DNA of 64,000 nucleotides from contig CP019454.1 of NCBI GenBank assembly GCA_002951815.1, positions 1,984,001 through 2,048,000 on the forward strand, written 5' to 3'. Below are positions 1-64,000 of the stretch, in pieces. Position 1 is the stretch's first letter; every line of letters starts with the position of its first letter. The notes beneath the pieces were generated by a model, which worked only from the letters and a program-made list of their open reading frames with translations, did no database searches and was not told where the DNA came from. The translations under genes were made by a program, and so were the position numbers. Source of the stretch: Sulfobacillus thermotolerans. Lineage in GTDB: Bacteria; Bacillota; Sulfobacillia; Sulfobacillales; Sulfobacillaceae.

Positions 1-348
1 CGTGGTATGAAAGCCCCAGAAAATTTTCAGTTGTTAGATGCCCTTGCCGCAGCGCTGGGAGCTGCGGTGGGATCGTCGCGGCCGGTGGCCGATGAAGGCT
101 GGGTTCCGCATTCGTATCACATCGGCCAAACGGGCAAGGTCGTGAGCCCTACCGTCTATTTTGCTATTGGCATCTCGGGGGCGATTCAGCATTTAGCAGG
201 AATTTCGGGGTCGAAGTATATTGTAGCGGTCAATAACGATCCGGAAGCGCCCATTTTTAAAGTGGCCAACTATGGTATTGTAGGGGATCTCTTTGAAGTC
301 GTACCCCGCCTGACGGAGGAGATTAAAGCCTTGAAGGCGCAACAATAA
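1..348 (+). CDS. etfA: Electron transfer flavoprotein alpha subunit, C-terminal part
   Basis: The reading frame is open from the first base of the window, so the true start lies upstream and only about 115 residues are present. The visible part is the FAD-binding C-terminal domain. It shows the family segments GRGMK near the edge, [36 protein letters not shown] and [22 protein letters not shown]. With EtfB this protein forms the soluble heterodimer that passes electrons from acyl-CoA and similar dehydrogenases to the quinone pool. EtfB and any ETF-quinone reductase must lie outside the window. The identification is secure from sequence pattern alone. Confidence 0.95.
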
Positions 349-416
349 ATCCCTTCGCATAAAACAATGGGACGGGCATAGGGATATGGAGGAAGGCGCC
401 AAGGAGGAATATCCCT

Positions 417-1448
417 ATGAAACGTCCCATTTCCGTTTTTCTATTGCTGATGTTTGCCGTGCTGCAAATCTATGTGGCAAAAGTCCCCGCCTCGCACCAA
501 GTGCAAACGTCTAGTTGGATGATGGTAAGCGCGCAGCCTGGTGGGTTAGTGGAGCAAAATGGTCAATTTTATCTTGTGACCCCCGAGTTGGCCATGACGA
601 TCCATGCCACAGGGATTCATATTACCACGGATTCCCCAACGCCTCTTGCGTGGGAAGACGTGCCGGAACCATCTGGGGCAGGCGTGTGGCGCGTGGGAGT
701 CAGTGCTGGCCATGCCTTGCTAGGGATTGGGGGCAAACTCTATCCCGCACCCAACGGCACGAGCGCTTTGTGGATAGATGGAGGAAGCCAGCAACTCTAT
801 TTTACGCAACCTGTCGTCTCCGCCATGCACATGGCGGCAAGAGGGTTGCAAACGAGCCATCAGGTCGTTTGGGCATCGGATGCGGAAAGCGCAGCCATTT
901 TAGGGCAAGCCGCTCAGGGATCGGGTATATATGTTTGGACACGCGACCACCACTTGTCTCCGGCTATTATTCCCGAATCACCCCATGATATTATCAATTT
1001 TGGCGTAACTCGTGACCAAAGTGTCATTGCGGCACTGAGTAATGGGACGGTTCTCTGGCAAGGCCATGGACTAGTGAAGCTGCCACGTCTGTCGGAACTC
1101 CGGGTCTCGCGTCATCATGCGACGGCATTAGGCCAATCAGGTCAACAAGTGGTATTGTGGCACCGGGGACAGGTGTTCCATTATCCTTTGCCCGCGCAGG
1201 TGAAGTGGGTTGGGGTCCCTCGATTTTCCCCCAAAGGGGACATGGCGGCGACTTTGGGCCAGTCACACCAAGGCGTCTGGCACTTGCTCCTTTATGGGCC
1301 ACATCGCGCATTAAATATTCGCATGCCATTTTCTTCGGTGTCGGACTATCATTTGTTAGGATTCGTAGGCGAACACTGGGTCTTAGTGACAGTGCCACAG
1401 GGGCCTCACCACGGGACGTACGCATGGTGGATTAATGATGCGTCATAA
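417..1448 (+). CDS. Putative secreted or membrane-anchored propeller-like protein
   Basis: 343 residues with a hydrophobic stretch at residues 6-20 after a KR pair, which fits a signal peptide or N-terminal anchor. The rest is soluble, rich in Gly, His, Trp and short beta-strand-like units such as LWQGHGLVKLP and PRFSPKGDMAATLG, which recall WD40/TolB-type blades. I do not recognise a named family. The start follows an AGGAGGA site at about 402-408. It is separated from etfA by 68 bases and could be co-transcribed. A 9-bp stem hairpin follows it at 1471-1503. Function unknown; it probably acts outside the membrane. Confidence 0.65.
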   Translation: MKRPISVFLLLMFAVLQIYVAKVPASHQVQTSSWMMVSAQPGGLVEQNGQFYLVTPELAMTIHATGIHITTDSPTPLAWEDVPEPSGAGVWRVGVSAGHALLGIGGKLYPAPNGTSALWIDGGSQQLYFTQPVVSAMHMAARGLQTSHQVVWASDAESAAILGQAAQGSGIYVWTRDHHLSPAIIPESPHDIINFGVTRDQSVIAALSNGTVLWQGHGLVKLPRLSELRVSRHHATALGQSGQQVVLWHRGQVFHYPLPAQVKWVGVPRFSPKGDMAATLGQSHQGVWHLLLYGPHRALNIRMPFSSVSDYHLLGFVGEHWVLVTVPQGPHHGTYAWWINDAS

Positions 1449-1470
1449 CCGTGACAAAAACGTAGGCCGG

Positions 1471-1503
1471 GCGGAGATGGCATCACCACACCGTCATCTC
1501 CGC
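1471..1503 (+). terminator. Hairpin downstream of the propeller-like gene
   Basis: Perfect 9-bp arms GCGGAGATG and CATCTCCGC enclose a 15-base loop. No long T run follows, so this may be a processing or weak termination site rather than a classical intrinsic terminator. Confidence 0.4.
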
Positions 1504-1543
1504 TGACATGGATCTAGAAAGGGATCTTTTCGTGTCGGAGGCG

Positions 1544-1572
1544 TTGCTATTTCTCGTCAGAGCATGTATAAT
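1544..1572 (+). promoter_or_regulatory. SigA-type promoter of the tRNA-Val/Asp/Phe cluster
   Basis: TTGCTA at 1544-1549, a 17-base spacer and TATAAT at 1567-1572, 22 bases before the first tRNA base. The -10 is a perfect consensus. Confidence 0.7.
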
Positions 1573-1594
1573 CAAAAACGCTTCTTAAGGTTGT

Positions 1595-1669
1595 GGGCGG
1601 ATAGCTCAGCGGTAGAGCACCTGCTTTACACGCAGGGGGTCACAGGTTCGAGACCTGTTCCGCCTACCA
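1595..1669 (+). tRNA. tRNA-Val (anticodon TAC)
   Basis: A cloverleaf folds by eye. The acceptor arms GGGCGGA and TCCGCCT pair (first pair G-U), the anticodon stem CCTGC/GCAGG carries loop TTTACAC, and the T loop is TTCGAGA. CCA is encoded at 1667-1669. First gene of a three-tRNA cluster. Confidence 0.95.
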
Positions 1670-1686
1670 TGATGAAATTATCTTAC

Positions 1687-1764
1687 GGAGGCGTGGTGTA
1701 GTCGGCCTAACACGCATGCCTGTCACGCATGAGATCACGGGTTCGAATCCCGTCGCCTCCGCCA
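1687..1764 (+). tRNA. tRNA-Asp (anticodon GTC), copy 1
   Basis: The acceptor GGAGGCG pairs with CGCCTCC, the anticodon loop is CTGTCAC, the T loop is TTCGAAT, and CCA is encoded. An identical copy lies at 26056-26133. Confidence 0.95.
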
Positions 1765-1770
1765 CTACAC

Positions 1771-1846
<76 letters not shown>

Positions 1847-1851
1847 TTGTA

Positions 1852-1877
1852 CCCTGCCACCGAAGCGGGGTTTTTTT
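1852..1877 (+). terminator. Intrinsic terminator of the first tRNA cluster
   Basis: CCCTGC (1852-1857) pairs with GCGGGG (1865-1870) with one G-U pair, and seven T follow directly. Confidence 0.75.
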
Positions 1878-2071
1878 ATGCTCGCCAAACGAAATATTGT
1901 CAAAACAACGCTTGTTTTCTCCAACAGGTTTCCGCACGTGAATCTCTTGGGCAATGCATTTTTCGACGTCTAATATTCCGCAAAGGAATACCGGATGGCT
2001 GTGGCAAAGTATTTCCCTATGATGACGCTTTCTGAAACGACCCGCCGCGTACCCGGATTTCTCCGGGGGAA

Positions 2072-2442
2072 GTTAATGTCCAATTGTGTGGTGTAAATAG
2101 GGGTTAGGTGTTTGCCAGATTTTGTCTGGACAATTGCGCTTTAAACGCGGCATCATATTTTTTGGCCATGGCAATTCACCTCAATGGGAGTTAGCGTATC
2201 ATCCCCGAGTTCAAGGTGTCCACAATTTTCAAGAACCACTCCACCGCCTCGCGTAGGAAATCGCGGCCAGGGAGACCAGCCTTGCGTTACCGATCAAATC
2301 ATGACACCGAAGGGGTCGTTATGCCATTCGGCCCCCTTTGTGATCGAAGCAATCTCTCGGGAACCGACCGGGAGACGGTGTTGTCTATGCAAACGCTGGT
2401 AATAATCTCAGCTATATTTACGGCACATAATTGGACATTAAC
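2072..2442. mobile_element. Decayed 371-bp insertion element with imperfect terminal inverted repeats
   Basis: The ends 2072-2100 and 2414-2442 are inverted copies of each other, with about 25 of 29 bases matching; both read GTTAATGTCCAATT inward, then TGTG and GTAAATA. Inside on the minus strand is a tiny frame at 2169-2104 preceded by a GAGGTGA ribosome site. Its start MAKKYDAAFKAQ resembles the beginning of an IS transposase; it stops after 21 codons. A second coding-like scrap ends at 2191. The end sequence recalls IS256-type termini, but the family is uncertain. It reads as an internally deleted IS or MITE-like relic. I see nothing else in 1878-2564. Confidence 0.5.
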
Positions 2443-2564
2443 AGGGATATATGGGAAATGGTGTTACCCCATTAGTGTGCAAATAATTGGGTATGGTAGG
2501 ATTGATATAGCAGTTCACATCTTGAGGTTATTACGTCACTCTATAAGCTAACGGAGGGAGGATT

Positions 2565-2747
2565 GTGGGGGAAAGCCCTTTACGGCAAAATTATTCACGT
2601 AAACAAGCCTATTCACGTAAACAAGCCCATTCACGTCACCGTAACATCAGGAGGTGTCTAGGATGGACTCTCGGAGCACTCTTGACTCTTAGTGGTCTGG
2701 TGGAGTTAGGACGAATTCCCTTTTTTATGTCCAATCGTGGTGGGTAG
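2565..2747 (+). CDS. Short frame encoding the likely N-terminal membrane anchor of the sortase
   Basis: 60 residues from a GTG start with a strong GGAGGGAGG site just upstream. It has a basic N-terminus containing a twice-repeated YSRKQA unit, then one hydrophobic segment (about residues 33-50) and a stop. The sortase catalytic domain lies directly downstream in the -1 frame, open from 2693. The frame change could occur at the six-T run 2721-2726, giving a continuous anchor-linker-sortase chain. I read this as the sortase 5' end separated by a one-base indel, real or artefactual. An independent small membrane protein is less likely. Confidence 0.5.
   Translation: MGESPLRQNYSRKQAYSRKQAHSRHRNIRRCLGWTLGALLTLSGLVELGRIPFFMSNRGG
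2592..2627 (+). repeat. Two tandem 18-bp units
   Basis: The unit TATTCACGTAAACAAGCC occurs twice in tandem, followed by a partial third copy. It encodes YSRKQA repeats in the basic N-terminus of the sortase anchor frame, typical of slippage or unequal crossover. Confidence 0.8.
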
Positions 2748-2770
2748 GAAAGCATCTTATTGCTGAGACA

Positions 2771-3697
2771 GTGCCGCAGCCTACACACAAACTGCGAAAA
2801 GCCACACCCACGTGGCCTAAGGGGCTGATGGATATTATTCGTATTCCGAAGTTGGATCTGACCGCCCCTGTCTTGCAAGGCATTCAAGATGCTGTGTTAA
2901 ATGTGGCCGTGGGGCACTTACCCACTAGCGTGAACCCGGGACGGCCTGGGTTAAGCGTCTTGGCGGGTCATGACGTGACCTGGTTTCGCCATATTAACCG
3001 CCTGAAACCGGGCGATGTCATCGTGGTTCAAGGACGCACGCATACCTATACCTTTCACGTGACGCACAGCACGGTCGTGCATGTGGGGGCACCGGTGTAC
3101 AATACCCCAGGACCATCGATTGTTCTCGAGGCCTGTTATCCCTTAAATGCCCTCTATTTGACCCCGTACCGCTATCTGGTGTGGGCTAGCCTAGTCAAGG
3201 AGACTGGGCAACGTCAAATGCCGTCAGTTCCGGCTAATACACAATATATTCCCCAGGGCATTCCGTCTGCGGTTGCCGCGCAAGGACTCACCTTAGCGAC
3301 GAACGATCTACCCATGGGGCACTTAACGATTCTAGGGCAGCCCTCTGCCACATGGAAGCAAAGCAATGCGCCGCTTAACGCCGCAGATGCGACTACCACT
3401 CTATTTATCGCCGCACTGCATATTGCGCATGCGAATAATGCCAGATGGTGGCATCAGTTGGCTCCATCGGTCCCATATGCCACAATCATGCCGTTAGTTA
3501 CGGGACAGATTACCAAATATTTGAGCCTGGTTAACGAAATCGAGAACGTCCAGGGCACTAATCTGAAAGATACCGAGATTCGGCTGACGGTGGAGATTAC
3601 TGGCGGAATTGCTCCTGGAATATATCAGGTGGAAGCAGCAACGTTAGCTAATAGCCAGAAAATAACTTTAACAGCATTTAATCTCTATTCTCCATAA
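2771..3697 (+). CDS. Sortase-family transpeptidase with long C-terminal extension
   Basis: Cysteine transpeptidase that would attach surface proteins to the envelope. In the 308-residue frame the sortase core occupies about residues 20-140. The catalytic triad candidates are His67 (LAGHDVTWF), Cys122 (VLEACYP) and Arg134 (TPYRYLV). About 165 residues follow that are not part of the usual core and that I do not recognise. The GTG at 2771 has no convincing ribosome site. The real start is more likely the GTG at 2565, which supplies the membrane anchor but lies in another frame. Hence the gene is either frameshifted or affected by a sequence error in a T run. A possible substrate with an SPVTG motif is encoded at 10290-10988. 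Confidence 0.8.
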   Translation: MPQPTHKLRKATPTWPKGLMDIIRIPKLDLTAPVLQGIQDAVLNVAVGHLPTSVNPGRPGLSVLAGHDVTWFRHINRLKPGDVIVVQGRTHTYTFHVTHSTVVHVGAPVYNTPGPSIVLEACYPLNALYLTPYRYLVWASLVKETGQRQMPSVPANTQYIPQGIPSAVAAQGLTLATNDLPMGHLTILGQPSATWKQSNAPLNAADATTTLFIAALHIAHANNARWWHQLAPSVPYATIMPLVTGQITKYLSLVNEIENVQGTNLKDTEIRLTVEITGGIAPGIYQVEAATLANSQKITLTAFNLYSP

Positions 3698-3730
3698 GCT
3701 TTCAAACTTTTCTTTAATTTTTTTTCTATT

Positions 3731-5800
3731 CTACAACCGCTTTTTGATAAGCTTTACCGTATAAACGTTGGTGATAGCGTTATTTGGTTGCCAAATACGG
3801 ACTTCAACGCGGTCGCCAGGTCGAGGCAGAATTGGTTCAATCTGAAAAGGTCCCCAACCATGATATGTATGAGGCATTCCTAATTGATTGATATCGAAGG
3901 GGACATTAACAGTTCTAACGCTATTTGTCGCTGTAAGCGCTCGTCTTGCTAGTAAGATATCACGAGTTGTATCCCATATCTCTAAATTAACAGCTCTAGA
4001 AGAAGCTAATGTAACGGAAACATCATAATGACCATTTTCGATTCTCCAATAATCATGGTCCAGCACATATCCTGTCCCATCCATAGAAGCTATATGCCAT
4101 GTGGAAGAGCGACCTACGAGGACCGGAGTTCCGTTCGTCGTACTTAGTACCCAAGCTGGAATTGTGTTAGATGAAGAATCTAGGGTGATAAAATGTTGCC
4201 CTCTGGGGACAACCCATGACAAAACCCACACTCCTCCGCCGTGCATAACAAGTTTAGCGTGGTTGTTCCTCACTAAATTAGCGATTATTGATAACTGATC
4301 AGTTTCTTTGACCGTTTCTATTCCTTGTAAAGGGCTGACTACAAAAAACAATTTATGCGAATGGATTGGGAAGGATGAATTGTCGTTTACTAATATAGTA
4401 TATAGCCAAGGCCTAGCCGCGAATCGTCCCGCGATTCCTTGGGATGCAATAACCTCTGAGTCATTTGGTATCATTTTTAAAGCCTTCAAGAGCGTGTCAG
4501 CGGCTTTTGGCGAGACGGTAAGCCAATGCGACGGAGTCTTAGGTGCCCATGTAATAAACCATCCCATGCTATTTGCGGCTATAAGAAAAACAACAATTGA
4601 AGTTACGTACGCTTTAAATCGACCACCATAGTTTTTCATAAACTTAATCAAGACATCAATAGTACCAATCACAACAAAACCATACAGAGGAAAATTTTGA
4701 AAAGAAACGGATGCGAAAGCTCTCGAAAGAATATTACTAGCTCCAATCACAATAGGTATCGCTAGCCCCCAAGGAGAGAAGATACCTATAATACCTCCAG
4801 CTGACAAGTCAGCCCAAATATTTAATCGTTCATTCCATATTGCTATTAATACATGGAAAGGATGAACAAGCATTCCGATAATTAGAGAACCAAACCCCAA
4901 TTTAGACCCTGCTGAGCCTGGATCAACAAGATATCCATAAACAATACCGGGAGGAGGAAGTTTATTCGCACCTAAGAAATGATCCAATAAAATGAAGCAA
5001 ATTGTTCCGGCTAGGACTAAAATAAATCCAGCTCTTTGGCGACCCTTCCCAACAATGATCAAAGTAATCCCCAAAGCAACGACATAGGTACATTCGACTA
5101 ACCCTCCTGTTAAGGTGGCCATAACCCACAATGCGGTCCACTTCCACCTACGATGAAAAGTTTCCCGAGCGGCCAAAATGATAAATGCCGCTGCAAATGG
5201 CTCTGTATGAACATCGAACGACACAGCCCAATAGGTCCATGGATTGAACACAATAAGAATACCGGTTAATAACAGCAACATTATCCTATTTTTGTCGCTG
5301 ATTTCATTAGTTTTAGCAGCACTTATTAAGTCAATCACAAATAAGAGTGTAACTATTTCAGTAGTTTCAACTGCGATATCTTGCAAAATCAAGATGCTAA
5401 TTCCGTGAGGATAAATTCGGGTTAACAACGCAATAAACCAAAATAATGATTGTCCTCCATTGCCCCACAAAGGAAATCCCAGAACAGTGCTGAAAGGATT
5501 CAAATGCCCATGCCATATATTCCACACGCCTTGAAAATATGTGGCAAAATCATAGGTAAGAGCGAACCGATGGTACAACACTATACTCCAGGCCATAAAT
5601 ACAAGAAATTGAACTCCTAAAATGGCTAAGATAAAGTATAGTATCCATTGTTCAGTTTGCCTATTTCTTTTTGCAATATCCGTACCCTTGTCGTTAGATT
5701 CACGATGTAATGGAAGCCACTGAATTTTTTCTGTTATTCCCAGCCAACTTTTCAACATATCCCACCCCAAGTAATTTACAAGCGTGATTCTTAAAATCAA
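3731..5800 (-). CDS. DUF2079-type polytopic membrane protein
   Basis: 689 residues. After a hydrophilic N-terminus of about 50 residues there are roughly ten hydrophobic segments, then a soluble beta-rich domain from about residue 540 to the end. The motif YDFATYFQGVWNIWHG (residues 83-98) matches the conserved D...Q..WN pattern of DUF2079, a family related to GT-C glycosyltransferases. It is translated from TTG three bases after the GT2 gene, so coupling is likely; an ATG at residue 15 is an alternative start. The gene is visibly AT-richer than its neighbours, suggesting acquisition. Its role in transferring a lipid-linked sugar is inference. Confidence 0.75.
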   Translation of the reverse strand: MILRITLVNYLGWDMLKSWLGITEKIQWLPLHRESNDKGTDIAKRNRQTEQWILYFILAILGVQFLVFMAWSIVLYHRFALTYDFATYFQGVWNIWHGHLNPFSTVLGFPLWGNGGQSLFWFIALLTRIYPHGISILILQDIAVETTEIVTLLFVIDLISAAKTNEISDKNRIMLLLLTGILIVFNPWTYWAVSFDVHTEPFAAAFIILAARETFHRRWKWTALWVMATLTGGLVECTYVVALGITLIIVGKGRQRAGFILVLAGTICFILLDHFLGANKLPPPGIVYGYLVDPGSAGSKLGFGSLIIGMLVHPFHVLIAIWNERLNIWADLSAGGIIGIFSPWGLAIPIVIGASNILSRAFASVSFQNFPLYGFVVIGTIDVLIKFMKNYGGRFKAYVTSIVVFLIAANSMGWFITWAPKTPSHWLTVSPKAADTLLKALKMIPNDSEVIASQGIAGRFAARPWLYTILVNDNSSFPIHSHKLFFVVSPLQGIETVKETDQLSIIANLVRNNHAKLVMHGGGVWVLSWVVPRGQHFITLDSSSNTIPAWVLSTTNGTPVLVGRSSTWHIASMDGTGYVLDHDYWRIENGHYDVSVTLASSRAVNLEIWDTTRDILLARRALTATNSVRTVNVPFDINQLGMPHTYHGWGPFQIEPILPRPGDRVEVRIWQPNNAITNVYTVKLIKKRL

Positions 5801-5803
5801 TCC

Positions 5804-6613
5804 TTAAAATAGGCGTGTTTCGCTGATAGAATTATCTGCTGAGTGTGACATTGAAAGTTCCAATTCTTTCATTTGAATGTTCAAAAAAGAATAATGCCAT
5901 ATGTTCCACGTGTGTACACGAAACTCTAGTGCTGTTTTGATTACACCAAATCCATAGATAATGCTTCGTTGCAAATTAATCGATGAAGACTCCGCCTCAT
6001 AGCGGGTCGGACAAGATATTTCGCCAATGCGAAAACCGGCCATATGGGCCTGGGCTATCATTTGGTTGTCGAAGACAAAGTCATCGGAATTGCGGTCCAG
6101 CGGTAAAGTCTCCAGTACTTGTCGACTGAAGGCCCGGTAACCCGTATGGTATTCTGACAACTTTAGACCTAGCAAGATGTTTTCAATGAGAGTGAGTAAT
6201 CGGTTAAAAACATATTTATATCGCGGCATACCGCCCTTCAGCGCGCCCTTTCCTAAAATACGCGAGGCTAATACAAAGTCGTATGTTCCATACGCTATCA
6301 TGCCGGCCATGGCCACCAGTAGTTGGGGCGTGTATTGATAGTCGGGATGCAACATTATTACAACATCTGCCCCGCGGTCCAATGCAGCACGATAGCAGGT
6401 TTTTTGATTGCCTCCATAGCCTTTGTTCGTCGTATGGCGAATGACGGGAAGTCCTAGCCTAGTTGCCTCGGTCACCGTGCCATCCCGACTGTTGTCGTCA
6501 ACGAGCAGAATATCATCAATGATTGTCCGGTCAATTTCCTGTACCGTTCGGTGCAGTGTTGTTTCCGCATTGTACGCAGGCATGACGACCGCAATGCGTT
6601 TACCATTTAACAA
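5804..6613 (-). CDS. Family 2 glycosyltransferase (polyprenyl-phosphate sugar synthase-like)
   Basis: 269 residues. The GT-A fold N-terminus VVMPAYNAETTL is followed by ILLVDDNSRDGT and the LHPDYQY motif (D for metal-nucleotide binding), as in dolichol-phosphate mannosyltransferase and ArnC/GtrB-type enzymes. No C-terminal membrane pair is obvious, so it is the soluble type. The start is TTG with GGAGG seven bases before it. Such enzymes load a sugar from a nucleotide donor onto undecaprenyl phosphate at the inner leaflet. The next gene downstream (DUF2079) and the upstream EmrE-like and GT-C genes fit a flip-and-transfer pathway. Confidence 0.85.
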   Translation of the reverse strand: MLNGKRIAVVMPAYNAETTLHRTVQEIDRTIIDDILLVDDNSRDGTVTEATRLGLPVIRHTTNKGYGGNQKTCYRAALDRGADVVIMLHPDYQYTPQLLVAMAGMIAYGTYDFVLASRILGKGALKGGMPRYKYVFNRLLTLIENILLGLKLSEYHTGYRAFSRQVLETLPLDRNSDDFVFDNQMIAQAHMAGFRIGEISCPTRYEAESSSINLQRSIIYGFGVIKTALEFRVHTWNIWHYSFLNIQMKELELSMSHSADNSISETRLF

Positions 6614-6707
6614 TGTTTTGACCTCCTACCGTAGTGTCTTGTGCTATCTCCAACAGTTGTCCCTCGATGAACGATGCTCCCCTAAGGCGGGGGAGGCGCG
6701 AGGCGGA

Positions 6708-7070
6708 CTAGGCTGACGTAATCACGACAATGCCCCCAATAATGAGACCGAGGCCGAGGATCATGTGCCAAGAGATTCGCTCGTGAAGCACCCATGCGCC
6801 AGCCATCGCCACGAAGACAAAGTTGAGACTCACTAGAGGGTAAGCGACGACCAAGGGCAACTTGGCCAATACTTGCAACCACAAAATCGCACTCAGTCCG
6901 TACGCCAAAAAGCCTGCATAAAATAGGGGCTGCGTAAGCAAACCGAAACTTAAGATGTGATCTCGCATCAATAGTTTTAATAACACTTGCGCGAGGCTGC
7001 TAAGAACAATGGAAACAAAGGCGGTGATATATGGCATCCACATCAGGCCGTGTACTTCTTCTGCCGTCAT
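6708..7070 (-). CDS. EmrE/ArnE-like four-helix membrane protein
   Basis: 120 residues with four hydrophobic helices. It resembles the EamA/SMR superfamily, notably ArnE/ArnF subunits that flip undecaprenyl-phosphate-linked sugars; the helix LVVAYPLVSLNFVFVAMAGAWVLHE is cut here to its key points YPL, N and HE. The start ATG follows GGAGG by seven bases. It lies 22 bases after the GT-C gene and 95 bases before the GT2 gene on the same strand. A drug-efflux role is possible, but the glycosyltransferase neighbours favour a flippase subunit. Confidence 0.7.
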   Translation of the reverse strand: MTAEEVHGLMWMPYITAFVSIVLSSLAQVLLKLLMRDHILSFGLLTQPLFYAGFLAYGLSAILWLQVLAKLPLVVAYPLVSLNFVFVAMAGAWVLHERISWHMILGLGLIIGGIVVITSA

Positions 7071-7091
7071 GCTGCGTCCTCCATTAACGAG

Positions 7092-9149
7092 TTAGTGGCC
7101 AAACCGAACAGGTAGAATTTGGGAATATCCATAGGGATAATAATCCTGATTATTGACGAGATTGGCCTCAAAATAAATGGGATTACTTTCGGGATGCACA
7201 TCCCGTATGGTGAATACGGCCTGGCCTTGCGCATTGGTCAGGGCGGTCATTGGCGTCTCTCCGGGGTATCCGGCATCAATTAAGGCCTGTCCATATTCGA
7301 GACCACGCTGGGCATAGACGATTTGTCCTAAGTAAATAGGAATACCAGCCGCGGACACGGGTTGGTCTAACCGATTGAGAATCTGCGCGGTGATAGTGAC
7401 GGTGTGTCCGTACGGGATGAGATGATTTATGGCGTCGGGCACCAAGGCAATGTGCCACGTGGTCGGCACGTATGCGCGAGTATGGCTGACGGTTTTGGTT
7501 CGAGCAGTGAATCCGACCATTTGAAAGCCGCCAGTAAGCGGCGGTTGGGCATAAAAATTCGGAGCCGCTAGCGTGTAGACCGCACTCTGGTGCGGTCGCA
7601 ATATCTGGGGACCTTCTAAACGCTGCCAAAACGCCGTCAGAGTGCCGCTGATGTCAGCGGTAAAATAGGGTCGAAGGGGCCGATTCGTGGCGTTATGCAC
7701 CGCGACCTCTACCTGGTCGACGGTCGCCAATTGCCCTGTCGTGTGGACGCCGACTAATTGCATGTCCATAGGGCTCGGAATACCCAAGGCTGCGGTGAGC
7801 CCCGCCACCATTGCCCCGCCAATTCCCATTACCGCCCAGCGCGTCCGGTGTGTTAATGGTTTGGCTGTGGAAGGGTTTGTGGTCAGCAGAGCCATTAAGG
7901 TGCTGGGGACGAGCATAACGAGGTAGCTTCCAAAGGACCGGGTTGCAAAAAACAGCACGACGGACGGTAATAAAAACGTCCACGCTTTCATGCGGGGATA
8001 CGTTAGGACGTATAGAACCAATAGCCCGAACAGGATAACGAGGCTCAACACCGTATAGGCGAGTAACGATCCACCACCAATGTGTAGAAAGAGACTTAGG
8101 GTAATGAGCCCCTGCCCGGCGGGAACGGTCGAACTCATGAGGGGAGCCAAAATACCGTGTATCCACGATACGGGATTCTTAAGAATAAAAGGGATGTTAG
8201 GCAGGATAAACACGCCACCTGTGATGAGAGCATAACGGATGGCGGGGGACAACCCGTCTCGCCATCGCCCCGAGGTTCGCATGCCTTCAAGGCCAATACC
8301 CAACAACAGAAACGGTAGTAAAACCCAAGGAGTTTGTTTGATGCCCATCGCGAGCCCGAACCAGAAGGGGCTCCAGAATGCCGCCCATCCGCGCCGCAAG
8401 GGATATTGGTCCCATGCGCGTGCGGCCAGCACCAGAAACGGAACAAATAACGCGTCGGTAACGCCACCGACGGCGTAGCTGATATAGACACTTAAACTGG
8501 CTAGCACGATGACCAAAGGTCTAACAGAACGAGGGACCCCGAGCGCCAGAAGAACAAGGCCAGCCGCCCAAAATACAATATTCATCCATACCGCCAGCTG
8601 TGCCGACCACCCCATAAGCAGAAAGGGAACATAGATTTCAAAAGATAAAGCAGGGTAGGATAACAACGTGACGGGAGCTCCCGTTAGCGTCCACGTATAC
8701 CCATTGGGGGAAACTTGGTAACGAGCAAAAGCAGCAGCTAAGGATCGGCCATACGGATCAATGCCGTGAACCCATAATTGGGCCGCGTACTGATCGAAAG
8801 CCATTTCATCGGTCCCATAGGCGGGGATCGTGAGAACTTGCGTATAACTCCAAATTCCCAGCGCAATAAGGGTTAGCACCAGCGTTAGGCCGAAAACCCA
8901 TTGTGCCTTGCGAGAAGATGTTTGCCGTCCGCCATGCCATACCAACAAGCCGAGCCCCCAGGCAATTAAGACGGTGGAAGGAATGGTGACCATGGGGGCA
9001 AGCGTACCATATCCCCATAGGCGTAATCCCCATAGGATGAGAATCACGCCGCAAAGAATCCAACTTGCTGCGTTCCACAGACTTGGCATGGGGTCGACGG
9101 CTATGGGGGTGATCCTGTCGAAGTTTTCCGGAATTTGGGTCTTAGCCAT
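7092..9149 (-). CDS. GT-C type membrane glycosyltransferase with Ig-like C-terminal domain
   Basis: 685 residues. Residues 25-450 hold about ten to twelve membrane segments. An acidic pair DE at 114-115 sits in the first large external loop, where GT-C enzymes carry their catalytic acid. From about 470 to the end there is a soluble, beta-rich region with CARDB/Ig-like character (VEVAVHNATNRPL, VFTIRDVHPESN). Such enzymes move sugars from a polyprenyl-phosphate donor onto an outside acceptor. The exact acceptor is unknown. The extracellular Ig-like tail may bind it. It is adjacent to a lipoprotein gene and the flippase-like gene. Confidence 0.7.
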   Translation of the reverse strand: MAKTQIPENFDRITPIAVDPMPSLWNAASWILCGVILILWGLRLWGYGTLAPMVTIPSTVLIAWGLGLLVWHGGRQTSSRKAQWVFGLTLVLTLIALGIWSYTQVLTIPAYGTDEMAFDQYAAQLWVHGIDPYGRSLAAAFARYQVSPNGYTWTLTGAPVTLLSYPALSFEIYVPFLLMGWSAQLAVWMNIVFWAAGLVLLALGVPRSVRPLVIVLASLSVYISYAVGGVTDALFVPFLVLAARAWDQYPLRRGWAAFWSPFWFGLAMGIKQTPWVLLPFLLLGIGLEGMRTSGRWRDGLSPAIRYALITGGVFILPNIPFILKNPVSWIHGILAPLMSSTVPAGQGLITLSLFLHIGGGSLLAYTVLSLVILFGLLVLYVLTYPRMKAWTFLLPSVVLFFATRSFGSYLVMLVPSTLMALLTTNPSTAKPLTHRTRWAVMGIGGAMVAGLTAALGIPSPMDMQLVGVHTTGQLATVDQVEVAVHNATNRPLRPYFTADISGTLTAFWQRLEGPQILRPHQSAVYTLAAPNFYAQPPLTGGFQMVGFTARTKTVSHTRAYVPTTWHIALVPDAINHLIPYGHTVTITAQILNRLDQPVSAAGIPIYLGQIVYAQRGLEYGQALIDAGYPGETPMTALTNAQGQAVFTIRDVHPESNPIYFEANLVNNQDYYPYGYSQILPVRFGH

Positions 9150-9194
9150 GACTGGCGCGGTCTCCTTTCGCAGTGGCAGAAGGCATCCGCGTTT

Positions 9195-10091
9195 CTACAG
9201 CTTAAAGGCCTGGAGATTGCCGTAAGTCGGAGTGCCTACGACATCATAAAGTGTCTGCCCATCAGGAGATAGCACGATGTCTTGGGTACTGGCTGCGGCT
9301 GGCAGTACCTCCTTGACACTTTCCGTTGCAAGATTAACGACAGCTACATTGCGAATGGGGCCTTGACCTTTTAACACATAGAGCGTCGCCCCGTTAGGAC
9401 CTAGCGCCAGGGCACGACCCGAGTGACCAATAGAGAACTGTGTTGTAATGTGCCCGCCGGCCACCGTAATTTCACTGACCACGCCATTAGGTTGTAGCAC
9501 ATAAACATTATGCTCGCCTGGAGATGGTACAACGCTCACGGCATTAGCGGGTACGGGGACATTGCCGACAACTTTATCCGTTTGCCCATTGATCACCGTA
9601 ACACTGCGTGCTTGACTGCTTCCGTTTAGGACATAGAAAGAGACCCCATCATCCCCGGCTGCCACACTGTAAACGGGACCGCTGACAGGAATCGTTGCAA
9701 GAACCCCACCGGACGTACCGTTAGCCACTTCGACTGCACCCGACGAGACCGTACCTATGCCAAGGGCGAGCAATCCTGTGGACGATTGGGCAATACTCGT
9801 GACATTATTTGATACGGACTCACTGCCGAGCGCTTTTCGCTGGCTGACATCGTACTGGTAAATTCCTTTGCTGGCCCCATTACCAGCAAGAACCCAGAGA
9901 GTCCCGTTCGGTTCAGGCGCAGTCGCCGACAGAGTCCCTTGTGGGGTGGCAATTATTGCACTCGGATGGAGGTGGCTTACAGATGATGGGCCTGTGCTTA
10001 CGGGTGGGGGAGCACTGCCACACGCAGTCAGTCCTAATCCGACCAATGCGGTCATTCCGCTGATGGCCCAGTACTTTGTTGAACTCAACAT
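9195..10091 (-). CDS. Lipoprotein with YVTN-type beta-propeller repeats
   Basis: 298 residues. A signal peptide ends in the lipobox LTAC with lipidated Cys24. The remainder has repeating units such as SVTVINGQTDKVVGNVPVP and ATLYVLKGQ, typical of YVTN propellers that act as binding scaffolds outside the cell. The start ATG follows AAGGAG. The spacing of 45 bases to the GT-C gene suggests one transcript. Ligand unknown. Confidence 0.75.
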   Translation of the reverse strand: MLSSTKYWAISGMTALVGLGLTACGSAPPPVSTGPSSVSHLHPSAIIATPQGTLSATAPEPNGTLWVLAGNGASKGIYQYDVSQRKALGSESVSNNVTSIAQSSTGLLALGIGTVSSGAVEVANGTSGGVLATIPVSGPVYSVAAGDDGVSFYVLNGSSQARSVTVINGQTDKVVGNVPVPANAVSVVPSPGEHNVYVLQPNGVVSEITVAGGHITTQFSIGHSGRALALGPNGATLYVLKGQGPIRNVAVVNLATESVKEVLPAAASTQDIVLSPDGQTLYDVVGTPTYGNLQAFKL

Positions 10092-10275
10092 CTTCTTAAA
10101 CTCCTTGTAATAAGTCTGTCAGGTGGCAAGGATAGAAAACTCTCCTCCTTCACATCCCTCCGTCCAAACCGATGGCCCACAAGAAATAGCTACGCGTCTA
10201 TTAATGGTTGTGTTAGTCTTCATCACAAGAATTTCCGACCGCGTACGCTCAGGAGCCGATCCGCAAGTCGGAAGG

Positions 10276-10304
10276 ACCAAAACGCATTGTTATGATGCGT
10301 TGCG
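10276..10304 (-). terminator. Hairpin after the xPxTG surface-protein gene
   Basis: On the minus strand an ACGCAT/ATGCGT stem with a seven-base loop is followed by TTTTGG. It overlaps the last codons of the gene upstream and is only a weak terminator. Confidence 0.3.
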
Positions 10305-10988
10305 TCGCCGTGTCCACCATAAAACGCTACCGCCTAGTGCCACTAATGCAAGTCCTGTAACAGCATCTGCCCTGAAAGGTTTGCCCGTGACGGGCGACGT
10401 CGCTCCCGGTACAAGAGATGAGGGAGCCACTATCGCGAAGGCTGGATCTTGTTGAAAACTCCACGATGCGATGCCATTGCTGAATGTTGCCGAGGTGACA
10501 GTGGAAAAGGTGCCGTGGGCATTCCACTCTACAACTTTATCACCGGGTTTAATGGCTGAGTTGTGAACTGTCACATGGACCGGTTTGAGAAAGGTTCCCG
10601 CAAGCGGTTGCCCCGACACGTTGACCACATTTACCCCCAAGCCCGCTATAGCCGAGTAACCCCCTAGGCCTAAAGCGGATAATGATGATGTGACTTGACT
10701 CAGAATGGGAGCCGTGATGACAACCTGCACGGGAACAGAAAATGTTCCGGGGGCCACAGCAATAGTTATGGGAACGTTATCCACGGTGACGGAGATGTTG
10801 CTGGTGGTCGTGCTGGTTGGGGAAACTGTTGTAGCCGTGACGACCTGAGTGAATCCGCCAGGAGTACCGGATGGGACAGTTGTGGTCCCGGGAGAATATC
10901 CAAATCCGGCCGCATAGGCGGCGGCCCCACTTAACGCTAATATTCCTACAATTCCCGACATCAAGCTCACTTTGTTCATCAGCCGCAT
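10290..10988 (-). CDS. Secreted surface protein with sortase-like xPxTG tail
   Basis: 232 residues from the ATG at 10988, chosen because AAGGGGGA lies eight bases before it; a longer frame starting 30 bases upstream has no ribosome site. There is a signal peptide ending AAAYAAG. The middle is rich in Thr/Ser/Val and looks like a beta-sandwich. The C-terminus reads SPVTGKPF, then a hydrophobic segment, then TRRRNAS. This is the layout of an LPXTG sorting signal with Leu replaced by Ser. It is the best candidate substrate in the window for the sortase at 2771-3697. Confidence 0.65.
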   Translation of the reverse strand: MRLMNKVSLMSGIVGILALSGAAAYAAGFGYSPGTTTVPSGTPGGFTQVVTATTVSPTSTTTSNISVTVDNVPITIAVAPGTFSVPVQVVITAPILSQVTSSLSALGLGGYSAIAGLGVNVVNVSGQPLAGTFLKPVHVTVHNSAIKPGDKVVEWNAHGTFSTVTSATFSNGIASWSFQQDPAFAIVAPSSLVPGATSPVTGKPFRADAVTGLALVALGGSVLWWTRRRNAS

Positions 10989-11018
10989 TGCTGACTTCCC
11001 CCTTATTGAGTACCGCAT

Positions 11019-12334
11019 TTTTACGTTTGTCTAAGATGTTTTGCGTTAAAACAATTTCAAATAGATTTCACAATGGATTCGCGTTTTACCATAACATAGC
11101 AGTCTGAATGTTATCAACGTAATAAGGCCTATTTTCGCCACAAAACATTCATTTTCGATAAACTTCGATAAACTGAAGGATATATGTGGTCGAAGTGTAG
11201 ACCAAGGTCTCGACATAAGGATTTTAAAGGGAAATGACATTTCCCAAACTTGTCTCTGGTATTCTTGGAGCAAAGTGCGGTCCGAGAGTACGGTGGCCAG
11301 CACAATGGCACTGCGGCGTTCGAGGGCGCGCTGCGGCACGGCAGCATCAGGGTGACAACTGACACGCACCATCACGCAACAGGTATCTCGTGACAAAGTA
11401 CGCCATGGCTTGACAAACGCTGCAAAGTCTTCCACCAAAAGTGCGGGACAGCCATGTATTTGGCCTTATACATGCGCATTCGCCTCACACGCAAACTCCT
11501 GACGGGTCAGCCGCTGCGCCATCTTTTCGAGGGTGTATCGAGCCTGCTGAGTTTAGCGATCCAGCTGGTCTGAGGCCAGTACTGGGCGGCTTGGGCTTGC
11601 TCGGCGGCCGTCCAAAACCCGGGGCGCCATCCGGCGGAACGGCATCATTACCAAAGACATCAGGAGGTACTGTCCCCATGCCCTGTCCGTAAAGAAATCT
11701 CTTCCCCCGTGCATGGCTAAGGTGCTGGCCGGTTCCGCACGGGCACCTTGGCCATGGCGCGGCCTAGAGTATCGTCGTTAAAGTCCGGCGTTCACCACAA
11801 TGTCCAGATCGGTGGTGGTCAAACGGGCAGACTAACAGGTTCCAAGATGTTATGAGTCATAGCGAGACGATTCGCGTTGCCCTCCGCAAACGCCTTTGCG
11901 AACCATTCCGACTATTGGACTTTTCAATTGCCAAAAATTATGTGTGGAATACTTTTGTTCTCCATTATTCGCTAAGGTCTTCCCGGCTCTAAAAAATTCG
12001 AGGGTGAAAATCCTGAAATATGCCAGCAGGAACGTGGTCTGCAGGGGAATGGAAGACCATGGTTCTTTAATGCCTGCTTGCGTCGCGCCTTGTCTAAGGA
12101 TGAAGCAAACGCGAGCTCTGTTGCATATCTTTCTGAGTCTTTCCGTGTTCTGTGGCTAAGTAGTGATTAGCGCTTCAAACCGAGTAAGATAAGGATAGGT
12201 TATGGTGGGAAATTATCTTGCCGTTAATGTCAGTACTGTTTCGAGCTGCAATTCACCACGGGATATCATGCATTGCCCCGACGATTGTTGTGAGTGGGGC
12301 GTAGACTTGGCATACTGTGACTGGAGGCGATCGC
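11019..12334. other. 1.3 kb without an intact gene
   Basis: This stretch holds a transposase C-terminal scrap (11394-11573) and a 13-bp imperfect hairpin around 11713-11755. It also holds a 45-codon frame at 11852-11992 with no ribosome site. No complete gene is supported. It looks like decayed mobile DNA between the surface-protein cluster and the acyl-CoA synthetase. Confidence 0.5.
11394..11573 (+). pseudogene. C-terminal scrap of a transposase
   Basis: 59 codons without a start end at a TGA. The translation runs STPWLDKRCKVF, then MYLALYMRIRLTRKLL, then HLFEGVSSLLSLAIQLV. The basic, helix-rich character is like the tail of DDE transposases, but I cannot name the family. The same frame is open for some 35 further codons upstream across one TGA (11391-11393). 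Confidence 0.35.
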
Positions 12335-13945
12335 ATGGTTTCGGTGGATCCACAGCAGTTGATTCAATCGTGGATAGCGGAATATGGACGAGAGGATGTT
12401 AATGCTGGATGGTTTTTAGTGGGCCGTCATGCGCTGACTAAACCTGAACATGGTGCGTTTCATCTGGTAACAGCGTCAGGGGAAGATACCACTTATACCT
12501 TTGCTATGTTGGACGAGATGACCGCCCGGATAGCAGGGGGGTTAAGGGACTTAGGAGTCGAAGCGGGTGACCGGGTCGCAGCACTGTTGCCAAAAGGATT
12601 ACCGCTCGCCTTGACAGCATTGGCGGCATGGCGGCTAGGAGCTATTTACGTGCCGCTTTTTACTGCTTTCGGAAGCGAAGCGGTCAGCTACCGGTTGACA
12701 GACAGTCAAGCGCGGGTGGTGGTTACGGACCAAGCGAATCGACACAAAGTGCCAGAGGGGAACAGGGCGGTAGTGGTTGTAGAACCCTCGCCACAGCAGA
12801 GTCAAGATCAGTCTTTTGAGGCTTTGCTAAGGGCATCGTCATTCAGAACATGGACGGCCCGTAAGGGCTCAGACGCGATGATTCTGCTTTATACTTCAGG
12901 CACGACCGGACAGCCTAAAGGGGTCGTTGTTCCAATCTGGGCGCTAGCTGCTTTTGAAGCATATATGCGTTTTGGACTCGATCTACTCGATCTACAAGAA
13001 GGAGACCGCTTTTGGAACATGGCGGATCCTGGATGGGCCTATGGCCTCTATTTTGGTCTTGTCGGTCCCTTGCTTTTAGGTCAAGAGACATTGGCTTATC
13101 AAGGACCATTTGATCCCGAACAAACCATGCAGCTTCTGAAGCAGCACCGTATTACAAATTTCGCAGCAGCACCCACGGCATTTCGTGCGATGCGGGCGTC
13201 TGACCTAGGGCCACAAGATACGGTTTTACGGGTTTTGTCCAGTGCCGGAGAACCCTTGAATCCTGAGGTCAGCACATGGGCGGAAGAAGTGTTTGGCATT
13301 CCCATCTTTGACCACTATGGTCAGACCGAATTGGGTATGGTCATCAACAATCACCACATGTCTGCGCTGCGCCAAGAAGTCTTACCGGGTTCCATGGGAG
13401 TTGCTATGCCAGGCATTAAGGCCGCTGTCGTCGATGATGATGGACAAGAAGTGCCTCGAGGTTGCGTTGGACACCTAGCCATTGATGTTAAGGCGTCTCC
13501 GCTCTTTTGGTTATCGGGGTATTACCGCGCCCCAGAACGCACCCAGGAACGTTTTACGGCAGATAGGCACTACTATTTGACCGGTGACGACGCAAACCAG
13601 GATATTAAGGGAAACTTTTTCTTTTCCGGGCGGTCTGACGACATTATTCTTTCCGCAGGGTATCGCATTGGACCGTTCGAAGTGGAAAACATGCTAATGA
13701 CGCATAAAGCCGTAGCGGAATGCGCCGTGATTGGGGTGCCGGACGCACTGCGAGGAGAATCTGTGAAGGCTTTCGTTGTATTGCGCGACAGCTATCAGCC
13801 TAGCAGCGAATTAGAAAAGGAACTCAAAGAGTGGGTGCGCCAGCGCCTAGCGAAGACGGCCTATCCCCGAGAAATTGACTTTGTGGCGGTACTGCCTAAG
13901 ACACCAAGCGGGAAGGTGCAGCGGTTTCGGCTACGTAGTCGATAA
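12335..13945 (+). CDS. AMP-forming acyl-CoA synthetase (acetyl/medium-chain type)
   Basis: 536 residues. It converts a carboxylic acid, ATP and CoA to acyl-CoA through an acyl-adenylate. Visible signatures are the P-loop LLYTSGTTGQPKG, FDHYGQTELG in the adenylate-binding region, YYLTGDDANQD, SGRSDDIILSAGYRIGPFE and the catalytic lysine segment PKTPSGKVQR near the end. The WNMADPGWAYGL segment is typical of acetyl-CoA synthetase and MACS-like members. The ATG at 12335 was chosen because GGAGG lies seven bases before it; an upstream GTG (12317) has none. Monocistronic, followed by a hairpin with T run. Substrate chain length cannot be read from sequence. Confidence 0.88.
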   Translation: MVSVDPQQLIQSWIAEYGREDVNAGWFLVGRHALTKPEHGAFHLVTASGEDTTYTFAMLDEMTARIAGGLRDLGVEAGDRVAALLPKGLPLALTALAAWRLGAIYVPLFTAFGSEAVSYRLTDSQARVVVTDQANRHKVPEGNRAVVVVEPSPQQSQDQSFEALLRASSFRTWTARKGSDAMILLYTSGTTGQPKGVVVPIWALAAFEAYMRFGLDLLDLQEGDRFWNMADPGWAYGLYFGLVGPLLLGQETLAYQGPFDPEQTMQLLKQHRITNFAAAPTAFRAMRASDLGPQDTVLRVLSSAGEPLNPEVSTWAEEVFGIPIFDHYGQTELGMVINNHHMSALRQEVLPGSMGVAMPGIKAAVVDDDGQEVPRGCVGHLAIDVKASPLFWLSGYYRAPERTQERFTADRHYYLTGDDANQDIKGNFFFSGRSDDIILSAGYRIGPFEVENMLMTHKAVAECAVIGVPDALRGESVKAFVVLRDSYQPSSELEKELKEWVRQRLAKTAYPREIDFVAVLPKTPSGKVQRFRLRSR

Positions 13946-13955
13946 TCCTTGTCTT

Positions 13956-13985
13956 ATACCGTGATGCACATCGGTATTGTTTTTA
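13956..13985 (+). terminator. Intrinsic terminator after the acyl-CoA synthetase
   Basis: ATACCG (13956-13961) pairs with CGGTAT (13972-13977), then TGTTTTT. Confidence 0.6.
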
Positions 13986-14176
13986 GATCTTTAGGGTCAT
14001 CTTAATGGCCACCATGAAGTTTAGGGAAAACACGGCGACTTTGACGCCGTTGTAAACTTAGAAAGTACGGCGTGAGAAACGTTGAAAAATGCGTTCAACC
14101 CAAGGAGCACCCTATTTTCTTTGCGTATATCAGAGGCGATTTGGCTTCGGGGAGACTCTGTGCTGTAAATCCGAAC

Positions 14177-14947
14177 TCAATGGACCAACATCCAAACTCC
14201 GACGGCAAAAAGGAGTAGACCGGTTCCACCGACTTGATAGCGTTCACGAATACCTTGAGCGTAGTGTGCTACGAGATACCCCGTGATGACGGCAATCACT
14301 CCAATCAGCAGAAAGCCGATGACATCTATTTCGTGATGCCAGCCGTATCCTAAAGCGCCACTGAGGGCTGATAATGCCATGGCAGCGGTTCCTGTGCCAA
14401 TAGCGGTGCGCAGAGGATATCGTAGGCCATAGAGCAGCGCAACTAAAAAGAGAATGCCTCCGGAAGCGCCGATCAGTCCGGAAATGTTGCCAATGAGAAA
14501 CCCCCAGGCGCTGACCGCTGCTACCACTTTCCAGTTTGGGGGTTTTGGTGCCTGGCCGGCCGGGGGAGGGGTGATGAGGGGGATATTACGCCATGCGTGG
14601 GACAAAAAATTCCAGGACATGGCGACCATGAAAATGCCAAACGCTACCGTCAACCATGCGGTCGGAATGTGGTGCGACAAAATCACTCCGGTTTGAGCCC
14701 CGGCCATGGCTCCTCCCATGAGGAGCGCTCCTTTATTAAACGCCACGTGACGCTGCCGAGCATAACTCCATGCCACCGTGACCGACGTTACTACATCGAC
14801 AGCGAGGCTGGTGCCAACGGCCGTGCGAAAAGGGATATGCATACCCAAAGTCAAAGCAGGTACCACGATAACGACCGCGCTTGCTCCGGAAAATCCGGTC
14901 AGGGCACCAGTAATGAGGCCAATGATTAAATACACTATGATATCCAT
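14177..14947 (-). CDS. TauE/SafE family anion exporter
   Basis: 257 residues with about eight hydrophobic segments in two halves. Each half carries the family signature around G-x-x-x-G-F-S-G-A-S and G-L-I-G-A-S-G-G. This family exports sulfite, sulfoacetate or other small anions across the cytoplasmic membrane. The start ATG at 14947 follows AGGAG; the longer frame to 15001 has no ribosome site. A clear promoter with a palindrome over the -10 (15052-15080) drives it. In a sulfur-oxidising organism a sulfite or thiosulfate role is plausible but inferred. Confidence 0.85.
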   Translation of the reverse strand: MDIIVYLIIGLITGALTGFSGASAVVIVVPALTLGMHIPFRTAVGTSLAVDVVTSVTVAWSYARQRHVAFNKGALLMGGAMAGAQTGVILSHHIPTAWLTVAFGIFMVAMSWNFLSHAWRNIPLITPPPAGQAPKPPNWKVVAAVSAWGFLIGNISGLIGASGGILFLVALLYGLRYPLRTAIGTGTAAMALSALSGALGYGWHHEIDVIGFLLIGVIAVITGYLVAHYAQGIRERYQVGGTGLLLFAVGVWMLVH

Positions 14948-15051
14948 TTCGCATAAGGCTCCTCTGCGCGTAACGTTGAGTTCTCTGGCGAGTATTTTCA
15001 TTATTCAGAAAAGGTGTTTGGCGTAAGGCGTTAGAACACAACGGCTCTATT

Positions 15052-15080
15052 ACTATACAAAGTATAGCAATAAAGGTCAA
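15052..15080 (-). promoter_or_regulatory. Promoter of the TauE-like gene with overlapping palindrome
   Basis: On the minus strand TTGACC (15080-15075), a 17-base spacer and TATAGT (15057-15052). The perfect inverted repeat CTATAC-AAA-GTATAG (15053-15067) overlaps the -10 and the downstream part of the spacer. Such placement suits a repressor operator. Confidence 0.65.
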
Positions 15081-15104
15081 TCAAATGCTAGGAGTATCGG
15101 TATT

Positions 15105-15506
15105 TTATGGTCGATCAACCGTTGTATCTGTCTTGATAAAGATGTTTTTCTGTTGATCGGAGACATGCGTAAGGCCCCAATCAGTCAAAAGTGACAGGAG
15201 AGGATGTTTCGCTAACGCTCTCATTAGCTGACGAGTCGCCCCTGTTAACCATACGGTGGCGATCGGCTTGATTTCTTCTTCTATACATTCGGGTATCACT
15301 TCATCATTGACCTTATACGTACTGTCCACTTGCCGGTTATAATGACACTCCGTATGGAATTTGTGGCAAAGGGTTAGAGCCTGACTGTGGAGGGACTGGT
15401 CCCCAATTGCTTGCAGGCCGTTTTTGCGAACAGTCGTAGGCCTGGCGAGAAAAGTTCTCTTGGGGGTGATTATGAGAACGTTGCTGTTATGTTTCAGAGG
15501 TTCTGA
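15105..15506 (-). pseudogene. Unrecognised coding-like frame without a good start
   Basis: The minus frame is open for 133 codons from the TGA at 15507-15509 to the stop at 15105. It has no ATG and only a GTG (15329) without ribosome site. The translation has protein-like composition (NVLIITPKRTFLARP, TECHYNRQVDSTYKVNDE, IKPIATVWLTGATRQLM). I do not recognise it. It may be a gene that lost its 5' end, or a chance frame. Confidence 0.3.
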
Positions 15507-15616
15507 TCACTTGACCATTGACGCCATGCGTGGCGCCAAATAGTCTATGTGAAGGGATAAGGCAAAGGGATGGATAGAAGGGTCCACAAAAAATTAAATC
15601 TAATGCGAGGACAAAA

Positions 15617-16090
15617 ATGCGTACAAAAATGAAAATGATGTTAGTCAAGCAAGGCGTCGCTTTTTCTGGAGAAGTTGTCCTCAAAAATATCCAACAAAAT
15701 GATGTTTTACGTTTAGGAAAGCTGTTTTACGAAGCCTATTATGACACCATTGATTATGAGGGAGAAACGCCAGAACAAGCTGTTCAAGAAATTAATGATA
15801 CCATTAATGGCAAGTACGGGCCTTTTATAAACGACTGTTCCTTTGTAGCCGAAGTGAGGGGAAGGCCTGTGTCGTTTTCACTGGTTACGATGTGGCAGGG
15901 GAGACCGTTGCTGGCGTATACGGCAACGCATCCTCAATATCTAAATCAAGGTCTTTCGACAAATTTAATCAAGAATAGCATCAATGCGTTGCTCATGAGG
16001 GGGCATGAAGACCTCTATTTGTTTGTAACCGTGGGAAATGAACCTGCCAGGCATGTGTACGAAAAACTCGGGTTTATTCCCATTACCTGA
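15617..16090 (+). CDS. GNAT-family N-acetyltransferase
   Basis: 157 residues. The GNAT fold is seen in order: SFVAEVRGRPVSFSLV (strands 2-3), the acetyl-CoA region YTATHPQYLNQGLSTNLI (residues about 98-115, a weakened Q/R-x-x-G-x-G/A loop), and the end NEPARHVYEKLGFIPI, characteristic of the last helix and strand. Acceptor substrate unknown. The start ATG follows GCGAGG; a second ATG lies five codons in. The gene stands alone next to the broken IS607-type element and is AT-rich, so it may be an acquired gene. Confidence 0.8.
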   Translation: MRTKMKMMLVKQGVAFSGEVVLKNIQQNDVLRLGKLFYEAYYDTIDYEGETPEQAVQEINDTINGKYGPFINDCSFVAEVRGRPVSFSLVTMWQGRPLLAYTATHPQYLNQGLSTNLIKNSINALLMRGHEDLYLFVTVGNEPARHVYEKLGFIPIT

Positions 16091-16295
16091 GTTGAACATC
16101 TGCCGGGCTGTGCACCTGCTTGCGCTCTTTGTATTTGTTCGGGAACGACAACCTCTTCAAGCTGAATGTTGTGCAAGAGAAAAACTACAAGGTCCACCGC
16201 TGCTGCACCAAATAGTAGACGTTATACATACAAGAAGGTACGTATGGAGTATAAAAACATTTATTCAAACATCATCTTAAATATTATATGTGATC

Positions 16296-16923
16296 ATGGA
16301 AATAGAAGAATTTTTACCCATTGGTAAGGCAGCTAAATGACTTGGTGTCACACCCCAAACGATTCGCAGGTGGCAGAAAGAAGGGAAGATTCAAGAAACG
16401 TTCACCCACTGATCGACGCTTATACAGCGTCCGCGAAGTGAAACGCATTCTGGGAGTGCGCACACAAGAACACGTCGTGATTTACGCCAGAGTGTCGTCT
16501 GCCCAGCAGAAAACGGATGGTAATTTAGCACGGCAAGTCCAGCGGTTGAAGCAATACGCACAAGATCACGGATATGAAGTGTCGCGTGTGTTTCAAGAGC
16601 AAGCATCTGGTATCAACGAGAACCGCAAGCAACTCCATCAACTGCTACAACTCGCGGAACAGCACGAGATTCAACGCGTGTTGATTGAATGTCCTAATCG
16701 AGTGGCACGGTTTGGGTATCGGTATGTGGAGCGATTTTTCAGGAGTCACGGAGTGACAGTCGAAGTTACGCATAAAACAGAACCGAAGTCGTCACAAGAA
16801 GAATTGGTAAACGATTTATTGACGATCGTGACGGTGTTTTCGGCTCGCTTGTATGGAAAACGATCCCAGAAATTTCGACAAAAAGCCAAACAGCTAATCC
16901 ATGAGATGGAGGGGGGAAAACGC
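16296..16923 (+). pseudogene. tnpA: IS607 TnpA serine recombinase, broken
   Basis: It starts at ATG 16296 (MEIEEFLPIGKAAK), meets an in-frame TGA at 16338-16340, then continues LGVTPQTIRRWQKEGKI, a MerR-like DNA-binding helix-turn-helix. Near 16400 the frame moves by one base into KRSPTDRRLYSVREV. The resolvase domain follows: YARVSSAQQK with the nucleophilic Ser, ASGINENR and CPNRVARFGYRYVERFF. The frame then runs without a stop into tnpB, whereas TnpA usually terminates there. Decay by one nonsense and one indel explains the pattern. Confidence 0.8.
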
Positions 16924-18435
16924 ATGCCGATGCTAGTAAAAACGGTCAAGATCGGTGTCCATAAAGAACTTCATGCGGTCAAACAACAATCCATCTTAGC
17001 CACACAAGCATTATATAACCAGACGATGGCGTTTTATATGGAGTTTTTCGTCGGGCATGTCGCGGTGTTGGATGCCAAGAAAGAAGCCCGTCATAAGAAT
17101 GGCACACCGTATGAACGAATGTGGACCAATCAAGAATTGCTCGCGTTTGCCGAAAGGCACACGCTGGACACCAAGACACATCCTCATCCCTTGCAGCCCT
17201 TGATGGAAAGTCTGCCTAGTGCGCGAACCATGCCAGTCAGCCTTCGTCGTGCCGCCATTAACCACGCGATTGGCAAAGTAAAGTCGTGGTACAGTCTACT
17301 CAAATTATGGGAAGCCACCGACCGCAAAAAGCGGCCACCACAACTCGGCACACCCCACGAACCCATCACGTTTTATTCGGATATGGTGGAATATCCTGAT
17401 GTGGATTTGGAATTTCAGCGCCAAGGTCGCCATGATTTTGTCGCGGTGAAATTGTTTCACGAAGGCCAATGGCAGTTAGTGCCCCTGCCTGTGATTCTCC
17501 ATCCTCACGCACAAAAAGTATTGGGTGAATCACAAACGGAATCGGCACGTATCGCGGAAACAACAAGTCAGATCACAGCGCGTAAAGCCCCGAAAGAAGC
17601 ATGGACAAAAGAAGAAAAGGCATCCGTTCGCCCAAAGCGGTGGTACACCCTGTCCCTGTCCCTTTACGTGAAACGGGACAAGCAATATCGGGGCGGGTTG
17701 CGCTTTGCGCTCCATATACCGTTTGAGAAGGGGTAGATGCACCCAAAAATGCCAAAGAACAATTCGCCACGGATCCAAAAATGCCTGTCGTCACCGTTGA
17801 TCTTGGGGTGAATCGTTTGGCTGTTATGGGGGCGTTTCGTGATGACAAATTGCTGGCTACGCAATGCATTCACGGCGGAAAAGTCAATCATCATCGGCAT
17901 CAGTTGTTAAATGCCATTGCGAACAAACGCCCAAAGCGGAAGACTTCAAGCCAATGTGCACGATAACGTCGGTCTCTGGAACAAGGTGCGAAACATTGAT
18001 GAGAACGCGGCGCGGCAGGTTGCCCGCCAGATCGTCAAATTCGCCATTGACCACGGAGCCAAAGTGGTTGTGTTTGAGTATCTTCGCGGGTATCGTCCGC
18101 CAAAGGAACGGATGAGCCGATCTGGTCGGAAGAATCACAAACGAGCCTACTGGCTACGTGGCAAGATCGTCACATGGGTGCGTGATTTGGCGTTTCGCGA
18201 AGGCATCTTAACAGTGGAACGCAATCCCGCGTATACATCGCAAATGTGCCCGCATTGTCACATGCCAGGAGAGCGAACTGGTCATCATTTTACCTGTCAA
18301 AATCCCGTCCATTCCTACCGTGCGGATGCTGATTTTGTGGGCATGATGAATCTGTACAGAAAGTGGAACGGCACGTTCGTCTATCCGCGAAAAAAACGTG
18401 CGGATGAACCAAATCCTGCGCAGGTGACGGCCTAA
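16924..18435 (+). pseudogene. tnpB: TnpB RNA-guided nuclease, frameshifted
   Basis: The start ATG at 16924 follows GGAGGGGG. The N-terminal part runs to a TAG at 17734, where a G run (17730-17733) appears one base short. The next frame gives VVTVDLGVNRLAV, the RuvC-I motif with its Asp. Another one-base change near 17942 leads to FEYLRGY (RuvC-II Glu), a zinc-finger-like CPHC...C segment and RADADFVGMMNL (RuvC-III Asp). TnpB uses a guide RNA made from the element's right end. With two frame changes this copy is presumably inactive unless they are sequence errors. Confidence 0.8.
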
Positions 18436-18440
18436 AACAG

Positions 18441-18480
18441 TGCAGGTCTATCATTCAGCCAATGACTGTCTGATAGTGCA
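18441..18480 (+). other. Hairpin at the presumed right end of the IS607-type element
   Basis: TGCA and CTATCA on the left pair with TGATAG and TGCA on the right, starting five bases after the tnpB stop. This is where TnpB guide RNAs end and where IS607/IS605 elements keep imperfect palindromes. No other gene is seen between here and 18665. Confidence 0.4.
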
Positions 18481-18665
18481 AGGATAGCGCAGAGGCTAAG
18501 ACATTCAGTGCATGCAAGGAGCTGTGACCCCATAAGAAACTTGGCGTTTGCCCCTCAAGAGGATAGACGGCTCATTGCACTGCCGTTGCGGGTTCGGTGT
18601 GCGACTGAATATGCTGAGATGGTCGTAAATCATCTCAGGGATAGAGGCTGTAATGGGGGATTGGG

Positions 18666-18884
18666 CTACCTTTGGACGGCTCGCCACGTTAATTCATCGA
18701 CCCGGACCTCGCCCATGCCATTGCACATGCGGCACGTGGTGTACCCGCGGTGGTCGCAGTGGATACAGCCCTCACTTTCGCATTCTGGGCAAATATCTTC
18801 GCCATAGCCAAAGCATTGAAGACAGGGTTCCCATATTGCGGAAGGAGATTTACGAAATAGGGGCGATTGTCTCGATTTGAACAT
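18666..18884 (-). CDS. Small DnaJ-type zinc-finger protein
   Basis: 72 residues from the ATG at 18884, chosen because GGAGGTG precedes it. It carries four Cys motifs in the DnaJ central-domain style: CLQCFGYG, CPECESEG, CIHCDHRG and CRMCNGMG. Two zinc ions could be bound. There is no J-domain or substrate-binding domain. The start overlaps the end of the PucR-like gene upstream, suggesting translational coupling. A folding or redox helper role is inference; function unknown. Confidence 0.6.
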   Translation of the reverse strand: MFKSRQSPLFRKSPSAIWEPCLQCFGYGEDICPECESEGCIHCDHRGYTTCRMCNGMGEVRVDELTWRAVQR

Positions 18885-19296
18885 CCTCTTCACCTCCATG
18901 GAGTAAGGGGTTCTTGCGGTAAAAAGCGAGTGCTAATCCTAGGTCAATGACTGTATCGAGATCCTTAAGATCGCAGCCAAGTATCGTCTGCAAGCGGCTA
19001 AGACGGTACGAAAGGGTATTGCGATGGATATATAGACGCTTTGAGGCGGCCCGTGCGTGGCCATTGCTTTCCAGATAGACTTGTAAGGTCCATAACAATT
19101 CTTGGCTATACGCGCTAGATTGCAATAAGGCGCCAAGTTTTTCTTGGACAAATTCCGCCTGCACCGCTTCCGGTATAGTATCGAACCAGCGTGACAATTG
19201 TGACATCTCCTTTTGAACCATTGGCCATTTCTCGCTTTGCCACCTTGAGAATAGCATCTCGCCTAACAGCCGACTAATACCAAAATCCGAAACCAT
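18850..19296 (-). CDS. PucR/CdaR-type regulator, C-terminal part only
   Basis: 148 residues. The C-terminal PucR helix-turn-helix is clear (SNGHARAASKRLYIHRNTLSYRLSRLQTILG, with key RNTLSYRL). The large N-terminal sensor and GGDEF-like parts of the family (usually 350-550 residues in total) are missing. The ATG at 19296 lacks a good ribosome site, so the gene is probably 5'-truncated; a GGAGG-ATG at about 19321 opens another frame. It is divergent from the DAB operon. Confidence 0.6.
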   Translation of the reverse strand: MVSDFGISRLLGEMLFSRWQSEKWPMVQKEMSQLSRWFDTIPEAVQAEFVQEKLGALLQSSAYSQELLWTLQVYLESNGHARAASKRLYIHRNTLSYRLSRLQTILGCDLKDLDTVIDLGLALAFYRKNPLLHGGEEDVQIETIAPIS

Positions 19297-19518
19297 TTAT
19301 AAGTGCGCAATGATAGATACATGACGCCTCCGTTTTTTCGGGACCGCTATTCGTCAGTGCGAGGTGACTTTGCACCTGAAACTGTACTGACTCAAGCGAG
19401 GTTCTGTTGGACAGGGCGTTCTTCATTGGTTGGCGGCGGCAAGAATAGCGATTCGGAAACGAGGGAGGTTAATGGCATTGCTCTGGGCTATCAACGCACG
19501 GAAATTTTTTTAAAGTGA

Positions 19519-19548
19519 TTGCATTTTCAACCAGAGGACTCGTATAAT
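19519..19548 (+). promoter_or_regulatory. Promoter of the dabB-dabA operon
   Basis: TTGCAT (19519-19524), an 18-base spacer and a consensus TATAAT (19543-19548). Transcription would begin at about 19555, just before the large palindrome. Confidence 0.65.
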
Positions 19549-19564
19549 AGTAAACGACTTTGAA

Positions 19565-19600
19565 TTCACGAATTTTATATCGCATATAAAACGTCGTGAA
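19565..19600 (+). promoter_or_regulatory. 36-bp palindrome in the leader of the DAB operon
   Basis: TTCACGA-a-TTTTATAT-cgc-ATATAAAA-cg-TCGTGAA: two nested pairs of perfect inverted arms with only a one-base asymmetry. It lies between the predicted transcription start and the dabB ribosome site. It contains T-N11-A, the LysR-type binding pattern, and would also fold into a 15-bp RNA hairpin. It is a candidate operator for the LysR regulator encoded downstream. Confidence 0.55.
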
Positions 19601-19654
19601 GTGAACTTCCGTAAACTGATGCATTGTGGTGAGCGACGAGAGGAGTTAAGGGCT

Positions 19655-21295
19655 ATGATGGAATTGTCGAAAGTCATATCAGACATCTTGGGGATACTGC
19701 CCTGGCCTTTCGTATTCGCAGGGTTAATCGCTATGGGCGCTTACCGCAATCCTGGGGTCATTAAAAAGATGGTCTTGGGGGCGTCAGTGATCACCTTACT
19801 ATTGGCAGGGCTGGACGCCGTCCTATACTTTGTGGGCTGGTCCACCGCACATCATGCGCCGCTAGGTTCTTCACGGGGGCTGGGAGCGTGGGTTGACGTC
19901 AATGTCTTAACCATTTTGATGTCGTTGTTGGTGAGCTTCGTAGGATTAGTCGTCACGCGTTATGCCTATACCTATATGCGTGGCGATGTGCACGAGGGAC
20001 GGTTTCACCAATGGCTAAGCCTGACATTAGGATCATTTCTATGGATGATTGCGGCTTCCAATTTGTGGACGTTTTTCATTTTTTGGATTGCGGCCAGTTT
20101 GAGTTTGCATCCATTGTTAGCGTTTTACCGCGGGCGTCCCGCGGCGGTGTTGACGGCGCGTAAGAAATATTTTGTCGACCGCCTTGCAGACGGTAGTCTA
20201 TTGGTCGCCTTTATCCTCATCGCACGTACTCTGCATACAGCACGGTTTGCTGTGATTGGGAGCACGTTGATGAATTTTTCGGGTCCGCTGCCTTTCGCTT
20301 TGCAACTGGCTGGGGGACTTCTGATTGTGAGTGCCGTCCTCAAAAGTGCACAATTTCCTTTCCATGGGTGGTTGATTCAAGTCATGGAAGCGCCGACGCC
20401 GGTTTCTGCGGTGCTGCATGCTGGCATCATTTATACAGGGGTATTGTTGTTACTACGGCTAGAACCGCTCGTAGCGCAAGAAACATGGACAGGTGACGTT
20501 TTGATTGGAATTGGATTGCTGTCGATGATTTCAGGGTCGTTGATGATGATGGCGGCGTCTAATATCAAGGCGTCTTTAGCCTATTCGACGCACGCGCAAA
20601 TGAGTTTTGTGCTGATTGAATGTGGGTTAGGGCTTTATAGTCTGGCGTTGTTACACATTATGTCACATGCCGTGTATAAGGCTCATGCCTTTCTCTCGTC
20701 GGGAAGTGTCGTGGAACAATTTCGAGCGCCCAAATTACAACGCGGGCCGGTGTTTCTTCCAGCCTCGCGCATGCTGATGAGTGTGGGAGTGGCCTTGGGT
20801 TCGGTTGTGGGTGTCAGTGTTGTGATGGGACTTCCACTATTCGCGCACGTTCCGCTATTGGTGATGGAAACGATTCTTTTAATCGCCTTGATTCAAATGG
20901 TTATGCTGGCGTTGACCGAGAAAGCTGTCGAAGGAATCCAATTCGTGGGGCTCATTCTGGGGCTGAACGTTGGTGTGTCTTTGGCCTTCTTAGGGCTTGG
21001 GTCCGTGTTCAATGGGTTCTTGGCGACTTTGTGGCCGCCCGTAGCTCATGCCAATGGGGGAGTTTTGCAATACGTGCTATGGGGATTGATTATCGTGAGC
21101 TTTGTCGGCTTGCTCTTCGTTCAGTACAATTTGCCGCGGATCCGCCGGCATCCCTGGGGGTTGGCCATTTACTTGCATTTGTATACCGACTATGTCGACC
21201 TGATAGTCACGCGGTGGGTGCGCCAATTGTGGGGCTGTAAGATCGTGCAAGCGTCGGTCCTACCGGCTGCTCATCCATCGGAGGTCTTGTCATGA
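19655..21295 (+). CDS. dabB: DabB, NuoL-like membrane subunit of the DAB inorganic-carbon pump
   Basis: 546 residues from ATG 19655, preceded by GAGGAG. Polytopic, with about 13-15 hydrophobic segments and the proton-channel core of the NuoL/MrpA family (PFHGWLIQVMEAPTPVSAVLHAG, cited by its key residues HGWL, P-T-P and LHAG). The partner is the DUF2309 protein encoded directly downstream with an ATGA overlap. Known DAB complexes couple cation flux through DabB to vectorial CO2 hydration by DabA, accumulating bicarbonate in the cytoplasm. This fits an autotroph in acidic habitat, where dissolved carbon is CO2. Confidence 0.9.
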   Translation: MMELSKVISDILGILPWPFVFAGLIAMGAYRNPGVIKKMVLGASVITLLLAGLDAVLYFVGWSTAHHAPLGSSRGLGAWVDVNVLTILMSLLVSFVGLVVTRYAYTYMRGDVHEGRFHQWLSLTLGSFLWMIAASNLWTFFIFWIAASLSLHPLLAFYRGRPAAVLTARKKYFVDRLADGSLLVAFILIARTLHTARFAVIGSTLMNFSGPLPFALQLAGGLLIVSAVLKSAQFPFHGWLIQVMEAPTPVSAVLHAGIIYTGVLLLLRLEPLVAQETWTGDVLIGIGLLSMISGSLMMMAASNIKASLAYSTHAQMSFVLIECGLGLYSLALLHIMSHAVYKAHAFLSSGSVVEQFRAPKLQRGPVFLPASRMLMSVGVALGSVVGVSVVMGLPLFAHVPLLVMETILLIALIQMVMLALTEKAVEGIQFVGLILGLNVGVSLAFLGLGSVFNGFLATLWPPVAHANGGVLQYVLWGLIIVSFVGLLFVQYNLPRIRRHPWGLAIYLHLYTDYVDLIVTRWVRQLWGCKIVQASVLPAAHPSEVLS

Positions 21296-23775
21296 CGATG
21301 GTGCATTTCAAGGGCCCACAACTCATCCAGCAAGCCCAAAGTGTCATGGAACGGATTGCCCCACTGTGGCCGCTAGACAGTTTTGTCGCCGTCAATCCCT
21401 ATATGGGCCTCATGCAGTCCTTTTGGGATGCGCACGAAACGTTGAAACGTGTTGTGGGCCAAGGTCTATGCATGCCGCGAGAGTATTATTGGCAGAAAAT
21501 GAAAGACGGCCGCATCACGCATGAGGATATCGCCACAGCCATTCAAGAATTTGGTTATGGGGACGAGGCGGCGGGTATTGAACAGATGTTAGTCCAACCG
21601 TCCCGATCCCGAGATATACCCTTTAAGTTGCTGACGGATATTTTGGGGCAAATCGAGCAGCAAGATTGGTCAGCCTTTGTTGTCGAACACACCAGTCGTT
21701 ATTGCGCCGCGTATTACGACCAAGGGCAGGCTCTTTGGTCATTTCCTTGGAAAGACTTGCCGCTGTATACCAGTTGGCGCCAATTTGTGCGGTATGATAA
21801 AAGCCCACGGCTATGGGGCGTCAAAGGTTTTGGCGAGGCGTTGGACCGGTGGCCGGATACGGCCGAAGGGGCCATCGTGCAAGCGATTCAAACACTCGAT
21901 GTGCCAGGGGAAGTTTTGGACGACTATCTTTATGCCGTTTTGTTGAGCATTGGGGGATGGGCAGGGTGGACACGGTATTTGCGATTCCAGGCCGAACTGC
22001 AAGGACACGACAATGCTGACCTCCAGGATCTGCTAGCGATCCGTCTGTCGTGGGAGGCCTTGTTGTATCAGTTAAAGTCCAGCGATCTATTGAAGAGTCG
22101 GTGGCGTGAATTCTTGGTCCAAGCCGCCGAGTCCGCAGGGCATTCGTCCAAGGAAATCCCAATCGATCCGATTTGGCAAACGGCATTGGAAATAGGATAC
22201 CAGCGCCAGTTGTTGGGGCTTTTGAACGGTTCTGTCGAATCACAACCCTTCCAGGACCGGGCATCGGTGCAAGCGGTGTTTTGTATCGATGTGCGTTCAG
22301 AGGTCTTTCGCCGCGCTTTCGAGACGGTGGAGCCGGGCGTGCAGACCTTAGGTTTTGCCGGATTTTTTGGCATACCTATGGAATATGTTCGCTTTGGCGA
22401 TAGTGCAGGGCAGGCCCATCTTCCGGTCTTGTTCACGCCTAGCTACCGTATCGCAGAATCTTTGAATCCGGATTCTGAACGACAAGACACGAAAACCCTC
22501 TTGGTCAAACGACATAACCAGCTACGGTTAAATAAGGTCTGGAAAATCTTTAAAACTTCTGCAACGTCCACCTTTGCGTTTGTGGAATCCGTAGGGCTTT
22601 TATGGGCGCCCAAGCTAATCAGCGACAGTATGGGGTGGACCCGTCCTGTTCCCAAACCAGATGACGTGGGCCTTTCACGAACTGACCGCCGTCGTTTGCA
22701 GCCTCAACTGTCATCTGAGAGCAAATCTCAGGACCTTGTTTCCGACATGATCACCGGTATTCCCGAAGCCGATCGACCTGCCCTAGCGGAATCGGTGTTA
22801 CGCAACATGGGCTTGATGGGGAACTTCGCCCGTCTAGTGCTCTTAGTCGGGCATGGGAGCATGACGGTGAACAATCCCCAGGCTTCTGCGTTGGACTGTG
22901 GTGCGTGTGGAGGGCAATCCGGAGAGGCCAATGCGCGTGTGGCAGCCGCTTTGTTAAATGACCCGGGTACACGTCACGGCTTGGCACAGCGAGGGTTAGC
23001 CATTCCTGATGACACCTATTTTTTGGCGGGATTGCATGACACCGTGACCGAAGAGCTACGTTTGTTAAATAAAGAGGTCATACCGTCTTCACATGTCTTA
23101 GATGTTCAGCAATTGGAACAGTGGTTACAGCAAGCGGGACAGCTTGCCCGGGCAGAACGCTTGTCCCGTGAGACAAATCAGGAGAACACCCCGGCTAAGG
23201 CCCGTGCAGTCTTATGGCGACGGGCCCGTGATTGGGCAGAGGTGCGACCGGAGTGGGCTTTAGCCGGCAATGCCGCATTTATTGCGGCTCCACGGTACAG
23301 AACGCGTCAGCGAGATTTAGCGGGCCGGGCGTTTTTGCATGAATATGATTGGCACCTTGACCCCACATTTAGCACCCTGCAGCAAATCATGACGGCACCG
23401 ATGGTTGTAGCACAATGGATTAATATGCAATATTACGGGTCTATGGTGGATCCGCGTCGTTTGGGCAGTGGCAATAAAGTGTTGCATAACGTGACGGGGG
23501 GATCTGTTGGGGTGCTCGAAGGAAATGGAGGCGATTTGCGGGCCGGATTAGCCTGGCAGTCTTTGCATGACGGTACCCGCTGGATGCATGAGCCAATGCG
23601 TCTCACAGTGCTCATTGAGGCCCCTCGGGAGGCCATCGATGAGGTCATTGCGCACCATGACGAGGTGCAGCACCTTGTCGAAGATGCATGGATTTATCTG
23701 TTTCAGATTGATGACGACGGGCGTATCCATCGCCGTGGTCTTAATAAACAATGGGCTCTCGTGGGCGCCCAGTGA
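21292..23775 (+). CDS. dabA: DabA (DUF2309), carbonic-anhydrase-like subunit of the DAB pump
   Basis: 827 residues, starting inside the dabB stop codon (ATGA). The four beta-carbonic-anhydrase-like positions of the family are present: Cys331 and Asp333 in VFCIDVRSE, His521 in LLVGHG, and Cys536 in ALDCGACGG. They would bind zinc and hydrate CO2. Length is typical of the family. Full conservation of these residues argues for an active pump. Soluble, peripheral to DabB on the cytoplasmic side by analogy with characterised complexes. Confidence 0.92.
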   Translation: MTMVHFKGPQLIQQAQSVMERIAPLWPLDSFVAVNPYMGLMQSFWDAHETLKRVVGQGLCMPREYYWQKMKDGRITHEDIATAIQEFGYGDEAAGIEQMLVQPSRSRDIPFKLLTDILGQIEQQDWSAFVVEHTSRYCAAYYDQGQALWSFPWKDLPLYTSWRQFVRYDKSPRLWGVKGFGEALDRWPDTAEGAIVQAIQTLDVPGEVLDDYLYAVLLSIGGWAGWTRYLRFQAELQGHDNADLQDLLAIRLSWEALLYQLKSSDLLKSRWREFLVQAAESAGHSSKEIPIDPIWQTALEIGYQRQLLGLLNGSVESQPFQDRASVQAVFCIDVRSEVFRRAFETVEPGVQTLGFAGFFGIPMEYVRFGDSAGQAHLPVLFTPSYRIAESLNPDSERQDTKTLLVKRHNQLRLNKVWKIFKTSATSTFAFVESVGLLWAPKLISDSMGWTRPVPKPDDVGLSRTDRRRLQPQLSSESKSQDLVSDMITGIPEADRPALAESVLRNMGLMGNFARLVLLVGHGSMTVNNPQASALDCGACGGQSGEANARVAAALLNDPGTRHGLAQRGLAIPDDTYFLAGLHDTVTEELRLLNKEVIPSSHVLDVQQLEQWLQQAGQLARAERLSRETNQENTPAKARAVLWRRARDWAEVRPEWALAGNAAFIAAPRYRTRQRDLAGRAFLHEYDWHLDPTFSTLQQIMTAPMVVAQWINMQYYGSMVDPRRLGSGNKVLHNVTGGSVGVLEGNGGDLRAGLAWQSLHDGTRWMHEPMRLTVLIEAPREAIDEVIAHHDEVQHLVEDAWIYLFQIDDDGRIHRRGLNKQWALVGAQ

Positions 23776-23851
23776 CTTAATTAGGGTGAGCAAGCCTCAT
23801 ATTGGTAGGCGATAAAATGTGAGAGGCAAAGGGTTCAGGAGGGGACGCGAT

Positions 23852-24787
23852 TTGAAAGAAGACGAGGTTCTCATTAATCTCCATCAATTACGGGTCTTCC
23901 GAGAAGTAGCGCGTCGCATGAGTTTTTCCCGGGCCGCGGAGGAAATGATTTTGAGTCAACCGGCGGTGTCCATGCATATCAAACACCTCGAAGAAACGAT
24001 GGGAATGCCGCTATTTGAAAAAGTCGGCCGACAAATTTATCTCACAGAGGCGGGAACTCAGCTGTTAGAGTACAGTCAGCGAGTATTTGCCGTGTTGCAA
24101 GAAACGCGTGAAGCGATGGATGCGTTGCAAGGGGGCGATGCTGGACGTCTTCGGGTCGCAGCTGACACGACGGCGGGTGTCTATGTGGTCCCCGAGTATT
24201 TAGGCATTTTTCGTCAAAAGTTTGCCCGAGTGGACATTAACCTCGATGTTACAAATCGCAAGACGGTCATCGAACGGTTATTGTCTCGAGAAGCGGACTT
24301 AGCGGTTATCGGCAAATTTCCTCATGAAGCGGAATTGGAGGCTATCCCATTTTTGGTCAATGAACTTGTGGTCATTGCGTGGCCGGACCACCCTTTGGCC
24401 CATCATGAGAACATTCCATTAAATGCGCTTGCAGACGAAACGTTTCTGATTCGAGAAGAAGGCTCAGGCACCCGGGCAACGATGGAACAGTTTTTTGACG
24501 AGTCAGGCGTCAGGCCTCGTATTGGCATGGAAGTCGCAAGCAATAGCGCCATTAAACGGGCTGTAGTCCACGGTCTTGGGCTTGCAATCGTTCCGCGCCG
24601 CGCAATTGAACTGGAACTTCGAACTCAGCAATTAGTGGTGTTGAACGTCCAAGGATTCCCTCGGGTACGCTATTGGCATGTGGTCCAATTGCGTGACCGG
24701 ATGTTGCCACCGCCTGCAGTGCATTTTAAGGCGTTGTTGCTCAAACACATCTCCACTCCAAATCCGTCCTTGGATGTCTCCTCTTAA
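23852..24787 (+). CDS. LysR-type regulator (CbbR-like) of the carbon-uptake operon
   Basis: 311 residues from TTG 23852, chosen for AGGAGGGG six bases before it; the GTG at 23819 is weaker. The N-terminal winged helix-turn-helix is clear (LHQLRVFREVARRMSFSRAAEE, key S-R-A-A-E and LSQPAVSMHIKHLE). A periplasmic-binding-like effector domain follows, with the CbbR/CysB-like EEGSGTR and the NSAIKRAVVHGLGLAIVPRRA segment. It lies 76 bases after dabA in the same direction, probably cotranscribed. CbbR-type proteins control CO2-fixation genes; regulation of dabBA is inferred from position. Confidence 0.88.
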   Translation: MKEDEVLINLHQLRVFREVARRMSFSRAAEEMILSQPAVSMHIKHLEETMGMPLFEKVGRQIYLTEAGTQLLEYSQRVFAVLQETREAMDALQGGDAGRLRVAADTTAGVYVVPEYLGIFRQKFARVDINLDVTNRKTVIERLLSREADLAVIGKFPHEAELEAIPFLVNELVVIAWPDHPLAHHENIPLNALADETFLIREEGSGTRATMEQFFDESGVRPRIGMEVASNSAIKRAVVHGLGLAIVPRRAIELELRTQQLVVLNVQGFPRVRYWHVVQLRDRMLPPPAVHFKALLLKHISTPNPSLDVSS

Positions 24788-25294
24788 GTTGTGGCATTGA
24801 ACTGTCGCGCCCTTAGGCATGTAGCGGGCGTGCCGGGAGCGGTAATGGGGCTGTTCGACACGGTTTGTAAGATATTCTCTTACACCAGGTCATGTTGACG
24901 CTGGGTAGCCTCATGGCCTGCTCTAATTACGTACACATGCTAAACGCAATGGCCTTCAGGGGATCCTCCGGTCACCTAGCCTATCCATTATTTCTGACTT
25001 ATGGGTTCTTTTATGTTTCGGTATTAGTCAACAATGGGCTGAGCTGATACGCTTAATTCACAAAAAAACCACGTAATAGGTACTCACAAGGCCCATCATC
25101 GAAACAAAAGGCTGGAGAACCTGTCAGGACGGCTAAAGATATTAATGGGGGGAATGGCGTGAATCGTACGGTATGCTTTGCGGCCACCAGTGCTCTGAAC
25201 TGCTTATGTATAGACGCTCGCAGTCCCCCAAACCCTGTTAAGCGGCAAAGTCATCAGGGTGAACAGAAGCGATGAACATTTGGAGGTCGAAGAA
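24788..25294 (+). other. Half-kilobase without a supported gene
   Basis: Only a 38-codon frame from GTG 25159 to TGA 25275, with a GGGGGGA site, could be a leader peptide for the phosphatase gene; it has no recognisable features. No strong terminator was found after the LysR gene. Confidence 0.35.
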
Positions 25295-25951
25295 TTGGCG
25301 ATGAAAACGGTGTACTTTGTCCGGCATGGTCGAACAACATGGAATGACCGCGGCAATCGTTACTGTGGACGATCAGATTTAGAGTTGACGGAAGCGGGAA
25401 TGGGCCAAGCTCTTCGGCTTGCGCAAATGTTTGAGGATGTACCTTTAGATGTGGCTTTTGCGTCACCTTTGCAGCGCGCTATTGCGACAGCGTTTCCGAT
25501 TGCCAACCGCGCGGGCGTGTCCTTGCATATCGATAGCCGGTTGCAAGAAATTGATTTCGGCAACTGGGAAGGATTAACCCAACAAGAAATCGAGTCATCC
25601 GATACGCTCCAGTGGCAACGCTGGGTGCAAGATCCGGCCGTGACCAAAGCAGGAGGAACGGGCGAAACGGGGCAGGAGGCTGTAGTCCGCATGCAGCATT
25701 TTATTGAGGACGTGAAAAGTTGGCCGTTTCAAAATGTGTTGGTCACGTCCCACAATACCGTGATGCGTCTTTTTATTGCCGCATCTTTGGCATTGCCGTT
25801 GGCCAGTTATCGGCACTTTGAAATGGATAATGGAGACGTTTGGGTGATGAGGATTGGAGAAATGGGGGAGATGAAGTGGAAACCTGGAATTTCTTGCGCG
25901 CATAGAAATTCCACCACCGAAAATGCGGCAGCCATGACTGAACTGAGGTAA
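25295..25951 (+). CDS. Histidine phosphatase (phosphoglycerate-mutase-like)
   Basis: 218 residues from TTG 25295, eight bases after GGAGG; ATG 25301 is the alternative. Signature FVRHGRTTWN with the phospho-accepting His, then ASPLQRAIATA with the second Arg, LQEIDFGNWEG, and VTSHNTVMR with the second His. The pattern fits cofactor-independent branch-1 enzymes such as alpha-ribazole phosphatase or PhoE-like broad phosphatases. Substrate cannot be assigned. Monocistronic. Confidence 0.85.
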   Translation: MAMKTVYFVRHGRTTWNDRGNRYCGRSDLELTEAGMGQALRLAQMFEDVPLDVAFASPLQRAIATAFPIANRAGVSLHIDSRLQEIDFGNWEGLTQQEIESSDTLQWQRWVQDPAVTKAGGTGETGQEAVVRMQHFIEDVKSWPFQNVLVTSHNTVMRLFIAASLALPLASYRHFEMDNGDVWVMRIGEMGEMKWKPGISCAHRNSTTENAAAMTELR

Positions 25952-26002
25952 TTAGCCCTTAGGCGGCCATAGAAGAAAACCACCATGTCCTCAAAAAAGT
26001 AT

Positions 26003-26031
26003 TTGACAAACTCCTTAATGTAGTGGATAAT
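26003..26031 (+). promoter_or_regulatory. SigA-type promoter of the second tRNA-Asp/Phe pair
   Basis: TTGACA (26003-26008), exactly 17 bases, then GATAAT (26026-26031), 24 bases before the tRNA. Confidence 0.8.
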
Positions 26032-26055
26032 AGCAACGTTGCTGTTGTGGAACTC

Positions 26056-26133
26056 GGAGGCGTGGTGTAGTCGGCCTAACACGCATGCCTGTCACGCATG
26101 AGATCACGGGTTCGAATCCCGTCGCCTCCGCCA
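26056..26133 (+). tRNA. tRNA-Asp (anticodon GTC), copy 2
   Basis: Base-for-base identical to the copy at 1687-1764, including encoded CCA. Confidence 0.95.
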
Positions 26134-26138
26134 CAAAT

Positions 26139-26214
<76 letters not shown>

Positions 26215-26230
26215 CTATAAGGTAAATGAT

Positions 26231-26258
26231 GTGCATACCATTTGGGTGTGCTTTTTTT
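26231..26258 (+). terminator. Intrinsic terminator of the second tRNA pair
   Basis: GCATACC (26233-26239) pairs with GGTGTGC (26245-26251) with one G-U pair, then seven T. Confidence 0.8.
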
Positions 26259-26340
26259 ATTGTCATCAATGCCCTATGCACATGATGCCCGAGGATTTGG
26301 GGAAACTAACCGTCATAAAAGAGGCGGAGGCGTCAGCGTC

Positions 26341-27006
26341 ATGAAGTGGGCAGTGGTGGTGGCGATCGCCTGTATGGCGATGGGCATAGGGCTAAAATCT
26401 GCCAATGCAAGCGGGTCAGCGCCCAATCAAATGCCGCCGTGGCCATGGTCAGGCCGAGGTTTTGCAGCGGAATCGGTGCAATTTACGCCCGTTGCCTATC
26501 CGGTGAAAACCGTGAAAGACAATATGCTGCCCCAAGGCCAGACGTTGCTGTTGCAGCCGGGTCGACCGGGCATTGTCTTTCAAGTGGGTCCTGTTCGCAC
26601 GTCTATCACCGCGCCCACCCAACAAATAGTCGCTCAAGGAACGGCGCCCGTCCATACGATTGTCATTAACGGGGTTACGTATCATTACGACCGGGTCTTC
26701 TCTGTTTTGACGACCGCTTACAATGGCCAATACTCCATGAACGGCCCGTCCGGCGCGGTAGCGGCTTGGGATGGACTTCCCTTGCACCAAGGCGATGTGG
26801 CGGTAGACCCTAATGTCATCCCGTTAGGAACGTATTTGTATATTGATGGATATGGTCCCGCGCGGGCTGTGGATACGGGCTCGGCCATTATTGGGGATCA
26901 TATTGACTTATTCTTTCCGGAGCCCGCCTCTCAAATTGCTCGTTATGGAATTCAGTTTCACACGGTATACATTTTAACCCAGCGCCCCTCTTCGTATCCC
27001 GGCTAA
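26341..27006 (+). CDS. Secreted 3D-domain protein (MltA/YocH/YabE-like cell-wall hydrolase)
   Basis: 221 residues from ATG 26341, ten bases after GGAGG. A signal peptide (MKWAVVVAIACMAMG) ends near ANAS. The C-terminal 3D domain (about residues 150-205) shows the family's three aspartates: VAVDPNVIPLGTYLYI, ARAVDTGSAI and DHIDLFF. 3D domains have a double-psi barrel fold like MltA lytic transglycosylases and occur in resuscitation-type cell-wall enzymes. Likely acts on peptidoglycan outside the membrane. Confidence 0.85.
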   Translation: MKWAVVVAIACMAMGIGLKSANASGSAPNQMPPWPWSGRGFAAESVQFTPVAYPVKTVKDNMLPQGQTLLLQPGRPGIVFQVGPVRTSITAPTQQIVAQGTAPVHTIVINGVTYHYDRVFSVLTTAYNGQYSMNGPSGAVAAWDGLPLHQGDVAVDPNVIPLGTYLYIDGYGPARAVDTGSAIIGDHIDLFFPEPASQIARYGIQFHTVYILTQRPSSYPG

Positions 27007-27095
27007 TCTCGCTCTCTTCTGAATGGTGTTCTTCGTGATCGATGTCACAATGCTCCTTAAAGTGCTGCGATAGAGTGTGGGCATGAAAGGAGCGC

Positions 27096-27296
27096 ATGCC
27101 CGGTGGAAACGGCTGGCATCAAAGTCAAAAGTCTTGTGAAACAAACAATGGGGCGTTGGCGGCTATGCCCGCGGCCTGCAACGACCGCGTACCGATATGA
27201 TTATTGCTGGCTCGGCTCGATCGGGAGGGATTTGCTTACGAAATCACGGTAGGACCTGACGATTCTGTCATTGTTCGAATTTTGAAATCCCAATAG
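27096..27296 (+). pseudogene. Relic resembling the C-terminus of a DUF2249 protein
   Basis: A frame starting at ATG 27096 meets a TGA at 27198 and then continues, in the same frame, to a TAG at 27294. Around the stop it reads CNDRVPI, stop, LLLARLDREGFAYEI and PDDSVIVRILK, which follows the C-terminal pattern of DUF2249 (ND-x-x-P, L-x-x-x-G-F-x-Y-E, I/V-x-I). The N-terminal half is not convincing. DUF2249 often neighbours NnrS and Crp/Fnr genes, as here, which supports the guess. Confidence 0.35.
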
Positions 27297-27307
27297 GAGG
27301 AGACGGT

Positions 27308-28564
27308 ATGGATTTGTCGGAAGCAGCCCGTTATAAACCCAGTATCAATATCGCACAGGCCCCGCGAATTTCGGCGCCGCTGCTGTATATGGGCACGGGA
27401 TATGCATTTTTCATTTTGGCGGCCATCGTGGTTATCGTCCTTGGGCAGCCTATCGCTTTGGGACGCGCCGGGGAGCCGCACGTGATTATGGCTGTTCACT
27501 TTTTTACGTTGGGATTCTTGTCCATGACAGCTCAAGGCATCTTAACCCAGTGGATTCCGGTGGTGTTTGATGTCCCACCGCTATCTTTTCGCCGTACGGT
27601 CATCCAATTTCTTGTGTATCTGAGTGGCGTTATCGGGTTCGCGTGGGGACTGATGTATGGGAACTGGCGAGTGTTGGCGCTGAGTGGAGGGATCTTAGCC
27701 GTTGCCATTGTATTGTGGTCAGTCGCATTATGGGGACAAATGAGGCGATCTGAGAAACACGGCAGCGTCTACCGAGGTATTCAAGGAGCGATTTTGGGGT
27801 TTAACGCGACATGGATTCTGGGTTTGTTTATGGCGTTGTCTTTCTTGGGATGGTGGCCTGAGTATCAAGTGCTGCGCGTACATATCGCGACAGCGCTCGG
27901 GACTTGGTTGGGTCTTTTAGTGTTAAGTGTGCAATTAAAACTGAACCCCATGTTTTCAATGTCTAAAGCTGAACGCACGAAACCCGCTCTGCCGATTATT
28001 TTGGCGGGAATAGGGACGCTCATGGTGTGGGCCTCGCTTGTGACCTCTGCACTTGTAATGCGACTGGGGGCCACCATATGGGTGGGCGCCGTGGTGGCAT
28101 CTATCGTGCAACTCGTGAGTACCGTGCGACAGGGGAAAATGTTTGACTGGGTGTTTGCAGGGGTGGGAACGGCTTGGGCGCTATTTCTTGCATCCTCCGT
28201 GTTAGGGATATGGCTTAGCCCTTTGGCGGTGGTAACCGCGTTTTGGGGGTTTCTTATTCTTATCTTTAGTTATCAATCTCGCATCATTCCCTTTATGGTG
28301 GCTCTATTTGTATCGAATAAACTGCCAGGTCCTGTGTTCAAGGCTTTCTTCTTGGCTCAAGCAATGTATTCGCCTCGGCAACCCATCGTAGTCGCTGTCT
28401 TAGGCGTCACGGGGGCCTTGTTATCTGTAGTGGGATGGGTTGGTCATTTTGGCGCTATGGTGTCGGCAAGCGGGGTTGTGGCTCTGGGACTGGTTGTGAC
28501 GCTGGTAATTAATATGGTTGTGGCAATAAGGCGCGCGTCCAAAAGACGTGAAGCACAAGTATAG
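27308..28564 (+). CDS. Polytopic membrane protein, NnrS / haem-copper oxidase subunit I-like
   Basis: 418 residues with about twelve hydrophobic segments. Motifs include VHFFTLGFLSMTAQGIL and LRVHIATALGTWLGLL, where His residues in membrane helices recall NnrS and haem-copper oxidase-like proteins of nitric-oxide and denitrification clusters. The start ATG follows AGGAGGAGA. The Crp/Fnr regulator follows 66 bases downstream. A role in NO response or in haem/copper-dependent respiration is inference; the protein lacks the full set of oxidase ligands as far as I can see. Confidence 0.6.
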   Translation: MDLSEAARYKPSINIAQAPRISAPLLYMGTGYAFFILAAIVVIVLGQPIALGRAGEPHVIMAVHFFTLGFLSMTAQGILTQWIPVVFDVPPLSFRRTVIQFLVYLSGVIGFAWGLMYGNWRVLALSGGILAVAIVLWSVALWGQMRRSEKHGSVYRGIQGAILGFNATWILGLFMALSFLGWWPEYQVLRVHIATALGTWLGLLVLSVQLKLNPMFSMSKAERTKPALPIILAGIGTLMVWASLVTSALVMRLGATIWVGAVVASIVQLVSTVRQGKMFDWVFAGVGTAWALFLASSVLGIWLSPLAVVTAFWGFLILIFSYQSRIIPFMVALFVSNKLPGPVFKAFFLAQAMYSPRQPIVVAVLGVTGALLSVVGWVGHFGAMVSASGVVALGLVVTLVINMVVAIRRASKRREAQV

Positions 28565-28589
28565 GGTGCACAACGTCTCTACCGATTGC

Positions 28590-28608
28590 TACGCGTGACG
28601 CGTATAAT
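28590..28608 (+). promoter_or_regulatory. Palindrome overlapping a -10 element before the Crp/Fnr gene
   Basis: TACGCGT-G-ACGCGTA (28590-28604) is a perfect 15-bp palindrome whose last bases begin TATAAT (28603-28608). No good -35 is visible. It could be an autoregulatory operator. Confidence 0.4.
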
Positions 28609-28630
28609 ATCGGGCATAGGGAGGGACGCC

Positions 28631-29296
28631 ATGACCGGTAAGCGCTATGATGTGCCCTTGCTTCAGTTAATTCCGGAATCGACATTGTCCGAGATCCTCG
28701 TGATGCGTCATTATGAGGCGGGCGACCGAGTCTTTGAACAGGGCGAACCGACGTCAGGGTTATGGTTTGTCCTCGAGGGACGTGTGGCGATGGAACGGAT
28801 CGGATTCGAAGGCCAATTAACCACGACCGGTGTGTGGGTGCTGGGCGATATTGTGGGGATTGCGGGGCTTTGGGATCAGAGCGGCTATCCTGCGTCGGCT
28901 CGGGCGCTGTCAACGCCGACGGTGATGGGCTGGATTGCGCGCACGACGGTACTGCGGCTGCATCAAGAAATCCCGGCGTTTGGCCTCGAAATTAGTCGGG
29001 TGTTGGCCGAACGTTTGCGATTCATCCAAGAGTCCATTGCCGACCGTAAAGGGTTGCCAATGGTGAACCAAGTCGCTTCGGTCCTATGGACCTTGTTTAT
29101 TCGGATGGGACGCATGATTAATCTGACCCATGAAGATATTGCCCGGTTAATTGGCACGCGTCGGGAGACAGTGACGCGTGCCATTCACATACTTGCGCAA
29201 GATGGCGTGATCTATGCGCACCATGGGATGCTGGAAGTCACTGACGCGGTCAAGCTGAAGCAATGGATGGCGGTGGTGGATAAAGATAGCGATTAG
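28631..29296 (+). CDS. Crp/Fnr family transcriptional regulator
   Basis: 221 residues from ATG 28631, six bases after GGGAGG. N-terminal cyclic-nucleotide-like barrel (YEAGDRVFEQGEPTSGLWFVLEG). C-terminal winged helix with recognition helix LTHEDIARLIGTRRETVTRAIHIL. It contains no cysteine, so it is not an Fe-S FNR sensor; effector unknown. It sits behind the NnrS-like gene and probably controls this locus. Confidence 0.88.
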   Translation: MTGKRYDVPLLQLIPESTLSEILVMRHYEAGDRVFEQGEPTSGLWFVLEGRVAMERIGFEGQLTTTGVWVLGDIVGIAGLWDQSGYPASARALSTPTVMGWIARTTVLRLHQEIPAFGLEISRVLAERLRFIQESIADRKGLPMVNQVASVLWTLFIRMGRMINLTHEDIARLIGTRRETVTRAIHILAQDGVIYAHHGMLEVTDAVKLKQWMAVVDKDSD

Positions 29297-29501
29297 AATC
29301 CTCAAAAAGCGACCATCATGGCGGGATTCCAAGGTGGCGACTAGACAACGGTCGCTCTGCACGTCTGTTAAACCCGCGTGCGATATCATATGACGTGCTC
29401 ATATCACCATGTGATGAAAAGAGGACTTCTACGTATAGCCGTCCATGTCTCGATGCGGTATGATGTTCCAAAAAACGGATTACCACGGAGGAGAGATATT
29501 T

Positions 29502-30281
29502 TTGGGGCTTTTAGAGGGAAAGACGGCCATTGTTACAGGCATTGCAAATAAGAGGAGTATTGCATGGGGGATTGCCAGGGCCTTTGAACGGGAAGGCGCT
29601 CAGTTGATTTTGACGTATCAAAACGATCGACTGAAAGAAAATTTGGATAAATTGATCGAGGAGTTGCATACGCCGGTCAAGACCGTCTTACTAGATGTGA
29701 TGAACGACACTCTGATGGCAGAGTTTGCTGACCAATTGGGTCATATGGCTCCTGATGGCGTTCATGCATTAATCCATTCCATCGCGTATGCCGACCGTAA
29801 AGATTTAGAAGGGCGTTTTCTGGATACGACACGCGAGGGCTTTACGTTAGCGCAGACGGTCAGTGCTTATTCCTTGACCGAACTCACGCGGGCTGCTTAT
29901 CCGTCCCTATTAAAGGCGGGATCGGCTAGCATTGTGGCGCTAACTTATCAAGGGGCTACGCGCGTCATGCCCAATTACAACGTGATGGGGGTGGCAAAGG
30001 CTTCGTTAGAAGCGTCGGTACGCTACTTAGCTTTTGACCTCGGTAAAGACCATATTCGTGTCAATGCGATCTCAGCGGGACCGGTGAAAACATTGGCGGC
30101 GTCTGGGGTGAAAGGCATTTCATCGGCGCTACACAGTACGGCCGAACGGGCCCCCATTCCCGAGAACATATCGACGGACGATGTCGGCAATGCCGCGGTG
30201 TTTCTGTCGTCAGATTGGGCTAAACGCATTACTGGACATATCCTGTTTGTGGACAGTGGATTTCACATTATGGGTTACTAA
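29502..30281 (+). CDS. fabI: Enoyl-[acyl-carrier-protein] reductase FabI
   Basis: 259 residues from TTG 29502, seven bases after GGAGGAGA; this gives the usual FabI length, whereas the longer frame from 29445 does not. It reduces the enoyl-ACP double bond with NAD(P)H in the last step of each elongation cycle. Motifs: LLEGKTAIVTGIANKRSIAWG for cofactor binding, IHSIAYA, and the catalytic Tyr-x6-Lys in YNVMGVAK. No other fab genes are nearby; hbd follows. Confidence 0.93.
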   Translation: MGLLEGKTAIVTGIANKRSIAWGIARAFEREGAQLILTYQNDRLKENLDKLIEELHTPVKTVLLDVMNDTLMAEFADQLGHMAPDGVHALIHSIAYADRKDLEGRFLDTTREGFTLAQTVSAYSLTELTRAAYPSLLKAGSASIVALTYQGATRVMPNYNVMGVAKASLEASVRYLAFDLGKDHIRVNAISAGPVKTLAASGVKGISSALHSTAERAPIPENISTDDVGNAAVFLSSDWAKRITGHILFVDSGFHIMGY

Positions 30282-30313
30282 AAGCATCAAATAGGGGTAA
30301 AGGAGGCACTAAG

Positions 30314-31156
30314 GTGCAAACGATAGGGATTGTGGGAGCCGGCACCATGGGAGCGGGAATCAGCCAACTGGCGGCGGTGAGCGGATTTGAGGTGTTGATG
30401 CATGATGCCGCGCCAGGGGCTGTAGGACGCGGAAAGGACCGAATTGCTGCGCGGTTGGCGCGGGCCGTTGAACGGGGCCAAATGACGGCGGACGCGGCGG
30501 AAGCCGCCATGGAGCGCCTTAAAGAAGCCGCGCTCGAAGATTTTTCGGTGGCAGATGTGGTCATCGAAGCGGTTGTAGAAGTCATGGATGTCAAAAAAGC
30601 GGTGTTTCAAAGCCTAGATGCGGTGGTTCGCCCACAGGCCTTGCTGGCGACCAATACGTCATCGTTTTCTATTACAGAACTTAGTCGTTCAACCCGCCAT
30701 CCCGAAAACTTCTTGGGGATGCACTTTTTCAATCCGGCGCCAGTGATGAAATTGGTGGAACTGGTACGCGGAGAAGATACCTCCGATGAGACGGTGGCGC
30801 TCGCGCAAGATATTGCCCGGCGATTTGGCAAAGAAACCGTGGTGGTACAAAAAGACACACCGGGATTTGTTGTCAACCGGATACTAATGCCTTTATTTAT
30901 TGAAGCGATGAGGATTCTTGAGGAAGGCGTAGCAAGCAAGGAGGATATCGATAAAGCGGTGCAGTTAGGCCTCAATCATCCGATGGGCCCGTTGACGCTA
31001 GCGGATTTCACGGGGTTGGATGTGGATTTAGAAGTGATGGATTATTTGTATGATGAGTTTCATGACGACCGGTTTGCTGCGCCTCAAGTGTTGCGCCGTC
31101 TTGTGCGTGCGGGCCGTCTTGGTAAGAAAAGTGGCCGTGGATTTTACCAATATTAA
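30314..31156 (+). CDS. hbd: 3-hydroxybutyryl-CoA dehydrogenase
   Basis: 280 residues from GTG 30314, after AAAGGAGG. NAD-binding GIVGAGTMGAGI at the N-terminus, then the family motifs ATNTSSFSITELS, the catalytic His in LGMHFFNPAPVMKLVE, and DTPGFVVNRILMPLF. It interconverts acetoacetyl-CoA and 3-hydroxybutyryl-CoA in fatty-acid oxidation or butyrate/PHB metabolism. It lies 32 bases after fabI and is likely cotranscribed. Other beta-oxidation genes are not adjacent, though etfA and an acyl-CoA synthetase are in this window. Confidence 0.93.
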   Translation: MQTIGIVGAGTMGAGISQLAAVSGFEVLMHDAAPGAVGRGKDRIAARLARAVERGQMTADAAEAAMERLKEAALEDFSVADVVIEAVVEVMDVKKAVFQSLDAVVRPQALLATNTSSFSITELSRSTRHPENFLGMHFFNPAPVMKLVELVRGEDTSDETVALAQDIARRFGKETVVVQKDTPGFVVNRILMPLFIEAMRILEEGVASKEDIDKAVQLGLNHPMGPLTLADFTGLDVDLEVMDYLYDEFHDDRFAAPQVLRRLVRAGRLGKKSGRGFYQY

Positions 31157-31192
31157 ACTCGCTAAAAACGAAAATTTTGTGGCCTAGGTGAC

Positions 31193-31221
31193 TTGCACAA
31201 TGCGAGAGAAGTTGTTATACT
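31193..31221 (+). promoter_or_regulatory. Promoter of the tRNA-Gly/Cys/Val cluster
   Basis: TTGCAC (31193-31198), 17 bases, TATACT (31216-31221), 13 bases before the tRNA-Gly sequence. Confidence 0.7.
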
Positions 31222-31234
31222 AGCAGAGCGTGAT

Positions 31235-31309
31235 GCGGAAGTAGCTCAGTGGTAGAGCATTGCCTTGCCAAGGCAAGGGTCGCGGGTTCAAATCCCGTCT
31301 TCCGCTCCA
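31235..31309 (+). tRNA. tRNA-Gly (anticodon GCC)
   Basis: The acceptor GCGGAAG pairs with CTTCCGC, the anticodon stem TTGCC/GGCAA carries loop TTGCCAA, the T loop is TTCAAAT, and CCA is encoded. Confidence 0.95.
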
Positions 31310-31329
31310 ATCTGCCGCCTGACCTATCA

Positions 31330-31404
<75 letters not shown>

Positions 31405-31412
31405 ATACACAT

Positions 31413-31490
31413 GGGTGGTTAGCTCAGTTGGTTAGAGCGCTCGCTTGACATGCGAGAGGTTCACAGGTTCGAGTCCTGTACCGCCCACCA
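31413..31490 (+). tRNA. tRNA-Val (anticodon GAC)
   Basis: The acceptor GGGTGGT pairs with ACCGCCC, the anticodon stem CTCGC/GCGAG carries loop TTGACAT, and CCA is encoded at 31488-31490. Confidence 0.95.
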
Positions 31491-31497
31491 TAAAAAC

Positions 31498-31521
31498 CCG
31501 CAAATTTTATGCGGATTTTTT
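31498..31521 (+). terminator. Intrinsic terminator of the tRNA-Gly/Cys/Val cluster
   Basis: CCGCA (31498-31502) pairs with TGCGG (31510-31514), followed by ATTTTTT. Confidence 0.75.
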
Positions 31522-31742
31522 ATTTTGCGCAAAGTACATTTCATGGTTACCTCCTTTATCTCCGTCCAATGCTTCCGTTTTCATCATGGTGCATCGATGT
31601 CTTACGAATAGAAATGTGATTCAGATGTTCTTCAGCTTGGCAGAAAACCTAGGCGTGAATAGGTTTTGATAATCTGGAATATACTAGCAATATCTTAGAA
31701 CTAATACAGGCGGGGATATTTCAAAGAGATGGAGGCGACAAG

Positions 31743-32564
31743 GTGGTGCAGTGGTGTATTGGCAGTCAAGAGGATACTCCGCGGATTGATGCATATTTGG
31801 AGGCGCCTGTAGAGTGGACCAGGCAATCCCGAATGGAGTGGGCCGTCTGCGACATGGACGGCACAAGAACGGAGGGAGCCTATACCATGGCCCGCGCCGT
31901 GGCCAAACTCATTAGTGCCCATTATGAACCCTGGGTGACGCGGATTTTGCGGCAGCAGTACAGCTACTTGACACAGGAAGAACGCCGCATCATTTTGAGC
32001 CGGGTAGTCCAAAACCTTCGTACGGAAGACCCTGAGGCGGCGCAAGCGCGTGTGGATGCGATTGCTGCTCGGCTCACCGCATATTTTTGGACACACGATG
32101 TGCTGGTGATTGAAGGCGCCGAAGATTTTTTGTTGCATGATGTCCGTGCGGGCTTGATCGACGTGGTGGGACATATCGTGGATGAGTATTTTGCGGAGCA
32201 TGAATACCGCCAATTTATTGGGTTTCTTAAGGATTATGTCAGTCAACAAGCGCCTCACGCAGACGTCGTGCATGTCCGGTGTTGTGGCAAACACGTGCAT
32301 ATTGCGGATGCCCAAGGGACTGACGTTGGCCGCGAGATTATCGATGCTTTAGCCGAAGATTTGGATGATAGCGAAGAAACGCGCCAGGAGCTCTTGGTGA
32401 GTGCCTTGGTGTTGCTCGCACCTGCGCGCGTTGTATTGGACAGCACACTGCCTTCCAATTTGCAAGAGATGCTGCGCGCTATTTTTGACGATCGCATTCA
32501 ATCGGTTGAAACAAAGTTGCATCCAGCGTCTTCAGCAAAACGGCCGGCCCGGGCTGATTCATGA
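31743..32564 (+). CDS. ytxC: YtxC-like putative sporulation protein
   Basis: 273 residues from GTG 31743 after GGAGGCGAC. It is mostly helical, with IIDALAEDLDDSEETRQELLVSALVLLAP and the segment AEHEYRQFIGFLKDYV resembling the YtxC family, known mainly as a conserved gene just upstream of thrS in spore-forming Firmicutes. That same position is seen here. Molecular function is unknown for the family. No other sporulation genes are in the window. Confidence 0.65.
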   Translation: MVQWCIGSQEDTPRIDAYLEAPVEWTRQSRMEWAVCDMDGTRTEGAYTMARAVAKLISAHYEPWVTRILRQQYSYLTQEERRIILSRVVQNLRTEDPEAAQARVDAIAARLTAYFWTHDVLVIEGAEDFLLHDVRAGLIDVVGHIVDEYFAEHEYRQFIGFLKDYVSQQAPHADVVHVRCCGKHVHIADAQGTDVGREIIDALAEDLDDSEETRQELLVSALVLLAPARVVLDSTLPSNLQEMLRAIFDDRIQSVETKLHPASSAKRPARADS

Positions 32565-32615
32565 AAATCAGGGCATACTACTCTCATGGACGCTGCTTGC
32601 CATGCCTAAGGGCTA

Positions 32616-32645
32616 TTGACACGGCTTTGCGCTTTTCGGTATCGT
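32616..32645 (+). promoter_or_regulatory. Promoter of the thrS leader
   Basis: TTGACA (32616-32621), 18-base spacer, TATCGT (32640-32645). It lies just upstream of the T-box leader. Confidence 0.5.
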
Positions 32646-32649
32646 AAAG

Positions 32650-32896
32650 GGCAAATAGTACTGCGATGAAGAGATGTGAATTTCCGTATTCTTTAAGAGA
32701 GAGATGTCCTTGGCTGAAAGACGTCTTAGTGACGCGGAAGTTCTAACCACCTTGGAGCGTCTAGCGAGCCTATAGCAGGCGAAGTTAGCGGCGGCGACCG
32801 ATATTGCGCATAAAAGTCGGGCAGATTGTATGCCAATGGCGGTGGAACCGCGGAATTTTTCCGTCCCCCAGACAGATGGGGTGGCGGATTTTTTTA
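32650..32896 (+). promoter_or_regulatory. T-box riboswitch of thrS (tRNA-Thr sensing)
   Basis: The leader carries a Thr specifier ACC (32746-32748, repeated at 32749-32751) in a purine-flanked loop. It also has the conserved T-box ending GGCGGTGGAACCGCGG (32838-32853), which pairs with the uncharged tRNA end, and a terminator at 32861-32888 followed by a T run. Uncharged tRNA-Thr would stabilise the antiterminator and switch thrS on. The ATG inside it at 32826 is fortuitous. Confidence 0.9.
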
Positions 32897-32912
32897 TGGG
32901 GAGGACGAAGGT

Positions 32913-34811
32913 ATGGAGGACTTGACGATTGAGCTACACGGCGATTATGTCGTAAAGAGCCCCGGGGTGCGGCCTATTGACTTTCAAGAAGAAATGCCGC
33001 AAGACGCTCTGGCGGCATGGATTGATGGAGACGTGGTGGATTTAAAGCGGCCATTGACGCACGGCGGGCAGCTGCAATGGTTGACGTTTGCTGATAGTAG
33101 TGGCCAAAAGGTGTTTCGACATTCCAGCGCGCATTTAATGGCGCAGGCTGTCAAACGCTTATGGCCGGAGGCTAAACTGGGGACCGGTCCTGCGTTGGAG
33201 GACGGGTTCTATTATGACATTTGGCTCCCTAAACCGTTGACAGAGACAGACTTGAGCGCGATTGAAGAGATGATGCGGCAAATTGTTCAGGAAAATCTTG
33301 CGATCGAACGTTTGGAATTGACTCGTGATGAGGCACTTGCACTTTTTGCTGATCGTCATGAAGATTTTAAGTTGGAAATTGTGCGTCGAATTCCTGAGGG
33401 CATGACCATTTCCGCCTATCAACAAGGCGAGTTTGTGGACTTGTGCTCAGGTCCTCACGTGCCCCGCACCGGAGTGATTCAAGCGATCAAGTTGACCAAT
33501 GTCTCGGGGGCCTATTGGCGTGGTGATGAAAAGAATCCCATGATGACCCGCATTTATGGTACGTCTTTTCCTTCCGAAGAAGAGTTGACACAACATCTTC
33601 AACGGTTGGAAGAGGTGAAGTTGCGAGATCACAGGCGGCTAGGACCGCAATTGGATTTGTTTAGCTTTCGGGAAGAGGCACCAGGCTTTGCCTTCTGGCA
33701 TCCCAAAGGATATCAACTATACCGGACACTGGAGGAATTCTCGCGCCGCTTGCAGACGGAACGGGGCTATGAGGAAGTCTCGACTCCTTGGATTTACCGC
33801 GTCGGGTTGTGGCAGCGTTCAGGCCATTGGGACCATTACCGCGACAATATGTTTCTCATGGAACGGGAAGAAGAAGTGCTGGGCGCCAAGCCGATGAACT
33901 GCCCGGGACACGCTTTACTTTTTAAAAATCAAGTCCGCTCGTACCGAGATCTTCCGATTCGTTATGCCGAATATGGACCCTTGTCACGGTTTGAACGTTC
34001 CGGCACGTTGCACGGATTAATGCGTGTGAGGGGCTTTCACCAAGATGATGCGCATCTGTTTGTGCGAGAAGACCAAATCACCCAAGAGATCTTAGGGGTA
34101 TTAGATTTAGTCGATGTGGTGTTTCGGGCATTTGGCTTGCCTTACGAAGTGGTTTTCTCGACGCGGCCCGATGACTATATGGGGTCTTTGGAATTGTGGA
34201 ACAAGGCGGAGCACGATCTCGAAGCGGTTTTGCGCGAACGCGCCATTAAATACCAAATCAACCCGGGCGACGGTGCGTTTTATGGGCCGAAGCTCGATAT
34301 CTCAGCGATTGACTCGCTGGGTCGACATTGGCAGTTGGCGACCATCCAGTTGGACTTCCAATTGCCTGAGAAATTTGATCTAACCTATGCCGACCAAGAT
34401 GGAACGAATAAGCGTCCGGTTATGATTCACCGCGCGATTATGGGATCGGTCGAGCGATTCTTGGGGATTTTGGTGGAACATTATGCGGGAGCTTTCCCGC
34501 TGTGGTTGGCGCCTGTGCAGGTCATGGTCATTCCTATTACCGACCAGCAAAGCGCCTATGCTCAGGACATCGCCACGAAACTCAGGCGGCGGGGGTTGCG
34601 CGTTGAAGTCGATACCCGTAATCAGAAAATGGGCTACAAGATTCGCGAAGCCCAGGTGAATAAGGTCCCGCGCATGTTGATTGTCGGCGGCCGTGACTTG
34701 GAAAATCACACGGTGTCGGTGCGTACACGCGAAGAAGGGGATATTGGCGCTAAGGCCTGGCCCGAATATCTAGAAGAGTTGGTTGAACAAGCGCAAATGC
34801 CCTTAGACTAG
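32913..34811 (+). CDS. thrS: Threonyl-tRNA synthetase
   Basis: 632 residues from ATG 32913, after GGGGAGG; the frame reaches back to 32826 but there overlaps the T-box. It has a TGS domain at the N-terminus, an editing domain (SSAHLMAQAVKRLWP and GEFVDLCSGPHVPRTG with zinc-type Cys/His), and a class II core with MNCPGHALLFKNQVRSY shortened here to its key MNCPGH. The anticodon-binding domain (VQVMVIPIT, VEVDTRNQKMGYKIREA) closes the protein. Length and order are standard. Confidence 0.97.
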   Translation: MEDLTIELHGDYVVKSPGVRPIDFQEEMPQDALAAWIDGDVVDLKRPLTHGGQLQWLTFADSSGQKVFRHSSAHLMAQAVKRLWPEAKLGTGPALEDGFYYDIWLPKPLTETDLSAIEEMMRQIVQENLAIERLELTRDEALALFADRHEDFKLEIVRRIPEGMTISAYQQGEFVDLCSGPHVPRTGVIQAIKLTNVSGAYWRGDEKNPMMTRIYGTSFPSEEELTQHLQRLEEVKLRDHRRLGPQLDLFSFREEAPGFAFWHPKGYQLYRTLEEFSRRLQTERGYEEVSTPWIYRVGLWQRSGHWDHYRDNMFLMEREEEVLGAKPMNCPGHALLFKNQVRSYRDLPIRYAEYGPLSRFERSGTLHGLMRVRGFHQDDAHLFVREDQITQEILGVLDLVDVVFRAFGLPYEVVFSTRPDDYMGSLELWNKAEHDLEAVLRERAIKYQINPGDGAFYGPKLDISAIDSLGRHWQLATIQLDFQLPEKFDLTYADQDGTNKRPVMIHRAIMGSVERFLGILVEHYAGAFPLWLAPVQVMVIPITDQQSAYAQDIATKLRRRGLRVEVDTRNQKMGYKIREAQVNKVPRMLIVGGRDLENHTVSVRTREEGDIGAKAWPEYLEELVEQAQMPLD

Positions 34812-34857
34812 GCCGTTAAAGAGGGGCGACGGTCCCTTTGTACTAAATATGTTTACC

Positions 34858-34892
34858 AAGGAGGCTCGTCTCAGTAGGCGATGAGCCTCCTT
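34858..34892 (+). terminator. Strong hairpin after thrS
   Basis: AGGAGGCTCGTC (34859-34870) pairs with GATGAGCCTCCT (34880-34891) with one G-U pair. There is only a short T-rich tail (GTGCTGTTT). Confidence 0.55.
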
Positions 34893-34903
34893 GTGCTGTT
34901 TAA

Positions 34904-35180
34904 GAAAGAGAGTGGGCCAAGCAATACAGTTATGACCGTTTATTTGCTAGAAAGCCTCAAGCACGAAAAGAACTTGAGCAGTGGTTCTGTCAAAAACTGG
35001 GCGGACGTCCGACGTTCAAGAAAAATTTGGTCCGCAGATATATTCAACAAAAGTCCGATTGACAATTGGACTCTATCTATCAAGTTCCAATCCAAAGAGA
35101 AGAGCAGCCAGAATCGCCAGCGGCAATCGGATTTTTGCCAAGGTTAACACGTCAAGAGATCCCAGAGCAGTGGGTGAGTA
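34904..35180 (+). pseudogene. Unrecognised gene remnant interrupted by one in-frame TGA
   Basis: From just after a TAA (34901) the frame reads EWAKQYSYDRLFARKPQARK, then ELEQWFCQKLGGRPTFKKNL and RRYIQQKSD to a TGA at 35060-35062. It continues in the same frame as LDSIYQVPIQREEQPESPAA, then GFLPRLTRQEIPEQWV. Both halves have strongly protein-like composition. There is no start codon with ribosome site. I do not recognise the family. The frame stays open after about 35180, but there it overlaps the infC promoter, so coding is doubtful. Confidence 0.4.
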
Positions 35181-35192
35181 GCATCTTTGTGA

Positions 35193-35222
35193 TTGACGGG
35201 GGTAAGGCTTTTCGCTTACAAT
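35193..35222 (+). promoter_or_regulatory. Promoter of the infC-rpmI-rplT operon
   Basis: TTGACG (35193-35198), 18 bases, TACAAT (35217-35222). Confidence 0.65.
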
Positions 35223-35229
35223 ATTACTG

Positions 35230-35340
35230 CATATGCCGAACAAAGCAGAAGCATCAGCTTCTCACCCTCCGGTTTGGACCAAAAGGGTTGATGGAACGTG
35301 GTTTCTGTATTTGGGCGGAGTGATCCGCCCTTTTTTGTTT
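35230..35340 (+). promoter_or_regulatory. infC leader with transcription attenuator
   Basis: The leader contains a small hairpin (AGAAGC/GCTTCT at about 35250-35265). A perfect intrinsic terminator follows: GGGCGGA (35313-35319), loop GTGA, TCCGCCC (35324-35330), then six T. A terminator placed before infC is the arrangement of L20-controlled leaders in Firmicutes, where ribosomal protein L20 represses its own operon. The L20-binding structure itself was not worked out. Confidence 0.65.
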
Positions 35341-35378
35341 GGACCACCAAGAAAGCATTCGAAGGAGGGAAAAAAACT

Positions 35379-35891
35379 ATCAAAGATCTCAGGATTAACA
35401 ATGAGATCCGAGCACGCGACGTGCGTCTGGTAGGAGACGACTCCGAACAGTTGGGAGTCGTGTCATTGCGTGAGGCATTAGCGTTAGCTGAGGAGCGCCA
35501 TCTTGATCTCGTGGAGGTATCCCCTACCGCTCGTCCCCCGGTGTGTCGGCTTATGGATTATGGGAAGTATAAATATGAGCAGGCGAAACGCGAAAGGGAG
35601 TCCCGCAAAAAGCAGAAGGTTGTGAGTGTCAAGGAACTCAAAATTCGTCCGAACATTGAAGACCATGATTTTGACGTCAAAGTCAAAAGTGCTCATCGCT
35701 TTTTGACGGAAGGCGACAAGGTCAAGTGTACGATGATGTTTCGGGGACGAGAAATTGTGCATGCGGGATTGGGTCAGGAGACTTTGAGCAAGTTGGCCGA
35801 ACTGGTTAACGATGTGGGGATAGTGGAGCGTCCGCCTCGTGTAGAGGGACGTAGCATGATAATGATTTTAGCGCCGAAAAAGGGAGTGTAA
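35379..35891 (+). CDS. infC: Translation initiation factor IF-3, AUC start
   Basis: 170 residues (IKDLRINNEIRARDVRLVGD onward). The start is taken as ATC 35379, nine bases after AAGGAGGG. IF-3 genes typically use AUU/AUC/AUA so that IF-3 rejects its own start codon when abundant. The frame extends to an ATG at 35298, but that would run through the attenuator and add 27 non-family residues. The N-domain, linker (KYEQAKREKE-type, here KYEQAKRERESRKKQK) and C-domain are standard. Confidence 0.95.
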   Translation: MKDLRINNEIRARDVRLVGDDSEQLGVVSLREALALAEERHLDLVEVSPTARPPVCRLMDYGKYKYEQAKRERESRKKQKVVSVKELKIRPNIEDHDFDVKVKSAHRFLTEGDKVKCTMMFRGREIVHAGLGQETLSKLAELVNDVGIVERPPRVEGRSMIMILAPKKGV

Positions 35892-35894
35892 CGC

Positions 35895-36095
35895 ATGCCA
35901 AAGATGAAGACACATCGTGGAGCCGCCAAGCGCCTCATGATTACCGGGAAAGGGAAAGTCGCGCGAAACCGTGCCGGCAAGAGTCACTTGCTCGAGCACA
36001 AGTCACCGTCGCAAAAACGCCGGTTGCGCCAAGGGGTTCTGTTGTCTCATGCGGATTACCACCGTGCAAAGCGTTTGTTGCCCAACGGCAAGTAA
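35895..36095 (+). CDS. rpmI: Ribosomal protein L35
   Basis: 66 residues, MPKMKTHRGAAKR start with the typical KSH-LEHKS segment and basic composition. Three bases after infC, within the classical infC-rpmI-rplT operon. Confidence 0.97.
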   Translation: MPKMKTHRGAAKRLMITGKGKVARNRAGKSHLLEHKSPSQKRRLRQGVLLSHADYHRAKRLLPNGK

Positions 36096-36137
36096 GTGGC
36101 CTTGGGGTAAACTAATTGTTGTGGAGGGGTTTGGAAG

Positions 36138-36491
36138 ATGGCTCGGGTAAAACATGGGATGGTGAGACATCGCCGTCACAAAAAGATTTTAAAGATGGCA
36201 CGGGGTTACCGGGGTGCGCGTTCCCGTCATTTTAAACCGGCAAACGAAGCGGTTATGCATTCATTGTGGTATGCCTATCAGCACCGCAAGAAGCGTAAAG
36301 GTGATTTCCGTCGTCTATGGATCACCCGTATTAATGCGGCTGCTCGCTTGAATGGGTTGTCGTATAGCAAACTGATGAACGGGTTGCACCGGGCAGGCAT
36401 TGGACTGGACCGTAAAATTTTGGCGGACTTGGCCGTACGCGATATGGACAGCTTTAAGGTCCTCGTAGCCAAAGCCAAAGAACAACTGTAA
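36138..36491 (+). CDS. rplT: Ribosomal protein L20
   Basis: 117 residues, [19 protein letters not shown] start and [20 protein letters not shown]. Standard length. Start preceded by GGAGGGG. Binds 23S rRNA early in 50S assembly and usually represses this operon. Confidence 0.97.
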
Positions 36492-36493
36492 TT

Positions 36494-37336
36494 ATGGCCG
36501 TGATACAGCCATTGGACTCACTGGACAACAAATCTGTTCGGACAGTGCGTCATCTTCTTACCAGTCGGACGTTTCGCGAAAAGCAGAAACAGGCGGTACT
36601 GGAAGGATTTCACATGGTATTAGACGCGGTGGATGCGGGGGCCCTCATCCACCTTGTTCTTTATTCTCAACGCATTGCCCAACAAGGGCCAGGACGCAGC
36701 TTGCTGGCACGCTTGCAAGCGGGACGCACGCGGTTAGTGTATGTGACAGATCGTGTGCTCAGTGAGTTGTCTGCCGTCGAGACGCATCAAGGCATTTTGG
36801 CGGTGGTAGGCATGCCCAAGTGGCCTGCTCCCTTTCCTTTGCCACAGGGTACGCCGTGGCTTTTAGGCATCGCCCATGAGATCCAAGATCCTGGCAATTT
36901 GGGCACCCTTATTCGCAGTTTTCACGCAGCGGGAGCTCACATGATGGGTTTGACTAAAGGTACGGTTGACCCTTTTAACCCCAAAGCTTTGCGGGCGTCT
37001 GCCGGTAGTGTGTTTAAATTGCCGGTGGTGGCGCTAGATGACTCGTGGCTAGAGGACCTCGCGGCGCGCGGCGTGCAGGTCATCACGGCCGTAGCGGAAG
37101 GGGGAGAAGACTACACCCGCATGGACTGGACGCGGTCTGTGGCTCTTGTGCTCGGCAATGAAGGAGCGGGATTGCCAGACGCGGTGGTACAACAATCCCA
37201 TGCGGTCACGATTCCTATGGTGGATTCCGCAGAATCCTTGAATGTGGCTGTCGCGGGCTCTGTTTTGGTCTTTCAAGCGGCTGCGGCGCGTCGCCACGCG
37301 GGGCTTTTGCCAGTTCCGCCGGTTATGATACAATAA
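36494..37336 (+). CDS. TrmH/SpoU-family RNA 2'-O-methyltransferase
   Basis: 280 residues beginning two bases after rplT. N-terminal RNA-binding domain (SRTFREKQKQAVLEGFHMV), then the SPOUT knot with motif 1 (IQDPGNLGTLIRS), motif 2 (LVLGNEGAGLPDAV) and motif 3 (IPMVDSAESLNVAVAGSVLVF). It methylates 2'-OH groups of rRNA or tRNA using SAM; the Firmicute homologue at this locus next to pheS is usually taken as a 23S rRNA enzyme. Site not predictable here. Confidence 0.9.
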   Translation: MAVIQPLDSLDNKSVRTVRHLLTSRTFREKQKQAVLEGFHMVLDAVDAGALIHLVLYSQRIAQQGPGRSLLARLQAGRTRLVYVTDRVLSELSAVETHQGILAVVGMPKWPAPFPLPQGTPWLLGIAHEIQDPGNLGTLIRSFHAAGAHMMGLTKGTVDPFNPKALRASAGSVFKLPVVALDDSWLEDLAARGVQVITAVAEGGEDYTRMDWTRSVALVLGNEGAGLPDAVVQQSHAVTIPMVDSAESLNVAVAGSVLVFQAAAARRHAGLLPVPPVMIQ

Positions 37337-37580
37337 CCGGAAAATAAAAGACAGTAAGCGATGATCCAGAACATGTCAGCCATCCCTGCAGCGCAGAGAA
37401 TCCGGGTATTGGTGGGAACGGATCTGCAGGCGGTCGATATTCGCTGGGGAGTGCAAACTTGAACTTTACAGTAGGGTTTGCCGGCCGGTGCCGTTATCAA
37501 CAGCCAAAGGACACATTCTGTGTCGAATTAAGGTGGTACCGCGAACACGTTCGCCCTTGGGGGGAACGTGATTTTTTTTG
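37335..37580 (+). promoter_or_regulatory. T-box riboswitch of pheST (tRNA-Phe sensing)
   Basis: A weak promoter (TTGCCA at 37307, TACAAT at 37329, 16-base spacer) precedes it, inside the end of the methyltransferase gene. The specifier TTC (37440-37442) sits in GATATTCGC. The T-box AAGGTGGTACCGCG is at 37530-37543. The terminator CACGTTC/GAACGTG (37546-37552 with 37564-37570) is followed by eight T. Confidence 0.9.
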
Positions 37581-37597
37581 GAAAGGGTGATTCGGTC

Positions 37598-38656
37598 GTG
37601 CCATCGGACAATCGCTATGAGACATGGTTAGAGGACATACAGGAACAGACCGCGCAGGCTCAGGATGTTGACCAGGTGCAAGAAGTGCGCAACCGGTGGC
37701 TGGGTCGGCGTGGACTGATTGCCCAAGCGATGAAAGAACTCGCGGCTTTGCCTCTCGAAGAAAAGCGCCATCAGGGCCAGCTATTGAACGCTTTGCGGGA
37801 AAAGGCGCTAGAAACGATAGGGGGGCGGCAAGCCGCTCTGGAATTGGCGGAAGAGACCCGCCAGTTGCAACAAGAACGGTTAGACATGACCCTTCCTGGG
37901 ACCCTTCCCCACACGGGGTTGCTACATCCGACCACGCGCGTGCGCCGATTCATTGAAGATGTATTTTTGCGGATGGGCTTTTCGTTGGAATATGGGCCAG
38001 AAATTGAACAAGAATGGTATAACTTTGAAGCGTTGAATATTCCCGCGAATCATCCAGCACGGGACATGCAGGATTCCTTTTTTACCAACTGTCCGGACAG
38101 GGTTTTGCGCACACATACCTCGCCGGTGCAAATTCGGGCCATGCAAAAATATCAGGGCTCGTTGCCCGTGAAAATTATCGCGCCCGGCCGCGTCTTTCGT
38201 CGCGATGATGATGCGACCCATGTTCCGATGTTTTTCCAGGTCGAGGGATTAGTGATTGATCACGGCATTACTTTGGCAGATCTCAAAGGCACATTGACGG
38301 CGATGGCGCTAGAACTGTTAGGGAGTGAGATCAAAACCCGATTCCGCCCGTCATATTTTCCTTTTACCGAACCGTCGGTGGAAATGGACGTCACGTGCGC
38401 GGCTTGTGGGGGGACAGGCTGCCGGGTGTGCAAGGGCACGGGCTGGGTGGAAATTTTGGGGTCGGGCATGGTTCATCCCACTGTGTTGCGCAACGGGGGG
38501 TATGACCCCGACGTGGTGACGGGATTTGCCTTTGGATTAGGAATTGAACGGTTAGCCATGCGTCTTTTTGGTATTGATGATTTGCGGTTGCTCTATCAAA
38601 ACGACATGCAGTTTCTCTCTCAATTTCAGACGTACATAGGGAGGCCTGGGTTATGA
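37598..38656 (+). CDS. pheS: Phenylalanyl-tRNA synthetase alpha subunit
   Basis: 352 residues from GTG 37598; the frame extends to 37568 inside the T-box terminator, which is unlikely to be coding. N-terminal coiled coil, then class II motifs: motif 2 FRRDDDATHVPMFFQVEGLVID (key FRRD...F-Q-E) and motif 3 GFAFGLGIERLAM. Four Cys in the CAACG...CRVC cluster near residue 270 may bind zinc, as in several Firmicute PheS. Overlaps pheT by ATGA. Confidence 0.96.
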   Translation: MPSDNRYETWLEDIQEQTAQAQDVDQVQEVRNRWLGRRGLIAQAMKELAALPLEEKRHQGQLLNALREKALETIGGRQAALELAEETRQLQQERLDMTLPGTLPHTGLLHPTTRVRRFIEDVFLRMGFSLEYGPEIEQEWYNFEALNIPANHPARDMQDSFFTNCPDRVLRTHTSPVQIRAMQKYQGSLPVKIIAPGRVFRRDDDATHVPMFFQVEGLVIDHGITLADLKGTLTAMALELLGSEIKTRFRPSYFPFTEPSVEMDVTCAACGGTGCRVCKGTGWVEILGSGMVHPTVLRNGGYDPDVVTGFAFGLGIERLAMRLFGIDDLRLLYQNDMQFLSQFQTYIGRPGL

Positions 38657-40995
38657 AAGTTAGTTACCGGTGGTTAACTCGCTATGTTCCGGATTTGCCA
38701 GCGCCGGCGAAGGTCGCCGACACCCTGACGCAAATGGGGTGGGAAGTGGCGCAGATGGAGGCTTGGGGACGGTGGTACGAACCCGTGGAACTGGTGGAAG
38801 TCGTTCAGCGGGTGAAGCATCCTGATGCCGACCATTTGTCGGTGGTCAGCGTCAGGCGCGGTGACGGCAGCACGATTGACATTGTCACGGGGGCTTCCAA
38901 TGGATTTGTTGGAGACCGCGTCTGGTATGCGCCTGTGGGGACCGAACTGGTTGACGGCCGTGTATTGGAAGCGGTTCGCATGCGCGGCATCCTTTCACCA
39001 GGCATGTTGCTGTCAGCGGAAGAATTGGGATTTGACCAAGGGCCTCAAGATTTATGGATTTGGTCAGGGCCCGAACCGCTTGGGACGCACTTTATTGACG
39101 TCATTGGCGGTCAAGACACCGTCTTTGAATTGGAGCTCACACCCAATTTAGCCGTCTTTGGTCAAAGCATGCAGGCCATTGCTCGCGAATTGGCGGCCGC
39201 ATTGTCTTTGCCGTTGACCGAACACAGTCGCGGTTTTGAATACGGGGAAGATGCGTTGGCGCGCGTTTTAGATCTTCATGACTGTCCGCTCTATGGGCTT
39301 GTAGCATTTCAGATTCAACCGGACGCGCCAACACCTTTGTGGATGCAAGTCTTGTTGCGCGCCATTGGCCAGCGTGTGATTTTTCCGGCCGTAGATATCA
39401 CGAACTTTTTGCTGTGGGATATAGGCCAACCGCTCCATGCCTTTGACCGCGATACCGTCCAGGGCTCTATTACCGTGCGTCTGGCGCATCCGGGTGAGCG
39501 GCTTGAGACTTTGGATGGGGAAGAGCGCACATTAGGGCCTGAGGACTTAGTGATTGCGGACGATGCGGGCGCACTGGCCCTGGCAGGCGTCATGGGCGGC
39601 ACCCGGTCGGCGATTTCTTCAAAGACGCGCCATGTGTTGTTGGAGGCGGCGCATTTTGATTCCTCGCGCATTTTCCAAACCATGCGTCGGCATCAAATTT
39701 TTTCCGATGCGGCACTGCATTTTGGCAAAGGCACGGATCCCTTGGCGGTGTACACCGCCCCAGATCGCTACCGTGCACTGTTACAAGAGGCCGGACTCTT
39801 TGTGGCTACTGGGCCGAGCCAAGTGGTGGGGCGTATTGCCCCGGCTCGTCAAATTGCCTTTGAACCGGACAAGATTCGGCGTTTATTGGGGGTCGATTGG
39901 TCCGATGACAAATTGCGTCAAGGGTTAGAACGGCTGGGGTTTGGCGTGACAGCTGCAGGCGACGTCGTGATTCCTCATGCGCGTCACGACGTTAGTGGCA
40001 GTCACGATTTAGCCGAAGAAGTGGCAAGGCTGTATGGCTTAGAAACCATTAAGCCCTCGGTGTTTCTGGCGCCTGCCGTACCCGGTCAAAAAAACAGCCA
40101 CGAAGCGTACCTTGAATTTTTAAAGAATTTGCTGGCTGAGGCGGGATATTGGGAAGTTGTGACGCGGTCGTTTACGTCACCGGAGCGGTTAGCCCGGGCA
40201 GAAATGACGGTCTCAGATGCGGTTGTCGTGCGCAATCCCTTGCGCGACGAAGAGCGGATTTTGCGCACGTCATTGCTTCCGGGCCTGCTCGAAACGGTTG
40301 AGGCGAACCGCGCCCGGCGGGGACTAGCCCTACGCCTGTTCGAAATTGCGCCCGTCTATCAATCGCATGCGGACGGGTGTCAAGAGATAGCGGAGCTGGC
40401 CGTTGTGCAAACCCTGGAGGGACAACCTGCTTATCCCCATCCTGAAGCCCCTCATGTGTTGGATTTGAAAGGCGTGATGGAATGGGTCAATGTGCGCGCT
40501 GATATGGGCTTGACATGGCGCCAGGTCGAGGAGCCGCCAGCGTATTTGCATCCCGGACGGACGTTAGCACTAACGAATCGCAACGGCACGGTGTGCGGGT
40601 ATCTAGGCGAAGTGCGACCGCGCATAGCCCAGCGCTATCATGCCAAACGTCTAGCGGTTTGGGTCATGCGGCTCGACCTTCTGCCGTCTTCGGCCGCCGT
40701 GTCTTCCCAAATGCATAGGCCCTTACGTCTGCCCGAAGCCGTGCGCGATTTGTCCTTGGTGGTTCCAGCCAATATCGCCTACCAGCAAATCGTGGATGTG
40801 GTCAACGCTCTGGCCCTACCGGCTTTGCGCCGCATGACGCCTATCGACCACTATGTGGGTGCATTTGGTGAATCATGGACCTTGCGCTTTGTCTTCCAAC
40901 CCGAAGAGGTCACCTTGACGGAAGAGGACGTCGATCGCGCGATTCAGCAAATTCTGTCGTCGCTGGACCCTTACGGTGTAAAAATACGCCAATAA
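38653..40995 (+). CDS. pheT: Phenylalanyl-tRNA synthetase beta subunit
   Basis: 780 residues; start ATG lies inside the pheS stop. Domains in order: EMAP-like tRNA-binding domain (VVQRVKHPDADHLSVV), B3/B4 editing domain, B5 domains and C-terminal anticodon-binding FDX-ACB (LPEAVRDLSLVVPANIAYQQ, cited by RDLSLVV). Standard length and order; forms an alpha2-beta2 enzyme with PheS. Confidence 0.96.
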   Translation: MKVSYRWLTRYVPDLPAPAKVADTLTQMGWEVAQMEAWGRWYEPVELVEVVQRVKHPDADHLSVVSVRRGDGSTIDIVTGASNGFVGDRVWYAPVGTELVDGRVLEAVRMRGILSPGMLLSAEELGFDQGPQDLWIWSGPEPLGTHFIDVIGGQDTVFELELTPNLAVFGQSMQAIARELAAALSLPLTEHSRGFEYGEDALARVLDLHDCPLYGLVAFQIQPDAPTPLWMQVLLRAIGQRVIFPAVDITNFLLWDIGQPLHAFDRDTVQGSITVRLAHPGERLETLDGEERTLGPEDLVIADDAGALALAGVMGGTRSAISSKTRHVLLEAAHFDSSRIFQTMRRHQIFSDAALHFGKGTDPLAVYTAPDRYRALLQEAGLFVATGPSQVVGRIAPARQIAFEPDKIRRLLGVDWSDDKLRQGLERLGFGVTAAGDVVIPHARHDVSGSHDLAEEVARLYGLETIKPSVFLAPAVPGQKNSHEAYLEFLKNLLAEAGYWEVVTRSFTSPERLARAEMTVSDAVVVRNPLRDEERILRTSLLPGLLETVEANRARRGLALRLFEIAPVYQSHADGCQEIAELAVVQTLEGQPAYPHPEAPHVLDLKGVMEWVNVRADMGLTWRQVEEPPAYLHPGRTLALTNRNGTVCGYLGEVRPRIAQRYHAKRLAVWVMRLDLLPSSAAVSSQMHRPLRLPEAVRDLSLVVPANIAYQQIVDVVNALALPALRRMTPIDHYVGAFGESWTLRFVFQPEEVTLTEEDVDRAIQQILSSLDPYGVKIRQ

Positions 40996-41080
40996 TGCCT
41001 GATTATGGCGTGACAGCACAGGAAAAAAGCGGTATTGTCGAGGGGAGGAGAAAGACAGAATAATCAAGGGAGGCAGGCGT

Positions 41081-41365
41081 GTGACAGAACCCATTCGGAC
41101 GACCGTGACCATTTATGGCGAGGAGTATTCTCTCAAAGGAGACCTGCCCAAAGATGTGATTCAGGCACTCGCGCACCATGTGGATGGCCGCCTGCGGGTT
41201 CTGGCCGCCAAAAATCCGCATCTTGGGATTTCCCGCATTGCTGTCTTGGCGCTTTTGAACATGGCGGAAGATTTGTACCATCTTCAAGAGCAAAATGAAG
41301 AACTTGTCCGGGCGATGCAAGAACAGTGGCGTAGTAACCGCAGCGTGAAGAATAAGACACCGTGA
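41081..41365 (+). CDS. zapA: Cell division protein ZapA
   Basis: 94 residues from GTG 41081 after AAGGGAGG. TTVTIYGEEYSLKG at the start and the helix RIAVLALLNMAEDLYHLQEQ match ZapA, which crosslinks FtsZ filaments at the division ring. Its place between pheT and mutS2 is typical for Firmicutes. Confidence 0.88.
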   Translation: MTEPIRTTVTIYGEEYSLKGDLPKDVIQALAHHVDGRLRVLAAKNPHLGISRIAVLALLNMAEDLYHLQEQNEELVRAMQEQWRSNRSVKNKTP

Positions 41366-41376
41366 TGGGGACAGGG

Positions 41377-41406
41377 AAAAGGCCACTGCAAACGCAGTGG
41401 CCTTTT
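41377..41406 (+). terminator. Intrinsic terminator after zapA
   Basis: GGCCACTGC (41381-41389) pairs with GCAGTGGCC (41394-41402), flanked by AAAA and TTTT, so it would work in both directions. Confidence 0.75.
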
Positions 41407-41477
41407 CAGGTGCTATAATCCAAAGGTGCATACGCAAGAGTTTAACAGATCTTTAGAGAAGAGAAAGGCAGGGGCAC

Positions 41478-43847
41478 GTGAACACTCTTGATACCATAGC
41501 GGACAGCCGGCTGCGGATCAGTCTCGATTTAGTCCAGTTTCCTGCCGTGCTTCAGCAAGTCGCCGCCTGGACGGATACGCCCATGGGCCATGAGCGCATT
41601 GTCAACGCGGGGTATTTGAGCGAGGCTGCGTTGCGCCAACGGCATGATGCCTTGCAAGAAGTCATGCGACTGGTGCGTGACGCCGAGACGCTGGAGATCT
41701 CCCTCAAAGGCGCCATTCCTCTAAAGGATTTGGTGCGGCGGGCGCAAAAAGGCGGAATGTTGAACCCCGAAGAATTGTTAGGGATTGGGGTGACGCTGAA
41801 GGTTGCCGAGGCGGTTAGTACGTGGACAAATGATCAAGACATGCCGTTATTGGCCCAGCGCATTGCCCGCTTGCCGTCCTTAGGTTACGTCGCGCAGGCC
41901 ATCTTTCGCATATTAGACGAGCATGGACAGGTAAAGGACCATGCCAGTCCTGTTTTGCAAAAAATTCGCCGTGAAATCAGACAATCGGAGGCAGAGATTG
42001 ACCGCCTGCTCGATGGGATTATTCATTCGGGGCATTGGGCCGAATTTTTGCAAGATCCCGTAGTCACCCTACGATTTGGACGCCGTGTGGTGCCCGTCAA
42101 GGCGATGTTTCGTAATCAAGTGCCAGGGATTGTGCATGACCGGTCATCTAGTGGGCAAACGGTATTTGTGGAGCCCATGCCGGTTGTGCAGAAACAAAAT
42201 CAATTGACAGAACTGCGCAATCAAGAAGATGAAGAAATTCGCCACTTGCTCGCGGAGTTGTCCCGCACGGTCGGAAGTGTGGCCGATGACTGTGTGGTGA
42301 CAGAACAGACATTGGCGTGGCTTGATGAACTGTTGGGGATTGTCCGCTACGGCCAGCACACCGGGGCAGTTCTGCCCATTATCGGCGGGGAAGATTTACA
42401 GATTATCGAGGGCCGACATCCCTTGATTGAAGACCCGGTCCCGCTCGATTTGTCATTAGCCAAGTCCCGTCATATTTTAATCATTACGGGTCCCAATACG
42501 GGAGGCAAGACCGTCGCGCTGAGAACGACCGGCTTGATTGTGAGTCTGGCTTTGGCCGGTATGATGGTGCCGTGCCGCGCAGGGACAACGATTCCGCTCT
42601 TTGACCGGATATGGGTGGATATTGGCGATGAGCAAAGCATTGAGCAAAATTTGTCCACCTTTTCGAGCCACATGGCGCGGCTGATTCCCATGATGGAATT
42701 TGCCGACGACAAGACGCTTTGTCTCATTGACGAATTGGGGGCCGGAACGGATCCCGACGAAGGTTCGGCCCTCGCCGAAGCCATGATTCACCGCTTGCGC
42801 GCTCATCATGTTTATGCGGTTGTTACGACGCACTACAGCCGTTTGAAATTGCTGGGATTTCGCTTGCCGGACGTCGAAAATGCCCAAGTGGCATTTAATC
42901 GCGAAACCCTCACACCGACGTACCATCTCATCATGGGTCAACCCGGCAGTTCGCATGCTCTCTATATTGCCCAGCGCCTAGGCATGCCTGCTGAGGTTAT
43001 TGACCAGGCACGGGCCTTAATGGATGAAGAAGGCACGACCTTGGCCGATGTGATTGAAGAAGCCAATCACTTGCAAATGGAGTTGCGTGCTGCCAAACAG
43101 CAAGTGCGCGAACAAGCGGACGCCTTAGCGGCCCAAACCTTGGCCTTGGAACAAGAGCGGCGCAAATGGCTTGACACACGGGAAAAGGAAATGCGCCGGA
43201 TTCGCGATCAGTGGCGGCATGAACTGGACCAGTTGCATGATCAGATGACCGAAGCCATTTTAGAAGTGCGCCATCAACAAGGACCAGACCAGGCGCGCGC
43301 GGTGGAGGCTTTGCGGGATACTTGGCGGCGGCGGGGCATTTTGCCCCAAGAGTTAGAAACGACGAAAGCGCGTCCCGAAGGGCATTGGCAGGCAGGAGAT
43401 TATGTTCACGTGCGCGACTTTGAAGGGCTTGGGCAGGTCCTGGAGGTCAACGGCAAGGTGGCGTTGGTCGAAGTGGGGGCGCTGAGAGTCAAGGTGCCCG
43501 TTGGGGATTTAGAGGCCGCTAAGGCTCCGCAACCGGGGCGAACGAGAAAACCGCCGGGTCGCCATCAAGGGCTGTCGTCGGCCAAAGCGCAAAATCTTCA
43601 CATGGAGTGTGATGTGCGCGGGATGACGGTCGATGAGATGGTGGATGTGGTGGACAAATATCTCGATGACGCGGTCTTGGCTGGAGCCTTTCAAGTTCGG
43701 ATTATTCACGGCAAAGGCACCGGGGTGTTGCGCAAGGCTGTTGGACAGCTGTTAAAGGCTGACCCTAGGGTCAGCACCTACCGACTGGGCGAGCGCGGTG
43801 AAGGGGGCGACGGCGTAACGGTCGCGACGTTGGGAGACCGAGAGTAA
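41478..43847 (+). CDS. mutS2: MutS2 (endonuclease MutS2 / ribosome-rescue ATPase)
   Basis: 789 residues from GTG 41478. The MutS core carries Walker A ITGPNTGGKTVALRT (near residue 336) and LIDELGAGTDPDEGSALAEA. A long coiled coil follows (about 520-620), and a C-terminal Smr domain carries DVRGMTVDEM and IIHGKGTGVLRKAV. Known roles include limiting recombination and, in Bacillus, splitting collided ribosomes. Standard domain order. Confidence 0.95.
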   Translation: MNTLDTIADSRLRISLDLVQFPAVLQQVAAWTDTPMGHERIVNAGYLSEAALRQRHDALQEVMRLVRDAETLEISLKGAIPLKDLVRRAQKGGMLNPEELLGIGVTLKVAEAVSTWTNDQDMPLLAQRIARLPSLGYVAQAIFRILDEHGQVKDHASPVLQKIRREIRQSEAEIDRLLDGIIHSGHWAEFLQDPVVTLRFGRRVVPVKAMFRNQVPGIVHDRSSSGQTVFVEPMPVVQKQNQLTELRNQEDEEIRHLLAELSRTVGSVADDCVVTEQTLAWLDELLGIVRYGQHTGAVLPIIGGEDLQIIEGRHPLIEDPVPLDLSLAKSRHILIITGPNTGGKTVALRTTGLIVSLALAGMMVPCRAGTTIPLFDRIWVDIGDEQSIEQNLSTFSSHMARLIPMMEFADDKTLCLIDELGAGTDPDEGSALAEAMIHRLRAHHVYAVVTTHYSRLKLLGFRLPDVENAQVAFNRETLTPTYHLIMGQPGSSHALYIAQRLGMPAEVIDQARALMDEEGTTLADVIEEANHLQMELRAAKQQVREQADALAAQTLALEQERRKWLDTREKEMRRIRDQWRHELDQLHDQMTEAILEVRHQQGPDQARAVEALRDTWRRRGILPQELETTKARPEGHWQAGDYVHVRDFEGLGQVLEVNGKVALVEVGALRVKVPVGDLEAAKAPQPGRTRKPPGRHQGLSSAKAQNLHMECDVRGMTVDEMVDVVDKYLDDAVLAGAFQVRIIHGKGTGVLRKAVGQLLKADPRVSTYRLGERGEGGDGVTVATLGDRE

Positions 43848-43907
43848 GATTTTTAGGCAATCTATCAGTATGATATACTCTCGGCAGGATAATAGGGAGG
43901 ATTGGGT

Positions 43908-45101
43908 TTGCAAGACATTCATAAACAATTGGACTGGCTTATCAGCGGCACCGATGACGTCGTCAGTCCCGCCTTGCTCAAAGAGAAATTAGAGAAATCG
44001 CAGGCGACGGGGCGCCCTTTGACGGTTAAGCTGGGGGTAGATCCGACGGCCCCTGACATTCACCTGGGGCATACGGTAGTCATCGAGAAACTCCGCCAAT
44101 TCCAGGAACTGGGCCATACCGTGGTCTTTTTGATTGGTGACATGACGGGCCGCATTGGAGATCCGACAGACCGCGCGGCTACGCGCAAGCAACTGACTGC
44201 GGATGAAGTCAAGGCTTTTGCCGCCACTTATATTGAACAGGCGCGCAAAATCTTAGATGCGGACCGGCTGACTTTACGCTACAACAGTGAATGGCTGGAG
44301 CCGATGCAGCTGGCCGACACGATTCGGCTCATGGGTCAAATGACGATTGCCCGTTTGTTAGAACGAGATGATTTTCATAATCGGTTTACTGAACATGTGC
44401 CCATCTATTTTCATGAACTTCTCTACCCCCTGATGCAGGGCTATGATTCGGTAGCATTAAAGGCGGATGTGGAACTGGGCGGCACCGATCAGCGATTCAA
44501 TATCATGACGGCCCGTCAAATTCAAGAAGCCTATGGGTTGGAGCCGGAGGTCGGAATTTTCTTGCCGATTTTAGAAGGCACCGACGGCGTTCGACGCATG
44601 GGAAAAAGTTTGGGGAACTATGTCGGCATCAGTGAACCCCCCGAGGAGATGTACGGCAAAATCATGTCCATTCCCGACACCTTGATTAGCCGGTGGGCCA
44701 TGCTGCTCTTAGGAGAAAATCGCACGGTATGGGAAGAACGGGTGCAAAGTGAGAATCCACGTGATGTGAAGGCCGATTTAGCGAAACGGCTGGTGACGCG
44801 ATTTGCGGGCGAGGACGCAGCGGTGGCAGCACAAGAGGCTTTTGACCGCAAGTTTCGCGAGCATCAAGTGCCCGAGGACATGCCTTCGGTGGCGATGCCT
44901 AGCAATCCATGGCAGGTGTCGGCGATTGAGTGTGTGGCAAAGATGCCCGATGTGCCTAGCAAACAAGAAGCACGGCGGTTATTGCAGCAAGGAGCCGTGG
45001 TGCTGGATGGCAATCGCTTAGCGGTGACAGATGTCTTAAGCATCGCTGCGGGGTCATGGATGCGTATTGGCCGACGCCGGTATTACCGGTTTACGGTGTA
45101 A
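43908..45101 (+). CDS. tyrS: Tyrosyl-tRNA synthetase (TyrZ-like)
   Basis: 397 residues from TTG 43908, seven bases after GGGAGG; the TTG at 43902 would leave only one base of spacing. Class I signatures: LGVDPTAPDIHLGHTVV (HIGH region as HLGH) and RRMGKSLGNYVG (KMSKS region as RMGKS). C-terminal S4 RNA-binding domain (SKQEARRLLQQGAVVLDG). No T-box precedes it, unlike thrS and pheS. Confidence 0.95.
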   Translation: MQDIHKQLDWLISGTDDVVSPALLKEKLEKSQATGRPLTVKLGVDPTAPDIHLGHTVVIEKLRQFQELGHTVVFLIGDMTGRIGDPTDRAATRKQLTADEVKAFAATYIEQARKILDADRLTLRYNSEWLEPMQLADTIRLMGQMTIARLLERDDFHNRFTEHVPIYFHELLYPLMQGYDSVALKADVELGGTDQRFNIMTARQIQEAYGLEPEVGIFLPILEGTDGVRRMGKSLGNYVGISEPPEEMYGKIMSIPDTLISRWAMLLLGENRTVWEERVQSENPRDVKADLAKRLVTRFAGEDAAVAAQEAFDRKFREHQVPEDMPSVAMPSNPWQVSAIECVAKMPDVPSKQEARRLLQQGAVVLDGNRLAVTDVLSIAAGSWMRIGRRRYYRFTV

Positions 45102-45112
45102 GGAGTGAGGGC

Positions 45113-45835
45113 ATGGTAGCGCAAGATGAAGAGCGGTTAGGATGGCAAGAGATGGAGCAAGGCCAACTGGAAAATGCAGAAGTTCATTTTCGACGGGCTC
45201 TTGAACTCGACCCTTACCGTGCAGATGCTTTAAACGGCCTGGGTCAGGTCTATTTGTCGTGGGGCGATTTCGAACAAGCGCAAGAATTGTTTCAGATGGC
45301 TATTGCGCAAGCGCAGGAGGATTTGCCGCATCACCAACGCCATACGAGTTGGGAAGATGTCAACATTCGCCCCTACTTGCGGGGCTTGTATCATCTGGCC
45401 GTGACCTTATTTCGTCAAGGACTGTGGGATGAAGCCTGCGAACCATTGGAAGAGTTAGTCGCTTGGGATACCGAGGCGATAGGTCAAGATGGCTATTACT
45501 TGCTGGGCATGCTGCAGCTACGCGCGAATCGTCCGACAGAAGCTGTAGAATGTTTTCAACAAAGCTTGTCACGTTATCCCGAAGCATTTTACAGTTTGGG
45601 ATTAGCACATTTTCTTCAAGGACAACTAACGGATGCGCGTCAGGCGTGGGCTGATGCGTTAGCTGTCATTCCGGATCTCAGCTTGTTTATTACCCACTAT
45701 CCGGCCTTATTGCCGTTTCCATTATGGCAATCGGATGATGAGACCTTTGTGCGCACCTCGCGTTATGTGGATGATATGGTGGATTTATGGACACCAGAAG
45801 CCAAAGAGGAACTGGGGCGATGCATGAAAGCGTGA
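45113..45835 (+). CDS. Tetratricopeptide-repeat protein
   Basis: 240 residues from ATG 45113 after AAGGAG. At least four TPR-like units: ENAEVHFRRALELDPYRADAL, GDFEQAQELFQMAIAQAQ, GLWDEACEPLEELVAWDTEA and RPTEAVECFQQSLSRYPEAF (each given only in part). No signal or membrane segment. TPR arrays serve as protein-binding scaffolds. It lies 12 bases after tyrS and 32 before the ThiF-like gene, so it is likely in one operon with them. Partner unknown. Confidence 0.8.
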   Translation: MVAQDEERLGWQEMEQGQLENAEVHFRRALELDPYRADALNGLGQVYLSWGDFEQAQELFQMAIAQAQEDLPHHQRHTSWEDVNIRPYLRGLYHLAVTLFRQGLWDEACEPLEELVAWDTEAIGQDGYYLLGMLQLRANRPTEAVECFQQSLSRYPEAFYSLGLAHFLQGQLTDARQAWADALAVIPDLSLFITHYPALLPFPLWQSDDETFVRTSRYVDDMVDLWTPEAKEELGRCMKA

Positions 45836-45867
45836 GCTGAGCGGGGAGGAAATGGAGGGAGCGGGCA

Positions 45868-46506
45868 GTGCGAGCAGCCATAGTGGGGGGCGGCGCGATT
45901 GGATCGCCGCTGGCGATGCAGTTGGCGCACGATCCGGTGATTGAAGAGTTACGAGTGATTGATGCCGACCGCATCGCCTTGTCCAATTTGCCTAGGCAGC
46001 CATGGTTCAACGAGACGGATATTGGCGACTTTAAGGCAGAATGTCTTGTGCGCTATGCGCCAGAGCGTTTGACGGCGCGGGTTGAGGCGTTGACGAACGA
46101 CAACGCGGCCCGGTTATTAGCGGGTTGCGATATCGTTTTTGATGCCTCGGATAATTGGCCCGCGCGCATGGCCATTCAACAATGGTCGTTTCAGACCGGT
46201 GCTCCCTGGATTTTCGCCTCGGCGCTTCGCGCGGAAGGGATGTCTGCACTGCTTTCTCCTAAGACGCAGTGTCTTTTTTGTTTATTTGGCACATTGCAAC
46301 AAGGTCCTCGGTGCTTTGAAGCGGGGGTGTTAGGAACTTTGACCCTTGCTGTGGCCGGCCAAGCGGTCACGTTGTGGGAGTTGTGGCGGGAGCATCCTGA
46401 CGATGTCCAGTATTGGCCACAGGGTCTATTTTTAGTCGATGGGGTGCAAGGAGCCGTAACGAAAATTGGCATGAAGGCGGTGCAATGCACGCATGGAGCT
46501 CGATAA
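45868..46506 (+). CDS. ThiF/MoeB-like E1 dinucleotide-binding protein
   Basis: 212 residues from GTG 45868 after GGAGGGAG. It starts directly with the Rossmann strand AAIVGGGAIGSPLAMQLA, then VIDADRIALSNLPRQ, where E1-like enzymes keep D-x-D-x-V-x-x-S-N-L-x-R-Q, and VFDASDNWPARM. CLFC (about residue 134) resembles a zinc Cys pair, but no second pair is seen. The N-terminal R-Y-S-R-Q helix normal for MoeB/ThiF is missing and appears instead in the next gene. It may activate a ubiquitin-like sulfur carrier, or be a diverged paralogue. No carrier gene is adjacent. Confidence 0.75.
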   Translation: MRAAIVGGGAIGSPLAMQLAHDPVIEELRVIDADRIALSNLPRQPWFNETDIGDFKAECLVRYAPERLTARVEALTNDNAARLLAGCDIVFDASDNWPARMAIQQWSFQTGAPWIFASALRAEGMSALLSPKTQCLFCLFGTLQQGPRCFEAGVLGTLTLAVAGQAVTLWELWREHPDDVQYWPQGLFLVDGVQGAVTKIGMKAVQCTHGAR

Positions 46507-46834
46507 CCGGACGATTGAAAAGTTTTCTCGCCAAATATTGATGGATGAGATTGGCTATGATGGACAGTTGCGCCTGCTCTCGGAAACAGTGTGGCTGACG
46601 GGGCCAGACCCTTGGCGTGCGTGGGCTGCTCGCTATTTGCGCGCCGCCGGTTTAGAGGTCAAAGAGAGCCCCGCCGTCAAGACCTCTAGGAATCTTCGTC
46701 TTATAGCCTCAAGTGGGCGTTGTCCAGACCTTGTGATTCCTGTGAGCGGTGAAGGCGGTCAGACGATGGTGGCGATGGGTTTGGCCATGACGCAATGGTT
46801 GCGGACTTTAGCATCGGGGGAGATGGAAGCATGA
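46493..46834 (+). CDS. Small ThiF-like N-terminal-domain protein
   Basis: 113 residues, overlapping the end of the E1-like gene by 14 bases. It begins with KFSRQILMDEIGYDGQLRLL, the helix that opens MoeB/ThiF/E1 proteins. It continues with a Rossmann-like WLTGPDPWRAWAARYLRAAG whose glycine loop is degenerate. It seems to complement the previous protein, which lacks this helix. Translation runs into nadE by an ATGA overlap. Whether the two form one heterodimeric E1-like unit is inference. Confidence 0.6.
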   Translation: MELDNRTIEKFSRQILMDEIGYDGQLRLLSETVWLTGPDPWRAWAARYLRAAGLEVKESPAVKTSRNLRLIASSGRCPDLVIPVSGEGGQTMVAMGLAMTQWLRTLASGEMEA

Positions 46835-48537
46835 CGCAACTCAATGTGCGTCTGGTGCAAATGAATAGTGTGGTGGGCGACGTCGCAGGAAATTTACAGC
46901 GTATGCTGTCCGCCATGGAGCGGGCCCGGCGCGATCACATCGATGTTGTCGTGTTCCCAGAATTGGCGCTTGCAGGATATCCGCCGGAAGACTTGCTGTT
47001 TCGTGCAGACTTTCTTGAAACCCTGCAACAGGCTTGTGATGAAATGGTCAGGCATTCGCAAGGACTGATGGCGATTTTTGGCTATGCTTATGCCGATGGG
47101 GGCTTGTTCAACGCAGCGGTGGTGGCGCACGAAGGGACTTGGGTGACGCGGGTGCAAAAACAGTATTTGCCCAATTATGGGGTATTTGATGAGGCGAGAT
47201 ATTTTACGCCGGGGCGTGAGACGGAAATTATTGATGCGGGCGCCTGGAAAATTGGGGTATCCATCTGTGAAGACGTCTGGTATCCTGACGGTCCTTACTT
47301 AGATCAAGCGCGGCAAGGGGCCAATCTTTTAATCAACATCAGTGCATCACCTTATTCTCGGGGAAAACGGGCGGCCAGGGAACGGATGTTAGCTACGCGT
47401 GCGGATGACGTGGCCTCTTATCTGCTGTGGACGAATTTGGTGGGAGCGCAAGACGAATTAGTGTTTGATGGGCAAAGTGCGGTATTTGGGCCCGACGGCC
47501 AGGTGCTCGCCAGAGCGCGCGCTTTTGGCGAAGACGAATTGTCGTTGACCCTGCACGCGACGCCTAGTCAGCACCGGCGATTTATCGACCCCAGGTGGCG
47601 CTTGGGCCCAGTCTCTGACCAGGTAGGCGTTGTCCGCATAGGCTCCTTGGGCCATTTAGATGCTCCACGCTATGACCTCACGTGTACGCCGGTTTTAGAA
47701 GACGATGCCGAACTTTATCAGGCTCTCGTGTTAGGGGTCGCGGATTATGTCGAGAAGAATCATTTTCAGGACGTAGTCATTGGCTTGTCAGGCGGCATTG
47801 ACTCCGCGTTGACGGCGGCGATTGCTGTGGATGCTTTAGGCAGTGAGCGAGTGCATGGGGTGTTGATGCCTTCAATCATTACGTCGAATGAGAGCCGGGA
47901 AGACGCATTGGCAGTCGCCAAGAATTTGGGCATTGCGACATGGGAGCTAGGGATTCAGGATATTATGACGGCGTTTTTGGATGAGTTGGGGCCGGTGTTT
48001 GCGGGGCGTGCTGTGGATTTAACCGAAGAGAATCTCCAAGCACGAATTCGCGGCACTTTGTTGATGGCGTTGTCGAATAAATTTGGTTGGCTGGTGTTGA
48101 CCACGGGAAACAAAAGCGAAATGGCCACGGGGTATAGCACTCTTTATGGAGATATGGCAGGGGGATTTGCTGTATTGAAAGATGTGCTAAAGACCCAAGT
48201 ATTTCGCCTGGCGCGGTGGCTCAATCAGGAGCGGACGCGTATCCCCAAGCGCGTGATATCAAAGCCACCGAGTGCTGAGTTGCGGCCTAATCAAAAGGAC
48301 GAAGATAGCTTGCCGCCTTATGATATATTAGATCAGATCTTAGAGGGTTATATTGAAGAAGATTTGTCTCCGGAGGCGTTAAAGGCCCGTGACTTAAACC
48401 CGGCTCTTGTAGATCTGGTTGTTAAGTTGGTGAACCGTAATGAATACAAGAGGCGTCAAGCTCCCGTAGGGATTAAAGTGACTCCGCGGGCGTTTGGGCG
48501 GGACAGGCGCATGCCAATCACACGCCATTTTGAATGA
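46831..48537 (+). CDS. nadE: Glutamine-dependent NAD+ synthetase
   Basis: 568 residues from ATG 46831 (ATGA overlap upstream, GGGGAG before it). The N-terminal nitrilase-like glutaminase domain shows Glu in VFPELALAGYPPEDLL, Lys in VQKQYLPNYGVFDE and the nucleophile Cys in VSICEDVWYP. The C-terminal ATP-pyrophosphatase domain begins with GLSGGIDSALTAAI and has TTGNKSEMATGYSTLYGDMAGG (key GNKSE). It makes NAD from deamido-NAD with glutamine as nitrogen source. Confidence 0.96.
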   Translation: MTQLNVRLVQMNSVVGDVAGNLQRMLSAMERARRDHIDVVVFPELALAGYPPEDLLFRADFLETLQQACDEMVRHSQGLMAIFGYAYADGGLFNAAVVAHEGTWVTRVQKQYLPNYGVFDEARYFTPGRETEIIDAGAWKIGVSICEDVWYPDGPYLDQARQGANLLINISASPYSRGKRAARERMLATRADDVASYLLWTNLVGAQDELVFDGQSAVFGPDGQVLARARAFGEDELSLTLHATPSQHRRFIDPRWRLGPVSDQVGVVRIGSLGHLDAPRYDLTCTPVLEDDAELYQALVLGVADYVEKNHFQDVVIGLSGGIDSALTAAIAVDALGSERVHGVLMPSIITSNESREDALAVAKNLGIATWELGIQDIMTAFLDELGPVFAGRAVDLTEENLQARIRGTLLMALSNKFGWLVLTTGNKSEMATGYSTLYGDMAGGFAVLKDVLKTQVFRLARWLNQERTRIPKRVISKPPSAELRPNQKDEDSLPPYDILDQILEGYIEEDLSPEALKARDLNPALVDLVVKLVNRNEYKRRQAPVGIKVTPRAFGRDRRMPITRHFE

Positions 48538-48586
48538 GGCGTAAAGACAATAGGAGACGGTACTTGTTTTTAAGGAGGACTGCACG

Positions 48587-49333
48587 ATGTCGGGGCATTC
48601 GAAGTGGGCCAATATTAAACGCAAAAAGGCCAAAGTGGACGCGGTGAAGGGGACCGTCTTCTCGCGCCTAACCAAAGAGATTATGGCGGCGGCGAAGCGA
48701 GGAGGCGGCAATCCCGATACGAATTTCCGCTTGCGCTTGGCTATCCAAAAAGCGAAAGACAACAACTTGCCTCAAGCCAATATTGACCGGGCCATTAGGC
48801 GGGCTACCGGTCAGGAAGAGGGCGTGCACTACGAAGAAGTGGTCTACGAGGGCTATGGGCCCGGCGGTGTGGCGGTTTACTTGCAAATCTTGACGGACAA
48901 CCGTAACCGCACCGCGGGAGAAGTGCGGCATATTTTTTCCCGTCATGGAGGGGCTTTGGGGGAAACAGGCTGTGTGGCCTGGATGTTTGAGTCCAAAGGT
49001 CGACTGACCATTACCGAGACGAACAAGAGCGAAGAGGAATTGCTCGATGTGGCGATTGAGGCGGGGGCAGACGATTTGCGCCGAGAAGACGGGGAATTTG
49101 TCGTCCTCACGGCTCCTGATGTGCTGGATCAGGTGCGGGAATCGTTTGAAAGCCAAGGCATTAAAGTGGATGATGTGGAATTAGTGCAATTGCCGAAAAC
49201 GACGACCGAAGTGAGCAGTGACGATGCCCACAAACTGTTAGACCTGATTGATTTACTAGAAGACCATGATGATGTCGAAAAAGTCTTCTTTAACGCGGAG
49301 TTCCCAGAAGACTTTGAGATGGACGAAGCCTAA
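48587..49333 (+). CDS. yebC: YebC/PmpR-family protein
   Basis: 248 residues, MSGHSKWANIKRKKAK start and GPGGVAVYLQILTDNRNRTAGE typical of the family (quoted in part: GYGPGG and DNRNRT). Start after AAGGAGG. Known as transcriptional regulators; YebC-type proteins have also been linked to easing ribosome stalling at proline runs. In many genomes yebC precedes ruvCAB, exactly as here. Confidence 0.95.
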   Translation: MSGHSKWANIKRKKAKVDAVKGTVFSRLTKEIMAAAKRGGGNPDTNFRLRLAIQKAKDNNLPQANIDRAIRRATGQEEGVHYEEVVYEGYGPGGVAVYLQILTDNRNRTAGEVRHIFSRHGGALGETGCVAWMFESKGRLTITETNKSEEELLDVAIEAGADDLRREDGEFVVLTAPDVLDQVRESFESQGIKVDDVELVQLPKTTTEVSSDDAHKLLDLIDLLEDHDDVEKVFFNAEFPEDFEMDEA

Positions 49334-49362
49334 TAAGGGGTTTTTGTGAGGCCCAAGCGTGA

Positions 49363-49393
49363 CTGGGGCTTACGCCCCAGTAAGCCGCTTTTC
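49363..49393 (+). terminator. Hairpin between yebC and ruvC
   Basis: CTGGGGC (49363-49369), loop TTAC, GCCCCAG (49374-49380). A short T run occurs only some ten bases later. The rest of the 265-base gap shows no gene. Confidence 0.45.
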
Positions 49394-49598
49394 ATAGACG
49401 GGCGCCAGAGGTCTTTCACCCCATAGGTGGGGAGAACCATGGCGTGTTTTTCCGTCTCGGCATAAACGCAGCGCATGCCCTAAAGTCGCATAGAACATAT
49501 GTCCTGACAAAAAATAGAGGATTTTTTCCTGCCGCTGTGGTATTTAACAAAGCAAGACGCTATAAGCAGCGCAGGGACATTGTGGAAGCGGGTGTGTT

Positions 49599-50087
49599 AT
49601 GCGGATGTTAGGAATTGACCCGGGCACGGCCATATGCGGGTGGGGCATTATTGACAAAGTGCGCCATGAGCCCTTGGCCCATGATTACGGGGCTGTGCTG
49701 ACTTCCTCCACGTTGTCCGCACCCGAGCGCCTAAAACATCTGTATGAGGGGCTCATCGCGGTGATTGACCGCTATCAGCCGGAATATGGAGCGGTGGAGA
49801 AACTTTTTTTTGGGCAAAACACGAAAACGGCCTTGGCGGTGGGACAGGCACGTGGGGTGGTGCTCTTAGCCTTGAGCCAGCGCAATATTCCTATTGTCGA
49901 AATCTCACCGGCGGAAGTGAAGCAAACAGTGGCCGGCTATGGCCGGGCCGACAAGCACCAAGTGCAGATGATGGTCACGCGCTTGCTGCATCTGGAGGCC
50001 GTGCCCAAGCCCGACGATGTCGCCGATGCGTTAGCGATTGCGATGACGGGGTTGGAATGGGTGAAATTCCGGGAGGTGCTGCGATGA
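49599..50087 (+). CDS. ruvC: Holliday junction resolvase RuvC
   Basis: 162 residues. Acidic catalytic residues visible: Asp7 (MLGIDPGTA), Glu67 (GAVEKLFFGQ), and Asp140 and Asp143 (KPDDVADALAIA). Cuts Holliday junctions in partnership with RuvAB. Overlaps ruvA by ATGA. Confidence 0.96.
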   Translation: MRMLGIDPGTAICGWGIIDKVRHEPLAHDYGAVLTSSTLSAPERLKHLYEGLIAVIDRYQPEYGAVEKLFFGQNTKTALAVGQARGVVLLALSQRNIPIVEISPAEVKQTVAGYGRADKHQVQMMVTRLLHLEAVPKPDDVADALAIAMTGLEWVKFREVLR

Positions 50088-50677
50088 TAAGCGAACTAAC
50101 CGGCAAAATTGTCCACAAAGATGACGACGCGTGTGTGGTGGATGTTCACGGTATTGGATTTCGGGTGGATATGTCGAAACGGGCCTTGGCAGCACTGCCG
50201 GACGTCCAAAACCCCGTCCATCTCTATACCCACTTGGTGGTGCGAGAAGACAATTGGCGGTTGATTGGCTTTTTGGAGGTCGAGGAGCGGGAAACGTTTT
50301 TGGACCTGATTGCGGTGGGGGGCATGGGCATTAAGACCGCCTTATCCGTGCTCGGGGTACTAGGCGTCGACGGCCTGGAAGAGGCGATTTCTCAAGAACA
50401 ATGGCAAACCATTAAGGATGCGCCAGGAGTCGGAGCCAAATTGGCTCAGCGTATTTTGTTGGAGCTTTCGGGAAAATGGCAGAACAAGCCTCGCCGTCAC
50501 TCTCCGAATGCTGGGCCATCTTTGCCCCGCTCGGTCAAACTCGATGACGTGGGGGAAGCGTTAATGGCTCTTGGCTATTCCTTGGAGGAAGCCCAAGCGG
50601 CGTCTCGGCAAACGGCGGCCGAAGGAGATTTGGCTGACCGAATTCGTGAGGCATTGCGTACGCTTGACAGGCGATAA
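50084..50677 (+). CDS. ruvA: Holliday junction DNA helicase subunit RuvA
   Basis: 197 residues from ATG 50084, within the ruvC stop, with GGGAGG upstream. OB-fold N-terminus ([20 protein letters not shown]), helix-hairpin-helix motifs ([14 protein letters not shown]) and the C-terminal RuvB-contact domain ([20 protein letters not shown]). Length is standard. Confidence 0.96.
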
Positions 50678-50691
50678 AGGGGGCAAGGACG

Positions 50692-51702
50692 ATGCAAGAC
50701 CGGGTAGTCTCTGGTCATTCGGGGGCAGAGGCTGAGACAGAAGGGACACTGCGCCCCGATCGGCTCAAGGAGTATATCGGCCAAGAGGAACTCAAAGAGA
50801 AACTGTCCATCTTTATCGAAGCGAGTCTAGCACGCCAAGAGCCGTTGGACCATGTGTTGTTATACGGCCCGCCGGGTTTGGGAAAAACCACACTGGCCCA
50901 TATTATTGCCAACGAACTCGGCGTCGGCATCCGCTATACATCGGGGCCGGCGATTGAACGACCTGGCGATCTCGCCTCTATTTTAACGAATATTGATGAT
51001 CGCGAAGTGTTGTTTATTGATGAAATCCACCGTCTGTCCCGTCCCGTTGAAGAAGTGCTGTATCCGGCCATGGAAGATTTTGCCTTGGATTTGGTCTTGG
51101 GAAAAGGACCTGGAGCGCGGTCGGTCCGTCTCGACTTGCCCCGATTCACCTTAGTTGGGGCGACGACGCGGCCTGGCATGTTGGCGTCGCCGTTGCGGGA
51201 CCGTTTTGGGGTGCTGTTGCATCTCGATTTCTATCATCCCGAAGAGCTCGCTCACATTGTGGACCGTTCTGCGCGGGTCTTAGGGATTCCTATGCATCCG
51301 GATGCAGCCTATGAGATTGCGCGGCGGAGCCGGGGCACGCCTCGCATTGCCAATCGGTTGCTAAAGCGGATTCGGGATTATGCGCAGGTGCGGGGAGACG
51401 GACAGGTTTCGCTTGTCCTAGCGACCGAGGCATTGGAACTATTGGCCGTCGATCCGATGGGGCTCGATCAAGTGGATCGGCGCCTGTTGGTGTCGATTGC
51501 GGAACGCTATCATGGCGGCCCGGTGGGCCTAGAAACCTTGTCGGCTGCGGTCGGAGAAGAAAGCGGCACAATTGAAGAAGTCGTCGAGCCCTATTTGCTG
51601 CAACAGGGATTTTTACAACGTACGCCACGTGGGCGCATTCTAACCCGCCGGGCATATTTGCATTTGGGCTTGCCGGCCGAACCGGAGTTAACGGACGAAT
51701 AG
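50692..51702 (+). CDS. ruvB: Holliday junction DNA helicase motor RuvB
   Basis: 336 residues. AAA+ motor: Walker [14 protein letters not shown], Walker [11 protein letters not shown], sensor [19 protein letters not shown], and the C-terminal winged helix ([17 protein letters not shown]). Fifteen bases after ruvA, one operon. Confidence 0.97.
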
Positions 51703-51731
51703 ACCAGAGCATGAGGAGAGGGGGAGTGGGA

Positions 51732-52469
51732 ATGCGGTCGGATCCAGCGGCCAATGTCTCGATTTCTCTGCTCGCACGCGCATCAAGCGGCGATGTGGCC
51801 GCTAGAGATCAACTCATTTCGGAATATGTTCCGTTCATCTTAAAGACCGCTAGCAAGGTAGCGGGCCGCTATCTGCATCAAGGCGTTGATGAGGAAATTT
51901 CGGTGGCGATGTTGGCATTCAATGAAGCCATTGGCGCATACACCAAGACCAAGGGCAGTTTTGTGGGATTTGCCCAGACAGTGATTAAGCGCCGCTTGAT
52001 CGATTATTACCGGAAGAAAAATTCGGGTCCGGCGGAGGTCTTGCTGAGCGAACTCGAACACGAGGATCCCCAAGGGCATGTGTTGCAAACGCAGATTGAC
52101 TTCATGGCTCACCGAGTGTGGCGCGACAAGCTGAGCCAAGAGGTGAGGGTGCAGGAAATTGCGGAATTGGAACAGGCACTTCATGCGTTTGGGATGCATG
52201 TAGCCGAGTTACCCAAAATTTCTCCACGGCACCAAGATGCGCGCCAGCGTGCGATCGCCGTGAGTCATCACATTGCGCATAGTGCCCGGCACCGAGAATA
52301 TTTTTGGACGCGTAAGGAGTTACCGATTAAGGACTTAGTGTTGGAGACGGGGATAAGCCGCAAAGTCATTGAACGGCACCGCAAGTACATTATTGCGATT
52401 ACGCTGATTTTAGTTTCGGACTGGCCCTACTTGCAACACTATGTGCGGGGGCGAATACAAGATGAATAA
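51732..52469 (+). CDS. sigI: Alternative sigma factor of the SigI family
   Basis: 245 residues from ATG 51732, with GGGGAG just before; an upstream ATG (51711) in the same frame is less well placed. Region 2-like segment with SFVGFAQTVIKRRLIDYYRK (key KRRLIDYYR), and a C-terminal helical domain ending LETGISRKVIERHRKYIIA, as in Bacillus/Clostridium SigI rather than classical region 4. An RsgI-type anti-sigma factor follows, overlapping by eight bases. SigI factors respond to heat or to extracellular polysaccharides. It lies nine to thirty bases after ruvB. Confidence 0.85.
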   Translation: MRSDPAANVSISLLARASSGDVAARDQLISEYVPFILKTASKVAGRYLHQGVDEEISVAMLAFNEAIGAYTKTKGSFVGFAQTVIKRRLIDYYRKKNSGPAEVLLSELEHEDPQGHVLQTQIDFMAHRVWRDKLSQEVRVQEIAELEQALHAFGMHVAELPKISPRHQDARQRAIAVSHHIAHSARHREYFWTRKELPIKDLVLETGISRKVIERHRKYIIAITLILVSDWPYLQHYVRGRIQDE

Positions 52470-53463
52470 CGTCTTGCACCGTCAGGCGCTGGTTATTGCG
52501 GTAGAACCTCACCATGTGACGCTCCTATTGCCCGGGGGGCAGTTTAAGCGCGTGCGCATGCTAAGGCATCATCTAGAGGTGGGCCAGGAATATCGTCTCC
52601 CCGAGCACCCGCCATGGCGGCGGGCGCTGTGGGGCGTTGCGGCCGCGGTGGGCGCATTAGCCCTTCTTTTGACTAACGGCCCACAGTCTCCCACACCGCT
52701 GAAAGCCACGGCGGTTGTGAGCTTGGACATGAATTCGAGCATGAGCATGGTGGTCGCGGGCCCCAACCACATTGTGGTCAGCGCCAGTGGGAAAGATGCG
52801 AGGGGCCGTCGTGTGCTCTCCCAAATTCCGATTACCGGGCTACCCATTGTCCGCGCGGTGGCTGACTTAACCCGCCAAGCCCGCAAAGACGGCTACCTCA
52901 ACGCACACCATCCGTTTGTCGTGTTGGCGGCTGCCTTTGGCGTGCAGCGCCAAACCTGGTTTGCGCAGGTGCAAACCACTGAGCGGCACTTGTTGCAACA
53001 AAGCGGATTGTGGAAAGGGCGGCTAGTGGTTGTCTCGGCCGTCAGTCATTCCTCCTTAACGGCCATTGCGCGGCAACCCAGTTCTGTGGGACGCACATTG
53101 CTGTGGAGCGAGGTCCAAGGGGCCAAACACCATGTGCCTTGGGCCAGTCCGGTTCCCATGAGCAAACCCTTGCAATCTTTAGTCGAACCCATCTTGCACA
53201 ACCACCGTCACAAGCCAGGACATCCCTTAGAAGAGCCCGTAGCCCCAGGAATTCGGGTTAAAGCGCCGGTATCTAGCGCTCTTTTTACCCGTCATTCGGC
53301 CATTAGGCAACACATTGTTCCGATCGTGCCAAAGCCTGCTCCGGCAGCCGCTGTGACAGGACACGCGTTGCCACTAGGGTGGATACACCGGCCGTTATCC
53401 CGGGGACATTTCGCCTTACACCCCTTGGCTCATATCCAAGGTTCTGCCAAATGGAAACGTTAG
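52462..53463 (+). CDS. rsgI: RsgI-type membrane anti-sigma factor
   Basis: 333 residues from ATG 52462. The N-terminal cytoplasmic RsgI domain (about 1-52: ALVIAVEPHHVTLLLPGG) binds SigI in known systems. One membrane helix follows at about 57-72 (LWGVAAAVGALALLL). The external domain has AVVSLDMNSSMSMVV, matching the family's V-x-L-D-x-N-x-S segment. The C-terminal 110 residues are rich in His, Pro and Ala and show no known sensor or carbohydrate-binding domain. What stimulus is sensed is therefore unknown. Confidence 0.8.
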   Translation: MNNVLHRQALVIAVEPHHVTLLLPGGQFKRVRMLRHHLEVGQEYRLPEHPPWRRALWGVAAAVGALALLLTNGPQSPTPLKATAVVSLDMNSSMSMVVAGPNHIVVSASGKDARGRRVLSQIPITGLPIVRAVADLTRQARKDGYLNAHHPFVVLAAAFGVQRQTWFAQVQTTERHLLQQSGLWKGRLVVVSAVSHSSLTAIARQPSSVGRTLLWSEVQGAKHHVPWASPVPMSKPLQSLVEPILHNHRHKPGHPLEEPVAPGIRVKAPVSSALFTRHSAIRQHIVPIVPKPAPAAAVTGHALPLGWIHRPLSRGHFALHPLAHIQGSAKWKR

Positions 53464-53528
53464 ACTTGCGAAGTCTTAGGAAAATCTGCCACAATAAGGC
53501 GCAGAAATGACTGACAGGAAATGGGGAG

Positions 53529-53810
53529 ATGACCACGCATACAACGCATGGCACGAGCACACTGTACTGGGTTTTTTTCGCCGTACTAATCGGCATGACG
53601 ATTTGGATGTTCATGCAGCAATCACGGAATCAAAAAAACCGGCAAAAGCTGCAAAACAGCTTGCAAAAGGGCGATCAAGTGGTAACGGTAGGCGGTCTGA
53701 TTGGTACGGTGGCCTCTATTGATGACAAAGTGGTCGTTCTGAAGATCGCCGACGATGTCAAGATAAAAGTCCTCAAAACAGGAATCGGCGGAAAATATCA
53801 AGACGCTTGA
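53529..53810 (+). CDS. yajC: Preprotein translocase subunit YajC
   Basis: 93 residues. One N-terminal membrane helix (about 13-30), then RNQKNRQKLQNSLQKGDQVV and GGLIGTVASI, the family core. Accessory subunit of SecDF-YajC. The usual neighbours tgt, queA, secD and secF are not next to it here, so the gene has been separated from its common context. Confidence 0.9.
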   Translation: MTTHTTHGTSTLYWVFFAVLIGMTIWMFMQQSRNQKNRQKLQNSLQKGDQVVTVGGLIGTVASIDDKVVVLKIADDVKIKVLKTGIGGKYQDA

Positions 53811-53836
53811 GCAATTCCGGTTTTCTCTCTAAGGTG

Positions 53837-53845
53837 TGCTATAAT
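53837..53845 (+). promoter_or_regulatory. Extended -10 promoter before the glutamate dehydrogenase gene
   Basis: TGC followed by a perfect TATAAT (53840-53845). No good -35 is present, which fits an extended -10 type. Confidence 0.5.
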
Positions 53846-53903
53846 ACGGGCGAATTCGGGACCAGACCGGATTCGATGAGACACACTGGGGGAGGCGGAA
53901 ACA

Positions 53904-55157
53904 GTGGCGGATTCGTCACTTAACCCGTACTTGCGGGCACAACAGGCGTTTAAAGAGGCCGTGGATACGCTAGGGTTAGAGCCAGCCGTTTATGAAATTC
54001 TCAAACAGCCACTCCGATCATTCGAAGTGGCAGTCCCTTTTATACGGGACGATGGCAATTTACAAGTCTTCAACGGATACCGTGTGCAGCACAATGATGC
54101 TTTGGGACCGACCAAAGGCGGCTTGCGCTTTCACACGGCAGTCAACATGGATGAAGTCAAGGCGCTCGCCATGTGGATGAGTGTGAAATGCGCATTGCTT
54201 GGATTGCCTTATGGCGGTGCCAAAGGAGGAATTGCCTGCGACGTGGATCAGTTGTCCGACCACGAACTTGAGCGCCTCAGCCGCGAGTACATTCGTGCCG
54301 TCAGTTTGGTCATTGGTCCCGATAAGGATATTCCGGCACCAGATGTCTCCACGAATCCTCAGATTATGGCGTGGATGGTTGATGAATATTCGCGGATACG
54401 TGGGGAAAACACGTTTGGCTTGATTACGGGCAAACCGATGGTAATTGGGGGATCGGCAGGACGCGTTGCGGCCACTGGTCGTGGCTTAGTCTTTGCTACA
54501 AAACAGTTGGCCACAGAACTGGGCATCGATTTTGCCAAAAGCCAGATTGCTATTCAGGGATTTGGCAATGTCGGGTCGGTGGCGGCCGATATTGCCTATG
54601 CTATGGGAGCCAAGGTGTTAGCCATCTCGGACAAGGATGGCGGCTTGTACAATCCCAGTGGCATTAATATTCCTGAGTTATTGGAATACCAAAGAGTGCA
54701 CCGCTTTCTTACAGGATTCCCGGGTGCAGAACCCATCTCCAATGAGGAACTGCTCGAGTTGCCCGTTGACATTCTCTTTCCAGCCGCGTTGGAAAACCAG
54801 ATTACAGCGGACAATGCGGGCAAGATTCGGGCGCGCATTGTGGGAGAGGGGGCCAATGGGCCCACAACGCCTGAGGCCGATCGCATTTTGTTTGATAAAG
54901 GCATTATGGTCATTCCCGACGTTCTTGGTAACTCTGGCGGTGTGACGGTTTCCTATTTCGAGTGGGTGCAAAATCAGACACGATTTTATTGGAGCGAAGA
55001 CGAGGTTAACCGCCGCCTGGAAGAATATATGTCCCGCGCCATGGCCGAAATGCATACCATGCATGAACGTTTTGGGGTGACGTTGCGAAAGGCTGCCTAT
55101 TTAGTGGCGGTTGAACGCATTGCGCAGGCGATGCGTTATCGGGGCTGGTTGAAGTAA
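53904..55157 (+). CDS. gdhA: Glutamate dehydrogenase (Glu/Leu/Phe/Val family)
   Basis: 417 residues from GTG 53904, after GGGGGAGGCGG. Catalytic region: GPTKGGLRFHTAVNMDEVKALAMWM (quoted by key K in GPTKGGLRFH), GLPYGGAKGGI with the catalytic Lys, and PAPDVSTN. Rossmann domain: IQGFGNVGSVAADIAY. Interconverts glutamate and 2-oxoglutarate plus ammonia with NAD(P)H. Length suits the hexameric enzyme. Flanked by its own promoter and a terminator, so monocistronic. Confidence 0.93.
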   Translation: MADSSLNPYLRAQQAFKEAVDTLGLEPAVYEILKQPLRSFEVAVPFIRDDGNLQVFNGYRVQHNDALGPTKGGLRFHTAVNMDEVKALAMWMSVKCALLGLPYGGAKGGIACDVDQLSDHELERLSREYIRAVSLVIGPDKDIPAPDVSTNPQIMAWMVDEYSRIRGENTFGLITGKPMVIGGSAGRVAATGRGLVFATKQLATELGIDFAKSQIAIQGFGNVGSVAADIAYAMGAKVLAISDKDGGLYNPSGINIPELLEYQRVHRFLTGFPGAEPISNEELLELPVDILFPAALENQITADNAGKIRARIVGEGANGPTTPEADRILFDKGIMVIPDVLGNSGGVTVSYFEWVQNQTRFYWSEDEVNRRLEEYMSRAMAEMHTMHERFGVTLRKAAYLVAVERIAQAMRYRGWLK

Positions 55158-55161
55158 ACAC

Positions 55162-55186
55162 AAGGGCCCGCTGTTTGGGCCCTTTT
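55162..55186 (+). terminator. Intrinsic terminator after gdhA
   Basis: AAGGGCCC (55162-55169) pairs with GGGCCCTT (55177-55184), ending in four T. It lies only 12 bases before the start of the next gene. Confidence 0.7.
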
Positions 55187-55197
55187 CAGGAGGTTTT

Positions 55198-56748
55198 GTG
55201 GTGGACAAGGAACCCTTAGAAGAGTTGCGGCGACGCCAAGCAGCGATTGTCGGAATGGGGGGACCTAGCCGCATTGCTCGTCAACATGCGGCAGGGAAGA
55301 TGACGGCGCGCGAACGGGTGGCCGCGTTGCTTGATCCGGACTCATTTGAGGAAATTGGCGCGCATGTCCGCCACCGCGCTCGGGCATTTGGCATGGATCA
55401 GCAAGAGATTCCCGCAGATGCCGTGGTGACAGGTGTAGGGCGTATTCACGGCCGCGTAGTCTATGTGTTCTCGCAAGACTTCACTTCCGCGGGCGGATCA
55501 CTTGGAGAGATGCATGCTCAAAAAATTGTCCGTTTGCAGGATTTAGCGCTCAAAACCGGAGCTCCGATTATCGGATTAAATGACTCGGGTGGGGCACGCA
55601 TTCAAGAAGGCGTGGATGCGCTCTCTGGCTATGGGGAGATTTTCAAGCGCAACACCTGGTCTTCAGGCGTTATTCCCCAAATTACGGTGATTATGGGGCC
55701 AAGTGCCGGCGGGGCGGTCTATTCCCCAGCGCTGACGGACCTTATTGTAATGGTCGAACATACAGGACAGATGTTCATTACTGGTCCTCAAGTCATTAAG
55801 ACGGTGACGGGAGAAAATGTGACCGGGGAGCAAATTGGAGGAGCTCAGGCTCAAATTCGCAAATCCGGCGTGGCTCATATGGCCGCGGCTGATGATGCCG
55901 AAGCCTTGGCACTAGTCCGTACGATTTTGAGCTATTTGCCGAACAATAACCGGGAGCTGCCACCTGTCACGGCGTGCACGGATCCTTTGGACCGCATGGA
56001 TGAGGCGTTGGCCGAGACGGTGCCTTTGGACCCGAATAAGCCCTATGATGTGAAGCGCATCATTGCGAGTGTTGTGGATCCGGACTCTTTTTTAGAAATT
56101 CAAAACGGCTATGCTGACAATATTGTGATTGGATTGGCGCGCATTGGCGGACATTCGGTCGGCATTTGTGCCAATCAGCCCCGCGTGTTGGCAGGCACGA
56201 TGGATATCAATGCTTCGGACAAACTGGCGCGGTTTGTAAGACTGTGTGACAGTTTTAATATTCCGCTGGTCACCTTTGTGGACACGCCAGGTTATTTGCC
56301 AGGAACCGCCCAAGAGTTTGGCGGGATCATTCGCCATGGCGCCAAAGTCTTGTATGCCTATGCCGAGGCGACGGTTCCCAAGGTGACGGTGATCTTGCGC
56401 AAAGCTTACGGAGGGGCCTATTTGGCGATGTGTAGCCGCTCACTGGGGGCAGACTGGGTATTTGCCTGGCCGACGGCAGAGATAGCGGTTATGGGACCGG
56501 AAGGGGCCGCCAATATTATTTTTCGTGAAGATATCAATGCCGCAGAAGATCCCCAGGCGATGCGCCGTACAAAGGCTGAAGAGTACCGAGAAGAGTTTGC
56601 CAATCCGTATGTGGCGGCGGCACGTGGTTTTGTGGATGCGGTGATTGAACCCGCGCAGACGCGAGGACATATTGCACAAGCGCTGATGGCGCTGCAAAAC
56701 AAACGCGATGATCGTCCGCATAAACGCCATGGCAATATGCCGCTGTAA
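55198..56748 (+). CDS. Biotin-dependent acyl-CoA carboxylase, carboxyltransferase subunit
   Basis: 516 residues from GTG 55198; AGGAGG lies eight bases before. Both carboxyltransferase halves are seen. In the N-half are GGSLGEMHAQKIVRLQDLA, GLNDSGGARIQEGVDAL and GPSAGGAVYSPAL; in the C-half are FVDTPGYLPGTAQEFGGI and RKAYGGAYLAMCS. It matches propionyl/methylmalonyl-CoA carboxylase beta (PccB) and methylmalonyl-CoA decarboxylase alpha (MmdA). The next genes, an MmdD-like small protein and a biotin carrier, favour the Mmd-type arrangement. No membrane decarboxylase (MmdB) and no biotin carboxylase are nearby. Confidence 0.9.
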   Translation: MVDKEPLEELRRRQAAIVGMGGPSRIARQHAAGKMTARERVAALLDPDSFEEIGAHVRHRARAFGMDQQEIPADAVVTGVGRIHGRVVYVFSQDFTSAGGSLGEMHAQKIVRLQDLALKTGAPIIGLNDSGGARIQEGVDALSGYGEIFKRNTWSSGVIPQITVIMGPSAGGAVYSPALTDLIVMVEHTGQMFITGPQVIKTVTGENVTGEQIGGAQAQIRKSGVAHMAAADDAEALALVRTILSYLPNNNRELPPVTACTDPLDRMDEALAETVPLDPNKPYDVKRIIASVVDPDSFLEIQNGYADNIVIGLARIGGHSVGICANQPRVLAGTMDINASDKLARFVRLCDSFNIPLVTFVDTPGYLPGTAQEFGGIIRHGAKVLYAYAEATVPKVTVILRKAYGGAYLAMCSRSLGADWVFAWPTAEIAVMGPEGAANIIFREDINAAEDPQAMRRTKAEEYREEFANPYVAAARGFVDAVIEPAQTRGHIAQALMALQNKRDDRPHKRHGNMPL

Positions 56749-56768
56749 CGCGGTGAAGGGAGGATATT

Positions 56769-56918
56769 ATGCCGGAATCGACAAGGCCCGATGACCTCGC
56801 CGCGGTCATGATGGCTGTCGCGCTCATGATGGAAGATGACCTAGAACAGACGGCATTCACCGTGAAGGTTCGCGAAGTCTGGCCCCAGCCTTCGGAATGG
56901 CGATGGGTTGGTTGGTAA
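56769..56918 (+). CDS. 49-residue MmdD/OadG-like small subunit
   Basis: A short gene between the carboxyltransferase and biotin-carrier genes, with ATG 56769 after GGGAGG and stop TAA 56916-56918. It reads MPESTRPDDLAAVMMAVALM, then an acidic patch EDDLEQ and a Trp-rich end VWPQPSEWRWVGW. The C-terminal pattern W-x-x-x-x-R/W-x-x-G-W and position resemble the delta/gamma assembly subunits of methylmalonyl-CoA decarboxylase and OAD-type enzymes. It lacks a membrane helix, so it may only aid carboxyltransferase-carrier contact. Confidence 0.6.
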   Translation: MPESTRPDDLAAVMMAVALMMEDDLEQTAFTVKVREVWPQPSEWRWVGW

Positions 56919-56967
56919 CGAACACAAGGGTTTAATGGCATGAAATTTGGTGGAGGAGGCACAGGAG

Positions 56968-57366
56968 ATGGCGGTACGCAAGTTTCGAATTCGAGTGAAT
57001 GGGGTTCTATATGAAGTAGAGGCGGAAGAAGTCAAAGAGGCCAGCGCTCCGCGTCAGGAAGTCTCCGCGCAGCCTGCCCCGGTTAGGGAGCCCAAAGCGT
57101 CGGCGGAACCTGCGCGGAAGCCAGCTGCTGTCGTCTCCCAAGATGGGGAGACGATCATCGAGGCGCCGTTGCCGGGATCTGTCCTCGACGTCAAAGTGCA
57201 AGAAGGGAGTTCGGTCGAGGTCGGGCAGGTGTTGGTGATTTTGGAAGCGATGAAGATGGAAAATGAGGTCACGTCACCGGTGCCAGGACGCGTCAAGAGC
57301 GTAAAGGTTCAAAAAGGCAGTGCAGTCGACGCGAATGACGTCTTACTTGTCATCGACCGAGCGTAA
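56968..57366 (+). CDS. Biotin carboxyl carrier protein
   Basis: 132 residues from ATG 56968. Short N-terminal strand region (MAVRKFRIRVNGVLYEVEAE), an Ala/Pro linker (about 30-60), then a biotinyl domain with the biotinylation site EAMKMENEV (Lys about 101). It delivers carboxy-biotin between catalytic subunits. The flexible Pro/Ala linker is typical of MmdC-type carriers. Same operon as the carboxyltransferase. Confidence 0.9.
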   Translation: MAVRKFRIRVNGVLYEVEAEEVKEASAPRQEVSAQPAPVREPKASAEPARKPAAVVSQDGETIIEAPLPGSVLDVKVQEGSSVEVGQVLVILEAMKMENEVTSPVPGRVKSVKVQKGSAVDANDVLLVIDRA

Positions 57367-57367
57367 G

Positions 57368-58603
57368 ATGGCAGGACGGCGGCGGGTCTTGGTGATGGCG
57401 CCTCATCCTGATGACGAGGCATTAGGCGCGGGTGGTTTTATCCATCAGGCAGTGCGGCAGGGCTATGATGTCTATGTCGTTTTGATGACCTCGGGTGACG
57501 GCTTTGTACAAGATGCCGAACGCTATTATCTTTCGCTGACCGTTACGTCGGAAGAATACATTCACCTAGGTTATGAGCGCCAAATTGAGGCGCAAAAAGC
57601 CATGGCGGCCTTGGGAGTGCCTAAAGAACGGGTGATCTTTTTAGGGTTTCCTGATGGAGGCCTGGATCATTTGTTTTTGCATTATGATGCGGCCGCTTTA
57701 TTCGTCAGCCCGACCACGGGTTGCAGCCGCGTTCCGTACATCGAGTCACCCACTTACGGCACCCCTTATACCGGGGCCGAATTACTGAATGCCATTATTC
57801 GACTGTTCACCGAGATTCAGCCTGATTGGGTGGTTACCCCCCTTATGCTGGACCAGCACCCCGACCACTGGGCGACGTCGGCTTTTGGGAGCCTCGCCCT
57901 GATGGCGTGCCGCGCCCAAGGTTTGTCATGGGCGGAGCATACGGTACATTTGGGGTATTTGGTGCATTGGAATGGCTGGCCCTTGCCTTTAGCATATCGC
58001 CCGGAAATGCGTCAGGAGGTTCCACCTGCGCTTACCACCTATCCTGGTTTGCGCTGGGAGGAGTTTGGCTATGACGCCCCGACGGTTGAAGCCAAAAGGG
58101 TCTCGCTGCTGTCTTATGAGAGTCAAGTGGAATTAATCAAGCCCTTTCTTCTGGCTTTCGCGCGTAAGACGGAGGTTTTCGGCCGTGTCACGCCTACGGT
58201 CGTTGATCAGGAAGCGGTCTGGCCCCAGCCACGAGCCGAGTCTTTGACGAAATTTTTGCGTCGTGATTATGGTATTGTGGCTAGCCGTTGGCGACATAGG
58301 CAAGGGCAGGACCATGTGCAATGCAGGGTCAAACTCGAGGGACTATGGTCCGCGCGGGTCGTCGTGTATGCGTGGGGAAAGGGTCTAGAGTTTTCGGGGT
58401 GGACGTCTGGAATGCAGGGCGGAGATGATCCGGGACTGCTGGTAACGCCATCGGCAGACCATGTGGACCTCACGTGGTCTGTGTCAGAAACGGGGACAGA
58501 ACGGGAGTGGCTGAAGGGCATTGTGTTTTACCGGAATAATAAAATCACGGGGCGCACGGGGTTCTGGCCGTGGCTGTCCGCCGATCCGGAAAGGAAGGGA
58601 TAG
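57368..58603 (+). CDS. PIG-L/LmbE family deacetylase with extra C-terminal domain
   Basis: 411 residues from ATG 57368, one base after the biotin-carrier stop. Zinc motif HPDDE at residues 13-17 (MAPHPDDEALGAGG) and a second ligand region LMLDQHPDHWATS. These enzymes remove acetyl groups from GlcNAc-type conjugates, including mycothiol and bacillithiol precursors. Family members are usually 220-300 residues; here about 120 additional C-terminal residues, Trp-rich and beta-like, form an unrecognised extension. Substrate unknown. Coupled to the D-aminopeptidase gene downstream. Confidence 0.85.
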   Translation: MAGRRRVLVMAPHPDDEALGAGGFIHQAVRQGYDVYVVLMTSGDGFVQDAERYYLSLTVTSEEYIHLGYERQIEAQKAMAALGVPKERVIFLGFPDGGLDHLFLHYDAAALFVSPTTGCSRVPYIESPTYGTPYTGAELLNAIIRLFTEIQPDWVVTPLMLDQHPDHWATSAFGSLALMACRAQGLSWAEHTVHLGYLVHWNGWPLPLAYRPEMRQEVPPALTTYPGLRWEEFGYDAPTVEAKRVSLLSYESQVELIKPFLLAFARKTEVFGRVTPTVVDQEAVWPQPRAESLTKFLRRDYGIVASRWRHRQGQDHVQCRVKLEGLWSARVVVYAWGKGLEFSGWTSGMQGGDDPGLLVTPSADHVDLTWSVSETGTEREWLKGIVFYRNNKITGRTGFWPWLSADPERKG

Positions 58604-58605
58604 AC

Positions 58606-59436
58606 GTGAATGTATGGATCTCTGTCGATATGGAGGGCATCAGCGGGATTGTGGACCGTGACCAATTACTTCCTCAGGGGCAGCGTTACAGCCAAGCCGT
58701 GCACTACTTGATGCAAGATATCACGACGGTTATTGGTGCTGTGCAAGAGGACCCTGCAGTGACAGGCATTGTCGTCAATGATTCCCACGATGGGATGCTC
58801 AATGTGCTATGGTCGTCGATGCCGCAAGGGGTGACGTTAATCTCAGGCGGGGGTAAGCCGTGGTCGATGGTGCAAGGGGTAGATCAGGCGGATGTGGCAT
58901 TCTTTGTCGGCTATCACGCTATGGCGGGAACGCCGCAGGCCGTGATGGACCATACCTATTCAGGCGAGATTTTTCAAGTGCGGCTCAATGGCGTGGAAGT
59001 CGGGGAAACGGGGCTGAATGCTGCCGTGGCCGGTCATTATCAGGTCCCAGTCGGCTTCGTCAGTGGCGATGACAAAGTGTGTGCCGAAGCGTCGCAATTG
59101 CTGCCATGGGTCACTGCGGTGAGCGTGAAAACAGCCACCAACAGACGGGCAGCCCACCTGTTAAGTGGCTTGGAAAGTGCGATGGCTTTGCGTCAAGGCG
59201 TACATGATGCGCTAGCGAAGTGGCACAGTGGGCGCTTGTCGCCCTTTATTCCTGATACACCTGTGACCTTAGAAGTGACGGTGATGACGACGGATATGGC
59301 CGACCGCGCCACGTATTGCCCGGGCACCCAACGCACCGGGGGACGTACGGTGCAGTATACGTCTCACAGCATGCTAGAGGTTTACCGCGCTTTTTACACC
59401 ATCATGGCATTGGCTGCGGGCCGCCCGCTATACTAA
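58606..59436 (+). CDS. dppA: M55 D-aminopeptidase (DppA-like)
   Basis: 276 residues from GTG 58606, two bases after the PIG-L stop, with AAAGGAAGGG before it. The zinc ligands of the self-compartmentalising DppA family are visible: SVDMEGISG (Asp, Glu near the start), NDSHDGM (His), GYHAMAG (His) and the GEIFQVRLNGVEVGETG segment (key NGVEVGE). It cleaves D-amino-acid peptides, probably from cell-wall turnover. In Bacillus dppA heads a dipeptide-transport operon; no transporter is present here. Confidence 0.9.
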   Translation: MNVWISVDMEGISGIVDRDQLLPQGQRYSQAVHYLMQDITTVIGAVQEDPAVTGIVVNDSHDGMLNVLWSSMPQGVTLISGGGKPWSMVQGVDQADVAFFVGYHAMAGTPQAVMDHTYSGEIFQVRLNGVEVGETGLNAAVAGHYQVPVGFVSGDDKVCAEASQLLPWVTAVSVKTATNRRAAHLLSGLESAMALRQGVHDALAKWHSGRLSPFIPDTPVTLEVTVMTTDMADRATYCPGTQRTGGRTVQYTSHSMLEVYRAFYTIMALAAGRPLY

Positions 59437-59437
59437 A

Positions 59438-59821
59438 ATGCCATGCGTTTGGCATAGGAGGGTCCATGAGTCTTTTTCTCGCCTTGAAGAAATTTTGTTA
59501 TTTGTGCCGGACGTGCAAAGTGCTAAACCGTGGTACGCGGATTTTTTAGGAGTCGACCCCGTTTTTGATGACCTCCACTATTGTGCATTTCGACTCTGTG
59601 GGGTGAGCATTGGGCTTCACCCATACGATGACAAAACGCCGACCCGTTCAACAGGGCCTGTGCCTTATTGGCGGGTGGCGGATATCCATCAGAGTATCGC
59701 GCAGCTACAGTCCAAAGGCTGTGGGCTGTTTCGTGGGCCAATTTTTGGGGTGGACCAACGTTGGGTCTGTCAAATGACTGATCCTTTTGGCAATGTATGG
59801 GGCCTCGTTCAAGTTTACTAG
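59438..59821 (+). CDS. VOC-fold (glyoxalase/bleomycin-resistance-like) protein with disturbed 5' end
   Basis: The domain from EILLFVPDVQSAKPWYADFLG to DPFGNVWGLVQVY is a clear single VOC module of about 115 residues, a metal-dependent fold used by lyases, dioxygenases and resistance proteins. The ATG at 59438 that opens this frame has no ribosome site. A GGAGGG site points to the ATG at 59466, which is in the other frame (MSLFLALKKF). Adding one T to the T run at 59471-59475 would join that ATG to the domain as MSLFSRLEEILLF. So a one-base loss, real or artefactual, is likely. Confidence 0.7.
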   Translation: MPCVWHRRVHESFSRLEEILLFVPDVQSAKPWYADFLGVDPVFDDLHYCAFRLCGVSIGLHPYDDKTPTRSTGPVPYWRVADIHQSIAQLQSKGCGLFRGPIFGVDQRWVCQMTDPFGNVWGLVQVY

Positions 59822-59918
59822 CATTGTTAAAGCATAAGATGTCCGCATTGCGTCCAACCTATGCGGAGTAGCGTGTTATCACGTGCATTTTATGACGCAA
59901 AAAGACGGCACCTTTTTG

Positions 59919-59947
59919 TTGACAGAACTCGAACAGGCCACTATAAT
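59919..59947 (+). promoter_or_regulatory. Consensus SigA promoter of tRNA-Ala
   Basis: TTGACA (59919-59924), 17 bases, TATAAT (59942-59947), a perfect consensus promoter 12 bases before the tRNA. Confidence 0.85.
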
Positions 59948-59959
59948 AGGCAATGCACT

Positions 59960-60035
<76 letters not shown>

Positions 60036-60743
60036 GTTATCCTCTTCAATTTTTTATCATAGCTATTTATCCCGTCGTTTAGTTTTATCACGGACTGTAA
60101 GATATTCCGAGCTTGAATGGGTCTTTAGGTATTTTTCTATTTGGACGTCTCAAACATTCGAAGGTTCCCCAAGAAGTACTCTTCCCGTTGTCTTAACAAT
60201 CCACCTAAAAAGAAAGAGTATCTGTATTCTGTGATTGAAATAGGGTCCCCTTCCCGGTTTTGTTCATCCTCATCCTCGTCTTCCCCAATGGGTAGTGACC
60301 TATCGTGTCTGCGCATGCCGTCGACACAGTCTTCATTCGTGTCGTAACCAGCTGGCCTTCCGCGTTGGGCGCATTTTGTCAGAATTTCACCGCGATCTTG
60401 TGGAGATTTCGGCAATCCCTTGGGCCATCACACTTTTCGAACTTCAAAAAGTGTCGGCAAAGTGTCGCCACCACTGTAGCCGATAACTGCGTTTACATTG
60501 CGTACAATCCTTCTGAGCAGACACTCCTTTTGACAGGCCCGCACGCGGATCCGTTTTCCAAGTGTGATATAGGGTAGTCGATAGGGGCTCGGGATCGATG
60601 GTGTAGGTCCGTCACGGGCGTGAAGAAGACGTGACAGTTGTTACCATCCGGCGACAGCAGGGAACCCTTTGAGAACCGTTTGGCCAATCGCCTAACTAGA
60701 AGTAAACCGCAAGGGTCAGCGAAATATCGAATCGCAGCTCGGG
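60036..60743. other. 700 bp without a supported gene
   Basis: Frames here are short and lack ribosome sites. The only structure is at 60430-60469: ACACTTTT and AAAAGTGT form an 8-bp inverted repeat, followed by two tandem 11-bp units beginning AAAGTGTCG. Such short GTGTCG-type repeats occur at IS21-like element ends, so this may be a relic terminus. Confidence 0.35.
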
Positions 60744-61409
60744 CTACGGATTAAACTCTTTAGTCCGTGCAATCACAGACACTTCGATACCGGAACTGGA
60801 GGAGAAATAAGCGTCGGCATAGGGTAGCCACGCCGACACCACAAACGATCGCGTACTGCCCGGCGGCGTAATCCGTAATTGGTGATAGATTATAGCTGCC
60901 TTGCCGTTCTGACCCGGCATATCAGACCCGATGAATGTCTCTTCGGCCGAACGCCCGGGTTTCAGGGTAACTGTGGGTACGTTCGGGATACCGTGGCCAA
61001 AGTAGGGCCCAAACATGGTCGAATCACGGCGAACGGCAGGATGAGATTGGTTCCCGGCTGCCGTAATACCGACGACGGTGGACCATCCGCGGAGCGATAC
61101 GGGCGAACGGCCAATATTCGTAAAATGGATAACGCCGCCGTCTGCGCCGGCAGCCACGGCGCTATGCACAATGGTCACTTTGAGGGTCCCCGTGGAATGG
61201 CCATGCGTGGGGGTGGTTACGGTGGTGCTCCCTGTCGAAGAGGACGTCATCGACCTCGATAGCTTCAATCCGGTGCGGGGAACGATATGCGAAACGCGGA
61301 CCGCTCCATTGCCCGTCGGATTGGCTGCGAGGTAGCGGCTGACGCCGCATCCCGCAAGCGAGAACACACCAACGGCCACGCTCGCAACGATTGAAACGTG
61401 TCTTCTCAT
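60744..61409 (-). CDS. Lipoprotein with DUF4232-like domain
   Basis: 221 residues. Signal peptide with lipobox LAGC (lipidated Cys21), a Ser/Thr-rich linker (about 45-75), then a beta domain with VIHFTNIGRSPVSLRGWSTV and TVTLKPGRSAEETF. These follow the DUF4232 pattern (FTN-x-G-x-x-x-x-x-L-x-G, T-L-x-P-G-x-x-A), found mainly in actinobacterial lipoproteins. Function unknown, extracellular. A ribosome-like GGGGAGG lies upstream. Confidence 0.7.
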   Translation of the reverse strand: MRRHVSIVASVAVGVFSLAGCGVSRYLAANPTGNGAVRVSHIVPRTGLKLSRSMTSSSTGSTTVTTPTHGHSTGTLKVTIVHSAVAAGADGGVIHFTNIGRSPVSLRGWSTVVGITAAGNQSHPAVRRDSTMFGPYFGHGIPNVPTVTLKPGRSAEETFIGSDMPGQNGKAAIIYHQLRITPPGSTRSFVVSAWLPYADAYFSSSSGIEVSVIARTKEFNP

Positions 61410-61898
61410 TAGAATGCCTCCCCGAGGCGCGTCTCAAGCCGTCTAACTCATCTGCTTAAAGAACGACGGATGGAGCGGATGGGTTACGCACAGAGAAGGA
61501 ACCGGCCATGCGCGACGGGGATCATAATCGAAGGGAGGAGGGCAATGCTCAGTGGGGCGATGCTTGGCACCGCCACTGTGCAACCATGTTCGCACATGCC
61601 TCGCCGTTCTGAGCCTGTTGCCGAGATTTCGCGTCACAAATTCGAAAAAGAGTCCACTTTCATTCGATGTGGGCATGGCCTAACGTTTGGATAGTTTTTG
61701 ATCCCCCAAGACCGGAGTCAGGCATCCTTTTCCTAGAAATCGGCCCGCGGGCTGGCGGAGGACAATGGGCGATTGTTAAGTCGTCTTGAGGAACAGATGG
61801 CTGTGATTTTCGGCCGCCCTACCGAACCTTCACACATGGACGGAAATTCACTCAAAATTGCAACCGAAGATTCAACACGAAGGAGCATCCGCGTTTGA
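61410..61898. other. Half-kilobase without a supported gene
   Basis: No frame here has a ribosome site or recognisable product. A coding-like stretch on the plus strand (RLLSRLEEQMAVIFGRPTEP, near 61770-61830) leads toward the HepT-like relic, in the same frame as its first part, but is not itself assignable. Confidence 0.35.
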
Positions 61899-62149
61899 GA
61901 TGATGAGGTCATCATCAAAACCGTGGTTGATGCGTTTACCACGATTTTACACTGCGGACCGAGCCAGTTGAGCTGGCGCTTAAAAGATCGATACTCACAC
62001 ATCTTGTGGCGTGACATGATTGGCTTACGCCATCGAGTTCACCATTATGGTGGAATTGATTTGTTGCGGTGCGGGAAACAATCCGAACGGATTTGACGCC
62101 GCTTATCGAACAATTTATTGCGTTACAAGACCAGATGACATCGATGTAA
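61899..62149 (+). pseudogene. Relic of a HepT-like (DUF86) ribonuclease toxin
   Basis: After a TGA (61896) the frame reads DDEVIIKTVVDAF, then LSWRLKDRYSHILWRDMIGL and RHRVHHYGGID. This matches the DUF86/HepT pattern L-K-x-R-Y-x-x-I-x-W-R-x-M-I-G-x-R. The R-x-x-x-H-x-Y motif of HepT is present but altered. One frame change near 62065 leads to VRETIRTDLTPLIEQFIALQ and a TAA. There is no start and no partner MntA gene. HepT/MntA pairs are toxin-antitoxin units; this one is dead. Confidence 0.5.
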
Positions 62150-62392
62150 TAGTGCTTAGGGACCGCCTGATTGCTTGGCCTTGTTTTTTATGAACTCCAT
62201 GAATATCCTACAAATACCGAATGGGGGAGGGATGGCAATGATGCAAAGGATGGTATGCCTAAAGAACTTAAGACCGGAAGGATTCATGCGTCATAAAAAA
62301 ATTAGAGAGAGTGTGAGATTGTAGATCACGGGGCATTATCCTCAATTTCTTCGGTGTGGCAGCGGTCAGACCTCTCGTGGGAGGCATTTTGC

Positions 62393-62950
62393 TTGATCCA
62401 AGGAACCCGAATCACCCTGCGTCCTTTTACCCGCGATATGTGGCGTACGTATTACCATTGGCGTCTCGACCCTGAAGTCATGTTTTGGGCTACGGGAGAG
62501 TCATATGCTTTTAGCCTTGTACCGGAAGAAGCATTTATGGCGGCATTCGAGCAGAGTATTTTAGTGGACTATCACCTAGTATCTGGCTGTTTGGGAATAT
62601 TTACGGATGACGATGACTTTATCGGTGAAATCAGTTATCGGGATATGGATGTTGTGGCAGGCAGCGCCGTTCTAGGGATTCTGATTGGGAATAAATCTTA
62701 CTGCGGCAAGGGATATGGGACGGATGCAGTTCGAACGATGTGTCGCTTTCTGTTTCAGCGATTTGGACTGCGCCGCATACAATTAGACACGTGGCCTGGC
62801 AATGTCCGTGCCTTGAAGGCCTATGCTAAAGTCGGATTTCAAGTGGAAGGACGCTTACGTGAAGCGTTACGAGTTAACGGGCAGCCTATGGATCAAATGA
62901 TATTGGGTCTATTGCGCCACGAGCTGTTGGAAGACGAAGCAATGGCCTAA
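62393..62950 (+). CDS. RimJ/RimL-type N-acetyltransferase
   Basis: 185 residues from TTG 62393, eight bases after GGAGG; the frame runs up to 62354 without a ribosome site. GNAT order: IQGTRITLRPFTRDMW, IGEISYRDMD, the acetyl-CoA loop NKSYCGKGYGTDAVRTM (Q/R-x-x-G-x-G/A form as CGKGYG), and NVRALKAYAKVGFQVEGRLRE at the end. Close to the RimL/diamine acetyltransferase type that modifies ribosomal-protein N-termini or small amines. Substrate unknown. Confidence 0.85.
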   Translation: MIQGTRITLRPFTRDMWRTYYHWRLDPEVMFWATGESYAFSLVPEEAFMAAFEQSILVDYHLVSGCLGIFTDDDDFIGEISYRDMDVVAGSAVLGILIGNKSYCGKGYGTDAVRTMCRFLFQRFGLRRIQLDTWPGNVRALKAYAKVGFQVEGRLREALRVNGQPMDQMILGLLRHELLEDEAMA

Positions 62951-62961
62951 ATGGGACAAAA

Positions 62962-62995
62962 GCCCCGGTAAGATTGGTTACCGGGGCCCTTTTTA
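62962..62995. terminator. Bidirectional terminator between convergent genes
   Basis: GCCCCGGTAA (62962-62971) pairs perfectly with TTACCGGGGC (62978-62987), then CCTTTTT; on the other strand a TTTTG run follows. It serves the RimL-like gene and the convergent aldolase-like gene. Confidence 0.8.
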
Positions 62996-63005
62996 GGAGC
63001 CAACG

Positions 63006-64000
63006 CTAGTCAACGGATTCCTTGGTGCGCACCGCGTCCAATAGCAATGTATTGAATTGGTCAAAGAGATCGCGTAAGGACAGCTCAGGAATCATGCCGA
63101 GCTGGTCACCCACACTGACCTCAAAAGAGCAGCTGTGGGTTCCGTGTTCGCGTAAAACTCCTGTCAGACCGATGGCGGTTGCGCGGTGAAGCTGTTCTAA
63201 TATCGCCTCGACTTGTTCTTTGGGCAAGTCAACGTAGACATGAAACATATTGCTGACAGGGACCAAAGGCATAGTCCAAACGCCCTGCAAACGATTAAAG
63301 CGTGCGGCTAACTCTTGCGCTTGGGCGTAATAACGGGCCATGTTGTTGACACGCCGATGAAAAAAGTAGTCGGCGGCTAGAATGTACGGATATAAACTGA
63401 TGAGGTCGCCGCCATGGCGGCGTTTCCATATTTTTGCCTGATCTGTGAATGGCTTAGGTCCGGCCAAGATGGCTCCTGCAATGCCACCGATCCCTTTATA
63501 AAATGAGACATAGACGCTATCAAAGAGGGCAGACACCTCAGCCGCAGTTTTTTGGTAATAGGGCAACACCTCGAACAGCCGTGCGCCATCTAAGTGCAGA
63601 ACGATGCCTCGCTCACGGCAGACATGGGCGATGTCTTGGAGCGTTTCGAACGGGGGAAGTTGACCACCAATTTCCCGTTGGGGTAACTCGAGCAGTAAAA
63701 CCGCGACGGATTCAGGCAAGTTGACGACGTCCGCTAGGTCGATGAGGCGATCGGGGGCACCAAGGAGGATCGGCTCAATATGGTGAAGGTGGCGCAATCC
63801 GCCTTCTTCGTGAATTTCTAAATGGCATAGGGGATGGTACGCTACTTTGGGAAGATGTTGTTGGTCGCACCAAATGCGCAAGGCAATTTGCTGTGCCATG
63901 GTCCCGCTAGGAAAAAATACGGCACTCTCTTTACCCAAGTACTCGGCGATTTTGTTCTGAAACTCCTCGATGATCACGCCTTGACCATAATAGTCCGCGT
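63006..64000 (-). CDS. Threonine aldolase-like PLP enzyme, N-terminus beyond the window
   Basis: At least 330 residues; the frame stays open to the right edge (DYYGQG before a GTG at 63977), so the start is outside. Fold type I PLP features: the FFPSGTMAQQIAL loop, the HLDGARLFEV segment with the PLP Asp, and SFYKGIGGIAGAIL with the Lys that would bind PLP. It matches low-specificity L-threonine aldolases and related beta-eliminating lyases, which split threonine to glycine and acetaldehyde. The C-terminal half is more diverged than usual, so the substrate is uncertain. Confidence 0.8.
   Translation of the reverse strand, partial: ADYYGQGVIIEEFQNKIAEYLGKESAVFFPSGTMAQQIALRIWCDQQHLPKVAYHPLCHLEIHEEGGLRHLHHIEPILLGAPDRLIDLADVVNLPESVAVLLLELPQREIGGQLPPFETLQDIAHVCRERGIVLHLDGARLFEVLPYYQKTAAEVSALFDSVYVSFYKGIGGIAGAILAGPKPFTDQAKIWKRRHGGDLISLYPYILAADYFFHRRVNNMARYYAQAQELAARFNRLQGVWTMPLVPVSNMFHVYVDLPKEQVEAILEQLHRATAIGLTGVLREHGTHSCSFEVSVGDQLGMIPELSLRDLFDQFNTLLLDAVRTKESVD

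Follow-up and report, generated by a model that had tools for sequence, protein, structure and literature searches.

Two overlapping genes in the genome of Sulfobacillus thermotolerans, encoding proteins of 212 and 113 aa, encode, on a slight balance of probability, a heterodimeric E1 enzyme of the MoeB type, in which the small subunit would supply an arginine finger in trans and MoaD would be the substrate. As expected of a heterodimeric E1, one unit was found to have an ATP site without the finger, and the other a finger without the ATP site. In the proposed mechanism, the large subunit would bind Mg-ATP and the C-terminal Gly-Gly of a carrier protein and form the acyl-adenylate. The small subunit, a shrunken and catalytically dead E1 copy, would replace the second protomer and insert its R13 finger into the single remaining active site, that of the large subunit. 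The most likely carrier would be MoaD, with subsequent sulfur transfer and then molybdopterin synthesis with MoaE; the pair would thus be the MoeB of these bacteria.

Gene organization of the locus

The window analyzed is a stretch of 64,000 nt of Sulfobacillus thermotolerans (CP019454.1, 1,984,001 to 2,048,000), and its features are listed in Table 1. The two overlapping open reading frames were located on the forward strand at the positions given for them in the preliminary description. A possible start codon of nadE (ATG, 46831) overlaps the stop codon of the small gene as ATGA. At all 24 loci of the family, the large and small genes overlapped by 8–26 nt in a constant relative frame, the small-gene start being taken as the start codon closest to the match. 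The conserved order of genes at the locus was tyrS-[TPR]-core-small-nadE. An Rfam scan of positions 40000-52000 gave no matches.

Table 1. Positions of the features discussed; those of the first five rows refer to the window, those of the last three to the locus named
Feature	Position	Strand	Remark
Large gene, putative active E1-like subunit (212 aa)	45868..46506	+	GTG start
Small gene, putative mini pseudo-subunit (113 aa)	46493..46834	+	
Overlap of large and small genes (14 nt)	46493..46506	+	
nadE, glutamine-type NAD synthetase	46831..48537	+	Judged no functional part of the pair
TPR protein (240 aa)	45113..45835	+	Conserved neighbor, separable from the pair
Split E1 set, L142	1002-4979		
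Split E1 set, L147	2582-6546		
Split E1 set, L151	2659-6561		

No sulfur-carrier gene adjoins the pair, as had been noted from the sequence: the two PF02597 matches of the genome lie about 1.1 Mb off, one on each side, and the pair is thus not clustered with thiS. One other ThiF-family protein of this genome scored above the Pfam cut-off; it was encoded less than 1 kb from a ThiS-type match. This ThiF protein (L204, 4059-4811, minus strand) lacks the RYxRQ motif and reads RVRRLIALPGI.

Sequence and predicted structure of the two proteins

The large protein matched the Pfam ThiF profile with 125.3 bits over positions 22-196 of 238. Since the match begins only at profile position 22, the protein lacks the N-terminal helix; relative to MoeB/ThiF, roughly 30 N-terminal residues are missing. 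The arginine finger, which is part of the MoeB chain, is therefore not in the large chain and is carried by the small gene. The large protein comprised a Gly-rich loop, D32/D34, SNLPRQ (R43), K56, and D92/D95 (DxxDN); its cysteine motifs were CxxC (C135, C138), C149, and CxH (C207, H209). In the alignments, which contained 25 of the 26 pairs (L073 was omitted, its large protein being equal to that of L072 and the gene differing only silently), D32, D34, N40, R43, K56, D92, D95, N96, R100, C135, C138, C149, C207, and H209 were invariant in all 25 rows. The row of L080 (G006) is about 25 N-terminal residues short; the DNA of this locus does encode the Gly-rich loop.

According to correspondences counted by hand along the alignments, R43, K56, D95, and C149 align with R70, K83, D127, and C184 of ThiF, and C135/C138 with its first CxxC. 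The ATP/Mg residues of MoeB, given in the available part of PMC12355090 as Arg73, Lys86, and Asp130, have invariant equivalents in R43, K56, and D95, as mapped through the ThiF alignment. The scores with the NCBIfam equivalog profiles of MoeB (TIGR02355, 58.3 bits) and ThiF (TIGR02356, 100.4 bits) were under the respective cut-offs of 376.55 and 275.25 bits. The C-terminal CxH motif, encoded within positions 46250-46503, is invariant in the 25 rows; long E1s have CxxC.

The structure model of the large protein (pLDDT 90.9, pTM 0.90) aligned with UBA3, UBA2, ThiF, and MoeB at Z 23.7-24.7, values that are ties; the alignment begins at residue 32 of MoeB (Z 23.7) and residue 29 of ThiF (Z 24.0). 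No catalytic-cysteine or ubiquitin-fold domains were found in the 212-aa protein, and its top structural alignments covered 194-209 residues on adenylation units.

The small protein has an arginine-finger helix (KFSRQILMDEIG) with R13 and Q14, a degenerate beta1-alphaA unit (VWLTGPDPWRAWAARYLRAAG), and a C-terminal helix (residues 88-108), and lacks the Gly-rich loop and the later ATP-site residues. Pfam gave no match to it at E<=1. Its residues 2-54 matched the UbaA model at the N-terminus (E 2e-7), and matches to MoeB models were likewise N-terminal; a profile of the small proteins matched E. coli ThiF (E 7e-12), with homology spanning residues 3-57 only. These profile matches bear out the earlier reading of the locus, namely an E1/ThiF core minus its N-terminal arginine-finger helix, followed by a small overlapping gene for that helix and a degenerate Rossmann strand.

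R13, Q14, and G24 of the small protein were invariant in all 25 rows, and L16, Y48, and G53 were also kept. By hand count, R13 aligns with R11 of ThiF; Arg11 of ThiF and Arg14 of MoeB are arginine fingers, that of ThiF being contributed by the adjacent subunit, according to part of PMC13139853. The mean column identity was 40% for the small and 58% for the large protein.

The model of the small protein (pLDDT 84.9, pTM 0.74) opens with a long helix, which is followed by a strand-helix-strand unit and then two strands, and closes with a C-terminal helix. It matched E1s weakly (Z 5.0-5.7, including ThiF 2-216 with Z 5.3 and SAE1 12-325 with Z 5.7), and unrelated folds reached 6.7. The alignments with ThiF and SAE1 hint that the C-terminal part may be the counterpart of the E1 dimer helix, at Z values no better than those of unrelated folds. 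With this model as query, Foldseek found no match at E<=0.001.

Both genes are under purifying selection. Nei–Gojobori dN/dS ratios were 0.05-0.15 for the large gene and 0.07-0.37 for the small gene over the usable comparisons among 10 genome pairs per gene, several of which had dS >1. No usable value was obtained from two pairs for the large gene (one saturated and one nearly identical, with a ratio of 0); for the small gene this was the case in three pairs, of which two were saturated and one identical.

Distribution and evolutionary history

A neighborhood survey, which the preliminary description had proposed, revealed the TPR-ThiF-miniThiF-nadE arrangement to be conserved, with both genes present and adjacent in 24 of the 34 genomes of the family. 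The pair was absent from eight; in G007 both genes were fragmentary, and G028 retains a remnant of the small gene. Two more families of the order contained the pair, one in a single genome out of seven (G117) and the other in its sole genome (G124), in both cases likewise between tyrS-TPR and nadE. Altogether, 26 pairs were found in the 42 genomes of the order, and none of these genomes encoded an intact large or small gene alone.

Within the class, the small gene was present in pair form in 26 of 154 genomes. The remaining matches fell in open frames of at least 242 aa, except for the remnants in G007 and G028 and two frames close to contig ends (198 aa in G131 and 162 aa in G036). In a phylum sample of 398 genomes (E<=1e-13), matches were restricted to G000, G020, the G007 remnant, G204, where a single-chain E1 of 284 aa adjoins a cysteine synthase-like gene, and G512, where the match lies in a 458-aa frame.

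A tyrS tree was built for 39 of the 42 genomes (G023, G122, and G123 had no usable tyrS); on this tree, the distribution of the pair requires five changes, and well supported branches force four of these. Because the pair occurs in all three families, a single old origin followed by five losses is the simplest reading. A long E1 was present in four of the five pair-loss lineages; the fifth (G003, G004) also had no MoaD/MoaE matches. As the small and large proteins each hold a first-strand unit of their own, we infer that duplication followed by complementary decay fits their origin better than a simple split.

Gene content and the probable substrate

The pair, the E1s above the Pfam cut-off, and MoaE were tabulated over the 42 genomes of the order; the carriers counted were of the PF02597 type. 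E1s were labeled as long in 16 genomes by open-frame length and Pfam score, in 9 of the 16 on length and score alone. The pair without a long E1 was found in 24 genomes, 21 of them with MoaE, and a long E1 without the pair in 14 genomes, all with MoaE and with MoeB-like open frames of 376-467 aa. Two genomes (G022, G027) had both, and two (G003, G004) had neither; in the latter two, no MoaE, ThiS/MoaD, or above-cut-off E1 matches were found. MoaE was encoded in 23 of the 26 pair genomes, and the three without a match are 59-71% complete. A rhodanese domain was present in all seven long E1s scanned (G007, G009, G021, G022, G026, G027, G028), five of which belong to the 14 genomes without the pair. 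We take these proteins to be MoeB-rhodaneses of the MoeZ/MOCS3 type.

In G006, G029, and G031 the pair was the sole E1 above the cut-off. Each of these genomes encoded one carrier, ending PPVSGG, which adjoins MoaE in G029 and G031 and is separated from it by about 3 kb in G006. In nine further pair genomes, the sole other E1 above the cut-off was near a ThiS-type match. Against a role with MoaD, other ThiF-family proteins possibly serving this carrier were found in G013, G014, G015, G017, G018, G020, and G030; G124 had three further E1s and G117 one.

Gene content points to MoaD as the substrate of the pair, although the pattern is not significant after kinship is taken into account. Fisher's test of the pair against the long E1 gave p 2.4e-7 with kinship ignored; kinship-aware contrasts, of which there were four on supported branches and five on all branches, gave a median p of 0.25, and with fewer than six events independent contrasts cannot reach 0.05.

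A heterodimeric E1 acting on another substrate, such as ThiS, a tRNA-thiolation carrier, a non-Ubl carboxylate (as with TcdA and Cap2), or several carriers, is on the whole unlikely. In favor of this reading, the sequence of the large protein scores equally near ThiF and MoeB, TcdA-like and RiPP enzymes have the same fold, the pair is not linked to moa genes, and the analogous sets L142 and L151, described below, have a different linked carrier, ending VPAIAGG. On the other hand, 18 genomes of the family encode a ThiF no more than about 2 kb from a ThiS-type match, and the single PF02597-type carrier in each of G006, G029, and G031, where no E1 but the pair exceeds the cut-off, is near MoaE; both facts favor MoaD.

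At another locus (L218 of G026, 3778-6278), a small protein ending VSGG is encoded between a repeat-containing protein (identified by eye) and a MoeB-rhodanese gene, and L212 and L213 also encode a protein of this kind ahead of the long E1. The VSGG protein and the long E1 are possibly a further carrier–E1 system.

Similar gene sets in other lineages

The finger helix was found at 68 loci, 19 of them pairs of the order and 49 others. At 43 of the 49, the E1 recognized by the large-subunit profile was encoded in the same open reading frame as the finger helix. Three (L142 from Candidatus Binatia, L151 from Deltaproteobacteria, and L147) contained a split set of an E1 and a separate finger protein. 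The Pfam match of these E1s starts at profile position 16 or 17, near the first strand, with the start of the L151 protein being uncertain; 2.6-2.7 kb downstream is the gene of a 181-186 aa protein that starts with the finger helix and whose first unit is dead. Between the two lie genes for a PLP enzyme, which matched Pfam PALP in L151, for a carrier, which was observed in L142 and L151, and for a cysteine synthase-like protein, identified by eye. Judging by the carrier and the cysteine synthase linked to them, these sets would seem to serve the synthesis of cysteine rather than molybdopterin.

Seven aligned E1 sequences, including the single-chain enzyme of G007, had D32, D34, S39, N40, R43, K56, D95, C135, C138, C149, and C207 in common, and nine aligned finger proteins shared R13, Q14, L16, G21, G24, Q25, and G53. 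The strongest argument for a functional heterodimer is that the same parts have been separated in the same manner elsewhere. As their length and setting differ, the recurrences were taken as separate from the Sulfobacillus pair. It is an evenly balanced proposition that a bacterial E1 was duplicated and decayed into an ATP-binding subunit and a dead, finger-giving one more than once, apart from the eukaryotes: in Sulfobacillus as a version of about 113 aa for the molybdenum cofactor, and in Binatia and Deltaproteobacteria as a version of 181-186 aa in cysteine-synthase operons with a carrier of their own.

Other arrangements were observed at the remaining three of the 49 loci. In Magnetococcales (L161, 5974-6948; L169, 5974-6888), a dead E1 copy keeping the finger helix forms a fusion protein with a TusA sulfurtransferase domain, as identified by Pfam. 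In L176, a 217-aa copy follows cysteine synthase, and no other E1 was found within the 5.6-kb contig.

Role of the small subunit

The large protein might instead be a finger-less homodimer working alone, with the small one as its regulator, chaperone, or scaffold; we regard this as quite improbable. In the available text of PMC13139853, the arginine finger is described as dispensable in MoeB and ThiF and as lacking in TcdA, and in that of PMC6031683, UBA3 is described as activating NEDD8 without APPBP1, which only accelerates the reaction. These observations support such a homodimer. They are opposed by the invariance of R13 and Q14 over 25 rows in a small protein otherwise freer than the large one, by the fact that the small gene was never lost alone in the 42 genomes, and by the retention of the finger helix in dead copies of other phyla. 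Within the heterodimer that we favor, the small subunit may count equally for assembly and for catalysis, since the finger is reported to be non-essential in MoeB and ThiF and UBA3 to work without its partner.

Relation to the neighboring genes

The preliminary description had proposed an adenylating or NAD-linked heterodimer. The adenylating part of this proposal is retained on the grounds of complementary invariant residues, the 26 co-occurring pairs, and the recurrence in other lineages; the NAD-linked part was given up because of separate losses.

An NAD-linked enzyme acting with NadE is thus very improbable. Admittedly, nadE follows the pair at all 26 loci, though in G022 only as a piece, and both the pair and an intact close nadE are missing from five genomes (G009, G010, G021, G024, G025). 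However, nadE was intact where the pair was not (G003, G004, G007, G026, G028), its start directly follows the TPR gene in four genomes of the family of G117, and G022 retains the pair beside a nadE truncated to residues 481-567, about the last 87. The TPR gene occurs in genomes without the pair and was not found at six pair-bearing loci of the same genus; a role shared by the pair and the TPR protein was rejected, the two occurring separately. Since each is separable from the pair, neither nadE nor the TPR gene looks like a needed partner.

Several states of nadE were observed. The C-terminal piece in G022 (L078, 4763-5023) is located after the pair, nadE of G010 (L107, 4117-4667) has decayed into pieces, and G009, G021, G024, and G025 gave only distant NadE-domain or nitrilase-domain matches. 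These five genomes without an intact nadE may have changed the type of NAD synthetase. In G024, G025, and G021 (L225, L226, and L227, respectively), yebC follows the TPR gene, and the pair and nadE are missing there.

Decaying gene fragments or a sequencing frameshift can be dismissed: decayed copies do exist in G007 and G028, but the pair is kept in 24 of 34 genomes of the family and in two other families, with dN/dS well below 1.

Comparison with known E1 systems

MoeB and ThiF are homodimers in which ATP is bound by both subunits, with two active sites (PMC12355090, in the part available). The pair resembles them in fold, ATP-site residues, the cysteine position of ThiF C184, the arginine-finger motif, and the first CxxC. 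It differs in having the finger and the ATP site in different genes, one copy being a 113-aa remnant, and in the CxH motif at the C-terminus of the large subunit.

SAE1–UBA2 and NAE1–UBA3 combine one active and one inactive adenylation unit, as proposed for the pair. The large model has UBA3 and UBA2 among its top structural matches; these tie with ThiF and MoeB to within Z 1. Unlike these enzymes, the pair has no catalytic-cysteine and ubiquitin-fold domains, and its inactive unit is far smaller; a separate origin is assumed. The heterodimer Tcd1–Tcd2 of yeast has a single complete site, finished by the arginine finger of the partner (PMC13139853, in part), as proposed here for the pair; it is, however, a tRNA ct6A enzyme, and both of its subunits are large ThiF-family proteins.

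The MoeB-rhodanese seems to substitute for the pair in genomes without it. In contrast to the pair, it combines in one chain an RYQRQ helix of its own and, at the C-terminus, a rhodanese domain. The sets L142, L147, and L151 share with the pair an active E1 without the finger helix and a separate dead finger copy. Their mini-E1, unlike the small subunit, is 181-186 aa long and ends with CxH or CTHGG, and the two genes are set apart by those of the PLP enzyme, the carrier, and the cysteine synthase-like protein, whereas the Sulfobacillus genes overlap. We found no published name for these sets of E1 and mini-E1. In the literature searched on heterodimeric and split E1s, MoeB, and Sulfobacillus, which covered few subscription papers, no report of the pair or of a bacterial heterodimeric MoeB was found. 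To our knowledge, the dead subunit of about 113 aa would be the smallest E1 partner.

The proposed division into a working subunit and a tiny helper resembles the eukaryotic split of some ubiquitin-activating enzymes. How the lopsided two-subunit eukaryotic E1 originated from a symmetric homodimer is not settled. If our interpretation is true, a bacterial minimal dead subunit, with its losses alongside a one-chain enzyme, would make this step testable in a simple system, and it raises the question of whether the dead copy is kept for the finger, the dimer surface, or something else. The pair would then also supply the MoeB that otherwise seems to be missing from several genomes of the Sulfobacillus group.
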